Below are positions 1 through 64,000 of a stretch of 64,000 nt of DNA, in pieces. This DNA is from Liolophura sinensis (lineage: Eukaryota > Mollusca > Polyplacophora > Chitonida > Chitonidae): assembly GCF_032854445.1 (NCBI RefSeq), contig NC_088306.1, forward strand, positions 1,674,501 to 1,738,500. Direction: 5' to 3'. The stretch's first letter is position 1. The number at the start of each line of letters is the position of its first letter. Under the pieces are notes generated by a model. It was not told the origin of the DNA. It did not search any database and worked only from the letters and a program-made list of their open reading frames with translations. The position numbers were made by a program, and so were the translations under genes.

Positions 1-84
1 AATACCTGCACAATAAAACAATTGCAAAGAGGGAAAAAAACAACAATAATATAACTTTCAAAGTTTCAGTTATGTTTTTTTATT

Positions 85-415
85 AAGTCGTGCTCAGGAG
101 TGAGTAAGTGAATGCTTGGGGTTTAGCATCGTACTTAACAAGTTTTCAGTCATGTGAAGACGAAGGAATCCTTTGAGTGCATGTAATGTGCCTCCTTGTT
201 GCAGGGCGCATTTCCACCGCTCTTTTATCTAGTGCTGCTTCACTGAGACGCCTTACCGAAGGCAATAAGCCGCCCCGCCCGAGCCATTATACTGATACGG
301 GTCAACCACTTGTCGCACTATCCCCTTCATGCTGAACGCCAAGCGAGGAAGTTACAACTCCCTTATTTTAGGTCTTAGGTGTGACTCGACCCGGGATTGC
401 TCACGAAGCGGGTCC
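85..415 (-). repeat. SINE family B copy, minus strand
   Basis: This matches, in reverse complement, the copy at 21855-22215. Shared blocks include the reverse of TTAAGTACGACGTTAAACC near 130-145, the GCCTTACCGAAGGCAA block near 250-270, and GGGTCAACCACTTGTCGCAC near 299-318. The tRNA-like head is truncated or degraded at the right end (about 400-415). It is a tRNA-derived, non-autonomous retroposon. Edges are approximate. Confidence 0.6.
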
Positions 416-487
416 TGCTCAGGAAATAATTGACCAATACACACTGATATCATGCGCACAAGATCTTTGTTGAATCGTTTGCACGAT

Positions 488-565
488 TTAGTAAAGAGTG
501 AGTGAGTGAGTGCTTGGGGTTTAACGTCGTACTTAACAATTTTTCAGTCATATGACGACGAGATT
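488..565 (-). repeat. SINE family B 3' end fragment
   Basis: A GAGTGAGTGAG run is followed by GCTTGGGGTTTAACGTCG and CATATGACGACGAG. These are the tail blocks of the element at 85-415, so this is a second, short tail fragment in the same orientation. The following 570-1169 holds no gene that I can support. Confidence 0.5.
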
Positions 566-1169
566 TAGTAAAGATGTAGTGCGCATGACATATCTGATTG
601 ATTCTATTGGTCATACATCACGTGCTCTCGACAGCATTATTAGATCATGCGCACGAAATCTTTACTGAATCGTGCGTCCTGGTCATACCACCTTTATGGG
701 AAACTGGCTTAGCATTAAATGCCCCAACAACGGGTAAGGTACCCAGATAGTACACTTCGCTGGGTTCCATATGGGCGTGATCTGGGCATCTGGGCTCGGG
801 TTTGCCCAGGTATATCCCATGGGTATAATACAGGAAATTTCCAGTTTTTTTCCCATTAATGTCCCATATGGGTCCCTTATGGGTAACATGTGGGTAAAAA
901 GATAACATTTTCCCACGTTCAGCTCATATAGGACCCACACAGGTAAAGCCATTTAATTCTCACGTGATTTTGTGTACATGGGGCCCATATTGGCCCCATA
1001 TACTTAAAATCATGTGAAAGTATATTTAATTCTAAATAACAATTATTCCATTATTGCATAAAATTAAGTATAAGTGGGATTTCCAGGAAAGTTCATTACC
1101 AATGCTTTCACTTGTCAACGAGTTTACTCGGGGTACTACTGTCCGGGTTCCTGCACCCATGAAAGTGTC

Positions 1170-2760
1170 AGACGTTGTACAAGTTACATGCAATCAATCC
1201 ATTAGTGTATCAATCTATCTCCGAGTTTGCGGAACAAAGGATAAAACTACCATTTTGTAATTTGCCTGCCTGGAACCCTCAGGACACAAGAGATAGCCGA
1301 CAATTAGCCGGATGTTTGAAGGTCTATCGGTCATCAAATGCTTGAGACTCACGCGGGGATCAGTAATTGACGATGATTTATCAAGCTGTCCGAGTCAAAC
1401 CACGAGCTATCTCTAGTGAGATTTCATGCAACGTCGGGCATGGAAATACAGTAACGATTGGTCTGGAGCACCTACATTAGCTGGTGAAAACGACATAGAG
1501 TACCAGACACAGTCCTTCCATGATCATGAGTGGATCACAGGTCTGCTTGTCCCCGGCTTGATGAAATGAAGCGATGTATGGCACTCGATTGGCGGCTACC
1601 GCAGACTAACGCTTCTTGAAGACCATGTCCTCCGCCATTGTGGTGTGTATATGGCCTCAGACCCCTATTACGTTTGCATAAACGACAATGTTAACGTTTA
1701 GTGCTAAATCTCAGCCCCTAACATTCCGTGGCCAATAAGCTTTGGTGCCTACCTTGACCAGTCTGTGAGAAAGCAGCCATAAAAATCTTGACATAGGTTG
1801 ACCGTCAAAATCTGGACAATTTCCAGTATTTTAATGCCAAGCATGCGCCTGTACATTTAAAATGGCCACCTGAGAGCAAAAAAGAAAAAATACACAGAAT
1901 TACATTCGTAATTCCCTCCCGAAAAAACAGAATTTGTAATGGGGTAGTGAATCTGTATCTGTAAGTCGGAAATCTCGTCAGCATAAGATGTCAAATGTCC
2001 AATGCTGTGTAGATAAAGGTCTCCCTAAAGTAAATGCTGAGCTATATACTATACTATACACTGAGCTCCGTGAGGTTAGAACGCCAGCGCATCACAATTA
2101 CCCAGAAGCCTCTCACCATTGCAGTCGCTGTGAGTTCAAGTCCAGTTCGTGCTGGCTTCCTCTCCCGCTGAACGTGAGAAGGCCTGCCAAAAACACCCGG
2201 GGTCTGTTCGGTATCCTCCCACCATAATGCTGGCCGCCGTCATATAAGTGAAATATTCTTGAGTACGGCTTAAACACCTATCAAATAAATAAATCAATCA
2301 AATTCCTTTTAAAGCTTCTTGGCGAATGGCTGCATGGTTGGATCATGCCCTCAAACACACAGAGAAATGGTGGAAAAAAGTTAGGCTCCACAGGTACTAC
2401 ACACACATTTGTCATGCAGTTATAGAGTTAGGCATAGAATAAACAACAAGGACCCCATACCTTCGAATTATTCACACGCAAGCACACATGCGTGGAGACC
2501 TCGGGACATACAACAAAGCCCCGTTTTCTCTGGCAGGTATGGTTATGTCAACCAAATCATACATGTACATAATTATTTTCATACAACAGACCGAGTATAC
2601 TTTTCCATTACTTCCTTTGATCGCCTTATTTACCAACTTCTTAACTGGAGGTTCTGAAGAGCCGATAAGGCAGCCTGTAAAAAGAAATATTGAATTGGTT
2701 GTTCACTGCCTTGAAAAGTTTAAGTTCGTATCCGTCATAGTATACTCTCTCCAAAATGAT
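1170..2760. repeat. Segment duplicated at 19150-20760
   Basis: Several blocks recur in the same order about 18 kb away. AATTGACGATGATTTATCAA (1363) pairs with 19351. AATGCTGTGTAGATAAAGGT (2002) pairs with 19890. ACATGCGTGGAGACCTCGGG (2486) pairs with 20526, and GTTATGTCAACCAAATCAT (2542) with 20584. Identity is moderate and there are indels, so the duplication is old. No coding frame is conserved between the copies. The family-A SINE at 2060-2300 sits in this copy only. Confidence 0.55.
2060..2300 (+). repeat. SINE family A copy
   Basis: A tRNA-derived SINE. The B-box-like stretch GTGAGTTCAAGTCC lies near 2130, followed by GTGCTGGCTTCCTCTC, a CCTCCCACCATAATGCTGG block, AAGTGAAATATTCTTGAGTA, and an A-rich CAAATAAATAAATC tail. 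The same blocks recur at more than a dozen places in the window. Confidence 0.7.
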
Positions 2761-2974
2761 GGGGAAGTTTGAGAATCACAGGGCCCATCCGTCCATTTGT
2801 CCCATAATAAAATGTGTAGTTTATGTAATCAGACATAAATCTCCTCTCTGCAGTGACAGGTTTTGTTCTAGACCGTTTCAGCGCGTGCACAGAATCTTCA
2901 GTTTGGGATCTAAACCATTTTGTTCTTCTTTTTATGGGTGCTGGACCCAGTCGCTTCTTAGAGTGTCATTTAGA

Positions 2975-3180
2975 ATGTGATTGTCTGTTAAATGTGATGA
3001 CAACACAGCATTTTGAGTAATTCTAAACCAGTGACGTGAACTAAATTAACATCACTGCATTTTTTTTTATCTAACTGTGCTTAAGCCATGGTGCTAGTGG
3101 GCATGTAAATTGATACTAGTTAGGCATTTAAATGAACAGAATAAACCGTGACTGAGGTAAACTGAAAAGAGGCCATATTT
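2975..3180 (-). repeat. Dispersed repeat R1, copy 1
   Basis: The reverse complement shares CACATTTAACATAC-like, GTTGTCATCACATTTAAC-like and TAGTTAGAATAAAACCC-like blocks with copies at 10330-10570, 25300-25534 and 37645-37860. The element is about 200-240 bp, non-coding and of unknown class. The 3181-3860 stretch beyond it holds nothing I recognise. Confidence 0.45.
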
Positions 3181-3943
3181 TACCATGCTCTGGTATTACT
3201 CTCTGTACGTCTATCACACTGTCCTCCCTGCTCTGGTCTTACTCTCTATGGTGTACATCTCCTATAGTAAGGAATGAAAGTTTCTTGATTTCATAAGTTT
3301 TGTATTAGACAACTTCAAGATGTTCACAGTAATGTACTGTTTGTAACATACGCTTTTCCATCGCCTTTCCAAAAACAATGGCTCTTTGACAAAGAACCTG
3401 GATCCCCTAAATACTTGTTGTTTGACTACCCTAAAAGACCTAAAATTTCGTCCATGGTTACGTTGCTCATTTTTCCAGATTCTGGGAGTATTGATGTTGG
3501 AAAGAAGCTTTGAGAGGAGTACCTTGACTATATGTCACGGATAACTTCTAATTGTGACGGAACTGAGATTTCTGAAATTTCTTTCACAAATATTTAAACG
3601 CATTACACGAGATTCCACCAAAAGGAAATTAGGCTTCATATAGAACATTGAAACACTCTTCGTAATGTACCAGATTAAGGAAGAGTAACACGTAAACACG
3701 GAGCATAGAAGTTGCAATGTTTGAACTCCTCTCACGGTTATGGAATATGACAAAAGAAGAAGAAGAAGAGATATGCAGCTGTACACATTATTATCTTATG
3801 ATGTTGGGTAGTATTTGGCCAACTAAGTTCGGTACAACTTGACTCAAGTCTGGGGCGGCTTAGTAACGATACCATTTGCCCAGTTGCCCTGTCGTTCCAT
3901 AACACGTTAATGGCAGAGCGGGCCCTCCGTGAGCGTGTTGGTT

Positions 3944-4143
3944 NNNNNNNNNNNNNNNNNNNNNNNNNNNNNNNNNNNNNNNNNNNNNNNNNNNNNNNNN
4001 NNNNNNNNNNNNNNNNNNNNNNNNNNNNNNNNNNNNNNNNNNNNNNNNNNNNNNNNNNNNNNNNNNNNNNNNNNNNNNNNNNNNNNNNNNNNNNNNNNNN
4101 NNNNNNNNNNNNNNNNNNNNNNNNNNNNNNNNNNNNNNNNNNN
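3944..4143. other. Assembly gap of exactly 200 N
   Basis: This is a run of N of round length. The 20-odd bases before it (CTCCGTGAGCGTGTTGGTT ending at 3943) are repeated directly after it (4147-4166) with one nearby C/T difference, so the flanks overlap or the gap lies in a tandem duplication. Confidence 0.98.
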
Positions 4144-4385
4144 GGCTCTCCGTGAGCGTGTTGGTTGGCCTGTCAGCGCTGCGCAATGACCCCGAGGGCT
4201 TCCCACCAATGCGGTCGCTGTGAGTACTAGTCCATCTCACGCTGGCTTCCTCCCCAGTCGTTGAAGGTCTTCTAGCAACTCACGGATGGTTGTGGGTTTG
4301 CCCGGAGCTCTGCCCGGTTTCCTCCCAGCATAATAAGTGAAATATTCTCGAGCACGGCGTAAAGCACCAAGCGAATACATAAATA
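4144..4385 (+). repeat. SINE family A copy beside the gap
   Basis: It carries GCGGTCGCTGTGAGTACTAG, CACGCTGGCTTCCTCC, GGTTTCCTCCCAGCATAATA and AAGTGAAATATTCTCGAGCA, followed by an A-rich tail. The GGTTGTGGGTTTGCCCGG block is intact. 4386-5281 is AT-rich and I see no gene or named repeat in it. Confidence 0.7.
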
Positions 4386-5281
4386 CAAAAATTGCTTACC
4401 TAGCGACAACCAAGCCCAGCGATTTAATATGCCGACAGAACAGGTTCTTCTTTCCTTTGCTTTATTTTGTTACATTTTTTCCGTATAATAAAACATTTGA
4501 GCCAGGAGCTTTTTATGAGTGAGATTTATTGTGGCTGTTCGTACGATCTGTTCGTTTTCTAATCACCTATGATCTGATTTCTCTGAGAAAGATTAGCTCA
4601 ACATATGTAATAAATGCAGGTAAGTCTAACTTGAGTAAATTGTATATACTATCTCAGTTTCAATAATATAAATGAACAGTACCCATTCCCTCAAACTAAA
4701 CGTTTTGGTCTTCTACACACCGGTTCTGACCAGTAAATGCTTGTACTGTGTTAACTAAATATTTTTTATGTCCTGAAAACTCATAGTGATGTATGTAACA
4801 GTAGGAGATAAGTATAGTGATGCTGATAATTTAAGGTGGTGAAAACATAAAAGTTACATAAAGTTTTGATAAAAGAGCGCAAAAGGTTAGTTGCAAATTT
4901 GGTCTTCAATATTGTTTTTTTTTTAAAGAGCATTAGACACTTAAAGATATTTTTGTATGGTGGGTATTTGAGACCTCTTCTTGGTATATATTGTTTTTAC
5001 TTAATAATGTTATAAATGAAGATGAAACAATCGTTTAATAAATATATTGGCAATAAAATTCATGTTTACATTTTAAAAATATTCATAAATATTGTCATAA
5101 TTCAGACTAAATGCGTGGTTTTGACATAAACAAAACAGTTACACTGAAATAATTTGATTAGACATGTATCAGATCCATAGTTAAAAGAATATTTTGCAAA
5201 GACAATATATACCAGGAGGTGGTTTCAAGTATCATCATAGTATCAGCCTTATCATTACGCAAGAGGATAAGCTGAATACCA

Positions 5282-6076
5282 ACTGGTTTCCAGCTGTAAG
5301 TGTGATGGGGAATTTAGCCAGGGGTGTCGCTACTACTCCCTGCCTAAACAACGATATCACGGATGTCTAGACTGGTTTCCAGCTGTAAGTGTGATGGGGA
5401 ATTTAGCCAGGGTGTCGCTACCACTCCCTGCCTAAACAACAATATCACGGATGTCTAGACTGGTTTCCAGCTGTAAGTGTGATGGGGAATTTAGCCAGGG
5501 GTATCGCTACCACTCCCTGCCTAAACAACGATATCACGGATGTCTAGACTGGTTTCCAGCTGTGTGATGGGGAATTTAGCCAGGGGTGTCGCTACCACTC
5601 CCTGCCTAAACAACGATATCACGGATGTCTAGACTGGTTTCCAGCTGTAAGTGTGATGGGGAATTTAGCCAGGGGTATCGCTACCACTCCCTGCCTAAAC
5701 AACGATATCACGGATGTCTAGACTGGTTTCCAGCTGTAAGTGTGATGGGGAATTTAGCCAGGGGTATCGCTACCACTCCCTGCCTAAACAACGATATCAC
5801 GGATGTCTAGACTGGTTTCCAGCTGTAAGTGTGATGGGGAATTTAGCCAGGGGTGTCGCTACCACTCCCTGCCTAAACAACGATATCACGGATGTCTAGA
5901 CTGGTTTCCAGCTGTAAGTGTGATGGGGAATTTAGCCAAGGGTATCGCTACCACTCCCTGCCTAAACAACGATATCACGGATGTCTAGACTGGTTTCCAG
6001 CTGTAAGTGTGATGGGGAATTTAGCCAGGGGTGTCGCTATCACTCCCTGCCTAAACAACGATATCACGGATGTGTA
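5282..6076. repeat. Nine-copy 89-bp tandem array
   Basis: Units start at 5282, 5371, 5459, 5548, 5633, 5722, 5811, 5900 and 5989. Most are exactly 89 bp, with one of 88 and one of 85 (loss of AAGT at about 5563). Copies are nearly identical, differing mainly at GGTGTCGC/GGTATCGC. Because 89 is not a multiple of 3, each unit shifts the frame and short ORFs of about 61 codons stop every two units, so it is not coding. Each unit has TGGTTTCCAG followed two bases later by GTAAGTG, an acceptor-like and donor-like pair. It ends 260 bp before the galaxin-like start codon. Confidence 0.95.
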
Positions 6077-6335
6077 GACTCGGTTTCAGCGGTTAAGGCA
6101 GCTTTACTGTCTTAAAAATATCTGATTTCACAAAGGTATGTGCTTGTGACATTAAAATTTCGCAATATATAGAACCGGTTTTACACAAAGACTTTTGTTC
6201 TCAAAGGCGTTATCTGTCCTAGATTTCCCCGTGTCTCCCACATTTGCCAGAGATTTCTCAACGCACACAACGTCTATCACACTTGCCAGAGACAACCCAA
6301 CCTCCGTACAAGTTTTTACCCCTCAGCTTATCATC

Positions 6336-9300
6336 ATGGTCAGTGTTAGACATCAGGGGGTTGGCCTGGTGATATTCGCCTTGAGTTTGTCCAGTCTGGA
6401 TGCAGGTAGGCAACTAGGACATATTTTTTGCGATGGGTACTTTTCATTGTTCATTTTTTGTATTTTGACCGCAGGATAGATTATTACAATATCAAACTAA
6501 AACTGCATTCAGCTATATGCCTTCCAAGCGGTCTGTATACACAGTTTTCAGCGTCAGCTCTCTAAAACTTCCCACTTTCTCCCATCACAGACCGTTCAAA
6601 TCTATGAGAAACAAAATCTGTACGAGCAAAAAGTAGGCGTAATACATATTAAATAATAAACTAACCAAACGAGTGAATTGCGGGTAACATGACGTCATGA
6701 TCTTGAATCTGGTCTAATTTGTTTCCCCTGCAAGATATACTTACGTCACACATTGCCATCAAAAATCGAAAATTTGCAATTTTTCTCCATATTTGTAGGT
6801 CACGTGACAGAAAATTAATACAGCTGTAAAGTTCAAAATTGCTGAGTGGAAGGGACTATATATGTACTGTATGTGTGCTGAAACTCTGTGAGCTGTCTTA
6901 ATAAATACAGGATATACAGTGCTTCAAAATTTGACAAAAGACCGGGCCAATTTTCTATATATTGACACATTTTCCAAGTGTATGTGTATATAATGCATAT
7001 ACACTATGTTCTTGTCTAGGATGAATGTAGAAATATTGTAGGTATGCCCCCTGAGAGTTTTACGTTCTGAACCCGAATCCGGTCTTTTTTTTCCTGCGGT
7101 CTATATTTTTGTCGCAAACTGCGATCAAATTGCCAAAAATCTCTATTTCATCCATTTTTACATGTCACGTGTCTAAAAACTGTTACAGCTGTAAAGGTGA
7201 AAATAACTGAGTGCAAAGCACAGTACATGTACTCTGTGTTGGAAACGGTTGATCTGTGTTAAACGAAAGGGGACTTGAACGCTTCAAATATTGCCTAAAG
7301 GTCGATTTACTCCGCTTGACACATCTACATACAAATCATATACAGTGTGCTTACAATGCACTAATGGCTACGAAGAATGTAGGCCTTCTAATTAAGTTGG
7401 TTATGTATCTATACATGGACACCATTAAGGTAACCCAAATTGACACCGTATAGGCTGGCAATACCGGTTTAAACCCCGGCATCGCTGCTTTAGCAGCTAT
7501 GTTTTTTGTTTGTTTTTTTTTTCTTAATGTTTTTTTGTCATAACCTGAAAACTATACCAAGTACAAAAACAACTCTTATAGATTTGTAATTCGAACGTCA
7601 AGCAGTTCTTAACAGTGTGTTTATTTAATAATTTTTTTACGCTTAACCTATTTTTAAGCTAATTTCATTTGTCAGTTACAACACAACTTGCATACCAAAC
7701 AAAACATTTTTGTGCAGTATAGGTACGGCGATCCACCTAAAACTTGCAAGTTAATTTTCATCCAAAGATCACTAGCCCATTTGCGGAAAAAGATAGTTTA
7801 ACTTTGTCAATAAAATTCAAAATGGCTACTAAATCACGTGACTGGCCAAACAGTATTAACCGTCAAAAGCTGCTTGATACGTTGGCCATTAAAGATGTTG
7901 TTTTTTCTACCTTTACCTTTACCTTTACCGGTTTTAGAGATATTACTATTTTAGGAGCTAACTATAAAAGAAATAACAAGTTTTTAAACGCATTTTAATG
8001 GCAAAACCATCGGCTTACACATTTCTCGACCGATTTCCATCAAACTTTTAATCCTAATACCCCCAGCAATCTTCTACATACCTATTAATCATCAATGCAA
8101 TCCGATCAGCGGTTCGGGAGAACAAGTTTTTCTTAGATTTCCATACTGCTCCAATATTGCCGAAAAGTGGGTCACAAGTGGGTAAAGTTTTACACTCCAG
8201 CATGTAGCCCAAGCGATTGGGTAATAAACATGTGTAATAAAATTAACAGCTGTAAAAACGGAAAAAAACAGCTGTCAGAGCAGACAAAAATAGTCTGATC
8301 GAGAACAAAGGTCTAATAAGTCATTTAAGTAGCATGTCAAGTAATTTTCTTCATTTACAAGTACCTGTTGTAAACAGAAAAATACCAGATGTTACAACTC
8401 TTTAGTACGATGTTTCAAAACACAATGTGTCGTATTGTCAAGGGAAATAGCTCAAGGGCTAAAAGCCCACTTGGAAGCCTTCGATGTCTCCTTCCCCTAA
8501 AGCAGTGATCTCGTTTTAACTGTTGAGGCTATGGTCGAACCAGCTCCCGATGTTTCCACTCATGCAGCCAGTAATGGGGCCATTCAGATACTTGTCTAAA
8601 GGCAGGCGTTTTCTAATTAAAACATCAAAAACTATTAAACAAAGACATCCGCATGTTTACGCTGTTTATTTATTTCACTGACCACAAAGTCCAGATTGTT
8701 TCACAACTGAACATTGGTACTTTGTCAATGAAATCGAGAGTTTTGATCTGTCCTTTACGTTAGGCGGTTTGCCAGATTGTGTGAGGCGGGTACATGTAGC
8801 CCCAAAGCTTGAAAACCTTGAACATATCCGCCATATGGCGTTTTTTCGAATCTGTCTTGTAAACAGAACGGATGAAATCTTATGCATATACATGTTTGAA
8901 GAGCGTTTTGTTTTCATAGGTGTGTAAAAGTCAAAACCAATAATTCTTTATTCATATTCGTATGTTGTTTTTGTTTCCTGTAGGATCTTGTGGAACATCT
9001 TCCTACAATCCAACTTTTAACATCTGCTGCAAAGGGGTTATCAAGCCTAAGGGCTTTAATGGGGCCTGCTGTGGCACCAACGTGTATGACTCCAAGTGGA
9101 ACATATGTTGTAACGGCATCATCCGGTCTAAGGGCTTTAATGGGGCCTGCTGTGGCACCAAGGTGTATGACTCCAAGTGGAACATATGTTGTAACGGCGT
9201 CATCCGGTCTAAGGGCTTTAATGGGGCCTGCTGTGGCACCAAGGTGTATGACTCCAAGTGGAACATATGTTGTAACGGCGTCATCCGGTCTAAGGGCTTT

Positions 9301-9558
9301 AATGGGGCCTGCTGTGGCACCAACGTGTATGACTCCAAGTGGAACATATGTTGTAACGGCGTCATCCGGTCTAAGGGCTTTAATGGGGCCTGCTGTGGCA
9401 CCAACGTGTATGACTCCAAGTGGAACATATGTTGTAACGGCGTCATCCGGTCTAAGGGCTTTAATGGGGCCTGCTGTGGTACCAACGTGTATGACTCCAA
9501 GTGGAACATATGTTGTAACGGCGTCATCCGGTCGAAAAGCCTAAACTGGACCTGTTGA
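6336..9558 (+). CDS. Secreted galaxin-like di-cysteine repeat protein (2 exons)
   Basis: Joined from exons 6336-6405 and 8984-9558; 213 residues after the start methionine. Exon 1 encodes MVSVRHQGVGLV followed by a hydrophobic stretch ending in SSLDAG, a signal peptide, and ends in GCAG|GTAGG. Exon 2 follows TTTCCTGTAG|GA. The split codon G+GA is glycine, so the phase fits exactly. The mature part is a tandem of a 27-residue unit of the form NVYDSKWNICCNGVIRSK plus GFNGACCGT, with two CC pairs per unit. Spaced CC pairs with a YD between them are the hallmark of galaxins, secreted matrix proteins first found in coral skeletons and present in other invertebrates. The units are almost identical even at silent sites, so the exon has been homogenised recently. 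A matrix or defence role is inferred; the exon structure and signal peptide are read directly. A decayed copy of exon 1 lies at 18736-18808. Confidence 0.8.
6700..7385. repeat. Diverged tandem duplication inside galaxin-like intron
   Basis: Two adjacent copies of roughly 330-360 bp. Paired blocks are GTCACGTGACAGAAAA (6800) with GTCACGTGTCTAAAAA (7164), TACAGCTGTAAAG in both (about 6822 and 7183), and GAATGTAG at the ends (7022 and 7375). Divergence is substantial and no frame is conserved. The rest of the intron (7386-8983) holds a short CTTTAC repeat near 7910-7930 and nothing else I recognise. Confidence 0.5.
9000..9535 (+). repeat. 81-bp coding repeat of the galaxin-like exon
   Basis: About six units of 81 bp; AACATATGTTGTAACGGC starts at 9100, 9181 and so on at exact 81-bp steps. 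Differences are single bases (AACGTG/AAGGTG, ATC/GTC). The first unit, near 9000-9050, is diverged and acts as the unhomogenised edge. The antisense strand is open for 295 codons across the array, which is a by-product of repeat length, not a gene. Confidence 0.95.
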
Positions 9559-10329
9559 CAGTACCAATCATTGATGCCTACTGCTGTTTGCTCAACAATA
9601 TTAAAATTATTGATACGTATGCACATTGAAGAAAAATTCCTGTAATACATTGCTTGAATTCTTGGGCTCTGTCCTAAATAAACTTTGTTCTGGTTTGCAT
9701 TCAGTTTTACATTTGTATATTTCAGAGGTGTTTGCCTCACTTCAAAAATACATAAATGCACATACAAAGCTCGATTTATTGCGGGATCAAAACAGTCTAC
9801 CAGCAAATATGTATCCACTCTCTTAACGAAGGCACTACAAGTCATGTAAGAGTAGGTCTTGCTGTGCAACTGCAAACATTCAGGCGTCAACTGTATGTGG
9901 ATTCGTAAAAAAAATCCAAACGTATCACAGAAAAACTAGACTCAAATACACGTAGCGTATAAGTACATCTGTACTTGGGATTTCTCCACTTTCTATACTA
10001 CTAACCCTCAGACGAATTTAATAGAAAGAGTTTCATCCCTAACTGTTTCGGTGTTTACTAAAACCGGTCACCGCAATATTAAAATCAAAGGCAACAAAGC
10101 CTTATTCAGTTCCACATTATACAAAAAGGTTACTATTACGGCCTACGGATGTTTCACTAAACGTTACATTGACGATCTGCAAGATTTAAACAATCCATAT
10201 GTAGCAAACGGCTATGAAAGTTATTTACCCACCTTAACTGGATTTAAAGGAAACCACAGATGGAGACTCTCCAGATGGTACATCTCATTTGTACGAAGGC
10301 CAAAACGGGTTCCTCTCTTGAAGACTTTA

Positions 10330-10570
10330 CACCAGGCATGGTTACGTCAGTCAGGGTTTTACTCTAACTGTTCACGTAAATGCATGAATAGTGGTAACCC
10401 ACAGCCCCCACACCTTCCTCACCCCCAGCGCCATGGCTTGAGCAGAAATAGGTAAAGAAAAATTTAATGATGCTAATTGCAATTCATTAGATGTCACTGA
10501 CCTAGAATTAATCAAAATGCTGAGTTGTCATCACATTTGACGTACAATCACATTAAAATAATGCAAAGGG
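10330..10570 (+). repeat. Dispersed repeat R1, copy 2
   Basis: It contains AGGGTTTTACTCTAACTGTT, GTAAATGCATGAATAG, TGCTGAGTTGTCATCACATT and ACATTAAAATAATGCAAAGG, matching 25300-25534 block for block. The overlapping reading frame at 10051-10455 is not supported as a gene, because its end lies in this repeat. Confidence 0.55.
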
Positions 10571-10711
10571 ATAGGCATAATCACGGTAAAAAAAATGTAA
10601 GTTATAGAAAAGTCAAAATATTTCCAGCAATGAGACGACAATAAATTGTCCGCATATCAACAATATCTTCAAATGTAAGGAAAATATATCAGTATTTTAC
10701 AGAATCTATGT

Positions 10712-10820
10712 GTCGAATCAGACATTCGTATACCAGCCGTCAACCAACGTGGACGTTCCATGTTAATAATGACATACACAATTCACAAAGCGACGTTTAA
10801 CACAAACCAGCAAATAACAG
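10712..10820 (+). repeat. Dispersed repeat R2, copy 1 (partial)
   Basis: GAATCAGACATTCGTATACC, GGACGTTCCATGTTAATAAT and CGACGTTTAACACAAACCA match the longer copies at 15996-16290, 16935-17410 and 48893-49150. Non-coding. 10821-11304 is otherwise empty. Confidence 0.5.
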
Positions 10821-11304
10821 CCACATTGGAAATTTTTCAATTATATCGTGTGGAGAACAAGTTGAAAAGAGGAGCCACTAAATGGTATTCGATAGAATGA
10901 GAACACCAAAAATGAAACAAAAGAAGACGAACATGTTTAAACAACAGCTAAAAAGAACCAAGCCTTAATTAAAACTCGAAAACCACAAGATTCTTGTATA
11001 TATATTCAATATATATCTGATTTAAATAAACTGACGGCCAAAAGAAACTTTACCACTCATAATTTGAAATTTAATAAAAGTTTCCAGCGAATTTGGTCTG
11101 CCTAACCCATTAAAAATCAGAATCAAAAGCATATTCCCATATGGGGAAAGCTACATGTAAGCTCATACCAATCCGTTGGGAAAGAAAGAGAAATGTTCCA
11201 AAACCACGTGACTCGTGCACGTACTGAAACAGGAAGATCAAAAGTGTAAAAGACGTTAAAGCCAGTATGTCAGACTTGCACAGTGTTTAAAAAACACCGT
11301 AGTG

Positions 11305-12055
11305 ATGCCACGACTGACTCCAGAACAACGCGAGAGGGCCCAGGGTATGGTGACTATGTCAACCACTCATGTTGGATTGCAAGAACATTTGGCTGTTCTC
11401 GTGTAACCGTTACAAATCGGATGCATCGTTACATGCAGACAAGTGGGACCTCAGACAGGCCAAGAACATTCAGGCCTAGGGTAAGCACGCCAAGGGAAAG
11501 CAGGTACTTGCGTTTCCCGCATCTGCGAAATGGCTTCCTGAGTGTGACGTCATCATCGCTGAATGCGATCATCTGTTCAGTCGGCAGACAGTGTCAAGGA
11601 GACTCAGGAATCGCTATCGACCATTCAGAGGGCGGTTATTGACGGCTCAACCGTCGTCAGAGGTGGAGATGAGCCCTAATTGTACGATGGCTCCGACGTG
11701 CTTGGCAACAGGTCGTCTTCACAGATGAAAGTCGCTTCTCTTTGTTCAGAGCTGATGGAAGACAACGTGTATACCGTCGAAGAGGCCAAAGAACGGCCTT
11801 CGTTTGCGTTCGGGAGGTGGTACCGTTTGGTGGTGGGGTAGTGATGGTATGGGGAGTGATTTATGGACAGGAACGGACACCACTGGTCATCATCGATGGG
11901 AATTTAACAGCTCGGTGTTATGTGGATGACATTTTACCTCGTATGGTTCTACCCTTCCATTGCCAGCATTCACGTGGTGTCCCTTACCTGCCTTCAGTTT
12001 ACTTCGCAAGCAATGCTGTGCAACAACATCGTGTTGACTGTGTAGCTAACTGAGT
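11305..12055 (+). pseudogene. Degenerate Tc1-like transposase
   Basis: It starts with MPRLTPEQRERAQGM and passes through a frameshift into a helix-turn-helix segment (GIARTFGCSRVTVTNRMHR-like, about 11380-11430). After more frameshifts it reaches FTDESRFSLF (11720-11750), which carries the first catalytic Asp of the DDE/D core, then VMVWGVI and GNLTARCYVDDIL (about 11845-11935). The second catalytic Asp motif (DN.RPH type) and everything after it are missing or scrambled. At least three frame changes and stops are visible. I found no convincing terminal inverted repeats. A dead copy of the Tc1/mariner superfamily. Confidence 0.8.
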
Positions 12056-12059
12056 TATC

Positions 12060-13240
12060 GCCCGTTACAAGTGTCAAAGAAGTCTAACATCGCCGATAGC
12101 GATAACAAAACTACTATCCCTTGCAAATACTGTGTTGTTTACTTCATCAATAGTTACCCTATTGGTATTGTCAAATACCTGATAGATTTCATGTTTACAG
12201 AACGCCTATTGGGTGTTAATGCGTAAGTCGTGTGGTCGGATTTATTTCTTGGTTTGGAAAGGATGACACCTCGTGGCTGGTTATCACGTGACATACAATA
12301 TATACAGGTCAGGAAATTTGAAGTCTGGGGAGAAAACAGTGGTACCTTGGACTTGGTCAGATCGTCAAGCTTGGAGGTAGGAAGCTGGTACGGTTATTCT
12401 TCGCTCTCCTTGACCTCCCCAGGCGACGGTGCCGTTAGAGCGGGAGAGATTTTATGCACGTTACGACGGGGCGGTAGTAACACTGAGAGTAGAGGAATAA
12501 ATAATAAATTAAAGCATTTACCAAATTTAGAGTAGGGATTCTTTGCAGGGTTTATACGCGGAAATATTTTGTATACATTCTGACAAAACACTGATCTGTT
12601 CTTTGTACATTTTTATTACGTTGCAGCGTTGCAGGTCATTTCAGCGTTCTCCTCCAACCCCCTTGACCACACTAGGTCAGGTTGACTTGAGATTCCATGG
12701 TAGCTAGGTCAGTGCCTCGTGCCACCAGCTGCCGAAAAGGTAACCCTGTTTCCAATTATACGCCATCAAACACACAGGCACACGCTACAACTGTGTAGAA
12801 TCTTTGCCGAACATGAGCAAAGTCCGCAGTCAACAAGGACATGTTCGATGCCGTATTGAATATCACTGCATATCACTGCCCTGTGGAAACATCCAGACAA
12901 ATGGTAATTCCAGGAGTAAAGCCCTGCCTTCCGCAGAAAAGATTGAAGAAGAGGATGGTAGACGAAGAGATCCGCTGTTCCAAGACAGCCGCTGACGCAA
13001 CTCTGTCTCCATCCTTTCACCCATCAATATGTATAACTTTATAATCCGGATAATTAACCTTGATTTCACAATATTATCGCTGAATTATAAGAGGATTTGT
13101 ATTGGATTTCTTATGCTCTACATAGATAAAATATTAATTTGGGTTGTGGGACTCGGGACAAGGCACAGGAGGTATATCCTCTAGCTTGATGTCCGCTTAA
13201 ACAAAAGCATGAACACGAACTGTACACGAACACCAACGAA
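12060..13240. other. Unannotated stretch between transposon wrecks
   Basis: I see no gene with family signatures or splice support. Short frames on both strands at 12230-12600 and 12766-13069 overlap one another and show no recognisable motif. Confidence 0.4.
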
Positions 13241-13249
13241 GAGATCTTG

Positions 13250-15440
13250 TTAAGGCACTTATTAAATTTATCTACATATAATGGATTGGAATTGTTGGAT
13301 GAGCTTTAAGCTTTGTGGCATATTGAAGATCGAGTCTGATACGTCTTATATATAAGGCTCGTATAAACTCTATAATGGCGAAGTTGTAAAAGCACCAAGG
13401 CTGAGCCTCAAACCTTGGAGATGGGCAGGATCCAACATTTTTATATACGACTTCTTGGTGGAACCGTAAATGATGGACACTTAGTCCAAATTAGACCTCA
13501 CCAGAGAAGGATATAGGTTTGATAAAATAGATCTGTCAGCACCCCCAATCGGTGCTAGGCACGACCTTGAGTATATCGAGAGCCTTTGTACATTTAGCTT
13601 TAAGCATTTTTATATGAGGTTTAAAAGATAATTTATCATCGAATATTTTATCCCAACATTTAGTTTCACCAACGATTTTAATTTGTTTACCACAAAATTT
13701 CAGATCAGGGTCAAGATTAAATTTCCGTTCATTACATTACAATTATAATTACATTAGAAAGTAACGTTTTGGTTTCAAGAAACCAAAGAAGTCTATCATT
13801 CATAATCCGTTCTATAACCTTGCAGACACGGCTGCTTCGAGCTATGGTAATTAGACGGATTGGTATGATTCTTACCCGGAGTTGAGACCATGATGATAAC
13901 GCCTCCCTCCATGACGACGGAAAATCACCAGTACCAAATATCATTAAGCAAGTCCCAATTTCAGATGACTCTGGAGGAAAATGGTTCACAAACTTATAAT
14001 ATACATTATCAGGACCGCATGCAATATCGTGTGCTTGTTTTGATGCAGTTAACCGATTTTAAAAGGACGATTACAATCTTCTAAATTTTTAGAAGAAAGG
14101 GGCAATTTAATTTTCTCCCGATTTTTAACATGTTGAAATTCCGCAGAGTCATTGTCAGAATAGGATTTCTTAGAAATAGTGTGAGCTAGTTTATTTGCTA
14201 TATCAGGTGGAGAAGTTTATATACTAGTTTTATCTCCATCTTTCAAATACTGAGTTTTCGCTGTATTATTTTTGCCCTCAAGTTTCTGGACCATGTTCCA
14301 AAAGGTGTTTTTAACGTAATGCCTGAAACAAAGTTCAGCCAACAAGATCGCCTCTTGGGCTTGAGCAATCGACAAGCCTTAGCTCTAAAAATACGAACCT
14401 GGTTTAAAATCTTATCAGTAGGACATATATTAAACCTTTGTTCCCCTTTTTTACAGTTCTTAATGGCTTTGCGACAATCCTTATTATACCAGGGTTTACT
14501 TTTGGATTTCGGATTTTTGGACGTCTTAAGTATGGTTCTATCATCAGCTATAAGAACAAGCTGATTAAACTTTAGTATTTGATCGCCTAAAGCCTTGAGA
14601 GTCTCTGGGGTTACATCAGCTTCTGCATCTCAAACGCGACCCAATCTGCTTGATCAAACTTCCACCGAGTTACACTTTCTAAAGAATTAGAAGTAAGATG
14701 CTCTAGGATGATAGGAAAATGGTCACTGCCACAAAGATCACCATGTACCTTCGAAGAAAAATCTACTGAAAGATCTCTCAGGGCTCGGGGATGTGTCCGT
14801 AACATCCACAGGAGATGTGGAGGACACATCGTTCTCATATGGTCCAGACTTACGTGAAGTTTGTTCCCTGGAAGCAGAAGACGGACGCTATGTAGGGCCA
14901 GTGGCCTGATAAACAGAAAGATCCATCTGATTGATGAAAACATCTGATTCTTCCAGACCTCTAAACTTGCTAAAACACTGGAAGGGATGGAGTTTGCATT
15001 ATTTGAGCAGACTCCACCGTTTTACTTCGGTTTGTGTTGATGACCTGGCTGTGTAACTTAATGATTTTACCACAGGTTTTTGTGCTTATTCCGTGCCAAT
15101 GGGGCCAAGTTGATGTGTTTGGGTCCCCACTGAAACGGAGTGTCTTGACAACATTGGCGTATGTAGATTTGGCGAAGACAGCTGTGAAAGAGATCTGACG
15201 CTTCGCGTCTTGATCGGTTTTGTTATTTTTCTGTTTAAAGAGTGATGTCGAACAGACGGTACTACTTGGAAGAAGCCATGTGAGCTCCAAAGCAATTTAA
15301 ACATTTTATTGTGTTTTCACAGTCGAAGTTCTCGTGTCCTTCTTCCGCACATGTAAAGCTGACGAGTTTATTGCTACTTTGACCCTTGCCCTGGCCAAAC
15401 TTCTGGCAGGAGAAACACCGGGTCGGGTTATGTATGAATA
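13250..15440 (-). pseudogene. Degenerate Jockey-like non-LTR retrotransposon (LINE)
   Basis: Reading right to left, the gag-like ORF1 end carries a zinc knuckle (CFSCQKFGQGKGQ then C..EEGHENFDC, about 15425-15340). Then comes an apurinic endonuclease C-terminus with GSDHFPIILE (about 14735-14700), and a linker with KPWYNKDCRKAIK near 14490. The reverse transcriptase starts with FPSSWREA (about 13910) and CKVIERIMNDRLLWFLE (about 13820-13770). An internal deletion then joins straight to the C-terminal part: KLSFKPHIKMLKAKCTKALD (about 13640-13580), then KMLDPAHLQGLRLSLGAF (about 13440-13395). The catalytic FADD region lies in the deleted part. Frameshifts and stops throughout; dead element. 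Confidence 0.85.
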
Positions 15441-15995
15441 AATCGATACGTACACTTTAAGGCCCAATGAAGGTAGATGTGGCAGCGAAGGCGTACCAAA
15501 TGTTAAAAGGTATGTATTTTATTTCTTGCTCTGTCTTTCATTCAGGTCCTGATCTCTTACACGGATAATATCCTGAGAGCAGTTTAGGGTATTATGTGGA
15601 GTGACAGAGACAGCATGTTCTCTAATTTTATGAATATTCAATAAATTAATATGCTGCTGCTTTCTAAAACATTCTAACAAAATCCTACCCGACTTTATCT
15701 TTTAGACCTGTTTTAAATTTCCTGCGTAACTTTCTAGAGTTTTCTTTAATACAAATTTATTTTTTTTCATAGCGGTTTTATTTTCATTTTCACTTGATAT
15801 CATTAGAAAGGCTGGAAAATAATTATTTTCTGTCACTGTAAGTAGTGATATCTCATTTTTCCTTTGTTTGGACGCCACTGGTGAAGGTTGTGAAAAAGCA
15901 CATATAATGTGTCCACGTCCATTTTGGCTGACGGGTAGTTTGCGAATGTCTGGTTTTACTCATAGAATCTTGTCAATGTTGGGAGATCAGTCATA

Positions 15996-16290
15996 TCTAT
16001 GTATCGAATCAGACATTCGTATACCAGCTGTCAATCAGTAAGGACGTTCCAGGTCAATAATCGCTATGTCAGTTCCTAAAACAACGTACAACAGAAACCA
16101 TCAAAGAAATAAGAAAGCATAAAGTAAGAAAATAGGACGGAATCATGCAAAAAGAAGCAGTCAACAGTTTCCAATGATGTTTGGAAGATGCAAGGTATGT
16201 TCTAAGCGACTGAGTGAAACCAGTGTTCAAACCGTGTATCATGCTAAAATATCAGTTGTCAATAACAAAATATGTATCTCAGTTGCGTTT
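15996..16290 (+). repeat. Dispersed repeat R2, copy 2
   Basis: Shares GAATCAGACATTCGTATACC, GGACGTTCCAGGTCAATAAT, AAGCAGTCAACAG, AATATCAGTTGTC and TGTATCTCAGTTG with the copy at 16935-17410. It lies directly downstream (in minus-strand sense) of a reverse transcriptase fragment, so it may be the 3' end of that retroelement (inference). Confidence 0.55.
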
Positions 16291-16512
16291 TAATGGCATC
16301 TGTCCCTATATACCAACGTGGCAATTTAATTAACCACGATGAATGTACAGCATCTAGCGCAGGGTTAAGCGGAATTAGACACAATAATAAATCAGAACGC
16401 CAGAGACTCTACACTCTCCGTCCATATTTACTTGCAAAAGAATATTACTCATTGTAAAAGTTAAGAAACTTAGAGTGAAGGCGTTTGATGGAATAACCTT
16501 GACACACAAGAT

Positions 16513-16782
16513 TTAAAGTAATAATTTGTGACGTTGATTGAAATCGTCACACAACACGCAGGATCTATCAAAGGCTACAAGGCGAGATATGTACACGCCA
16601 TATCTAGGATCCTCCGGTGTATTGCTGTCCAAGTCAGGATAATTTACAATGTCAGAATTGAAACAACCTCTCTTGTCGTAAAGTCTGCCAGAGAAGAAAC
16701 CGTTGGAAGAAGTCCATATATAGGACTTGTCGTCTGAGCCCGAGAGCGTGGAAGGTTCCCATTTCACAGATTCTTCAAACGT
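16513..16782 (-). pseudogene. C-terminal reverse transcriptase fragment, copy 1
   Basis: An 84-residue open frame with GRLYDKR, then FNSDIVNYPDLDSN, then YGVYISRLV and a DFNQRHKLL ending. From memory this resembles the region just after the reverse transcriptase core in an invertebrate retroelement family (LYDKRDDFNF...IVNFP...YGVYISQLIR type); I could not run a search. The upstream catalytic part is absent and the frame runs into a stop, so it is a fragment. Confidence 0.5.
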
Positions 16783-16934
16783 TTACACAATCAGCTAAGT
16801 AATCCTGCTCATGAGAGCGCGTCGAATGAACGGGGTAGCTCTAGCTAGCAGGAACAGCGTAACGTTGGAAACAGCGGGCATGCAACTGATTTGTTGGATC
16901 GTTCACAGGAAGCTTTATGACTTTGGAATCTAAG

Positions 16935-17410
16935 CGTCGAAACAGACATTGGTGTACCAACCGTTAAGCAAAAAGGACGTTCCAGGGGCGGAGTGCACAG
17001 TCTTGACAGCGCTTACACTGGAAGTCGAAAATTTGACACACTTGTCTTAAAACAATATTGATGAGGTCATCAAAATTTTGATTTTTTAAGTCTAAAAGTA
17101 AGCTTTAAGATTATAATTTCAAATTCTGGATTAAGTCAGACGTTGCTTTGTAGAATCGGCCCTTGGTCAATAATCGCAAGGCCAATTCCCTAAACGACGT
17201 TAAACACAAAGTACCAAAGAATCCAAAAAGTATAACAAGTACAAAAGTAGCATGGAATCATGCAAAGCGAAGCAGTCAACATTTTTCAGTGTTGTTGGAA
17301 AGGAGCAAGGTATGTTGGAGGCTACTGAGTAAACTCAGTATTCAAATCGTGTAGCATGCTAGAATATCAGTTGTCGATATTAAAATGTGTATCTCAGTTG
17401 TATGTATATG
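16935..17410 (+). repeat. Dispersed repeat R2, copy 3
   Basis: Starts with CGAAACAGACATTGGTGTAC and continues with GGACGTTCCAGG. It is interrupted at about 17000-17162 by a sequence that recurs at 58500-58640 (GTAAGCTTTAAGAT block), then resumes with GGTCAATAATCGCAAGGCCA. It ends with GTATCTCAGTTGTATG. Confidence 0.5.
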
Positions 17411-17424
17411 AACATTCATACCCT

Positions 17425-17574
17425 TCGTAGGGATCTGTAGGGATTGCTGTCCAAGTAAGGATAATTTACATTGGCAGAAATGAAACTCTCCCTCTTGTGG
17501 TAAAGTCTGCGAGAGAGGAAACCGGTTTGATCTTTGTACAAATATAGGTCCAAACAATACTTACCATCTGAGTA

Positions 17575-17575
<1 letters not shown>
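17425..17575 (-). pseudogene. C-terminal reverse transcriptase fragment, copy 2
   Basis: The minus strand carries SDGKYCLDLY and, after a break, FLSRRLYHKRESF...NVNYPYLDSN. This aligns with GFFSGRLYDKRGCF...DIVNYPDLDSN of the fragment at 16513-16782. Frame breaks and stops make it a decayed second copy, so the fragment and its R2 flank were duplicated together. Confidence 0.5.

Positions 17576-17576
<1 letters not shown>

Positions 17577-17620
<44 letters not shown>
17577..17620. repeat. (TA)n microsatellite
   Basis: About 22 uninterrupted TA steps. Confidence 0.98.
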
Positions 17621-17622
<2 letters not shown>

Positions 17623-17887
17623 TTCACAGCCTTTACTGTATATACATAGTTTGAAACCATCTGATCATCAATATGCCATTTAGTGAATAAGAAAGATTGG
17701 GCCTGGTGGGGATTACTCCTTAGTAGTTTCTGCATATAGTCGTATTCATACCAGAACAGGTATGTCAGTCAAAAAGAGAGAACAACTTGTATCCATTGGC
17801 CTACCTATGCATTGTTGATAAACAGTTTCCCCGAATTTCACATAGACGAAATCCCAAGTAGAGATATCTTTACACTGTATGCGTATT

Positions 17888-18400
17888 TTAGCGTCCGGTT
17901 CTTAAGTGAGATAACTTGATTTTTTTAGGCATCCGCATATAGTTGACGCTAGAATTTTTTCCAAGTATACAACAGTACGTCTTATCAAAATGATTACTTC
18001 TTGTAGTGTCTTCTTTAAGAGAGCAGATACAAGTTTGGTGGTACAGCTTCTCGATCGGCGATAAATGGAGCCGTGTATGCGGATTTACACATTTTAAATC
18101 GGTGTGACGGGAAGGTAAGAACTGTGAGAGGAAGGGGTGGCGTTTTGTAAATAGTTCCTCCAGAGCATTGATCGTTCTTAAATACGTTGATACCCAAGTA
18201 GGTGTTGTAGTGACACTAAACTTCTCTACAAGAACCATGTAGTAGTAATTCTTGCAGACGAATATTATATTTATAGGAGCTTTGTCCGTAGAAACAATAA
18301 ACTTCTCTCTCTAACGGTCATAAAGTACATTTCGTACGGTAGGATCATACAGAATTTGCTCGGCTGTCGCCTGCGTATTAACATTAATGTCTCATCATCC
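17888..18400 (-). other. Unidentified coding-like stretch, broken
   Basis: The minus strand reads through about 115 codons (18238-17888) with EKFSVTTTPTWVSTYLRTIN and ALEELFTKRHPFLSQF. It can be extended upstream through one in-frame stop by EKFIVSTDKAPINIIFVC-like sequence and, near 18390, DISLDDETLM. The composition looks protein-like and not random, but I do not recognise a family. It could be another piece of the adjacent retroelement or a decayed host exon. Confidence 0.25.
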
Positions 18401-18735
18401 AGGCTTATATCCTGTGTGAAAGTAGGCCTGTATAACAAACACACCTATAGGATAGCACGGAACTTTTATCTCTGCATTAAATGCCTTGTGCTGACAACTG
18501 AAATGCGGTTAGTTATATTTACTTAGCAGTGTCGAACGTGAGAAAAGGGGTCTACTCACATGAAGTTGAAATTGATAATGAGGGTCATTCGATGTGAACA
18601 CAGATCTTCAACAGGGTAAGAGCACTAAGGTGGGCTTAGTGTGGCTCCGCTAACTTAACCCGCTCGCTCGACATGTCACTTTTCTCATTTTTCATGTCTT
18701 GTGTATTTGGGAAAAATAACACGCACCTTTCACAT

Positions 18736-18808
18736 TTATGCACTGTTAGACATCAGGAGGTTGGCCTGGTAATACACGCCTTGAGTTTGTCCATTCTGGA
18801 TGCAGATA
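18736..18808 (+). pseudogene. Decayed duplicate of galaxin-like exon 1
   Basis: GTTAGACATCAGGAGGTTGG, CGCCTTGAGTTTGTCCATTC and TGGATGCAG match 6343-6405 almost base for base, and similarity continues into the intron (GACATATTTCTTGC). The start ATG is gone and the donor GCAG|GTAGG has become GCAGATAG, so the exon can neither start nor splice normally. No matching second exon is visible downstream. Confidence 0.8.
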
Positions 18809-19081
18809 GTCAACCATGACATATTTCTTGCTAGAGGTATTTTTCAATGTCCGAGTTTTACTTGTTATGCGGGAGTATAATTTATTGTAACATGAAGTAA
18901 TGTAAAAGACTTTCAGCATAGAGTAAAACTACAGAAACGTCAAGTGTCAAATCTCTTACAAGTGAGGAAGACGCTGTGTGAGCCTTGGGAAGTCACTTAC
19001 AAATGGAAGTGACGTAGGATGAGCGATGGGAAATCTCTGACCAGTGCGGAAGACATTGTGGGAGCGCTGAGAAATCTCTGG

Positions 19082-19083
<2 letters not shown>

Positions 19084-19155
<72 letters not shown>
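19084..19155. repeat. (TA)n microsatellite
   Basis: About 36 TA steps. The tyrosine/isoleucine frames across it are spurious. Confidence 0.98.
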
Positions 19156-19157
<2 letters not shown>

Positions 19158-20760
19158 AGGAGCACAAGAATGTACAAGTTACATGTTATCAATCAATCAG
19201 TCAGTCAAAATAATCAATCAATCTAGCTTAATTCATACGGAAAAAAGTTATAAAACTGCCATTTGTAAGTTGATTCTTGATTCACAAGCATTGTATCCAC
19301 AGAGCCTATTACTTGAATACAGAACCGATGATGCAAAAGATCGGTAATTGACGGTGATTTATCAAACTGTCCGCGTCAAACCACGGGCTATCTGCAATGA
19401 CAGTCAATGCACTGTCGGGCGTTTTAAATACAATAACGACTGTTCGGAAACAGCATCACATGCAGCTGGTGAAAGAGTCATGAAGTAGCACGTACAATCC
19501 ATCCTTGTTCAGGATTGGATCATAGCCCTGCTTGTTCGACGGCTCTCTCAGGTTGAGGGAGAGGGGGGGGGGGGTCTTTACTACGCTGACGGCGCTCGTG
19601 TGGCGGTTAGAGCACACTGGCATTCCTAGAAGGACGGCAAATGTGTCTGCTGAGCAGGTTATCTCCCTTTGTTGGGGGTCCAATAATGGTCACATCGCTG
19701 AAGGGATTCACTTATACATCGGTATCATGCATTGAATTGATGGGTCTGTTTGTTGATGGTGTCAATAATCCTCATATGAGGATACAATGTGAGGATTATT
19801 GACACCATATATTTGTGTATCCTATCACTGAGTCACCGGGTAAATAATAAAGTCGGAAAGTTCGTCAGCATTAGTTGCCAGGTGTCTAATGCTGTGTAGA
19901 CAAACGTCTCTCCTAAGTTACATTCTGTCCAGCATTGCTTTTAACTCTGCTTGGTCAGTGAAGACGCAGGCTCGAATCCAGCTCTCGCTGCATGGCTGGG
20001 CCGTGTTTTTATGTAAATAGACAGATGAGGAAACAAAACATAACGCTTCGCAGCTGCTACATACTTCTATGTTAAGAAGTTGAGTCACAAATTCGTGTTT
20101 ATTTTGTGTCACACAACAGAGTAATAAACCTTAATGCACTAACAAAAACAAGGCTGAATCCGTTACATTAGATTGGTTATAATCACATGTAATTTATCTG
20201 ATTTTAATCTGTTAAAAAAACACCAGACAATGTGTAATAGTCCAGTGTGACGGATAAATTCCCAGTACACGCTTTTTTCTGTTTTTGTTTTTTAATATTT
20301 ATCTGTGTCTGTATGATGGTGTTCAGAAGACATTACTGATTGTAAGTTTGATGTTACCTTTGGTAGCTTGGTCACAACCTCCGCAGCGCAGCGAATTAAA
20401 GAGATAACGCCACAAACAATATCAAGGCACTGGTTTAGGTGTCGCACAACGACCTGTTGACTGAAGCTATTGGTGTATACGGCTGTCTTACAGAAGCCAT
20501 CCGGGCATCTGATGTCCGCAAACACGCATGCGTGGAGACGTCAGGGCATACAGCAAACACCCATATTCCCCGCCATTTGCGATTATGTCAACCAAATCAT
20601 TCATGATTATTTTCATAAAACAAATCAAGGATACTTTTCATTACTTCCTTTGATCTCCTTACTTACCAAGCTGCGCAAAGGAAGTTTGTTTGGACAATAG
20701 ATTGCGTGTGCTATTATATTTAAAGGTCTGTCGTTTAATTCCTCATTAATTTTGAGTAGA
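19150..20760. repeat. Segment duplicated at 1170-2760
   Basis: The second copy of the duplicated segment; matched blocks are listed for 1170-2760. It lies about 350 bp after the decayed galaxin-like exon. No gene recognised within it. Confidence 0.55.
19756..19808. repeat. Perfect 19-bp inverted repeat with 15-bp loop
   Basis: The left arm ATGGTGTCAATAATCCTCA (19756-19774) is exactly the reverse complement of 19790-19808. Arms are perfect and the loop is 15 bases. It may be a small foldback element or a cruciform/hairpin site. No terminator role is implied in this eukaryotic setting. Confidence 0.95.
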
Positions 20761-21134
20761 CCGGACGTTACTGATATATGTACATGTAAACTTTACATGT
20801 CAACAGTTGGAGTATGATAGAGATTTGTGGTCTTTGATTGGCTGTACTTTTTTCAGATGTTGTTTGATGCTTTTGCACCGTGTGAGCGTACAGAGCATTG
20901 TAGCAATAAAGCAATAAAGCATTGGGTAATAACTGATCACTAACAAATAAGGTTGGTTGAGCGAATCCAGATTTCATTGGATTGGTTGCGTTTTTTTGGT
21001 AGGTTTTGTTTCAGGTTTCAGATAAAGGAATGTTGTTTTCCCCGGGTTCTGTAGGGTTTCCTCCACCCAAAATCTGAGTGAAACTTGTTCTTGAGCACTG
21101 ACGTTAAACCCTTGTCAATGAAGCATCTTAGGTG

Positions 21135-21632
21135 TAGTGTGAAAACAAGACATGTCCTCTACCGTTTTGAGTCGTCAGAAGACATGTCCCCTACCGTTTT
21201 GAGTCGTCAGAAGACATGTCCCCTACCGGTCTGAGTCGTCAGAAGACATGTCCCCTACCGGTTTGAGTCGTCAGAAGACATGTCCCTTATTGATTTGAGT
21301 CGTCAGAGGACATGTCCCCTACCGGTTTGAGTCGTCAGAAGACATGTCCCCTACCGGTTTGAGTCGTCAGAGGACATGTCCCCTACCGTTTTGAGTCGTC
21401 AGAAGACATGTCCCCTACCGGTTTGAGTCGTCAGAGGACATGTCTCCTACCGGTTTGAGTCGTCAGAAGACAAGTTCCCTACCAGTTTGAGTCGTCCGAA
21501 GATATGTCCCCTACCGTTTTGAGTCGTCAGAAGACATGTCCCCTACCGGTTTGAGTCGTCAGAGGAAATGTCCCCTACCGGTTTGAGTCGTCAGAAGACA
21601 CGTCCCCTACCGGTTTGAGTCCTCAGAAGGAA
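21135..21632. repeat. 32-bp tandem array, about 15 copies
   Basis: The unit contains GACATGTCCCCTACCGG then TTTGAGTCGTCAGAA, with scattered single-base variants. A degraded family-A SINE tail (GGGTTTCCTCCACCC, GAGTGAAACTTGTTCTTGAG) lies just before it at about 21040-21110. Confidence 0.95.
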
Positions 21633-21854
21633 AACTACATGTATACGTCAAAGTCAAGAAAAAAAAACGTCAATAATTTTGTGAGAAAAAATCGAAAAAG
21701 CGGTCCAAAACGAAACTTGGTTAGTAACCTGTCGGTGATACAATGAGCAAAGCTTAAATTCAAAATAATCCACTGGTTTGAAAAAATTATACGTTACACA
21801 TGCGCATTTCAGGCTGTTGGGTCCAAGATCTGCCTCCAAACTGAAAAGCCACCG

Positions 21855-22215
21855 GCCCCGATGTCTCAGTTGGTAGAGCGTCCGCTTCGGGGGCGATAGA
21901 TCTAGGGTCAACCTTAGGTCAGGTCACACTAAGACCTTAAAAGAAGAAGTTGTAGCTTGTTCGCTTGGCGTGCAGCAGTAACGGATAGTGCAACGACTGG
22001 TTGACCCGTACCGGTATAATGGTTCGGGTGGGAAGGCTTACTTGCCTTCGGTAAGGCGTCTCGGTGTGAAGCAGCACTAGATAAATGATTGGTGGAAATA
22101 TGTCCTGTAACAAGGAACCACATCACACGTACAGCACTCTAAGGACTCCTTCATCGTCATATGATTGAAAAATTGTTAAGTACGACGTTAAACCCTAATT
22201 ACTCATCCACTCAGC
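21855..22215 (+). repeat. SINE family B copy with tRNA-like head
   Basis: It begins with GATGTCTCAGTTGGTAGAGC, an A-box-like tRNA 5' region, and TAGGGTCAACC as a degraded B box. The body has GGTTGACCCGTACCGG and CTTGCCTTCGGTAAGGCG, and the 3' end GTTAAGTACGACGTTAAACC then ACTCATCCACTC. A tRNA-derived SINE, not a functional tRNA gene, since no cloverleaf acceptor pairing follows. Confidence 0.75.
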
Positions 22216-23370
22216 CGAACTGAAGAGTGCAGGCGCACTGATTAGGTAATACTACCACACAGACATTTTAGGTTGTTGATACACTGTAGATTTCTGCACT
22301 GTTATTTTGCACCTAGTTAAAACAGTTAAAATATTTTGTCTGTGTAGGACAGAACTGAAAACCTTTTGGCCAGTGTGACTTCCAAGTAACCAAGGTAACA
22401 CAATGCTATGACTTCACTCCCAACAACCACAGCTCAAAAATGTTGCTCATGCTAGTTTTTTTTTTATATGTTGTAGAGAAAAAAGTAGGCTGCACGTGGC
22501 GGTATGACATTTTACCACGCAAAAGTTAGGGGGCATATATTTTTGAGGTTGAAGTTGAGAAATTTAGAACATAAATAGTTAGGAAAATTAATGCGTTCGT
22601 CTAACCTTGTAGCGAGATCCATCGGTGCGATGGACGGTAAGCAGTGCTTGTACAAATTAAGGCATGTTTATTAACAAATGACAATTTATTCAAAGATACC
22701 TTCTCCCCCCGCCAAGAAAAAAAGCGAAGCCAATATTTATTTTCCTAGACCACAACGGCCTTTTAGATGAGTGCAACTTCATTTCAGTTTTTCTTTTTGC
22801 TTGAATTTTGAAATAGACTTGAAAAGAGTAGACAACCTAGACCAAATGTATTGGTCTACATGCATCGATAAAATATACATTAAATTTTAAAAACATACCT
22901 TTCTTATTCTGTGATTTAACAAGTATTTTTACTTATGTTGTTTCATAAATACGGGGCTTGTAGGGCCAATTCCACACAGCCATTTTTGACATAAGTCAAA
23001 AACCTCGTCACAATGCATAGTATTTATTTCTAGAAGATACAATTTCAAAGCATTTTGTGTTACGATTTGTGAGCTGGTCAAAATTGCCATGTATTGATCT
23101 TAAAAATAACTACTAAGATCGAACTGCAGATTTGGACTTCAGTGGATAATGTCTATGTGTAAATGGAGCCAGGGATGTAAACATGCAGGTACAAAAATGA
23201 CATTTGCTGGGGTTGGATTCACGCAATGGCCTACGGGCCAACACGTGATTTAGCTGTTTGTGATCGATACACTCCAAACAGAGCACGCGTATTTCTCCTT
23301 TCAGAGGTATTGAGGAGCTGGTTTGTTATCGACAAACATGGGCATTACTTTTTGATATCAATTCTTGGAG
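22216..23370. other. No gene seen; one MITE-like fragment
   Basis: AT-rich. Near 22965 GGGCCAATTCCACACAGCC and GACATAAGTCAAAA resemble the reverse complement of the end at about 17130-17162, suggesting a diverged MITE-like element. Nothing else recognised. Confidence 0.4.
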
Positions 23371-23586
23371 TCGCATTTATTAAACAACTTAACACTTAAG
23401 TAAGAAATTGCATGTGTTTAAAAGGTCAAATCCGAAAAATGGAAACAATTCAAATTGTGGTTCGTACGTTTTGCTGTAAAAAATGAGTATACACATTTCA
23501 AACTTTCTAAAGCAAAACATGTTAAATGTATAGCTGTGTTAGAATTTTGACTTAAGTCTTAAGGCATCTGGTAAATATCGGCCCTG
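23371..23586. mobile_element. MITE-like element, copy 1
   Basis: Terminal inverted repeats pair GTCGCATTTATTAAACAACTT at the left end with, in reverse complement, GACTTAAGTCTTAAGGCAT and GGTAAATATCGGCCC at the right. It is about 215 bp with no coding capacity, and the same ends bound 25535-25756. Confidence 0.55.
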
Positions 23587-25299
23587 CTTTTATTAACTGG
23601 TGACGTTTCGGTGTAAATCCTAGCACCGTTTACACACCAAATGACCACGACATAACAGTGTGGAAATATTTGCAATAGTGTATATCTATTTAGCCATTCC
23701 TACCTGGAGGTTAGGCTATAATTATCCGTTCGTTCATTACCGCCTGCTGATATCACATCAGAAATCCGACTGATATCAGAAATCCGGCTGATATCACATC
23801 AGAAATCTGGCAGTTCCATAAATACACTTCCAGTTATATAGGGAATTAAGTGAATAACCGTTCATATCTGACAGAAGTGTCAAGCTGTCGGAAACTGGCA
23901 ATTCCGGCTTAGCAACACAAAAAACATGGCCGTCGGCGAAGACAGCACCGCGTATCGAAAGAAATGGTTTTTCGGTGTTCGTCAAATTAGGGGAAACATT
24001 TGCCGACCCATAACAGTAAACAACGTCATCAAACTGACCAGGCATCTAACTGGGGGACGGTGTTATCGATATGACATGGAGAGTCACGCGCAAACCCGTG
24101 ATTTGTAAGTTTAACGTCGATTATCAGTTTACTTGGATGACTTTGAACTCTATTAGGGATTCCCTCTAAAGCACATTGAGCGGGCTGAATGGATAATTTT
24201 ACCTTTTCTGTTTGATCAAGTGCCAAAGTGTAAAGCTTACGTTCCATGCAACATACTTTCTGCACGTTTACCTAGTCAACACTATTTGACTAACTTGACG
24301 GTGGTAGACTAATAATTGAACAGGTGGGAAACAAAGAAACCCAGGTATGATCACTCACCCTTGTTCCCTTCAATCAATTAATCATTCAGTCAATTAGTCA
24401 AAGTGATTTTAGGCAAATATTATATACAGTTGCATAATGAGATTCCTTGTTGTTGTCAAATAAGGCAATAAAGCCTAATGAAATCGTTGATGCCTTCAGC
24501 TGTAACGCTTACAGTTTTCTAGTGAAGTTACAATACGCGTATCTAGCCTAAAGGTTCCATGCGTGACGTACCAATAATTATCATATGATAATAACAATAA
24601 ATAAACTGAAATATAAATTATTTATTGGTCAATAGACAGTTTCTCCCTCGACATTCACAAGAAATTTAATTAGCCGACGTCAACTGAAAAACAAAGTTTA
24701 TGCGACAACACTCTCTGAAAACTACATTGTTACATTGAAAACTGTAAGGTCACGAGGAGTGATTGCACTTATAAGAGTTACATGTACCTGACCAGTTTTA
24801 TTAAGTGTTAATAATTGAACACTCTTCCAATGTGTTCATATTCCAACTTCGTTAGCAGTGGTAAATTTTTAAACTCTCTTTCAAGTGTTGGCTTAAGGTG
24901 TTGGTTAACCAACTTTTAATGGAGTTAAAATGTGAACAGCTTGAAGAGTCTTAAAGCATTAACACTTCATAAAAATGGCCAGATAATACAATCCGACCTC
25001 TTACAGTTTACTTGAGTTAGGGAATTGTTCTGTTAATGTGATTGCAACTTACATGCCTAGCCTCATGGCTAAGGGAGAATAAAATAAACATGCCGTAAGG
25101 TTGAGAGGAATTTACATCCGTCACTGGTCCAGAGCTACTCGGAATGCTGTTTCGTCACCACACATAATACACATGTCACGTGTAAAGGGACCAGTTTTAG
25201 TTGGTCACCAAAATTCTGATTTATGTATATAATTAAGACCCACAGCATAGAGAGCAAAATCATAACAGCAGCGACAGTGTGACAGCCCGTAACTGGTGA
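23587..25299. other. No gene seen
   Basis: Short overlapping frames at 23794-24265 lack any family motif. At 24990-25130 a partial R1-like sequence (CTTACAGTTTACTTGAGTTA) is visible. 24760-24990 is rich in imperfect AACACTT/AAGTGTT inverted motifs and may be another foldback element. Confidence 0.35.
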
Positions 25300-25534
25300 A
25301 ATACGGCCTCTTGTCAATTTACCCCAGTTAGGGTTTTATTCTAACTAGTCATGTAAATGCATAAACAGTACCAAATTACACGCTCCCTAGCATCATTTCT
25401 TCAGGAGAATTACGTACAAAAAATGCAGTGATGATCATTGCCGGTTATTAAACGTCATTGATCTAAACGTACCCAAAATGCTGTGTTGTCATCACATTTA
25501 ACATACAACAACATTAAAATAATGCAAAGGGACC
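25300..25534 (+). repeat. Dispersed repeat R1, copy 3
   Basis: CCAGTTAGGGTTTTATTCTA, GTAAATGCATAAACAGT, TGCTGTGTTGTCATCACATT and ACATTAAAATAATGCAAAGG match copy 2. It abuts the MITE-like element at 25535. Confidence 0.55.
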
Positions 25535-25756
25535 GGGGTCCGCATTTATCAAGTACCTCAAGATTTTAAGTCCAAAACTGCAAGTGCTTGAAACTCCAAA
25601 CTCATCGCAGAAAAGTACTTAAATTGTGACTGGCACATTGTTGTGCAGTAATGAATCACTGCACACATTTAAACTTCCTAGAGCAAAACATTTTGACTGT
25701 AGCTGAGTTTGAATATTTGACTGAAAGTCTTAAGACGTTTGAGAAATACAGACCCA
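25535..25756. mobile_element. MITE-like element, copy 2
   Basis: The left end GGGTCCGCATTTATCAAGTA plus CAAGATTTTAAGTC pairs with the reverse complement of the right end GACTGAAAGTCTTAAGACG plus GAGAAATACAGACCC, giving terminal inverted repeats of about 35 bp with mismatches. Length about 220 bp. Non-coding. Confidence 0.6.
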
Positions 25757-25835
25757 GTCCTCAGATATTCTTAGTTCACCAGAAGAATCAGCATGAAGTC
25801 ATTTAGTTGATGTATGCGTAAGATAGTTTAAAAGT

Positions 25836-25838
<3 letters not shown>

Positions 25839-25902
<64 letters not shown>
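25839..25902. repeat. (TA)n microsatellite
   Basis: About 31 TA steps. The remainder, up to the receptor stop codon at 26469, shows no other feature and probably includes the receptor 3' UTR. Confidence 0.97.
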
Positions 25903-25905
<3 letters not shown>

Positions 25906-26468
25906 TGTTAGCTCCGTCCAACATCATCATGTTGTTATTTTTTGAAACTAGAGCATATATTAGCATATACATGATTTTTACGGCACCTGTTTAATTATGT
26001 GAATGAAAATCGCACTTTAGCTATAAAAGACTACAGTGTGGTGAGTATGGCCAAAGCGGTAATGAGAGTGTGATCGTGGACAGAGTGACACAGGTAACGG
26101 TACAGTTTCAGGACGATATACCAGAAACTCGATAGCAAGTCCGAAAGCGTGTTGTCTGCTTTTTGGAACACATGTACTTGTTACTACCAAGTTAAAATAT
26201 CTCAACCAACACTAAATTGAAAACCAAAGCCCGCTGATATTTCCGCCATCAAGAGATGGCTGACCCAACGAGAATTAAATCAGTTTGGTTCTGAAGGGTA
26301 ATGTCACATTTTATCGATACTTGTAGCTGACACAGGCCAGTAGATGTAATAGACATGGATGGAGTTTCAGAGTACATCACACATCCAATAACGTATTGCC
26401 AGTCCCAGAGATCTTTTGTATATCTTCTTCCATAAAGCTTTGAGATCAATAAGAAATCTTTAGGGCTT

Positions 26469-29400
26469 TTACAAATGAGTTTGTGATGTTTTCCCCACAG
26501 TAGGGAGTTTCTTTAATATGTGTTTGTCTTCACGTTTGACACAGGATGTGAAAGTATACAGATACGGGTTCAGGGCGGGGTTCAGCGGTAGGATAACAGT
26601 CGTCAAGATGGCCGCCATCTCCCTGGTGAGGGGTCCTACTGTGATACTGATGACACTAGCCAGGATGACTGGGATCCAAGAAATGATGTTGGTGACGAGA
26701 ACAATGGACAGGCGCCTAGCAACCACCAAATCGGACCTGTCCGTCCTACCTGCGGTCATCTGGGAATCTCGCACGCGACAGTAGATCGCGGCATACAGAC
26801 CAATTATCACAATCAGACAGATGCCGTTCAGTCCCACAAAAACCACGGTAGCGTATTCCCATCCAGCGCTCCTGGGGTCTGTGAAACTGAAAGGCATACA
26901 GATGGAATTCTTTCCGTAAAAGTTATCAAAATGATTTGTTAGAGCGAGTGGAATTAAGGCCAGAATCAATGAAAAGACCCAAAGGCAGGCCATGAGAATC
27001 CACGCTCCTCGTACTGTGTGCAAAGCCAGAGTAAAGGGAAACTTCACAGTTAGAAAACGGTCGATAGCCAAAACTAACAAAGTAAACATGGACATTTCAC
27101 AAGAAACTGTGGTCAGAATACCTAGGAACTGACAGGCACTTCCTTGACGCCACTCCAGGTCGTTAAGTATATAGGTCCCTCTATAGAACGTGTCCGTGGA
27201 GGCCAAGATGATTAGATACACCCCCATCAGGGTATCCGAGACGCTCAAGTTGAGGACGTACACAGACGGTCTGTTACGAAATCCTGAGTACACCCTCCAC
27301 ACGATAACAATGGTGTTACCCAAGATACAGGTGATACCCAGAAACCAGACCAAAGCTCTGAGAACAACGGTGGAGAGAAGGTCTTCACAGGACGAAAACA
27401 CGTCCGTGTTCGGGTAGCATTCATCGACGTGACTTGACTCGACATAACAGCAGAATCTGAAAGAATCTGTCCACAGTTTCCTAGCGACGACTTGTCGAAA
27501 TGCCTCAGCCGGTGTCCCATCCAATCGGTTTCCTGTCAAGTACAACCCATCAATACGGTTTGAAGGAGGCAGAAATCCCGTTTCTAAAACTGATATTTTG
27601 TTCTGGGTCAAATCTAGTCGTTGTAATTTCGGTAGACCGTCTAAAGCCTTTGTTTCTACTTTCGTGATGCCCAGGCCACTAAGGTTTAGGACCGGTAAGG
27701 AGTCAAGTCCCAAAAAACCTTGAGACGGTAGAACACGTAATGGGTTGCCGTCCAGACGTAGTTCTACCAGGCTTTTTAGACCGTCAAAGATATTCGTGTA
27801 GAGTGATGTGATGACGTTGAATCTCAGATCTAAAAGGCGTAGATTGTTGAGCTTCAAGAAGGTGTCAGCTGGGATATAAGTAATGTTATTTCTATACAGG
27901 CGTAGAGTTAAGAGAAAAGTGAAGTTTTGAAAAGAGGAATTTGTGATTTGTATTTCGTTATGCTGGAAGAGAAGGACTCTGGTTAATGGAGAGAGGTCCT
28001 CGGGAATCGCTGTGAGGTTGGCAGCGCTACAGTTCACTACATAGCCCTGGCACGAGCATCCTGACGGGCAGGACCAGCCGAGCAAATCACAGAACTGTTC
28101 ATCACTCCAGGATCCTCTACAGTGAACTTTACCGTCACAGACTTGTTCTTTAGTCACACATTGGTTCGATCCTTTACACTTCAGCTTCCCAGGACAAGAA
28201 TATTGGTCACAGTTGATCTCGTCAGCAGCGCCAACACAGTCCGCCCGTCCGTCACAGACTTTATACCAAGGAATACAGTATGACTGTGGACATTTAAACA
28301 TACCAGGGCATTCGTAGCGTTCACAGTTTTTCAAATGCGTACCGTCTCGACAGTAGAGAATGTCGCCTTGCTCATTCTGATCATACTGACACATGTTCGC
28401 TCGGTTCATACACGTGATCCGATCCCGATGACATCTCCTTGACAAATAACTTCCTGGACACCAAGCGGTGTTGTCGCTCTGTCTGATATAGTTTGTATCC
28501 TCAGCGACGTAATATTTGAGTCTTTGATGTCTAGGAGACATCTCGTCGGCTTGTGAGCCATCTGGACAGTCTGGTACCAGGTCAGTGACACGGTAAAGAG
28601 GCTGACAGTCACCACCAGGGCATTCAAATCCTTTACATTCATCTAGGCCCCAGTCACAGGCCTTCTCATCGGAACCATCGAGACAATCATAAACAAAATC
28701 ACATTTCTTTTCTCTAGGAATACACTGCTTGTTGTTACATTGAAACTCTTCCCTCAAGCATGCTCTGTGTTGACAACCGGTTTCGTCACTTCCGTTTCTG
28801 CAGTCTGGCCAGAAATCGCACACGTCGGATACGGAAATGACAGTACCATCAGCACATGGGAAGAACATATCAGCACTTGGCTCAGAACACAATATTTCGT
28901 CTTCACCGCCCAGACAATTCCAGGTCCCATCACAAACTCTGTTGTCATGTAAGCACGTACCGTCATGACAACGGAACTGGTGCTCGAAACAATTGGTGGA
29001 GAAAGGAACTGTTGGGCGTTGGCAAAGAACAAATCCCGTTCTCCCTTCATTCATGACACAGGCAATGGAATTGTCCTCAACTTTACCCCTGTCTCGTTGC
29101 TGTTGTAAAGTGGAAAACGAAGTACACCCCATCTGACCATTTTCTGTTTGCAACCAGATGTTTCCGTCGCCAGGATATATTCCCCAGATGTCAAGGTAAT
29201 ATAACAGAGTGTTTGCAGGAAGACCCGTCGCAATGTATCCCCCAATTTCCTCGCAAAGTCTTGGAGCTTTCAGCATTGGCGTGCTATGGTACAGGGGAAT
29301 GTCCTCTGAAATCAAACTGTAACATCCTCCTTGTATGAAGGTCCAGCTTTCAGGACACATGTACAACGTTGCATTTACCGAGTTTTCAGTGATGTTTGCC

Positions 29401-29765
29401 AGTTTGTCGTGTATGCCCGGAGTTTGACTTTCTTGGAGTTCCCCAATGAAATGTGATGTGGTGTTCGTTACATTTCCAGAGTTCTGGCTGACGGTCGCAT
29501 TTTCAGACAAATTCGTCCATTTGCAGACGTATGAGGGGTGAGGGTAACGTTTGAAGCACCCAATCTTCCTCCAGTTTGTGGAAAAGTAAACGTTTCCGAC
29601 GGCCATGGCGACACAGCGTTTATTCTTCTCTGACACAGGCTGTGATGTTTTGGGATCTATTGGTAACGCCGGTTTGTGCGGCAGAATGTTGTTGTCCTTG
29701 TCCCACGCATGGAACCAGTCAGCCACGGATAGGGGATTGCCGTCTGTCCACCGATACACACCGGG
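26469..29765 (-). CDS. GRL101-like receptor, exon 2 (lectin, LDLa, LRR, 7TM)
   Basis: This exon encodes 1098 residues and ends at TAA (26469-26471). It opens in phase 0 after TTTTCAG|CCCGG with PGVYRWTDGNP, which completes the C-type lectin fold begun in exon 1. A second lectin-like module follows (CPESWTFIQGGCY, about 29360-29000). Next are about six LDLa modules with CDGxxxCxGxxDE-type calcium motifs (about 28980-28080), then an LRR N-cap (CPSGCSCQGYVVNCS) with about seven leucine-rich repeats (28080-27480). A rhodopsin-class seven-helix domain follows (about 27375-26550): AIDRF replaces DRY after TM3 and NPYLY ends TM7. The C-tail is short. LDLa+LRR+7TM is the type C LGR layout of snail GRL101 and vertebrate relaxin receptors; the extra lectin and CUB modules are typical of invertebrate GRL101-like proteins. 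Ligand unknown. A nearly intronless receptor body is unlike vertebrate relaxin receptors. Confidence 0.9.
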   Translation of the reverse strand, partial: PGVYRWTDGNPLSVADWFHAWDKDNNILPHKPALPIDPKTSQPVSEKNKRCVAMAVGNVYFSTNWRKIGCFKRYPHPSYVCKWTNLSENATVSQNSGNVTNTTSHFIGELQESQTPGIHDKLANITENSVNATLYMCPESWTFIQGGCYSLISEDIPLYHSTPMLKAPRLCEEIGGYIATGLPANTLLYYLDIWGIYPGDGNIWLQTENGQMGCTSFSTLQQQRDRGKVEDNSIACVMNEGRTGFVLCQRPTVPFSTNCFEHQFRCHDGTCLHDNRVCDGTWNCLGGEDEILCSEPSADMFFPCADGTVISVSDVCDFWPDCRNGSDETGCQHRACLREEFQCNNKQCIPREKKCDFVYDCLDGSDEKACDWGLDECKGFECPGGDCQPLYRVTDLVPDCPDGSQADEMSPRHQRLKYYVAEDTNYIRQSDNTAWCPGSYLSRRCHRDRITCMNRANMCQYDQNEQGDILYCRDGTHLKNCERYECPGMFKCPQSYCIPWYKVCDGRADCVGAADEINCDQYSCPGKLKCKGSNQCVTKEQVCDGKVHCRGSWSDEQFCDLLGWSCPSGCSCQGYVVNCSAANLTAIPEDLSPLTRVLLFQHNEIQITNSSFQNFTFLLTLRLYRNNITYIPADTFLKLNNLRLLDLRFNVITSLYTNIFDGLKSLVELRLDGNPLRVLPSQGFLGLDSLPVLNLSGLGITKVETKALDGLPKLQRLDLTQNKISVLETGFLPPSNRIDGLYLTGNRLDGTPAEAFRQVVARKLWTDSFRFCCYVESSHVDECYPNTDVFSSCEDLLSTVVLRALVWFLGITCILGNTIVIVWRVYSGFRNRPSVYVLNLSVSDTLMGVYLIILASTDTFYRGTYILNDLEWRQGSACQFLGILTTVSCEMSMFTLLVLAIDRFLTVKFPFTLALHTVRGAWILMACLWVFSLILALIPLALTNHFDNFYGKNSICMPFSFTDPRSAGWEYATVVFVGLNGICLIVIIGLYAAIYCRVRDSQMTAGRTDRSDLVVARRLSIVLVTNIISWIPVILASVISITVGPLTREMAAILTTVILPLNPALNPYLYTFTSCVKREDKHILKKLPTVGKTSQTHL

Positions 29766-31186
29766 CTGAAAACAGATTGTTTAATTTTTAAAAAGTGGAT
29801 TTCGTCACATGTGGGTGGTCAAATCACCTTTTCGACATTTGGTTTTTACGTCGTGCTCAATATATTGTCCCTTATGCTTGGAGAAAACCGAGAGAGGCTC
29901 GGAGGAATAAATGCTTCTGTCAGAAACCTGGCGACCCTTCTGACGTCTATAGCGTTTTTACCAGAAACTTTAAAAGTCATCTGACTTTTAAAATGGGTAA
30001 AGAAATCTAGACATTGGAAAACCATTGGACATTCAACGTCATAAGGTTATGTGAATGGCTTTTAAAATCTGCAGCCAGAGCGATGCCATGTAAAGGGTGC
30101 GTGAAATTTGCAATTGGAACGAAGCCATAGGGGTCTGTGAAGCAGACATGAAGTCTGCGGCGAGAAAAACGCCATAGGTGTATGTGAACAGTGTCTGAAG
30201 TCTGCGATTAGCACGACGCCATAGGGTAGGTTAAAGGGTTGTAAAATTATAACCGGAACGACAAATATAGTCTGTGAAATCTGAAACCAGAACTACGACA
30301 TATGGATGGTGAAGCGCATGTGAAGTCTCCAGCCAGGGCGATAAACAAAGGGGAGGTGAAGTCAGTATTCAGAACAATGGTGAAGCGCGGCGAGAAAAAC
30401 GCCATAGGTGTATGTGAACAGTGTCTGAAGTCTGCGATTAGCACGACGCCATAGGGTAGGTTAAAGGGTTGTAAAATTATAACCGGAACGACAAATATAG
30501 TCTGTGAAATCTGAAACCAGAACTACGACATATGGATGGTGAAGCGCATGTGAAGTCTCCGGCCAGGGCGATAAACAAAGGGTAGGTGGAGTCCGCAGCC
30601 AGAACGACGTTATAGGGCCTTTGCCCGTATAAGCACTCGCATGTTGTGGGCGGCTAGACGATTAAGGGAACCTGCACATGGTCGTGTCTCTGCCAGGCTC
30701 CCCCCCTCCAACCCACAAATCACCCCCACCCATCATAATAGTGGACGGTGTTGTACAAGTAAATTACTCTTGGGTCCTATGTAAAACACCAATCAGAAAC
30801 GATTATGGAAACAATGAGGTACATTTTTTTTTTACATGGCTGTATGCTCATGAGCCATGAGCTCGATGCAATAACAGTGTTTCACGCCGTACTGAATAGT
30901 ATTTCACTAATGCGACAGCGGACAGGTTTAAGTGCATGCACGGGAGCCAGATTTATATATTGTTCTACACACTGTGATTCTAATTCATTTAAATAAATTG
31001 ATCCTTGGGAAGTTGACTTTGGATATTATTTAACAGATTGACGGCCTGAATTGTGATTTACATACTTGGACGAGAGTTGCTTTCGAACCTTTGACCTCAC
31101 TGGCCGTGAGTGGATTTGTTGCATCAATGGTTCACACTTCAATAAAATAAATAAATAAATGATTTAGTTGAGTAAAAAAACTTTAC
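29766..31186 (-). other. Receptor intron with internal repeat
   Basis: The 5' splice site CAACAG|GTAAAG has its GT at 31186-31185 and the acceptor TTTTCAG ends at 29766. Phase 0, 1421 bp. It contains a low-order repeat (30040-30610) and no coding frame I can support. Confidence 0.85.
30040..30610. repeat. Degenerate repeat with a 230-bp period duplication
   Basis: A block of about 194 bp starting GCGGCGAGAAAAACGCC at 30157 is repeated at 30387 with one or two differences (CCAGCCAGGG/CCGGCCAGGG). Around it a shorter motif of the form GTGAAG...TCTGC...GAACGACGCCATAGGG recurs imperfectly. The near identity of the two blocks points to a recent duplication in an older array. Confidence 0.85.
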
Positions 31187-33817
31187 CTGTTGGATATCAT
31201 TTAAGCCTATGTAAAGTAATCCGAAGGGAACTTTGAAGAAATCATTATTCCAGTGTGACAACAAAGCCTGTTTAATAAAGTCTAGTTCCTGTCTGTTGGT
31301 AACCGAGACAAGATGACCGCCTTTCTCTGCGCAGGAGCTTTCTGCTTGTTTCCACGTAAACCCTCCCTGGGCCCGGCGAAATTCGTAGCAATGATCCTCG
31401 TCACTTGAACAATATAAGCTGGATATGTCTTGTTTCTTCGTGTCTTGGTTCGGCAAAATTGGTGTTGTGATGTATTGTTTGGAGTACCTTAAATTCAAAG
31501 CTTGTGGTACGTAGGAGTGTATCCACATATGACTATAAGGTTCCATGGTACGATACCGCCTGAGACGACCCATATTGAGCTCCACGCTCAGAAACCTCGT
31601 CACCATGCTGGTTTGGCCGCCTCTGATCAATTCATGGACCTCTAAATAACATTGTTCAGGAGGTTGACGCCTGTTTAGTATGAGAAACAAAATATCGATG
31701 GTCCAGTAGAATGGTCTGGTGTCGGAATTGTCCTGAAGATACCAAAAGCATTTTTCCATCGGTTGAAATATAATCCCACATGGCTGGCTCGGAAACACCC
31801 GCTGGTTCTGACATTTAGGCAATTTGCTGCAAAGATGCGACCCGACGTCGCCAACAGTAAGACGGCCTAAACGCTGCGACCACGTAGCGTCTTTCCGCCC
31901 ATAGAGACGGTATCGCGTCGCTCCAGCATCAGTGACGTTCCCGTTGTTGCGACACGTCCATTCCTGTGTAAACTTAGTCTTTTGAACTGGCAAGGTTAAA
32001 GTGACCTTATCCTTCTCACTAAAGTCTACATTCCTCATCGACCATATCTCACAAAGAGATGTTGAGACATTAGTCGCAGTCACAACAAATTCCACTTGCG
32101 GCTCTGAGTGTTTTCTAGGGTGAACGTAAAGTAAGAAACAGCCTTCGTCTCCATGACGAGAGTCGACGTTGATACTAAGCGGATGTTGTAGGCTCGATCC
32201 ATTCTCTGGAGTAGGTAAAACAGCGTCAGTGACGTGACCTACGGAACATGTTGTAGGCCAGGGGTCTAATTCATATGTGTGCCTTCTTCTCCCTTCCGCA
32301 TTGGTGTATCCATATAGAAAGACGTAAATCGTCGAGGAACTGCTTACAAAACTGTCGAACAGTTTGTATAGTCTGTTTGGTGTGGTTTCACATACAGGAC
32401 CAATAGTTTGACTTTTGCTGAAGCCACCGTCGAAAACAACAACCCCTGCGCGAGAGCAATCCTCGTCATTCGGAAAATCTCGAAACAAACCGACATCACG
32501 CAGATCAAAGGCAATTGTTTTTCCCTGAGGGGCCACAACAGCGTGATAGACACAACACCTGAAAATTCTGTAAGGGTTGTCCACGAACGTGTAATCACCA
32601 ATATCAAGGTAGCGAAACTGGATCTTATCGGTAAGGAAAAAGTTAAAAGTTTCGTACGTAATGTTCAGGTGAGACAACAACGACACGTCTGATAAGGTGA
32701 TTTTAATGACCGCGTGAAAACCAGCGGACGTTCTGTCGGTGGAAAATGCAGTTAGGTCGTAAGAGTACTGGTCTATGTATGTGTCATCGGGTGCATCAAT
32801 AAACGTCAGGCGGACTCTGCCTGACGAAACACCTGATTTAAGCTGTGCATTGACCCTAATGCGAAACCCAGGGTCGGCACGGAGATTCCAAGATATAGAC
32901 GGGGTTTCTCCCACGGTTGACACGTTTTCCAAAGATAGTTGTCCACTCTCCTTTCCTATTAATCTTTTGTTCACTTGCGGAGCGGTTGGTCGTGGAGCGC
33001 TAGGTTTGAAAGAGATCACAAACCCACCCAAATTGTCGGAGTCATCCGTTACTAGTGTGAGCCGTGCAGACTTGGCATCCGTCACAACGACCGTCCATGG
33101 AGATCTTCGACCGCAAAATGTACCCAGATGTTGTTCCTCGCCCGTGACTATGCTTGTCTTGTACATACTAAGGCTATCCGCTGTACAAGAGTCCCCGGAG
33201 AACTCCATCTCAAAACGCCTGATGTCGATTAGAAGGGCACTGCCAGGGAAAGTCTTCAGCTCCCAAGAACAGTTGAGACTGGCGGGGTATTCGGACGTTT
33301 TACCGAGATGTTCGTTAGAAATTCGTCCGCCAAACAAATTACCGTGTTTCATATCTTTGCAAATGAAGTCGCTATCCAAATCCATTGCTTCATATTCTAT
33401 TCTGAAGCCCTTCCCCGAAACTGAAAAATCCGATTTGAAGATGACTTCAATGCCATAAGCGACCAAGTTCCATCCGAAGGTTTTGTTTGGGAATTGCTCT
33501 ATAGAGCCACATACAATAGGCTGCACAAGAGACTGACTTCCGTGGAGCGAAAACTTCTTTTGTACTTTCAGATAATCGTTTTTACACTGATGAGAATCTT
33601 CCATGTCAAACGTAGTCAGATTCAGGATAAACCTCATGGGTGAAGCTGCTGACAGATCCCACTGATTCTCAAGATTGTTTGGGTACGCGTTCGGGTAGAA
33701 CGGACTTTCTATCACACCTGACCTATTCGTCAAATTCTTGGCCAAAACTACTTGGGCGAAAAATGTCACAACTACGCAGCATTTCAGCACAGGCATCTTT
33801 AGAATGTTTCCCTGCAT
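31187..33817 (-). CDS. GRL101-like receptor, exon 1 (signal peptide, CUBs, lectin start)
   Basis: 877 residues from the first in-frame ATG (33817); an ATG at 33796 (MPVLKCC) is an equally good start for the signal peptide ending in FFAQVVLA. CUB 1 runs from about 33740 to 33380 and CUB 2 from about 33365 to 33015 (start GNLFGGRIS). Then come diverged CUB-like segments, including YLDIGDYTFVDNPYRIF near 32600-32560, and a cysteine-bearing region to about 31420. The C-terminus starts a C-type lectin domain (FRRAQGGFTWKQAESSCAEK, GLLYIGLNDIQQ) and is cut by a phase-0 intron. Joined to exon 2, the IGLNDIQQ|PGVYRWTDG junction restores the lectin core, so the two long frames are one gene of about 1975 residues. 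A possible 5' UTR acceptor, TTTTTTTCAG, ends at 33906. The long frame can be drawn to 33877, but only with a GTG start. Confidence 0.9.
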
Positions 33818-33905
33818 TAATATTTTCTGCCTTTTTATGTTGGTTTGTTTAGCGGATGTTTCGTCTAAAGACAGCACATTCGCTTCTCAGTTCCTTCCGT
33901 GATGC
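33818..33905 (-). other. Probable receptor 5' UTR after a splice acceptor
   Basis: On the minus strand a T-rich tract ends in TTTTCAG at 33906, then GCATCACGG. A short out-of-frame upstream ORF begins with ATG at 33879 and stops after four codons. Suggests a non-coding first exon further right, which I could not place. Confidence 0.4.
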
Positions 33906-34069
33906 CTGAAAAAAACTTTTAAGTATGAACAATGAAACAGTGAGTCAAAATTATGAGACATAAAAAGCCGTGAAGAAGCAATAAATCCGCTCAATAAAAG
34001 AAAGAGATAAATGGAATTTGTGTTAATCTCGTTCTATACAAAAATGCCACATATCGTAATTTCTTTATT

Positions 34070-34205
34070 ATTTGATTGATGTTTTACACCGTACTCAAGA
34101 ATACTTACTTAAAACGGCGGAGGTCAACATTATGGGGGGAGGAACCCGGGCAGAGCCCTGGGGATGCCATGACCATCCACAGATTGCTGAGAGACCCATG
34201 TCGTA
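34070..34205 (-). repeat. SINE family A 3' part
   Basis: TTTTACACCGTACTCAAGAA, a degraded AACGGCGGAGGTCAACATTA, and GGAACCCGGGCAGAGCCC are the family-A tail read in reverse. Head missing. Confidence 0.65.
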
Positions 34206-34284
34206 ATGACAATAAAATTATTGCAAGTCATTAGTACATTAATTATTATGTCTACTTTCATTAAGGTAACTCACACTCGAGTGG

Positions 34285-34460
34285 AAAGGCATGAAAGGCT
34301 CTGTTGGTTAGAGCAGGTATAATACGGTCGCAGAACTCACACAACCTGCGGGTGGTCGTGGGGGGTATCCCCTCGGGCTCGGGTCAGTTTCCTCTCACCA
34401 TAATGCTGTCCGCCGTCTTATAGTTGAAATAGTCTTGAGTACGACGAAGTCAAACAAATA
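34285..34460 (+). repeat. SINE family A copy
   Basis: Tail blocks GGTCAGTTTCCTCTCACCAT, AATGCTGTCCGCCGTCTTAT and AGTCTTGAGTACGACG follow a tRNA-like GGCTCTGTTGGTTAGAGCAG stretch. The B-box region appears deleted. Confidence 0.6.
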
Positions 34461-34744
34461 AACAAGTATAAGTCATATAAAACCATGAAAGCGCAAAGTA
34501 TCCAGCGTACTAGCATGTTCAGCAGCTCTGCTATATTTGTTGATAATCTCATTCAGCCAAAATCGAATCAACAGGTCAGGGACTGTTGCAATGGTAATAA
34601 TAATAATAAACATCTCTGGAGTCAAGTTCAATAAGCCATCCATTCCTGTCCCATTTGGTATGTGTCTCTCCTGGAGTTAGAATCTCTTACCCAATGGTTC
34701 CAATCGGATGTTTTATTACATATAACGATACAAAACTATTTTAG

Positions 34745-34965
34745 GGGGCTCACGGGGCAAAATAGTTAAGGCGCTGGCTCGCTGTTAGTATCAGACACTT
34801 ATCCAATAAGGTCCTATGTCAAAACCCAGCCCGGAGGTTTTTCATGCACTTGGGGAAGGCTGGTTAATACCGCCAAGAATTTCATACACGCATAAATATG
34901 ACTACCTCCATACATGTGGAACTTAACTCTGCGATCAACACCAATCTAATCAATAAATAAATATT
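34745..34965 (+). repeat. SINE family C copy
   Basis: GGGGGCTCACGGGGCAAAAT, AGTTAAGGCGCTGGCTCGC and GTCAAAACCC form a degraded tRNA-like head. The end is AATCAATAAATAAATA. Distinct from families A and B. A single copy in this window, so family status is inferred. Confidence 0.4.
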
Positions 34966-35296
34966 TTTTGAATGAGGCTGAAATAATATTTGTAACACAC
35001 CGGCTAGGTATATCTGGTGTAGGTGGTCGTGGGATATGACAGAGCCCAAAGTAGACCACATCCCACCCCCAGAAACATGTACCTGACATGTCTTCCCGAC
35101 TGAGCCACAATGCTGGTTTTAGGAATGCGACGAAAACCACAGCAGTGAACACAGGCCTATAACCTAAGGTTGTTGACATATAACCTGAGGGAGTAGACCT
35201 ATAACCTGAGGGAGTAGACCTATAACCTGAGGGAGTAGATCTGTAACCTGAGGAAGTAGGCCTATAACCTGAGGAAGTAGACCTATAACCTAAGAT

Positions 35297-35455
35297 TTTT
35301 TTTTTTTTTTTTTTTTTGATTGGTGTTTTACGCCGTACTCAAGAATATTTCACTTATACGACGGCGGCCAGCATTATGGTGGGTGGAAACCGGGCACAGC
35401 CCGGGGGAAACCCACGACCATCCGCAGGTTGCTGAAAGACCTTCCCACTTACGGC
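35297..35455 (-). repeat. SINE family A inserted in the 21-bp array
   Basis: A T-run (minus-strand A tail) is followed by GATTGGTGTTTTACGCCGTA, CAAGAATATTTCACTTATAC and GGCCAGCATTATGGTGGG, then GGAAACCGGGCACAGCCC. This is the least mutated family-A copy in the window. It splits the array cleanly, so it is younger than the array. Confidence 0.85.
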
Positions 35456-36159
35456 CTATAACCTAAGAAAGTAGATTTATAACCTGAGGGAGTAGACCTA
35501 TAACCTGAGGAAGTAGACCTATAACTAGACCTATAACCTGAGGAAGTAGACCTATAACCTGAGGAAGTAGACCTATTACCTGAGGAAGTAGACCTATAAC
35601 CTGAGGGAGTAGACCTATAACCTGAGGGAGTAGACCTATAACCTGAGGAAATAGACCTATAACCTGAGGTAGTAGACCTGTAACCTGAAGAAGTAGACCT
35701 ATAACCTGAGGGAGTAGATCTGCAACCTGAGGAAGTAGACCTATAACCTGAGGAAGTAGACCTATAACCTGAGGAAGTAGACCTATAACCTGAGGGAGTA
35801 GACCTATAACCTGAGGAAGTAGACCTATAACCTGAGGAAGTAGACCTATAACCTGAGGAAGTAGACCTATAACCTGAGGGAGTAGACCTATAACCTGAGG
35901 AAGTAGACCTGTAACCTGAGGGAGTAGATCTATAACCTGAGAATATAGAACTGTAAGCTGAGAACACAGATATGTAATCTGAAAACATAGACCTATAACC
36001 TGAAAACATAGACATATAACCCGAGAACATACACCTACAATCTGAGAATATGGACACTTAATCCGAAACATAGACTTATAACCTGAGAACATGGATCTAT
36101 AACCTAAGAACAAAGACCTATAATGTGAGAACATAGATATATAACGAGAATGTAGACAC

Positions 36160-36345
36160 ATATTTATCTGATTTGTGTTTTACGCCGTACTCAAGAATCT
36201 TTCATTTCCTTCAAACGAACGACCAGAAAGGAAGCCAGCATGAGTTGGACTTGAACTCATAGGAGCAGCATTGATGAAAGGCTTCTAGGTCATTGCGCCG
36301 CGCTGGCGTGCTAACCACTTCGGCCAAGAGGCACCCATGGACATA
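36160..36345 (-). repeat. SINE family A with clear tRNA-like head
   Basis: On the minus strand it starts TGCCTCTTGGCCGAAGTGGT (A box), continues with TTAGCACGCCAGC, and has GAGTTCAAGTCCAACTC (B box). The tail TTTTACGCCGTACTCAAGAA is present, but the middle block is deleted. Best evidence here that family A is tRNA-derived. Confidence 0.75.
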
Positions 36346-36736
36346 TAACTTGAAATCATAGACTTGTAACCGAAGAACAAAGACATATAACCTAAGAACT
36401 TACCTGAAGTACATAGGGATGTCGAAGGTGTTCCAGTGTTGTAACGTCATAGGAACGAAACTTAAGTCTTGATAACATCGAGACAGGCAAATCAGGACGT
36501 AAGACCATCACGGTCCAGTCTTAACGGATGTAAATCTCTTGGCATCCTGACTCATCTCGGTCTAAATCCGAATTTTCTTACGTAAGACTCTCAACGATTA
36601 TCAGTTGACGAACAGCTTTTTTACTTTCCAATCGATATCCGTCCTGACCCGAGTTTATGTGTTTTCGGTGTTCTGCTTTTGAACACCGGGGTGTCAGCAA
36701 ATCCTTGCGCTAGTCCGCCGGTTAGGTTTATGCCTA

Positions 36737-36763
36737 TCTCCTCTCTCTCTCTCTCTCTCTCTT
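36737..36763. repeat. (CT)n microsatellite
   Basis: About 12 CT steps. The flanking 36421-37400 holds no gene I can support. Confidence 0.9.
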
Positions 36764-37401
36764 CAGCAATTAACAATAGGGGCCTTTTGTCATCGCCTTA
36801 GAATCCCCAAACATTACTAAACTGTGAACGACCACTATTGCATTATCTCCAAACTCTGTAGTATAGGTCCTAACTAAATAAAATTTTGCTTTGGAGAATC
36901 CTCACATTTCAGTGTGGAACGCAACAGTGTCCGAGCGTCACATTTCTTTAACGCCTTTGGCTTCACTTAGTTAACTATTAACTGAGACACTGTTCAGGTC
37001 ATCACATCATTCCCGAAGATAGCCTCCTGCTAACAGTTTCACGGACGGCCTGGCCTGTCTCTAATGGAACTGGCACACAATGTATCGCTTTTATCTGTTT
37101 TCCCATCGCGCCATGGTTGATTGGTCCTATATTACCCACTTGCCCCCTTTTTGCGCTTATTTCCCCAGCCCCATCCTCATCACTGCCTGCACTCCTACCT
37201 AGCATCTCTCAACCTGATGGATGGACATCATAGATCAGTTTAAAATCCATGTCGTCGTTAATGACATAAACTAAAATAGACCGGGTTCCGGTTATAGATA
37301 CGCTCGATACAATACAGTAGATTTTGCCCGAGGGGCCGGGTCATGGCAGACAGCACTTTGGCGGGAAAGCGCAGTGTTGTCCCGGAAACAGGGGTGAGCG
37401 T

Positions 37402-37671
37402 CTAGTTATCGACGTTTTCAAGATCACTGCTGACCTTTAATTTGGGGCTGAGAATGTATACAGGTTTGCTAGATGTAGTTTTCATCTTCCTCCAGTCGTT
37501 TCGGTTGTTGCACCCCAAATATTCAGATAATAATGCGAACAACTGGTTCTCTACGCTCCAGTGTTTTATATTTAATTCCTGCATAAGCCGGAATTCTACT
37601 GGTAGACCAAGCATCTCTGAGGACTGATCCTTTTGCATTACGTTAATGATATTGTAATGTGATGACGACAC
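37402..37671 (-). CDS. Unrecognised short open frame
   Basis: 89 codons starting at ATG with residues such as GLPVEFRLMQELNIKHWSVE, so the composition looks protein-like. I recognise no family, no splice sites flank it convincingly, and its 5' end overlaps an R1 repeat. It may be a piece of an unrecognised transposon. Confidence 0.12.
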   Translation of the reverse strand: MSSSHYNIINVMQKDQSSEMLGLPVEFRLMQELNIKHWSVENQLFALLSEYLGCNNRNDWRKMKTTSSKPVYILSPKLKVSSDLENVDN

Positions 37672-37860
37672 AGCATTTTGGGTATTTCTAGAGAGTGACG
37701 TCTAATAAATTGCAACTAAATTTCACTGCGACCCTTTTTTAACTTCTTAAGCCAGGGTGCCAGGGTGCCAGGGAATTTCGCGCTATTTAAGCATTTGAAC
37801 GAACTGTTAAAATAAAACCTTAACCGAAGTAAACTGACGAGAGGCCATATTTCATCGGTT
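37645..37860 (-). repeat. Dispersed repeat R1, copy 4
   Basis: ATGTGATGACGACACAGCAT and GTAAACTGACGAGAGGCCAT match 2990-3175, in the same orientation as copy 1. Confidence 0.5.
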
Positions 37861-37939
37861 ATGTGTGACCATTTGCCAACTATCACAGTGTCGTCACTCC
37901 TCGTTTTACTGTCCTATTATTGTTGCATTATATCCGACC

Positions 37940-38035
37940 GATTTCCTGCACCATGATGCTGGCTGACGTCGTATTAGTGAAACATTCTTGATTACGACGT
38001 AAAACACAAATCAAATAAATAAATAAACACAATTT
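37940..38035 (+). repeat. SINE family A 3' fragment
   Basis: TTTCCTGCACCATGATGCTG, AGTGAAACATTCTTGATTAC and CAAATAAATAAATAAAC. The 38036-38597 stretch is empty to my eye. Confidence 0.6.
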
Positions 38036-38597
38036 TTTTCAACAGAATAAATCATCCACTGCACATTATGAAGGTATGAACGCAATAAGGCGAAGAAATC
38101 ATCCACGTTTCAAAAAGAACAACACAGTTTTGGTTACAGCCTATATTAGTATGTGTATTAGGTGACTGGAACCATGGAGCCTTGATGTACTTTGAGAGTT
38201 CATTATTACAGCTTGTCATACGGATAAACTTTATCGGTGTCTAAAGCGGCTGTGCAGGCACACAGTTGAATTGACATTCTCAAGCCGTATATTTAAAATT
38301 TGGTGTCATATATCTGGGTGTTAAATTTTAGTGCATTGAAATGTAAGTTATTATCCATCTAAACATGGATATATTTCTAAAGAGACACCAGTCCCTGTCA
38401 TGCTAGAACATTCAAAATCATAGACGTGCACAAATTTTCCATCATTCCCACGTTAAGAGCAGTATCAAACAGAGAATTAAATGATCCAGGTCCCAATTAC
38501 CAACATCACTAAGTGCACTGTGAATATGTAATGTTTAATTACGGAAATCATGCCCGAAATCCGCCATTAAACCAGGGATAGTTAACTCCTTGTTACA

Positions 38598-38865
38598 GAC
38601 AGTAATTTATTTATTTAATTGGTGTTTTGCGCCGTGCTCAAGAATATTTCACTTATGCGACGGCGGCAAGCATAATGGTGGCAGGAAACTGGACTGAGCT
38701 CGGAGGACACCCACGACCGTCAGCATGTTGCTTGGAAGCCTTCAAATTACGGCCGGAGAGGAAGTCAGCATGAACTGGGCGTGAACTCACAGGGACCCCA
38801 TTGGTGAGCGGCTTCTAGGTCATTGTCCGATGCTGGCGTTCTAACGCAGGCCTCCACACAGTAAT
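38598..38865 (-). repeat. SINE family A, near full length
   Basis: Minus strand. Tail TTTTGCGCCGTGCTCAAGAA, the middle GGCAAGCATAATGGTGGCAG, and the B-box side GGGCGTGAACTCACAGGGAC are all present. It reaches the GATGCTGGCGTTCTAACGC head. Confidence 0.75.
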
Positions 38866-39299
38866 TAGGTTAATTTGCCTGTGCCATGTGAACTTCAAGC
38901 CTTTGTACACTTTTTATAGCAATAGACATTGGTGTCTATAGTTTATTTAGATGACACTATGCTAGTCCTCAAACTTCCGGTAGGCTGAAACACCACCACG
39001 CTTTACTGGTAATTACTACCCGAGGAAAATTGTATTCGCCTAAGCAGTTATTTCCCCTGAAAGGAGAAGAAAACTTCAAAAAATGACACTATAAGCTGAA
39101 AAGAGCCCATTTATTTCTATGTGGTGGTGCCTGCTGCATAATTTTGCGATTTTTCCTTGCCATACACGTAAAGCCTGAAAACGGTAAAGCTGGCACAAAT
39201 CGTGTCCTCCATCTTTAATACCTTGTAATTTATGCTGGGGGTGTGTTGCCTCTCAGACAATGAGAGTCGTTAAAACTGCCGGCTTGTTCGTGTAAATTC

Positions 39300-39510
39300 G
39301 GAACCTACGTCCAACATTCCGGTTTCCCTATCGTCAAGCGGAAAACGAACTGTACTGTTCGCTACCTTCTGGGGAAAAAAGTTCTACCGGAAATCATCGG
39401 CGGTTTCCGACGGCAATTCTCCTCCTAACACAGAAGACTTCAGGACTAGTTCAAGCGAAATGGAGTCGCCCACAGCGGATTTTGGCGCTGACTTTATTTA
39501 TCAAGTTGAG
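39300..39510 (+). CDS. Possible first exon of an unidentified gene, with promoter-like 5' flank
   Basis: ATG at 39460 in context GCGAAATGG opens MESPTADFGADFIYQVE and runs exactly 17 codons to GAG|GTACAC (39510/39511), a plausible donor in phase 0. Upstream are ETS-like CCGGAAAT (39387) and ATTCCGGTTTCCC (about 39316), as in housekeeping promoters. The next exon is uncertain: an acceptor AAACAG ending at about 39876 would add about nine codons before a stop. No family recognised. The ATG-to-donor part is 39460-39510; the rest is putative 5' flank. Confidence 0.25.
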
Positions 39511-39654
39511 GTACACAATAAATTTTTTTATGGCAGGCACCTGCTAGGAAATGCATACTCCATTCAATGGTATTTGTTTGATATTTAAATTTTCTCCTCC
39601 TTTAAAATATGTGATCTCTTAATCCTTCAAGCGTCATTAGAATTGATTGAATTG

Positions 39655-39810
39655 ATTTTTTTCTATATTTGATTGGTGATTTACTCTGTACTCAATAATG
39701 TTTCACTTATATGACGACACAGGCATTGTAGTGGGAGGAAACCAAACGGGGCACAGGGGGAATCCAAGACTATCCGCAGGTTTGTGACAAACCTTCCCAC
39801 GCACCTGATT
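39655..39810 (-). repeat. SINE family A 3' part
   Basis: GATTGGTGATTTACTCTGTA, AATGTTTCACTTATATGACG and GTGGGAGGAAACC, then TATCCGCAGGTTTGTGACAA. An older, more mutated copy. 39811-40222 shows nothing further. Confidence 0.65.
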
Positions 39811-40222
39811 GTTTTGGGGGTTGTGTGTTAACATTAGCAAGTGAAAGCTAAACATGTTCTTTTCTAAGAAACAGATCAGGGAACGGCTTCAAAAGAAAGT
39901 CTAAAGGCTTCAGTGACCCGACCAGCAGGTCTATTTATCAACTAAAGTTTTTTTGCCTAAATGTTGAAAGTTAGAGCACAACAGCCAGTTACGTACCGAG
40001 GTGGCTAAGAGGAATTAAATTTGCGTACTCTCAGAAAAATAATCTTAATTTTAACCGAAAGTCTGTTGTCTGAGTGATGGTATAGATTGTATTCTACCTT
40101 GGCAGCAGTTTATTCTGTTAAATATAACACACACATTCCATTAATTCAACATAAAGATTCTCTTAGACTATCAGGATATTATGTTGAATATGACACAATA
40201 TTGTGTTGTAATAAGAAATATA

Positions 40223-42334
40223 TTGGGGAAGGTGGGGCAAAATGGGACACTTAACTTCATGTACCTGTGTGTAGCTAAATTATAAAGCTGGTGTGTAAAA
40301 ACAGAGGGTTTGCGATGAAGGGTTATAATATCTTTAATTTTTTAATCATTTTTGGTTTGTATACGCGGACTATTCCAATAGAAAATAAAAATACTTTCTG
40401 TTCGGTATGTCCCATATTGCCCCACTGGGCGGGGCAAAATGGACCCACATGTCCCATTTTACCCCAACGTACATGAATTGAAGGAAGCAATACGTGTTTC
40501 AACACAACAAACAAATTTTGGTAGTTGTAGGCCTATGTATTGCCACCTCAAACAAAACACACCGTTCAAGATGATATAGTATTGTTTACAGTTTCATTGA
40601 TTAGTTACAGTTACAGCGCAAGCTGGGTGTGCCCACAGTAAACATGTTGTACACTGGATCATTCCATCGGTGCCTTTGCTCCACAGTTCAGACCAATAGA
40701 TACATTCTGTATCGGCTTCATCAGTTTCGAGCAAAGGGTGCGTTACATCTGCAACTTCAGGGGTTTTGGCAACTTTACACACAATCACTGATTTTGGAAG
40801 GTGGTTTCGTGTAGGCCTACGCTTTCCTTTACCTTGGGTTGATGTTTGTGCTTTGCGGGCGACTTCATGTCGTGAACTAGATGTTGTCCTGAGAGGCTGT
40901 ACTTTATCACCAAGAAGTGAGGATTTGTATGGGCTGCTGGTGAGAATAACTGCCTTGCCACGGCGGACATTTGACTTCCGAGTTTGTCTGACGGTGACTC
41001 TGGGTGGGGGTGAAATGTCAAATGGTGACATGTAGCCTGGCGGAACTGAATTACCATCCGAGGACTTGCTGGTGGAAGACGACACAGGCTTAGACAGCGG
41101 CGGAGAAATAGAACAGGTTGGATTTTCGGACTCTGTTTCTGGAGCTTCCGGGATCGTGGGTAGGCCTACATGTAAAATAGTCTCCTCGGCATGTATGCCA
41201 GATGTTGACGGCTGCTGCTCAACCAAAGCTTCCTGTATCGCGCTCACGCCTGAAACGGACTCCCCTTGTCTGTCAGATGTTGGCTCATCAACAATTGCAT
41301 CTGTTTGGATGCCATGATCATCTAAATCAATTAATGGGTTGACCGTTTGGGAGTTTGGATTTGGAACATCTGTAGGTTCTGCGGCAGCAAACTTGTGTGG
41401 TTGGAAAATATCCAACCACAGCTGTGGCTGCTTTGACATAGGCTCAGCCAAAGAGATCAGCAAGTTGGAAGGTGGTAATCACTCGACCGGGGTTGTTTCG
41501 CAGCCATTTCTCTAACTCCTGGTCGTAACAGGTTGATAGTGGCTTCATGAAACTCACATCTAATGGTTGCATTTTATGGGAGCAGTGTGGTGGTACACAT
41601 AGTATTTCCACGCCATTCTCTCTGGCCAAATCAATCACTTGTATGTTTCTAGTGTGTGTGCATGTCCATCCAGAATGAGTAGAACTCGGTTGTCTTTGGA
41701 AGCGCCAGAAGCTCGAATAAAGTGCTGGAACCGTGTTGTGAATATATCCTTTGTTTGAAGAACTTGCCTAAATATAGTTAGGTTGATGTAGGGTGTAAAG
41801 CATCCTTATAAATCCCAAATAAACGTTAAGTATTATAACTTTAATAAAGCCACGAACTAGTTTGAGTTATACAGTAATATTAATGCAGATTGTTATATGG
41901 GGCAAAACGGGACACAGTGTGGGGCAAAATGGTCCACATGTCCCATTTTGCCCCATTCCAGTGTGTCCCGTTTTGCCCCCAACTGTTAAAATTGAATCAT
42001 TGCCATCACGGGCTAAAACTTGTTGCTGAGTTCACATTATTTACTTGTTTGTGGGAGCTAATTATGCAAAGTTTCAAATGGATATGTTTAAGGTAGTATT
42101 TCTTAGGATACCGAGCTTAAAAACGTGCTTACCTTAGATCAAACGGACAAAATTCATAAACTCCCGCTAAAATGACTGCATGTCCACGTGAGCTTTTAAT
42201 GACGACCTTGTTGTTGTAAATCGGTCTCGATCTGATTCTGGACGCGACATCATAGGTGACAGCACCAGTATTATGCGTTTCTGAGAACTGTCCCATTTTG
42301 CCCCGAGGGTCCATTTTGCCCCACTTTCCCCTTC
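40223..42334 (-). mobile_element. Pogo-like DNA transposon with TIRs, internally deleted
   Basis: The left end TTGGGGAAGGTGGGGCAAAA (40223) and the reverse complement of the right end (GGGGAAAGTGGGGCAAAATG ending at 42334) are inverted repeats of about 25 bp. TA dinucleotides flank both ends (40221-40222, 42335-42336), the target duplication expected for Tc1/mariner/pogo elements. The core motif GGGGCAAAATGGGAC, in either orientation, recurs near both ends (about 40231, 40408-40460, 41899-41985, 42291-42325), as transposase-binding subterminal repeats would. A degenerate transposase lies inside. Length 2.1 kb. Confidence 0.75.
40600..41775 (-). pseudogene. Pogo/DDE_1-type transposase remnant
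   Basis: From the right, RVLLILDGHAHT (about 41690) carries the second catalytic Asp. After a one-base frameshift comes DLARENGVEILCVPPHCSHK with MQPLDVSFMKPL (41640-41540). A deletion or frameshift at about 41450 leads to a 289-codon low-complexity tail (41463-40594). Its end, CIYWSELWSKGTDGMIQCTT then CLLWAHPACA, is the C-terminal zinc-finger-like module seen after DDE_1 domains in invertebrate elements. The N-terminal CENP-B-like DNA-binding domain is absent. Not functional. Confidence 0.75.
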
Positions 42335-42689
42335 TAGCACCGCTCAGACAACAGATTTTCGCTTAAATTTAACAGAATAATATTTTGAGTATATAGCATT
42401 GCTATGTGTCCCGCTTTTTAACATATTCAGCATGTACTGATTAAAAATCCATATAAATATACCGGCTTCTTTTAGCGCATCCGTTGTTGTTGCTTCGTCT
42501 CAAGTTTCTATCATGACAGTCGTCGTGTTGTGTTTTCAAAATGTGTGAAAGACGAAAATGACGTAGATATTATCATTTTCTGTTAATTATACATTGCTGT
42601 TTGATTCAAATGACATTGTCGGTTTTGGTAAGCTGGCTAAGCATTAGGCTGTTATACTTCTGTGAAACAACCTAGTCATTTTATTTTTC

Positions 42690-43655
42690 AGAGCCTACTT
42701 ACGGAAGCTGGACAAGTTACCCTCAGTTTAAACTGCCAGGGAAGTTATGATCCGACAATTTCTTCAGTCGATAAAACTACAGGCTGCTTTCATGCCGTCT
42801 TTAAAGTTCTCTTGACCGAAATGTCACTTTTGCAGCACCTCAACCAGATTTATGAACATTTAACTTCTTCTTCTCGAATGACCTAATCTTTCGATACTTG
42901 GGTATTGGTGATTACACGTTTTTCCAAGGTAACAAATTCTTTCGCGAATGCATCTATCACGATCTGGTAGCTACTCACAACAAAAAGTTTGCCTTTAATT
43001 TGAAAACCGCCGAAAAGTTCCGAAACGTGTCTGATGATGAAGATTACTCAGATGATTGTCTGTGTGTGAGAAGACATAAAACAGGCTATCTGATGCATTT
43101 AATAACTTTGTAAGCAGCTTGTCGACGATTAACGTCTTTATGTCCGGTTATATGGAAGCCCAAAGCAGAATAATAGCAAACCACGTTTACGAGATCTATC
43201 CGTGGCCTACAACCTGCACAGCTCAGCACGTCACTACAATGCCGATAGAAGCAGAATGCTAGCAAACCACGTATACGAGATCTATCCGTGGCCTACAACC
43301 TGCACAGCTCAGCACGTCACTACAATGCCGATAGAAGCCACTGATGCCCGTACAGACACTCCAATGAATTTTCTCGTCAGCTCTGTTGAGCCGACGATTG
43401 TTTTTTTTTTTTGACTTTTTGTCCACCCCAGTAAACACTCAGAGCCTCCATTTCAATTCTCATCGACAAGGTTAACACAACGGCCTCGTTCAGTGAGATT
43501 TGGTCTCAGAAGACCGCCATGAAAGGCTTCGAGGAAACATCGATTCTTCCAACACAATACTCCAAATATTCCTATCTGTGGTCACGTTACAGATTGCCAA
43601 ATTCAACTAACGAAGGACATTCATTGTTCTATCTCCATGGAAACAACAATGTAAC
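42690..43655 (+). pseudogene. Broken copy of receptor exon 1 (CUB-like part)
   Basis: GQVTLSLNC, FHAVFKVLLTEMSLLQHLN and, after a frameshift, FRYLGIGDYTFFQGNKFF with CIYHDLVATHNKKFAFNL align with the middle of receptor exon 1 (FHAVIKITLSDVSLLSHLN, FRYLDIGDYTFVDNPYRIF). YEIYPWPTTCTAQHVT and, past a T-run and stop, HPSKHSEPPFQF continue the match. Several frameshifts and stops. An 86-bp tandem duplication (43175/43261) is private to this copy. The first two CUB domains and signal peptide are missing. It is inverted relative to the functional gene. Confidence 0.85.
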
Positions 43656-44224
43656 CAGGTAATAACACTATTTAACAGCCAGACTCACCCAATAGCGCAC
43701 AACGTAGCCCAACAGCTACATGTACTTGAGCAACAGCGTGTACACCCAAATAAAAATGAGGTGCGCCAAAAATGACATTACCCGTCTAACCCCGACAACT
43801 GTTCACCAGGATACGAAGAAATACTTAACTCGACCTGAACACTTGACAACATTCTTAACAATCAATTTTACTACGATTTTCAGCGAGTTTAGGGATAGTG
43901 GTCAGAGGCAGAAGACGCACGCGCAAGTAAGGGTGGCCATCTTCTGTCCGTCACCAACTCGCATGGATTCGATTTCATCAAGCGGGCTTTATTGTAAAAC
44001 TAAGGAAACCACTTTTTCAGCCTTCCACTTGGTATTTAACAACATAGATGGCGCTGGTTGCCGAGTGTCTATCTTGTGAACCGGTTTTATACAGACCAGC
44101 ATGTCATATGTAACATCATAGGTGGCGCCTCTTGTAGTATGAGATCCTTACATATTAACGCGAAAGACGTAATCGTCCGTTACTTTTGAATCACAATCTC
44201 TTGCGTTAAGGTTTGTAACGCTCG

Positions 44225-44530
44225 TCATAGCAACACACCGAGACTGCGTGGTTGCTCGTTGGTCCGTCACGTCTAAAGGACTCGCTCACGCGTGTGGTGC
44301 GAATGGAGTTCATTCATTGGTCAGTTTTGGCGCGAACGAAATGGAGCTCACCCATTGGTCTGTTTTGGCGCGCACCCATGCATCCGTTTTGACCCGACAT
44401 GGAGCTGAAGGAGCTGCGCTCATTGGTCAGTTGGCGTACCTCGCGCATGCGCTCAGGGGAGCGCGGACCCAACTACATACCTGTTCCTCAGCAATACGAC
44501 ACGTTCGGCCTATTCTATACTACTGAAGTA
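44225..44530 (+). promoter_or_regulatory. CpG-rich NF-Y / E2F / NRF1 site cluster
   Basis: The block ATTGGTCAGTTTTGGCGCG (44316-44334) recurs as ATTGGTCTGTTTTGGCGCG (44354-44372) and in shortened form at 44422. ATTGG is an inverted CCAAT box and TTTTGGCGCG an E2F site. CGCGCATGCGCT (44442-44453) is a match to the NRF1 consensus. Such clusters mark promoters of cell-cycle and housekeeping genes. Downstream, ATG at 44641 opens MGDWGGDQPAADYQA and stops after 15 codons. I cannot name the gene driven, and it sits between the two halves of the receptor pseudogene. Confidence 0.5.
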
Positions 44531-44994
44531 TGCTTGGCACATTAGCTTAGTCTACCTTACAATATACATGTAGCTTCATTTCGCTATATATTGTCGAGAA
44601 TAGCTTAGGTCTTTCCTTACAAAATATCATTCAGGCAGAAATGGGGGACTGGGGAGGAGACCAGCCAGCAGCAGATTACCAGGCCTGATAAACTATAGAG
44701 AATTTTTACCATTTTAAATAAATAATACACCAAGAAGATTAAAAACGAGTAACGACGTCAGTGATATTCGGCAAATGGTGACACTTCGCCAGTAATGTCC
44801 GGTCTCAATTTGTCAATTTAATTCATTTATTCTAACTGTTGATGCAAGCACTTTAAAGGTAGCAATTTGATGCCGCCGAGAACAATGGCTTTATCTCTAT
44901 TAATCTAATAATTGCAATTGATTAATTGTCAGTTTTCTAGCATTACTCATGTGTTGTCATCAAATAAAAACAAGTCCAGCCACCCTGTTTCCTA

Positions 44995-45235
44995 AAGTGT
45001 TGAATCCGTGGGCGAGTGGTTAGTGTTGTAGCACAGCACAGTGACTAAGGAGTACCTCATCAGTGCGGTCGCTCTCAGTTTCAATCAAGGTCATGCTGAC
45101 TTCCTCTCCGGCCCTACGTGGGAAGGTCTGTCAGCAAACTGCTCATGTTGGAGGCTTTGCCGGGCTCCCAACTACCAGGAGGCTGGTCGCCGTTGCATAA
45201 TTGAAATATTCTTAAGTATGAATAGATAAATACAT
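44995..45235 (+). repeat. SINE family A copy
   Basis: Head GGCGAGTGGTTAGTGTTGTA (A box), GGTCATGCTGACTTCCTCTC, and tail TAATTGAAATATTCTTAAGT with an A-rich end. Confidence 0.65.
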
Positions 45236-45484
45236 AATCTGGTTATCTCAGCCTAACTACATCCTTGAAATAAATGCTTAAAGACGAAAACATGTTTTCC
45301 TCCATTTTTCTCTGCGTAAGTTTCGCTCCTCCGAAGTTTTCCCCGTTATATATTTCACATCTAGTCAGGCTTATTTTGCAAATAAATCCAGGGATCAACG
45401 AATGCACATTTTCTTTCTCATGTCATCTGGCTATCACAACGCATTTCGTCCTCTTATATGACTTTCGCACTTCGCTCTTCTCAG

Positions 45485-47365
45485 CCCGGTGTTTATCGGT
45501 GGACAGACGACAATCCCGAATCTGTGGCTGACTGGTTCCATGTCTGGGACAAGGACAACGACAATCTATCGCACAAACCGGCGTTACCAATAGACCCCAG
45601 AACATCAGTCTGTTTCAGAGACGAATAAACGCTGTGTCGCCATAGCCGCCAGAAACGCTTACTTCTCAACAAAGTGGAGAAAGATTGGGTGTTTCTGTCG
45701 TAACTATAGTCCTTCATACTTCGGCAAATGGCAAATTGAGAAAGAGAATGCCTACAGCAATTGAACCTTTGAGGTTAACTCGGACGTCCACAGGTTGGGT
45801 AACGTCACCCAGACACCAGTCGTCAAGACTCTGTATAGTTGTCGGAAAACTGGACTTATATGTAAGGAAAATGTTACAGTTTGATTTCAAAAGACACAAA
45901 TGTGTCCACAAGCTTTCAGTCATGGAAGACCCCAGTGTTATGTGCAGACGCCTAGTGCAAATTGCAAACGGTGTTGATTTTGTCAGGGACATGCTACTGT
46001 GTTACTTTAAGCTATGGGGAGTCAGCCCCGGCGATGGAAATTTGAGATATAATGAAGGGAATCTTCGGTGTGTGTCAGTTACGACAGTATCAGTTAAAAC
46101 TGAGAGTCTTTATGTTGATAACTCAACGATCTGCGTCATAAATGAAGCTTTGATTGCATTTGTTCTTTATGAATCACAGGCAGTTCCCCTGTTCACCACC
46201 TGTCTTGACCACCAGTTCCGCTGCCATGACGGCACTTGCTTATATATTTCTAGAATGTGCAATGGGCAATATGACTCTCTAGGTGGTGAAGACGAATCGT
46301 TATGCGGCAACGATACGAAAAAAAAAAATACGATTTTTTCTTCTCCTGCGAGGACGGCGCCTTTATCTTGATGTCAGATGTGTGCGACTTCTGGCCTGAC
46401 TGCAGAGACGGAAGTGACGAAACCGGATGTTATCAAAGAGCATGTCTGTCGGACGAGTTCCGACGTGGCAGTAAACAGTGCATTCTTAGAGAGAAGAAAT
46501 GATTGTGACTTTGTAAATGATTGTCTGGATAGGTCTGACGAGGAGGCTTGTGACTGGGGCGTGGAAATGTGGCAGAGGTTTGTGTGCCCTTAGGGCGAGT
46601 TCAGTAAACATAAAACTATCATATTATTCGTTCATTGATAAAGGATGGCTTCTCAAAAATGACCTCTCGCCACACTGCCAGAAGTCAAAATTGTCATGAT
46701 GTCATCGGGATCGGGTCACGTGTATGAACCGAGCGAAAATGTGTCAGTTTGATCGGAATGAGCAAGGCGACATTCTCTACTGTCGCGACGGTACGCATTT
46801 GAAAAGTTGTGAGCTCTACGAATGTCCTGGTATATGTGTAAATGTGCACAGTCTTACTGTATTCCTTGGTATAAAGTCTGTGACCGCCACTGTTATCAAT
46901 ATTCTTGCCCCAGGAAGCAAAAGTGTAAAGGATCGGACCAGTGTGTTCGCGTCAAGGCTATGCCGTACACTGTAGCGCTGCCAACCTCACGGAATTTCCC
47001 GAAGACCTCCCGTCGTCAACCAGAGTCCTCCTTCTTTAAGAGAATAGGATAAATCTCGTCAATTCTTCTTTACACAGATTTTCTTTTCTGCTCACTCTCC
47101 GTCTGCACAGGAATGACATTGCTTACATTCCCAATAATACTTTCTCAGAGCTCTATAATCAGCACACGCTCGATCTGAGGTTCAATTCCATCAGTTCGCT
47201 GTACGTGAAAGTGTTTAAAGACCTAAAAAGCCTGATGCAATTACTTTCAGAGCGTAACCGCCTTCAAATTTTACCACCTCAAGGTTTTCAGGGATTAAAT
47301 TATTTAACTTCTTTGAAACTAAGTGGGCTATTGATAAGCAAGGTTGGCAATACTACCTTGCCATT
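45485..47365 (+). pseudogene. Broken copy of receptor exon 2 (lectin, LDLa, LRR part)
   Basis: The acceptor TTCTCAG|CCCGG (exon start 45485) is conserved and followed by GVYRWTDDNPESVADWFHVW. Frame changes then give KWRKIGCF, CLDHQFRCHDGTCL, SDVCDFWPDCRDGSDETGC and CDFVNDCLDRSDEEACDWG with stops between. Then come MCQFDRNEQGDILYCRDGTH and LRR pieces (TLDLRFNSISSLYVKVF, LQILPPQGFQGL). Homology ends near KVGNT at about 47360 and the whole 7TM domain is missing. At least six disabling changes are visible. Modules keep the order of the functional gene, so it arose by DNA duplication that kept the intron, not by retroposition. Confidence 0.9.
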
Positions 47366-48197
47366 TGCTGTGTTTAGGTCCATTATTCTTGGTTTCATAT
47401 TTGTATGTATGGACGCTTGTTGAAGTCATTGACAAATACGGACATTTCAGAAATCTTAAATTTCGTAGGAAACTATACGCAGAAAAGATAAGATTTCTTG
47501 TTATTGTTGTGAAAAAGGGTTGTCTGTGGTTGTATGTATTTTAATATTGTAAACTGAAGCCATTTTTCAGGTTTCGGAAATGTAAGCCCTTGAGAAACAG
47601 TTCCACTGTTTGTCTTATCTCATCCTGCTTACAGCGCATGTACCACCTTCTTCGTTATACATCACTGCCACCAATAGCAAATTATGTCTAGTCATCTTTA
47701 AAAAGGCTGAAGCCCATGAAGTCTGATGTCTCTGATCCGTGTGCTGTTTTCTTCCCCCCCCCCCCCCCCCACCCCCCCACCCCCCAAATGCCTCTTCATC
47801 ATTGTCACGTGCTAACTTACCCTTGTAACACTCTTCGTATACTACTCTGTATCGATATGGGACATGGTTTTCGGGGGACTTCGGGGTTCATGGCTGTAAG
47901 TCTCATTTTGCTGAAGAAATGCAAGAAGGAGAAAAAGCACATATGATGTCATATTTGTGACCAGGATTTTTCCAGCAGAGACTCTCCAATCGGTGGTTTC
48001 AATGCAATATGTTAAAAGCGAATATCAAACTTTGCCTACATATTTCAGAAAAATTAGCTGAGAGAGTGATCGATTTCTAAAGGTGTTTTTTTTTTACTTT
48101 CTTCACAGCACCTAAACGTCATTTTAAAGGAAGAGTACACAATGAAATGTGCATCGGGATAAAGGCCATTGTAAAATATCTTCTTATTTTTCTTACA
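47366..48197. other. No gene seen; poly-C tract
   Basis: A C-run of about 35 bases (47753-47786) is the only marked feature. I looked for a displaced 7TM domain of the pseudogene here and saw none. Confidence 0.5.
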
Positions 48198-48440
48198 GGG
48201 GGCCTACGTGGTTAGCGCGCTAGCGCAGCGTGATGACACATGAGCTTCTCACCAATGCGGTCGCTGTAAAGTTCAGCTCATGCTGGCTTTCTCTCTGGCC
48301 GTGCGTGGGAAGGTCTGCGGCAACCTGCGGATGGTCGTGGGTTTACCTGGGCTCTGTCCGCTTTCCTCCCACCATAATGCTGTCCGCCGTCGTATCATAA
48401 AACATTCTTGCGTACGGCTTAAAAATAAATAAATTTTATT
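48198..48440 (+). repeat. SINE family A, near full length
   Basis: CCTACGTGGTTAGCGCGCTA (A box), AATGCGGTCGCTGTAAAGTT, TTTCCTCCCACCATAATGCT and AAAATAAATAAA are all present in order. Confidence 0.8.
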
Positions 48441-48542
48441 TTTCTTACATTATTTTTCTTCACGGAATTAAATATAATCAAAATATTTGAATTGTAAATG
48501 AGCTTTATCGTTAAGAAGTAGATCCTTCAATAGCTTTGTTAT

Positions 48543-48800
48543 ACATGTGCGAACGTCTAGATATGCCAGAGTGGTGATGCTCTGGTATTTTACCATGATA
48601 CGATGATGCGACGTACTGGTGTGATTCATGCATGTGCGATCGTCCAAATATGCCAGAGTGGTGATGCTCTGGTATTTTACCATGATACGATGATGCGACG
48701 TACTGGTGTGATTCATGCATGTGCGATCGTCCAGATATGCCAGAGTGGTGATGCTCTGGTATTTTACCATGATACGATGATGCGACGTACTGGTGTGACG
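48543..48800. repeat. Three-copy 87-bp repeat with internal palindrome
   Basis: GCCAGAGTGGTGATGCTCTG starts at 48565, 48652 and 48739, exactly 87 bp apart, nearly identical. Each unit carries the hairpin-capable CCAGAG...CTCTGG. Because 87 is 29 codons, frames of about 95 codons are open on both strands; no other support for coding. Confidence 0.9.
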
Positions 48801-48892
48801 GAGTCATTTTGCAAGTTGATGAAGTGGCAGATTGATGAACTTTATGTACAGAGGGTTGATAAAGTCAGGCCAAATACAGCTGATCGTACTTG

Positions 48893-49150
48893 AATGTATC
48901 CGGTCAACCAAGATGGACTTTTCAGGTCAATAATTGCAAGGCCAATTACCAGAACGACGTTTAACACAAACTACTAAAGAACTAAGAAGGCATATAATGT
49001 GCAAAAATCTTGGAATCTTGCAAGAGAAGCAGTTAACAGTTTTCAATGATGTTGTGGCCCTCTCATTCACACATCCACTCAACACTGAAAAGAGCAGTCG
49101 CATATACGTATGTCCATACAGAGTGGTAGTTAGGATAAATATAGGTGGTA
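48893..49150 (+). repeat. Dispersed repeat R2, copy 4
   Basis: GGTCAATAATTGCAAGGCCA, GAACGACGTTTAACACAAAC, AGAAGCAGTTAACAGTTTTC and CAATGATGTTG match the R2 copies at 16-17 kb, about 32 kb away. Confidence 0.5.
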
Positions 49151-49247
49151 GTCAGATATGTGTAAATACAACAACAACAACAAAAAGACATGGGCCTAAG
49201 GACAAACAGTATGACAGCAGAAAAAGAATGAAGGCATCGTTTTGAGC

Positions 49248-49249
<2 letters not shown>

Positions 49250-49311
<62 letters not shown>
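49250..49311. repeat. (TA)n microsatellite
   Basis: About 30 TA steps. Confidence 0.97.
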
Positions 49312-49315
<4 letters not shown>

Positions 49316-49704
49316 CACCAGTTTAAAAAAGATCACACATATGTTAATATACAGTAGGCCTAAATATGATAAATTGTATACAACAGTAGTCAGACATATG
49401 TGAATACAAGAGATACAGATTAACAGTAACAAAATACTTGAAGACAAAACCGCCACCTCCCCCCCACCCCAAACAAATTAATGTAATAATTAAAACTTAT
49501 AATTTATAACTGCAATGTTGGATTTATAATTCCGAATTTGGGATATGTATGGTTAACTGTTGTTTGCTGGCTGAACGAAGTTGTCTTTCATGATGGTTTT
49601 TCCTTTTATAAAGATTGGTCATGTAATCTGGGTAGAAACCATTGAGAAATTTGTAGAAAGCGGTGGCTTTGTGGATTTTCACTGTGTTAAAGAGTTCAAA
49701 TAGT

Positions 49705-49830
49705 TCAGGTCTGTCGGCAACCCGTGGATGGATGTGGGTTCCCCCGGGCTCCTGCGGTTTCCTCCCACCACAATGGTGGTCGCCGTCTCATAAGTGAAAC
49801 ATTCTTGAGCATGGTCTTGTTAGGCCTACC
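49705..49830 (+). repeat. SINE family A 3' part
   Basis: GGCAACCCGTGGATGGATGT, GGTTTCCTCCCACCACAATG and AAGTGAAACATTCTTGAGCA. 49831-50626 has no feature I recognise except the pICln 5' flank. Confidence 0.65.
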
Positions 49831-50707
49831 AATGAAGGGTTGATCCTATATGATAAAGCCACATAGAATAACTTACGACAAGTTTTGGACAAAAAAGATT
49901 TTAGGAAGCTTATTGATCCATGACCCTTTCTTAAGCAGTATTGACACAAGAGTTGAAACTTGAGAAAGGTCATACTGGGATTAAGACAGACGTCTATCTA
50001 AATCCCAGGTGGAATCCAAGGTAATTAGTTTGGTTTATGTACTCAGCCATGCTAATTAAACTTAATTATAATTGGCGCCAAGGTCCTTCTTAAGTGGACG
50101 AAGTATATCAATTGAAAAATTGGATACCATACCGATACCTGAGAGTGCAAAATCTACGAGAAATTCGCAATGAAACGAAAAATACAGTTGAGCCTGGTAT
50201 TAATATATAGATCTATCAAAATCCCAGCGTGAACGAAAATGATAAAGGTAAAGAAACTTATCTATCAGCTAGGTTTTTTAACAGTTATGTTATTCCGAGA
50301 TAAGATTGCAATTAATATAAGAGACGCCTTGCTCGGTTTCCGAATATGTGTTCAGATCTACTTTTATGGTTCTGAGGAAGTGACGAAAATGAGCTGATTT
50401 CATTGGTTATAATGACTGACAACGACGTGCGCACGTTTTTGGCGCTGCAGGCAAACAGCATGTGATTATCTTCACAAGAGGGTGTTAATTAGAGTAATTT
50501 TTACTTGACATCACCTACAATTGTATCAATTTTGCAAGGCAAAGACAGTATTGTTGTTGCTAAGAAGGACAGTCAATTGGACATCGTGTGTAAGCTGATC
50601 ACCTGTCGTACGTTGTCATCAGAGTACAACAACAACAACAACACCTGTACATCTGGAGAGGGGTGAAAGCATTGCTCTTGATCGGCGTTTTTTTTACTGT
50701 TCCAAAG

Positions 50708-53700
50708 ATGGTTGTGATTCTAAGATCGTTCCCTCCTCCCACGGATGGTGTGCGACTCAATCAGAGCGGCACGCAGGCGTTTATCGGAGATAAATCCTAC
50801 GGCAGTGGATCGTTGTACATCACAGAAAGGTAAGACTGGTTACGTGTGACTAGTTATCAACATGGCACTGTCCTCACTGCTATGGTTTTACTCTCCATGC
50901 CTTAGTCCTATACATTTATATTAGGCTGTTGTAAAGACTAGGTTGTGTTTACGTTTAGCTTTCGCATCACTACTTATGTCACACATTCAGTCTGCCCAGA
51001 GTGGGGCTTGCTAATTATGGAGGAAACCCTTTCCAGACGTAGTTCGAACAAATTTACATGCGCATTCTACCATTACCATGTTTATCTGCCTTAAACACGT
51101 TTAAAAAACACATTCTCTCATGACAGCTGAATTGGTCAAGTAGTGGAACTACAGACCCAACATGATGTCTGAAGGAAGTTCGAATCCACAGCTTCTCACA
51201 ATGAACCAAGAGGTAGTACAATGAAGTGAAAATATGTACCACAACTAGGTGATCACTGAACACTCATGGATGACAGTATCACGAACTCTTTGCGTATGCT
51301 GAATGTTTCTTATTCATTGTTTAGCCAATGAAAAGTCAGTAAAAACATGTGACCATGGAAAAGAAAATGATATCAATAAGAATGTGGAAACCAACTCTTA
51401 AACCCGAACCTAGTCTTTACAAAGCCCACAACTCCGCTCTTTGCTGTTTGAATGTTTGTTATTGATACCTGGTGAGAGCACCAGACCCCTGTAACCAGGA
51501 AACAGTACAGGCATAATGAACTGAAAGGGAACTTAATAGACTACTGCACCGAGAGTAAAACCAGAGCATCGATGACAGCATGATATTTGACAAAGGGGAC
51601 ACTCATTGCATTTAGATGGACTTATGGCAGTTTTCGCTGTAGCTTAAAGTCAGGTTTGTCTAGTTTACACCGTGTAATCCGGTTTTCACCATTCCATCTA
51701 ATCACTGTCATATAAATAAAAAATTCTTGAGCGTGGGTTAAACACTAAGCAATAAGCAAATCAATCAGTATTTTAACAACTCATGTTATGCTTAATTTCA
51801 GCTGTGTGTCATGGATAAGTGATGCTGGGCAGGGTTTTACTCTGGAGTACAAGAAGATCAGCTTGCACGCAGTGTCACGGGACCTGACGGCCTTTCCACA
51901 TGAGTGCCTCTACCTCATGGTGGAAGGAAAACTGCCAGGTAACTCCTGCATGTTATTTTCTGATTGGGACACTCATGGGATCAGTGTCTTAGTTTGAGTA
52001 TATCTGATATGAAATGTACAAAACCACTGTATAGTGTCAAAAACCATCATGTCCTGATTAAAGAAAAAAACATATCCTGATGAAAAACCCACTCTATCCT
52101 GAGTAAAGAATAAACCATACCCTGGTAAAAAGCACCATACCCTGACAAAACACCATATCCTGACAAAAACACCATATCCTGATGAAAACCACCATATTCT
52201 ACAGACATGAGAATTTACTGTCTTTTACTGGGGCAAGGGGACTCAGTTTGGCAAGAAGAGCACTCGTGTAATAATTGATTTGACATACATGTATTTTCCC
52301 GTGCCGGGTGTCGATCACTTCAACTGATCACTGTGTTGACAAATTTGTAGTACCGTATGTGGGCATGAATTTCAGTTATGCATCTAAGCAACATTTATTT
52401 ACTTTTCAAATAAATGGTTAAAAAGTTTTGGCAATTATTATGTCTTTCGATGTGAAGGCTATTGATGGCAGTGTCAAAAATGAGTGGAACTGGAATTGAC
52501 TTGAGTGCACTGTGGTCAGCACATAAGACTGTTACCCAGAGGTGCTCGGTTCAATTCCCAGTTGATACTGAAATACTGACCCGTCATCATATATGCGACA
52601 TACCCTCTGAGTAGGGCATGAAACCACAATAGTCAGTGTAATTAAACGCACTGATAAAACTAACAACTGAAAATTTGATACTTTTTGAAAAAAAAAAAAA
52701 GATGATATATTTTATGTAGTGAGTAATCAAGTGAGATTCAGTAAAATCATATTTTCCTGTCCTCTTTGAGTACGGCGTAAAACATCAATCAAATAAATAA
52801 ATAAATATCCTGACAAAAACCACAATATCCTGACAAAACCATCATATCCTGACAAAACCACCATATCCTGATGAAAACCACCATATCCTGACAAACCTAC
52901 CATATCCTGACAAACCTGCCATACCCTGACAAACCTGCCATATCCTGATACATCCATCATATGCTGATGAAAACCACCATATCCTGACAAACCACCATAT
53001 CCTGACAAACCTGCCATATCCTGACAAACCTGCCATATCCTGATAAATCCATCATTATCAGGATGAAAACCACCATATCCTGACAAACCTGCCATATCCT
53101 GATAAATCCATCATATGCTGATGAAAACCACCATATCCTGATAAATCCATCATATGCTGATGAAAACCACCATATGCTGAACCCTTTCATCAGGTTCATA
53201 TGTTCCAGATCCAGATCACCACCAAAGTGTTATGCCCAAGCCCACCTATCCACGGAAGTCCATACAAATCTGTGAATAACTTATTCTGTGAGAAATACAT
53301 CCTCCAGTCCTTGACAGAGGTAGTGAATAAAATCTGTGCCATATCCTTATGGTATATGAGAACAGATTCAAAGAGGACATAAGAAAATTATGGTTGTTTG
53401 TTTACAGAAGAATCTGCAGCAGGAGATGAATCCTCGTCCTCTTCATCAGATGAAGATGATCAGGTGACCACTGACGTACGCTTCGTGCCCGCTGATAAAG
53501 GCACTTGTAAGTACACTACACGGCTGACGCAGCGCATTGTGCCCGCTGATAAAGGCACTTGTAAGTTAACTACACGGCTGACACAGCACATTGTGCCCGC
53601 TGGTAAAGGCACTTGTAAGTAGACCACACGTCTGATGCAGCGCATTGTGCCCGCTGATAAAAGCACTTGTAAGTACACTACACGGCTGGTGCAGCACATT

Positions 53701-56700
53701 GTGCCCGCTGGTAAAGGCACTTGTAAGTACACTACACGGCTGACACAGCACATTATGCCCACTGATAAAGACACTTGTAAGTACACTACACGGCTGACAC
53801 AGCACATTGTGCCCACTGATAAAGACACTTGTAAGTACACTACACGGCTGACACAGCACATTGTGCCCACTGATAAAGGCACTTGTAAGTACACTACACG
53901 GCTGGTGCAGCACATTGTGCCCGCTGATAAAGGCACTTGTAAGTACACTACACGGCTGACACAGCACATTGTGCCCGCTGGTAAAGGCATTTGTAAGTAC
54001 ACTACACGGCTGACACAGCACATTGTGCCCGCTGATAAAGGCACTTGTAAGTACACTACACGGCTGGCGCAGCGCATTGTGCCCGCTGGTAAAGGCACTT
54101 GTAAGTACACTACTCGGCTGACACAGCACATTGTGCCCGCTGATAAAGGCACTTGTAAGTACACTACACAGCTGACACAGCACATTGTGCCCGCTGATAA
54201 AGGCACTTGTAAGTACACTACACAGCTGACACAGCACATTGTGCCCGCTGATAAAGGCACTTGTAAGTACACTACACAGCTGACACAGCACATTGTGCCC
54301 GCTGATAAAGGCACTTGTAAGTACACTACAGGGCTGACACAGCACATTGTGCCCGCTGGTAAAGGCACTTGTGAGTACACTACACGGCTGACACAGCACA
54401 TTGTTCCCGCTGGTAAAGGCACTAGTAAGTACACCACACAGCTGACACAGCACATTGTGCCCACTGATAAAGGCACTTGTAAGTACACTACACAGCTGAC
54501 ACAGCACATTGTGCCGACTGATAAAGGCACTTGTAAGTAGACTACACGGCTGACACAGCACATTGTGCGCGCAGATAAAGACACTTGTAAGTACACTACA
54601 CGGCTGACACAGCACGTTCTGCCCGCTGATAAAGGCACTTGTAAGTACACTACACGGCTGACACAGCACATTGTGCCGACTGATAAAGGCACTTGTAAGT
54701 AGACTACACAGCTGACACAGCACATTGTGCCGACTGATAAAGACACTTGTAAGTACACCACACGGCTGACACAGTACACTGTGCCCACTGATAAAGGCAC
54801 TTGTGAGTACACTACAGGGCTGACACAGCACATTGTGCCCGCTGGTAAAGGCATTTGTAAGTACACTACAGGGCTGACACAGCACATTGTGCCCGCTGGT
54901 AAAGGCACTTGTGAGTACACTACACGGCTGACACAGCACATTGTTCCCGCTGATAAAGGCACTAGTAAGTACACCACACAGCTGACACAGCACATTGTGC
55001 CCACTGATAAAGGCACTTGTAAGTACACTACAGGGCTGACACAGCACATTGTGCCCACTGATAAAGGCACTTGTAAGTAGACTACACGGCTGACACAGCA
55101 CATTGTGCCCGCAGATAAAGACACTTGTAAGTACACTACACGGCTGACACAGCACATTTTGCCCGCTGGTAAAGGCATTTGTAAGTACACTACACGGCTG
55201 ACACAGCACATTGTGCCCGCTGATAAAGGCACTTGTAAGTACACTACACGGCTGACGCAGCGCATTGTGCCCGCTGGTAAAGGCACTTGTAAGTACACTA
55301 CACAGCTGACACAGCACATTGTGCCCGCTGATAAAGGCACTTGTAAGTGCACTACACGGCTGGCGCAGCGCATTGTGCCCGCTGCTAAAGGCACTTGTAA
55401 GTACACTACTCGGCTGACACAGCACATTGTTCCCGCTGATAAAGGCACTTGTAAGTACACCACACAGCTGACACAGCACATTGTGCCCACTGATAAAGGC
55501 ACTTGTAAGTACACTACACAGCTGACACAGCACATTGTGCCGACTGATAAAGGCACTTGTAAGTAGACTACACGGCTGACACAGCACATTGTGCCCGCAG
55601 ATAAAGACACTTGTAAGTACACTACATGGCTGACACAGCACGTTGTGGCCGCTGATAAAGGCACTTGTAAGTACACTACACGGCTGACACAGCACATTGT
55701 GCCGACTGATAAAGGCACTTGTAAGTAGACTACACAGCTGACACAGCACATTGTGCCCACTGATAAAGACACTTGTAAGTACACTACACGGCTGACACAG
55801 TACACTGTGCCCACTGATAAAGGCACTTGTGAGTACACTACACGGCTGACACAGCACATTGTGCCCGCTGGTAAAGGCATTTGTAAGTACACTACACGGC
55901 TGACACAGCACATTGTGCCCGATGATAAAGGCACTTGTAAGTACACTACACGGCTGACACAGCGCATTGTGCCCGGTGGTAAAGGCACTTGTAAGTACAC
56001 TACACGGCTGACACAGCACATTGTGCCCGCTGATAAAGGCACTTGTAAGTGCACTACACGGCTGGCGCAGCGCATTGTGCCCGCTGGTAAAGGCACTTGT
56101 AAGTACACTACTCGGCTGACACAGCACATTGTGCCCGCTGATAAAGGCACTTGTAAGTACACTACACAGCTGACACAGCACATTGTGCCCACTGATAAAG
56201 GCACTTGTAAGTACACTACAGGGCTGACACAGCACATTGTGCCCGCTGGTAAAGGCACTTATGAGTACACTACACGGCTGACACAGCACATTGTGCCCGC
56301 TGGTAAAGGCATTTGTAAGTACACTACACGGCTGACACAGCACATTGTGCCCGATGATAAAGGCACTTGTAAGTACACTACACGGCTGACACAGCGCATT
56401 GTGCCCGGTGGTAAAGGCACTTGTAAGTACACTACACGGCTGACACAGCACATTGTGCCCGCTGATAAAGGCACTTGTAAGTGCACTACACGGCTGGCGC
56501 AGCGCATTGTGCCCGCTGGTAAAGGCACTTGTAAGTACACTACTCGGCTGACACAGCACATTGTGCCCGCTGATAAAGGCACTTGTAAGTACACTACACA
56601 GCTGACACAGCACATTGTGCCCACTGATAAAGGCACTTGTAAGTACACTACAGGGCTGACACAGCACATTGTGCCCGCTGGTAAAGGCACTTATGAGTAC

Positions 56701-59700
56701 ACTACACGGCTGACACAGCACATTGTTCCCGCTGATAAAGGCACTAGTAAGTACACCACACAGCTGACACAGCACATTGTGCCCACTGATAAAGGCACTT
56801 GTAAGTACACTACACAGCTGACACAGCACATTGTGCCGACTGATAAAGGCACTTGTAAGTAGACTACACGGCTGACACAGCACATTGTGCCCGCAGATAA
56901 AGACACTTGTAAGTACACTACACGGCTGACACAGCACATTGTGCCCGCTGGTAAAGGCATTTGTAAGTACACTACACGGCTGACACAGCACATTGTGCCC
57001 GCTGATAAAGGCACTTGTAAGTACACTACACGGCTGACGCAGCGCATTGTGCCCGCTGGTAAAGGCACTTGTAAGTACACTACACAGCTGACACAGCACA
57101 TTGTGCCCGCTGATAAAGGCACTTGTAAGTGCACTACACGGCTGGCGCAGCGCATTGTGCCCGCTGGTAAAGGCACTTGTAAGTACACTACTCGGCTGAC
57201 ACAGCACATTGTGCCCGCTGATAAAGGCACTTGTAAGTACACTACACAGCTGACACAGCACATTGTGCCCACTGATAAAGGCACTTGTAAGTACACTACA
57301 GGGCTGACACAGCACATTGTGCCCGCTGGTAAAGACACTTGTAAGTACACTACACGGCTGACACAGCACATTGTGCCCACTGATAAAGGCACTTGTAAGT
57401 AGACTACACGGCTGACACAGCACATTGTGCCTCCTGATAAAGGCACTTGTAAGTACACTACACGGCTGACACAGCACATTTTGCCCGCTGATAAAGGCAC
57501 TTGTAAGTAGACTACACGGCTGACACAGCACATTGTGCCCGCAGATAAAGACACTTGTAAGTACACTACACGGCTGACACAGCACATTGTGCCCGCTGAT
57601 AAAGGCACTTGTAAGTACACTACACGGCTGACACAGCACATTGTGCCGACTGATAAAGGCACTTGTAAGTAGACTACACAGCTGACACAGCACATTGTGC
57701 CGACTGATAAAGGCACTTGTAAGTAGACTACACAGCTGACACAGTACACTGTGCCCACTGATAAAGGCACTTGTGAGTACACTACACGGCTGACACAGCA
57801 CATTGTGCCCGCTGGTAAAGGCATTTGTAAGTAGACTACACAGCTGACACAGCACATTGTGCCCGCTGATCAAGGCACTTGTGAGTACACCACACGGCTG
57901 ATGCAGCACATTGTGCCCGCTGATAAAGGCACTTGTAAGTACACCACACGGCTGACACAGCACATTGTATCCGCTGATAAAGACACTTGTAAGTACACTA
58001 CACGGCTGACACAGGACATCGTGCCCGCTGGTAAAGTACGCACTGTACTTGATACAGTAGTTATTTTATGCCGCACTTACAAATATTTCACCTAAATGAC
58101 ATCGGAAACATCTTCATTAACTGTATCTTTCTCCTCACTTTATTATTCTACATTTAAATTGAGGGCTTCATTTTTGTCATTATTAACAGGATTTAGATGG
58201 ATTTTTTTTCTTAATCTAGTCCAAATCTGTTCCACCAAGTAGTTGCTCTAAGTGAAGATGTGTATGTTTATAACAGTTTGATGTAACAAATTGTGGGAAT
58301 TTCACGGTGTGAAATATTGTGTATTCTACTATAATAAAACTGTGAACTTGACTGTGACTTTTTTAAGGAGTTTCTCCAAGTTTTGGATTATGAGACTCAT
58401 TACGAGTCTGATTCCCTGATTCCCATCCTGTGGGCGCCCATTCCACAATTTCTGTTTCTGACTTGTCAAAACTGAAAAACTCTTTACGATGCTTACTTTT
58501 TGATACTAGTTGTTGAAATGTAGTCACATCATTCTCTAGGCCAAAATTTCAATTTCCAAAGCCCAACAGTAAGCTTTAAGATCATGTTTCAAAATTTGAC
58601 TTGAGTCAGAAATGGTTTTGTGGAATCGTTATTTGGCTCTGGGATCGCGTAGCAATCTAAGACTTGTGACAACATTTCAGATCACTTTAAAATTGTTATT
58701 TCGTATGTAACAAGTTCTAAATATTGTTTGACAAAATAAATTCTGGGTAAGTTGTTGTAAAATAAATTTTGAGCTAAAATAACAGAAAGGAACATACAGT
58801 ACCAAGTTTGATGATGGAAATTTTGATTTTAGTCTAAGATCACTTTGCAATCCCGGGGAAAGATATCTAAATCTCCTGCTCTGAATGCTGCTGTCATCAA
58901 AATGTACCTACATACAGTCTCAAATCGTCTGTATTTCTTTCATTGGCCAAGCAGTCATGACGATGGGTAACATATTTGTGTATCTTGTCATTTGATGGTA
59001 ATTTCAGTGGATGCTATGTTTGAGGCGATGTCAGACTGTCAAGCTTTACACCCAGATGATGAGGACTCCTTCTCTGATGGTGACGATGGTAAGCATGGTA
59101 ACGAGTCTGTACGCAAGCGGGATGAAGGCCATGACTTTATGAGTGGTGATCAAATAATCAATACTATAACATTCAAATTGAGAAGTAAATGTTGTCTTTC
59201 TCCACAAAATCTGACGCGTCATGTAAGGAAATCCCGGTTTTTCAGGGTCCATTGTGCTTTCAAATTTGGAGACGTGTTTGATGGAAGTGTACTAGGTTAG
59301 ATGTACACATAATCTGTGTATCTCTAACTGTGCCCCATCCCCCCCCCCCCCAATCTGTATTAATTAACTAGACAATCACTGTACAAGTTGAAACCTGACG
59401 ACTGTGTGAAACATCAGTCCCATGATACACTCAACTAGTGGGTTAATGGTTGTCTTTCATCACAGCAACACACGAGTCGCAAGTTCAGATTTGGTCTTTG
59501 TGAGGAAATTTGTACATTCCCCGGGTCACACTACTTCTGAGTCCTTGCCATCAATCAGTATGCATGGCTGTTTTCACTGTCTTTCGTTCATTATAGACCA
59601 CTTGTCTTCAACCAGTATGGTGTGTACATCTGCACATGTACATCACATTTGGGAAAGTTTCTCAGTAACCTGCCAAAGGTCAGTGGTTTATGCCGGGCAT

Positions 59701-62555
59701 CCTGGTTTCTTCTAGTGATCTGACACTCTTGAGTATGGCATCGAAGAACACAGAAATAGAATATATGATATCAATAAATCATATTACATATTTAAACATT
59801 CTCCACAGATGGGTATTATGAAGATGCAGAAGAGGCTGAGCTGACTCAGCAAGGGCAGGCAACCCTGGACAGACTAGAGGAGATGTTTATGGCCAGGGGG
59901 GATAACCCACATGTTCATCCAAACGGACAAATCCAGCTGGAGGCCCCTGGACCAGGTGAGACAGAATTATGATGTGGATGTGAGAAATGGTGTGATTAGG
60001 TACAGGTACATGTGTGATGTCAGGACCAGGTGAGGCAGTATTGTGATGTGGATGTGAGAAATGGTGTGATTAGATACAGGTACATGTGTGATGTCAGGAC
60101 CAGGTGAGACAGTATTGTGATGTGGATGTGAGAAATGGTGTGATTAGATACAGGTACGTGTGTGATGTCATAACCAGATGAGACAGTATTGTGATGTGGA
60201 TGTGAGAAATGGTGTGATAAGATACAGGTACATGTGTGATGTCAGGACCAGGTGAGGCAGTATTGTGATGTGGATGTGAGAAATGATGTGATTAGATACA
60301 GGTACGTGTGTGATGTCATAACCAGATGAGACAGTATTGTGATGTGGATGTGAGAAATGGTGTGATAAGATACAGTTACATGTGTGATGTCAGGACCAGG
60401 TGAGGCAGTATTGTGATGTGGATGTGAGAAATGATGTAATTAGATACAGGTACGTGTGTGATGTCATAACCAGATGAGACAGTATTGTGATGTGGATGTG
60501 AGAAATGATGTGATAAGATACAGGTACATGTGTGATGTCAGAACCAGGTGAGGCAGTATTGTGATGTGGAAGTGAGAAATGGTGTGATTAGATACAGGTA
60601 CACATGTGATGTCAGGACCAGGTGAGGCAATATTGTGATGTGGATGTGAGAAATGGTGTGATTAGATACAGGTACAAGCGTGATGTCAGGACCAGGTGAG
60701 ACAGTATTGTGATGTGGATGTGAGAAATGATGTGATAAGATACAGGTACATGTGTGATGTCAGGACCAGGTGAGACAGTATTGTGATGTGGATGTGAGAA
60801 ATGGTGTGATTAGATACAGGTACATGTGTGATGTCAGAACCAGGTGAGACAGTATTGTGATGTGGATGTGAGAAATGATGTGATAAGATACAGGTACACG
60901 TGTGATGTGAGTACCAGGTGAGGCAGTATTGTGATGTGGATGTGAGAAATGGTGTGATAAGATACAGGTACATGTGTGATGTCAGAACCAGGTGAGGCAG
61001 TATTGTGATGTGGAAGTGAGAAATGGTGTGATTAGATACAGGTACACATGTGATGTCAGGACCAGGTGAGGCAATATTGTGATGTGGATGTGAGAAATGG
61101 TGTGATTAGATACAGGTACAAGCGTGATGTCAGGACCAGGTGAGACAGTATTGTGATGTGGATGTGAGAAATGATGTGATTAGATACAGGTACGTGTGTG
61201 ATGTCATAACCAGGTGAGACAGTATTGTGATGTGGATGTGAGAAATGGTGTGATGAGATACAGGTACATGTGTAATGTCAGAACCAGGTGAGGCAGTATT
61301 GTGATGTGGATGTGAGAAATGGTGTGATTAGATACAGGTACAGGTACATGAGTGATGTCAGGACCAGGTGAGACAGTATTGTGATGTGGATGTGAGAAAT
61401 GATGTGATTAGATACAGGTACATGTGTGATGTCAGGACCAGGTGAGACAGTATTGTGATGTGGATGTGAGAAATGGTGTGATTAGATACAGGTACAGGTA
61501 CATGAGTGATGTCAGGACCAGGTGAGACAGTATTGTGATGTGGATGTGAGAAATGGTGTGATTAGATACAGGTACAGGTACATGAGTGATGTCAGGACCA
61601 GGTGAGACAGTATTGTGATGTGGATGTGAGAAATGGTGTGATTAGATACAGGTACATGAGTGATGTCAGGACCAGGTGAGACAGTATTGTGATGTGAATG
61701 TGAGAAATGGTGTGATTAGATACAGGTACATGTGTGATGTCAGGACCAGGTGAGACAGTATTGTGATGTGGATGTGAGAAATGATGTGATTAGATACAGG
61801 TACGTGGATGTGAGAAATGATGTGATTAGATACAGGTACAAGCGTGATGTGAGTACCAGGTGAGGCAGTATTGTGATGTGGATGTGAGAAATGGTGTGAT
61901 TAGATACAGGTACATGTGTGATGTGAGAACCAGATGAGACAGTATTGTGATGTGGATGTGAGAAATGGTGTGATTAGATACAGGTACATGTGTGATGTCA
62001 GATCCAGGTGAGACAGTATTGTGATGTGGAAGTGAGAAATGATGTGATTAGATAATTGGAAGCACATGACGACAGTTTTGCTGTATTTCATGTAGCAGTC
62101 TTGCAAGATTTTTTGACAGCACAATCATTTTAATGACATGGTTTTATTTCGTGCTTGGGAAGGTGTGGCAGCCACTTGCGGATGGTCATGAGTATTCAGC
62201 GGGCTCTGCCCGGTTTCCTTCCACCATAATGCTGGTCACCTTCGTATATGTGAAATATTCTTGCATATTGTGTAAAGTTCCATTAGAATAAAAACATGGA
62301 CATCACAATACTGGCTGGCATGTAAGTGAAAAATTCTTGAGTGTTGCGTGTAAACAACGATCAAATGAATCCATAAATAAATGAATGCTGTGTTTCCTGT
62401 CTTGGCATATGGTTATTCTGGTCTGACAGATGTCTGTAGTCAAATCCTGTATAATGCGGGGAGCTAATGAACAATTTAAATGTCTCTTGGCAGTGCCCGA
62501 GCAGGGATCAGAAGAACCTATGGACCAGGGTCAATTTGAAGATGCCGACGGGTGA
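50708..62555 (+). CDS. CLNS1A: Methylosome subunit pICln (six exons)
   Basis: Exons 50708-50829, 51802-51938, 53408-53506, 59008-59088, 59809-59955 and 62494-62555; all junctions are GT/AG and phases agree (2,1,1,1,1), giving 215 residues (human about 237). pICln is the cytosolic chaperone that holds Sm proteins and hands them, with PRMT5 and WDR77, to the SMN complex during snRNP assembly. Visible family marks are RSFPPP near the N-terminus, GSGSLYITES then SWISD, LEYKKISLHAVSRD (PH-like fold), an acidic loop (DESSSSSSDEDD), RFVPADKGTLDAMFEAM, CQALHPDDED, TQQGQATLDRLEEM and the conserved terminal QFEDAD. The exon 3/4 junction (ACT T|TG GAT) gives TLDAMF, as the family expects. Introns 3 and 5 start with minisatellites that duplicate their own donor sites. 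An ATTAAA (62574) lies 19 bases after the stop. Confidence 0.95.
51690..51770 (+). repeat. SINE family A tail fragment in pICln intron 1
   Basis: CATATAAATAAAAAATTCTT, GAGCGTGGGTTAAACACTAA and GCAAATCAATCA. It ends about 30 bp before the exon 2 acceptor. Confidence 0.45.
52028..53185. repeat. Short tandem repeats in pICln intron 2
   Basis: Two blocks (about 52028-52205 and 52805-53185) of a 19-24 bp motif built on CCATATCCTGACAAACCTG with ATGAAAACCACCATATCCTG variants. They are separated by a SINE-like element (52497-52660) and a family-A SINE tail (52765-52808). This array starts about 90 bp after the exon 2 donor and does not contain it, unlike those in introns 3 and 5. Confidence 0.85.
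52497..52660 (+). repeat. tRNA-like SINE (family D)
   Basis: GTGGTCAGCACATAAGACTG, then TCGGTTCAATTCCCAG, a clear B box of a tRNA promoter, followed by a body ending TAATTAAACGC. Not a folded tRNA gene. A single copy in the window. Confidence 0.45.
53485..58036 (+). repeat. 54-bp minisatellite carrying the exon 3 end and splice donor, 84 periods
   Basis: The first unit starts at 53485, inside exon 3, and the last, truncated one at 58021; 4536 bp is exactly 84 x 54. Checkpoints at 54025, 55051, 56131 and 57211 are all in register, so I see no net indel. Each unit is 22 bp of exon 3 (GTGCCCGCTGATAAAGGCACTT) followed by intron start GTAAGTACAC...CAGCACATT. Nearly all units keep GTAAGT or GTGAGT; two (about 56259 and 56691) lose the GT. 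Sense frame is VPADKGTCKYTTRLTQHI per unit, with TAG stops in about 12 units. Higher-order copies exist: 55921 and 56353 begin matching blocks 432 bp (8 units) apart. Both long antisense frames are by-products. Confidence 0.97.
53506..53622 (+). promoter_or_regulatory. Three successive in-frame 5' splice sites
   Basis: Donors CACTT|GTAAGT occur with GT at 53507, 53561 and 53615. The first gives the family-standard protein. The second or third would add 18 or 36 residues (QRIVPADKGT type) in frame, because the unit is 54 bp. The sense frame stops at TAG 53620-53622, so use of any later donor would put a premature stop in the mRNA. Which donors are used is unknown. Confidence 0.6.
58037..59007 (+). 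other. Non-repetitive remainder of pICln intron 3
   Basis: It contains a degraded SINE tail in reverse (TTTTATGCCGCACTTACAAA, 58065) and, at 58500-58640, a block shared with 17060-17162 (CAGTAAGCTTTAAGATCATG, TTGACTTGAGTCAGAAA). The acceptor TTTCAG ends at 59007. Confidence 0.5.
59665..59775 (+). repeat. Degraded SINE family A in pICln intron 4
   Basis: AACCTGCCAAAGGTCAGTGG, GCCGGGCATCCTGGTTTCTT and CACTCTTGAGTATGGCATCG follow the family-A order with many changes. Just upstream, a C-run lies at 59339-59350. Confidence 0.4.
59949..62056 (+). repeat. 74-bp minisatellite carrying the exon 5 splice donor, about 28 copies
   Basis: ACCAGGTGAG occurs at the real exon 5 donor (59951) and again at 60025, 60099 and on at mostly 74-bp steps to about 62010. 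The unit is GGACCAG|GTGAG(A/G)CAG, then TATTGTGATGTGGATGTGAG, AAATGGTGTGATTAGATAC and AGGTACATGTGTGATGTCA. Only seven exonic bases are included. Some units have small insertions (an extra AGGTAC) or lose part of the unit (about 61800). Read-through of the first donor meets TGA within six codons. Confidence 0.95.
62150..62385 (+). repeat. SINE family A, tail duplicated
   Basis: GGATGGTCATGAGTATTCAG, GCCCGGTTTCCTTCCACCAT and TGTGAAATATTCTTGCATAT, then a second tail-like stretch at 62318-62385 (AAGTGAAAAATTCTTGAGTG, CCATAAATAAATGAATG). It lies between the 74-bp array and exon 6. Confidence 0.65.
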
Positions 62556-63159
62556 AGAGATGAAGGAAGAAACATTAAAATTATCATACAAATATTTGTC
62601 ATTCGATTGTCGTGCTATCCATCGTTTTCATTGAAGCTGCTGTCAGTAACAGTGGAGTTCTTGTGTTCATTGTCATCCTCTTGTCACCCACCAAAATGCA
62701 AATGGTATTAACCATGCCGTTGTGCTTAATTGTCATTGAACTGTTCCATTTTCAGTATATGTGAGACGCAAGGAATGTTTGCTTGGAGGTGCTTAAATGT
62801 AATGCTGGAAGAGAAAATTCTGTTCCATATTTTTTTCTGTCTTTGTTTTTCACATTTCTTGACGTGAAGCCTATTCATGGTATTGGTGATGTTCATTTCA
62901 AGGAAAGTTAGAAGCTACTCGGAAATGTAGTAATTAACGTGAAGCAGGGTTTCAGTCATTAATGTGTTGAAATTAATCATCATTGTGAAATGGCAATGAA
63001 AGATGTGAAGGACTATTTTTGTACTATGTGAGAGGTTAATGAAAAAAAAAAGAGAAAACATGGCTGATTAGTAGAATGTGGAAGCTTCACTCTGCCATAA
63101 TTTAAAGCTATCTGTAAAATGATGGAATAAGCATTGGCAATTTGCAAGTTTGCTTTACT
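62556..63159 (+). other. Probable pICln 3' UTR and downstream sequence
   Basis: Begins directly after the TGA. Possible polyadenylation signal ATTAAA at 62574-62579. No other gene seen. Confidence 0.4.
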
Positions 63160-63312
63160 TCTGCATGTATGTGTGCAGTCTGCATGTATGTGTGCAGTCT
63201 GCATGTATGTGTGCAGTCTGCATGTATGTGCGCAGTCTGCATGTATGCGTGCAGTCTGCATGTGTGCATGTATGCGTGCAGTCTGCATGTGTGCGTGCAG
63301 TCTGCATGTGTG
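63160..63312. repeat. 19-bp tandem repeat downstream of pICln
   Basis: About eight copies of TGCATGTATGTGTGCAGTC with T/C and A/G variants. The cysteine/valine-rich and histidine/threonine-rich frames here have no other support. 63313-64000 holds nothing I can annotate. Confidence 0.93.
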
Positions 63313-64000
63313 CGAAAGACAAAAAATGAAAAAATGGTCTCATTGAATAGAGATCTGATTAAGTTCTGCATGCAGGCAGCAATTATACCAAAGTGAAGGA
63401 ATGTTATAAAGGTGATGGATTCATGTCTGTGTCTTGTACATGTAAATTGCCTCAGGATACAAGTGACATAGATAAGTTCCAGTCAGTCCGGTGTCAGTAC
63501 CAGCTTTGTTTCCAGCATGTCATTGCAGTGAGGCAGCATTATGCCGCCAGGAGATCGCTTTGTTGCGAATGAGACCAAAATGGCACTTTCAGTGGTTAAC
63601 ATTTCAACCTGTGAACATTGAAAAAGAAAGAAAGTGGAAGCTAATACTGTTCTTTTTTCTTTGTAATATAAGAAACCCAATGGCGTGGGTTGTGTGGTTA
63701 GGCAGATGAAGGTAGACCTACATGTATGTCTAATCAGTATACAAAACATGTCGAGTGTAAAAACATTGTAGCAGGTTAGAAAACAGTCATGCCCTTGACT
63801 GTATTATGTGTATATGCAGGTACATTAAGTAAGGTTATCTGTATGGTAATTTACTCTTGCTTTGATTACTTTTTTCCTTTGTTTTTTGTTGTTTTGTTAT
63901 TTTTTCTGTACCGATACTCTGGTTTTTATAATTTGAAAATTTTGGTTACATTATATTTGTGAAAAAAAAAAATGTCAACATCAGGTGCATCCAAGAAACA

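Follow-up and report, generated by a model that had tools for sequence, protein, structure and literature searches.

A large donor-seeded minisatellite in the pICln gene of Liolophura sinensis resembles the mirages of amphioxus

The window, a stretch of 64,000 nucleotides of the Liolophura sinensis genome, carries on its forward strand a gene for pICln. The predicted protein was matched by the Pfam family Voldacs (E 1.8e-34) and by solved pICln chains (E 4e-45), and the gene was found as a single copy in the genome by the search used. The gene model was built by hand, with splice sites and homology as guides. It consists of the coding part of exon 1 with the ATG at 50708 (50708..50829), exon 2 (51802..51938; Voldacs exon match at C12:1726300-1726434), exon 3 (53408..53506), exon 4 (59008..59088), exon 5 (59809..59955) and the coding part of exon 6 with the stop codon (62494..62555). 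Intron 3 (53507..59007) has a length of 5501 nt, of which about 4.5 kb are a tandem array. By homology, its authentic 5′ splice site would be the GTAAGT at 53507..53512, since with this first donor the protein aligns without a gap where exon 3 joins exon 4 (rfvpadkgtldamf aligned with rfvpsdksaleamf of the solved pICln chains). In 14 control genomes zero matches were obtained for both Voldacs and the haemocyanin family, a count that is uninformative on which animals carry them. Eight Haemocyan_bet_s domains, a molluscan family, occur in a row in the genome, in agreement with a mollusc and speaking against amphioxus as the origin of the sequence.

Using TRF on the window, one array (array 1) was placed at 53485-58036, with a period of 54, 84.3 copies, 91% matches and 0% indels. 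The unit-by-unit walk from 53485 gave 84 whole units in exact 54-bp register without any indel, followed by a 16-nt stub, and for so regular an array chance need not be considered. The array begins within exon 3, which ends at 53506 with the donor GT at 53507. The unit joins the 22 nt that close exon 3 to the 32 nt that open intron 3, as had been stated in the preliminary description of the locus. Comparison with the solved chains shows that the exonic half of unit 1 consists of coding sequence conserved in pICln. Among the best candidates scored in the genome no match of the unit was found elsewhere; at least 38 matches were obtained, all within array 1. These results bear out that the array was seeded from the end of exon 3 with its own 5′ splice site, and the insertion of a dispersed repeat was rejected on the same genome comparison. 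A resemblance to the adjoining upstream exon was noted for the final 15 nt of the "intronic" half in unit 1; it was equalled by 24 of 2000 shuffles and by 3 of 430 other exon positions. Because of this resemblance, the seed may have held about 36 exonic and about 17 intronic nt, which is suggestive only.

The motif GTRAGT was identified in 82 of the 84 units. The donor hexamer is GTAAGT in 76 units, GTGAGT in six and ATGAGT in two, and the same nine-letter donor site is present in 66 units. The earlier figure of about 82 additional donors was close, but the 82 sites include the authentic one, which leaves 81. In the window outside array 1 (~59.4 kb), GTRAGT occurs 34 times on the plus and 23 times on the minus strand.

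Tandem arrays are prone to assembly errors, and units 45-52 and 53-60 form exactly recurring blocks, so that the copy number of array 1 could be wrong in the assembly. That the whole structure is an assembly artefact of a repetitive region is nevertheless exceedingly improbable, given 48 distinct unit sequences among the 84, the exact register throughout and the like structure at other loci.

The observed substitution types among the units (43) comprise 10 synonymous, 31 nonsynonymous and two stop types, compared to 41, 115 and 6 possible ones; coding constraint was not found in these substitution types. The reading frame is open in 72 of the 84 units and interrupted by an in-frame stop in 12, the first of them in unit 3. 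A coding repeat was rejected on account of these stops together with the missing constraint. The same data bear on the possibility that the array serves as a generator of isoforms, with downstream donors used at a meaningful rate to extend pICln by 18 or 36 residues. The unit length of 54 is divisible by three, and no stop interrupts the frame through donors 2 and 3, which would permit such forms. A precedent is the human IFI6 (6-16) minisatellite, which offers several donors and in which two downstream repeat units are reported to serve as donors for isoforms (Turri, 1995, as summarized in an excerpt of PMC4526556). However, the frame is open through these two donors only, the units are free of coding constraint, and a second array in the same gene (see below) has a main period of 74, which would shift the frame. 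An isoform function is therefore considered unlikely.

The donor hexamer ranks joint first for conservation among the 54 six-nt stretches of the unit and shows two substitution types compared to 4.8 expected. A functional reading could claim both observations, for example that U1 snRNP bound to the array guards the long intron against premature polyadenylation or holds the transcript. It could further draw on the 82 GTRAGT sites within 4.5 kb and on the AATAAA hexamers downstream in intron 3 at positions 58333, 58735 and 58761. These hexamers belong, however, to the 971 bp of intron 3 that the array does not cover, and eight AATAAA/ATTAAA are present in intron 2, which is without a donor array. 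Several other six-nt stretches of the unit are conserved nearly as well as the donor hexamer. In addition, the intron without the array would measure about 1 kb and thus have little need of such protection. The U1-binding platform proposed in the preliminary description found no support here and is regarded as very unlikely.

A second array (array 2), absent from the preliminary description, was identified in intron 5 at 59949..62054 on the plus strand. It is seeded on the exon 5 donor of the same pICln gene, and the 3′ end of exon 5, GGACCAG, forms its exonic part (GGACCAG/GTGAG...). Array 2 consists of 28 units matching CCAGRTGAG, mostly spaced by 74 bp, with intact donors in 24 of them. Donor-seeded arrays in two of the five pICln introns exceed what scattered chance would lead one to expect, which speaks against mere tolerance, but the window was chosen for this feature.

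The most probable explanation, held with good confidence, is that array 1 is a mirage-type minisatellite that is tolerated and spliced from its first donor. By chance, a tandem duplication would have included the boundary between exon 3 and intron 3, and the array would then have grown through later block duplications within the intron. The spliceosome would join the upstream exon through the nearest, i.e. first, donor, so that all later donors would be intronic and mostly ignored, and the array could be carried at little cost. If donor 2 or 3 were used on rare occasions, the protein would gain 18 or 36 residues in frame, whereas donor 4 or any later one would include the TAG of unit 3 and bring the protein to an early end. 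Since pICln is a single-copy gene by the search used, its splicing must succeed. Cassette exons inside array 1 are unlikely, because no pyrimidine tract accompanies any of the three AGs that were examined in the consensus unit (share of pyrimidines 0.4-0.6). The gapless junction match, the sister array in the same gene and the recurrence of the pattern at other conserved exons (see below) favour this explanation, and the arrays elsewhere that lack a family-supported exon count against it. Tolerated noise is the best supported of the three readings offered earlier.

For the analysis of other loci, 27 further donor-bearing arrays were sampled in the genome, nine of which start at the end of a family-supported exon. 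In the first listing, family-supported exon ends lie at the first-unit donor in 6 of 18 arrays: ankyrin (L010), core-2 branching enzyme (L014), Mot1/BTAF1-like (L016 and L017), Fe-hydrogenase-like (L025) and oxoglutarate dehydrogenase (L026). In the second listing, which holds arrays absent from the first, this applies to 3 of 9, namely an antistasin domain (L041), DUF3535 slightly under its cut-off (L046) and prominin (L048). For L014, L041, L046 and L048, the family match falls short of the donor by 3 to 13 residues. Three of the family-supported arrays probably lie in one BTAF1/Mot1-like gene. A family-supported exon was absent in 12 of the 18 arrays of the first listing; a Pfam search, which covered L012, L015, L020 and L024, gave no convincing match, and in the other eight the open frames that precede the donor are short. 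Among the remaining arrays of the second listing, the open exons of L040 and L044 are plausible but gave no convincing family match, L043 and L045 have no such exon, and L042, which overruns the fetched stretch, and L047, which nearly fills it, could not be judged. One array at 5282-6087 with CTGTAAGTG was left uncounted, as no adjoining exon was shown and its donor score of 6.2 was lower than that of the reversed control (9.3).

This recurrence, which the preliminary description does not mention, raises the question of whether 5′ splice sites actively promote the birth of minisatellites in this genome, with co-transcriptional structures at the exon-intron step as one conceivable mechanism. 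Such a hot-spot would be compatible with a tolerated, first-donor-spliced array. Triples of AGGTRAGT were found 1881 times at a spacing of 15-45 and 2651 times at 46-76, whereas the reversed motif gave 943 and 1285, the matches being clumped within arrays; single sites are nearly equal (50,967 and 47,888). Distinct arrays on the listed part of C1 number 2.68 versus 0.74 per Mb (p 0.0004). For an acceptor-like motif, the match counts were 2831 versus 1131, with 346,100 and 171,243 single sites, which is ~1.2-fold once normalized. By match counts, arrays are therefore enriched about twofold in donor motifs and 1.2-fold in acceptor-like motifs.

An excess of donors with a scant excess of acceptors can be read as tolerance, because an extra downstream donor leaves the exon intact, and survivorship alone could explain the donor-array excess. 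Further points speak against active promotion. In 65 arrays picked independently of the motif, a sample that includes the window's own arrays with both pICln arrays among them, no clear donor enrichment was found when units were compared to reversed units with a donor matrix (30/17 at 6 bits, 16/13 at 7, 10/8 at 8, 4/5 at 9 and 3/1 at 10). The share of exon-abutting arrays (6 of 18) was not significantly different from that of the controls (1 of 13; p 0.19). These controls derive from 14 reversed-motif loci, one of which was omitted as a simple repeat, and were judged by eye, with a Pfam search on L036 only. L036, with an apparent exon end with GTGAGT (by eye) and no Pfam match for its peptide, was counted against the contrast. 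Exon adjacency was only partly judgeable in L028 and L039 (both edges beyond the fetched stretch), L035 and L038 (one edge beyond it) and L031 (one array edge 25 bases from the stretch end). The controls carry donors, too: GTRAG is present on one strand in 4 of the 13 consensus units (L030, L036, L037 and L039). Finally, the GC skew is opposite between the two pICln arrays, which argues against a common R-loop-like bias. Active promotion by splice sites is accordingly a doubtful, though not negligible, explanation. Tentatively, 5′ splice sites may be favoured birthplaces of minisatellites in this genome, so that introns with tandem, near-identical donors behind a single authentic one would number in the hundreds, up to a thousand or even beyond. 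If this were true, the genome would offer a natural, genome-wide test of how the spliceosome chooses the first of many equal sites.

Array 1 is a very large case of its class and bears on how cells choose splice sites. The study of donor choice is hampered where the sites are unequal in strength. In array 1, an identical nine-letter sequence is found at 66 of the 84 donors, and therefore position, not the nine-letter site, must explain the choice among them. If splicing is clean, the array would be direct evidence that position, by exon definition or order of synthesis, prevails over site strength.

According to the preliminary description, no named class of such elements was known; the amphioxus mirages and the human IFI6 minisatellite are of that kind. 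As in IFI6, a minisatellite at an exon end offers tandem splice donors. The IFI6 repeats are 12 bp long, compared to units of 54 bp in array 1. In an excerpt of a study on C. elegans minisatellites (PMC4039745), splice donors or donor sites are unmentioned. The Rogers model describes intron gain through tandem duplication of AGGT (cited in an excerpt of PMC3087553). The pICln arrays share with this model a tandem duplication bearing splice signals, but in pICln the duplication extended the 5′ end of an intron that was already present, and no new intron is shown.

The donor-seeded array belongs to an already described, little-known class, the mirages of amphioxus. Canestro is said to have described one in amphioxus Adh3 in 2002. 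According to the excerpted text of PMC3087553, mirages are minisatellite-like tandem duplications over an exon-intron boundary with units of 10-160 bp, and splice signals are present in many, not all, of the units. In the amphioxus globins, one is located at the acceptor (BflGb6, with 6 and 3 copies in two haplotypes) and one at the exon 3′ boundary (BflGb9), and from the Adh3 data and globin RT-PCR the authors suggest that regular splicing is undisturbed (PMC3087553, excerpt). Mirages in PGBD5 and TnC are mentioned in an excerpt of PMC3902484. Like these, the pICln units consist of an exon end and an intron start, with the first unit at the authentic junction; their lengths of 54 and mainly 74 bp are within the mirage range, and the splice signal is kept in many, not all, units (82/84 in array 1, 24/28 in array 2). 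The protein homology over the join of exons 3 and 4 agrees with regular splicing of pICln. In contrast to mirages, which occur at both exon ends, both pICln arrays are located at donors. Array 1 has 84 copies compared to the 6 and 3 of BflGb6, and two arrays are found in one gene, with further loci sampled in one genome. The pICln arrays would widen the range of mirages beyond cephalochordates to include a mollusc, which would suggest that minisatellite-rich genomes, not a single lineage, are the cause.

The minisatellite spanning the end of pICln exon 3 and the start of intron 3 (array 1, window 53485-58036) consists of 84 whole units, strictly in register at 54 bp, followed by a 16-nt stub, as determined by TRF and a unit walk, and the array of the preliminary description is thereby confirmed. 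The donor hexamer was GTAAGT in 76 units, GTGAGT in 6 and ATGAGT in 2. There are 48 distinct unit sequences, and exact unit repeats peak at lags of 8, 12 and 20 units (lags 1-24 compared), which is the mark of block duplications. The exon was the seed of the array and not the other way round, as the conserved VPADKGT is encoded in the exonic part of unit 1; the exon may contribute more than 22 nt to the unit. A three-unit query gave 38 matches in 609 Mb, all within array 1, using a search that scores best candidates only. The sequence TACGC is located at 53477-53481, starting 8 nt upstream of the array, and again at 58037-58041, immediately past its end.

The pICln model comprises six coding exons, placed by hand using splice sites and homology. 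The product of 215 residues matches Voldacs (E 1.8e-34) and solved pICln chains (E 4e-45), and its alignment is gapless at the exon 3-exon 4 junction, so the first donor yields the ancestral protein. Only two pICln exon matches were found in the genome, both within the window, and the gene is thus single copy by that family search. A family search also identified eight consecutive Haemocyan_bet_s domains on C8; the family is molluscan, and the genome is therefore most likely that of a mollusc. In 14 control genomes neither this family nor pICln was matched, so these genomes are uninformative.

Exon 5 ends with GGACCAG/GTGAG, and this junction is repeated in array 2 (59949-62054), where 28 units match CCAGRTGAG, 24 of them with an intact GT. 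The unit spacing is 74 nt in 23 of 27 steps, 80 nt in three and 110 nt in one. Intron 2 contains two arrays of ~19-bp units (52039-52197 and 52805-53180) without a seeded donor; counting these, tandem repeats occur in three of the five pICln introns.

Array 1 is most likely a tolerated minisatellite, with exon 3 predicted to pair with the closest donor, the first. Use of donor 2 or 3 for alternative isoforms would lengthen the protein in frame by 18 or 36 residues, whereas from donor 4 onward the TAG of unit 3 would be taken in. The substitution types in the units gave no sign of coding constraint. Among the 54 stretches compared, the donor hexamer ties for the highest conservation (2 substitution types vs. 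4.8 expected), which hints at upkeep weakly at best. The proposal that the array serves as a U1-binding platform protecting intron 3 from premature polyadenylation is not needed, since in intron 3 the polyadenylation hexamers are found outside array 1, and intron 2 contains more of them, yet has no donor array.

Across the genome, AGGTRAGT triples gave 1881 matches (reversed motif: 943) at 15-45 bp spacing and 2651 (1285) at 46-76 bp, counted as matches with several per array, compared to 50,967 (47,888) single sites. Loci were grouped by hand from the first 100 listed places, resulting in 18 for the donor motif in 6.71 Mb of chromosome C1 and 14 for the reversed control in 17.45 Mb (13 after removal of one simple repeat). 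The densities of 2.68 per Mb and 0.74 per Mb differ at p 0.0004 (binomial test; listed part of C1). Extrapolation from this one C1 stretch gives roughly 1,600 loci genome-wide for a single strict combination of motif and spacing; a start at an exon is shown for only some (6 of 18 in the sample). The acceptor-like TTTKCAG yielded 2831 matches vs. 1131 reversed, an enrichment of ~1.2-fold given single sites of 346,100 and 171,243. An acceptor-like array (TTTGCAGGTATG, C1:2080217-2084686) directly precedes donor array L044 on the same strand.

In 6 of the 18 loci, a family match was found for the open frame that leads into the first donor. The alignment runs right up to the donor in L016 and L017 (Mot1-like chains; E 2.6e-18 and 3.8e-11) and L026 (2-oxoglutarate dehydrogenase; E 4.6e-20), to the last residue but one in L010 (ankyrin; E 3.2e-7) and L025 (Fe-hydrogenase C-terminal domain; E 1.8e-12), and ends 7 residues before the donor in L014 (core-2 branching enzyme; E 1.5e-6). 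Of nine further loci, seven of which could be judged, three had a match: L041 (antistasin; E 4.2e-8), L046 (DUF3535; E 7e-6, just under its cut-off) and L048 (prominin; E 6.1e-9), the latter two without a solved-structure match. L016, L017 and L046, all donor-seeded, lie within ~21 kb on one strand (C1 about 4.178-4.200 Mb) and look like one BTAF1/Mot1 gene with three such arrays. The name BTAF1 is based on the Mot1-like matches for L016 and L017, and on DUF3535 and position for L046.

Some results argue against donors having a special role. For 65 arrays not chosen by motif, taken from the window and the 18 loci, the donor matrix and its reverse scored 30/17 at at least 6 bits, 16/13 at 7, 10/8 at 8, 4/5 at 9 and 3/1 at 10. 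Arrays abutted an exon in 6 of 18 donor loci vs. 1 of 13 controls (p 0.19), five of these controls being partly seen. Arrays of period 15-200 make up 15% of the window, so chance alone gives some junction-spanning arrays. The start of L036, an array picked as a control, coincides with what looks like an exon end carrying GTGAGT; by eye it is a minisatellite across an exon-intron boundary, and it had no Pfam hit.

Elsewhere in the window, nine 89-bp units at 5282-6087, with CAGCTGTAAGTG present in most of them, are a candidate donor-bearing array that may lie upstream of a gene at about 6330. Six near-identical 81-bp units at 9047-9533 read as a cysteine-rich 27-residue repeat, which we take to resemble galaxin. 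Copies of a SINE-like interspersed element were observed at about 48200-48440 and 49700-49820, and also in donor locus L015 and control locus L032.

No molluscan counterpart was found in the literature searched, mostly outside subscription papers, and the abalone intron minisatellite is not placed across a splice site in the accessible text of the paper describing it. The preliminary description knew of no named class, but in amphioxus such minisatellites are already called mirages, a term used, among the papers listed, only in PMC3087553 and PMC3902484. The amphioxus mirages of PMC3087553 are in Adh3 and the globins; they are described at either end of exons, are unstable in length and are suggested to leave splicing regular. 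Further ones, in PGBD5 and TnC, are described in PMC3902484. The human gene IFI6 (6-16), as cited in the accessible text of PMC4526556, likewise carries a minisatellite with several donors.
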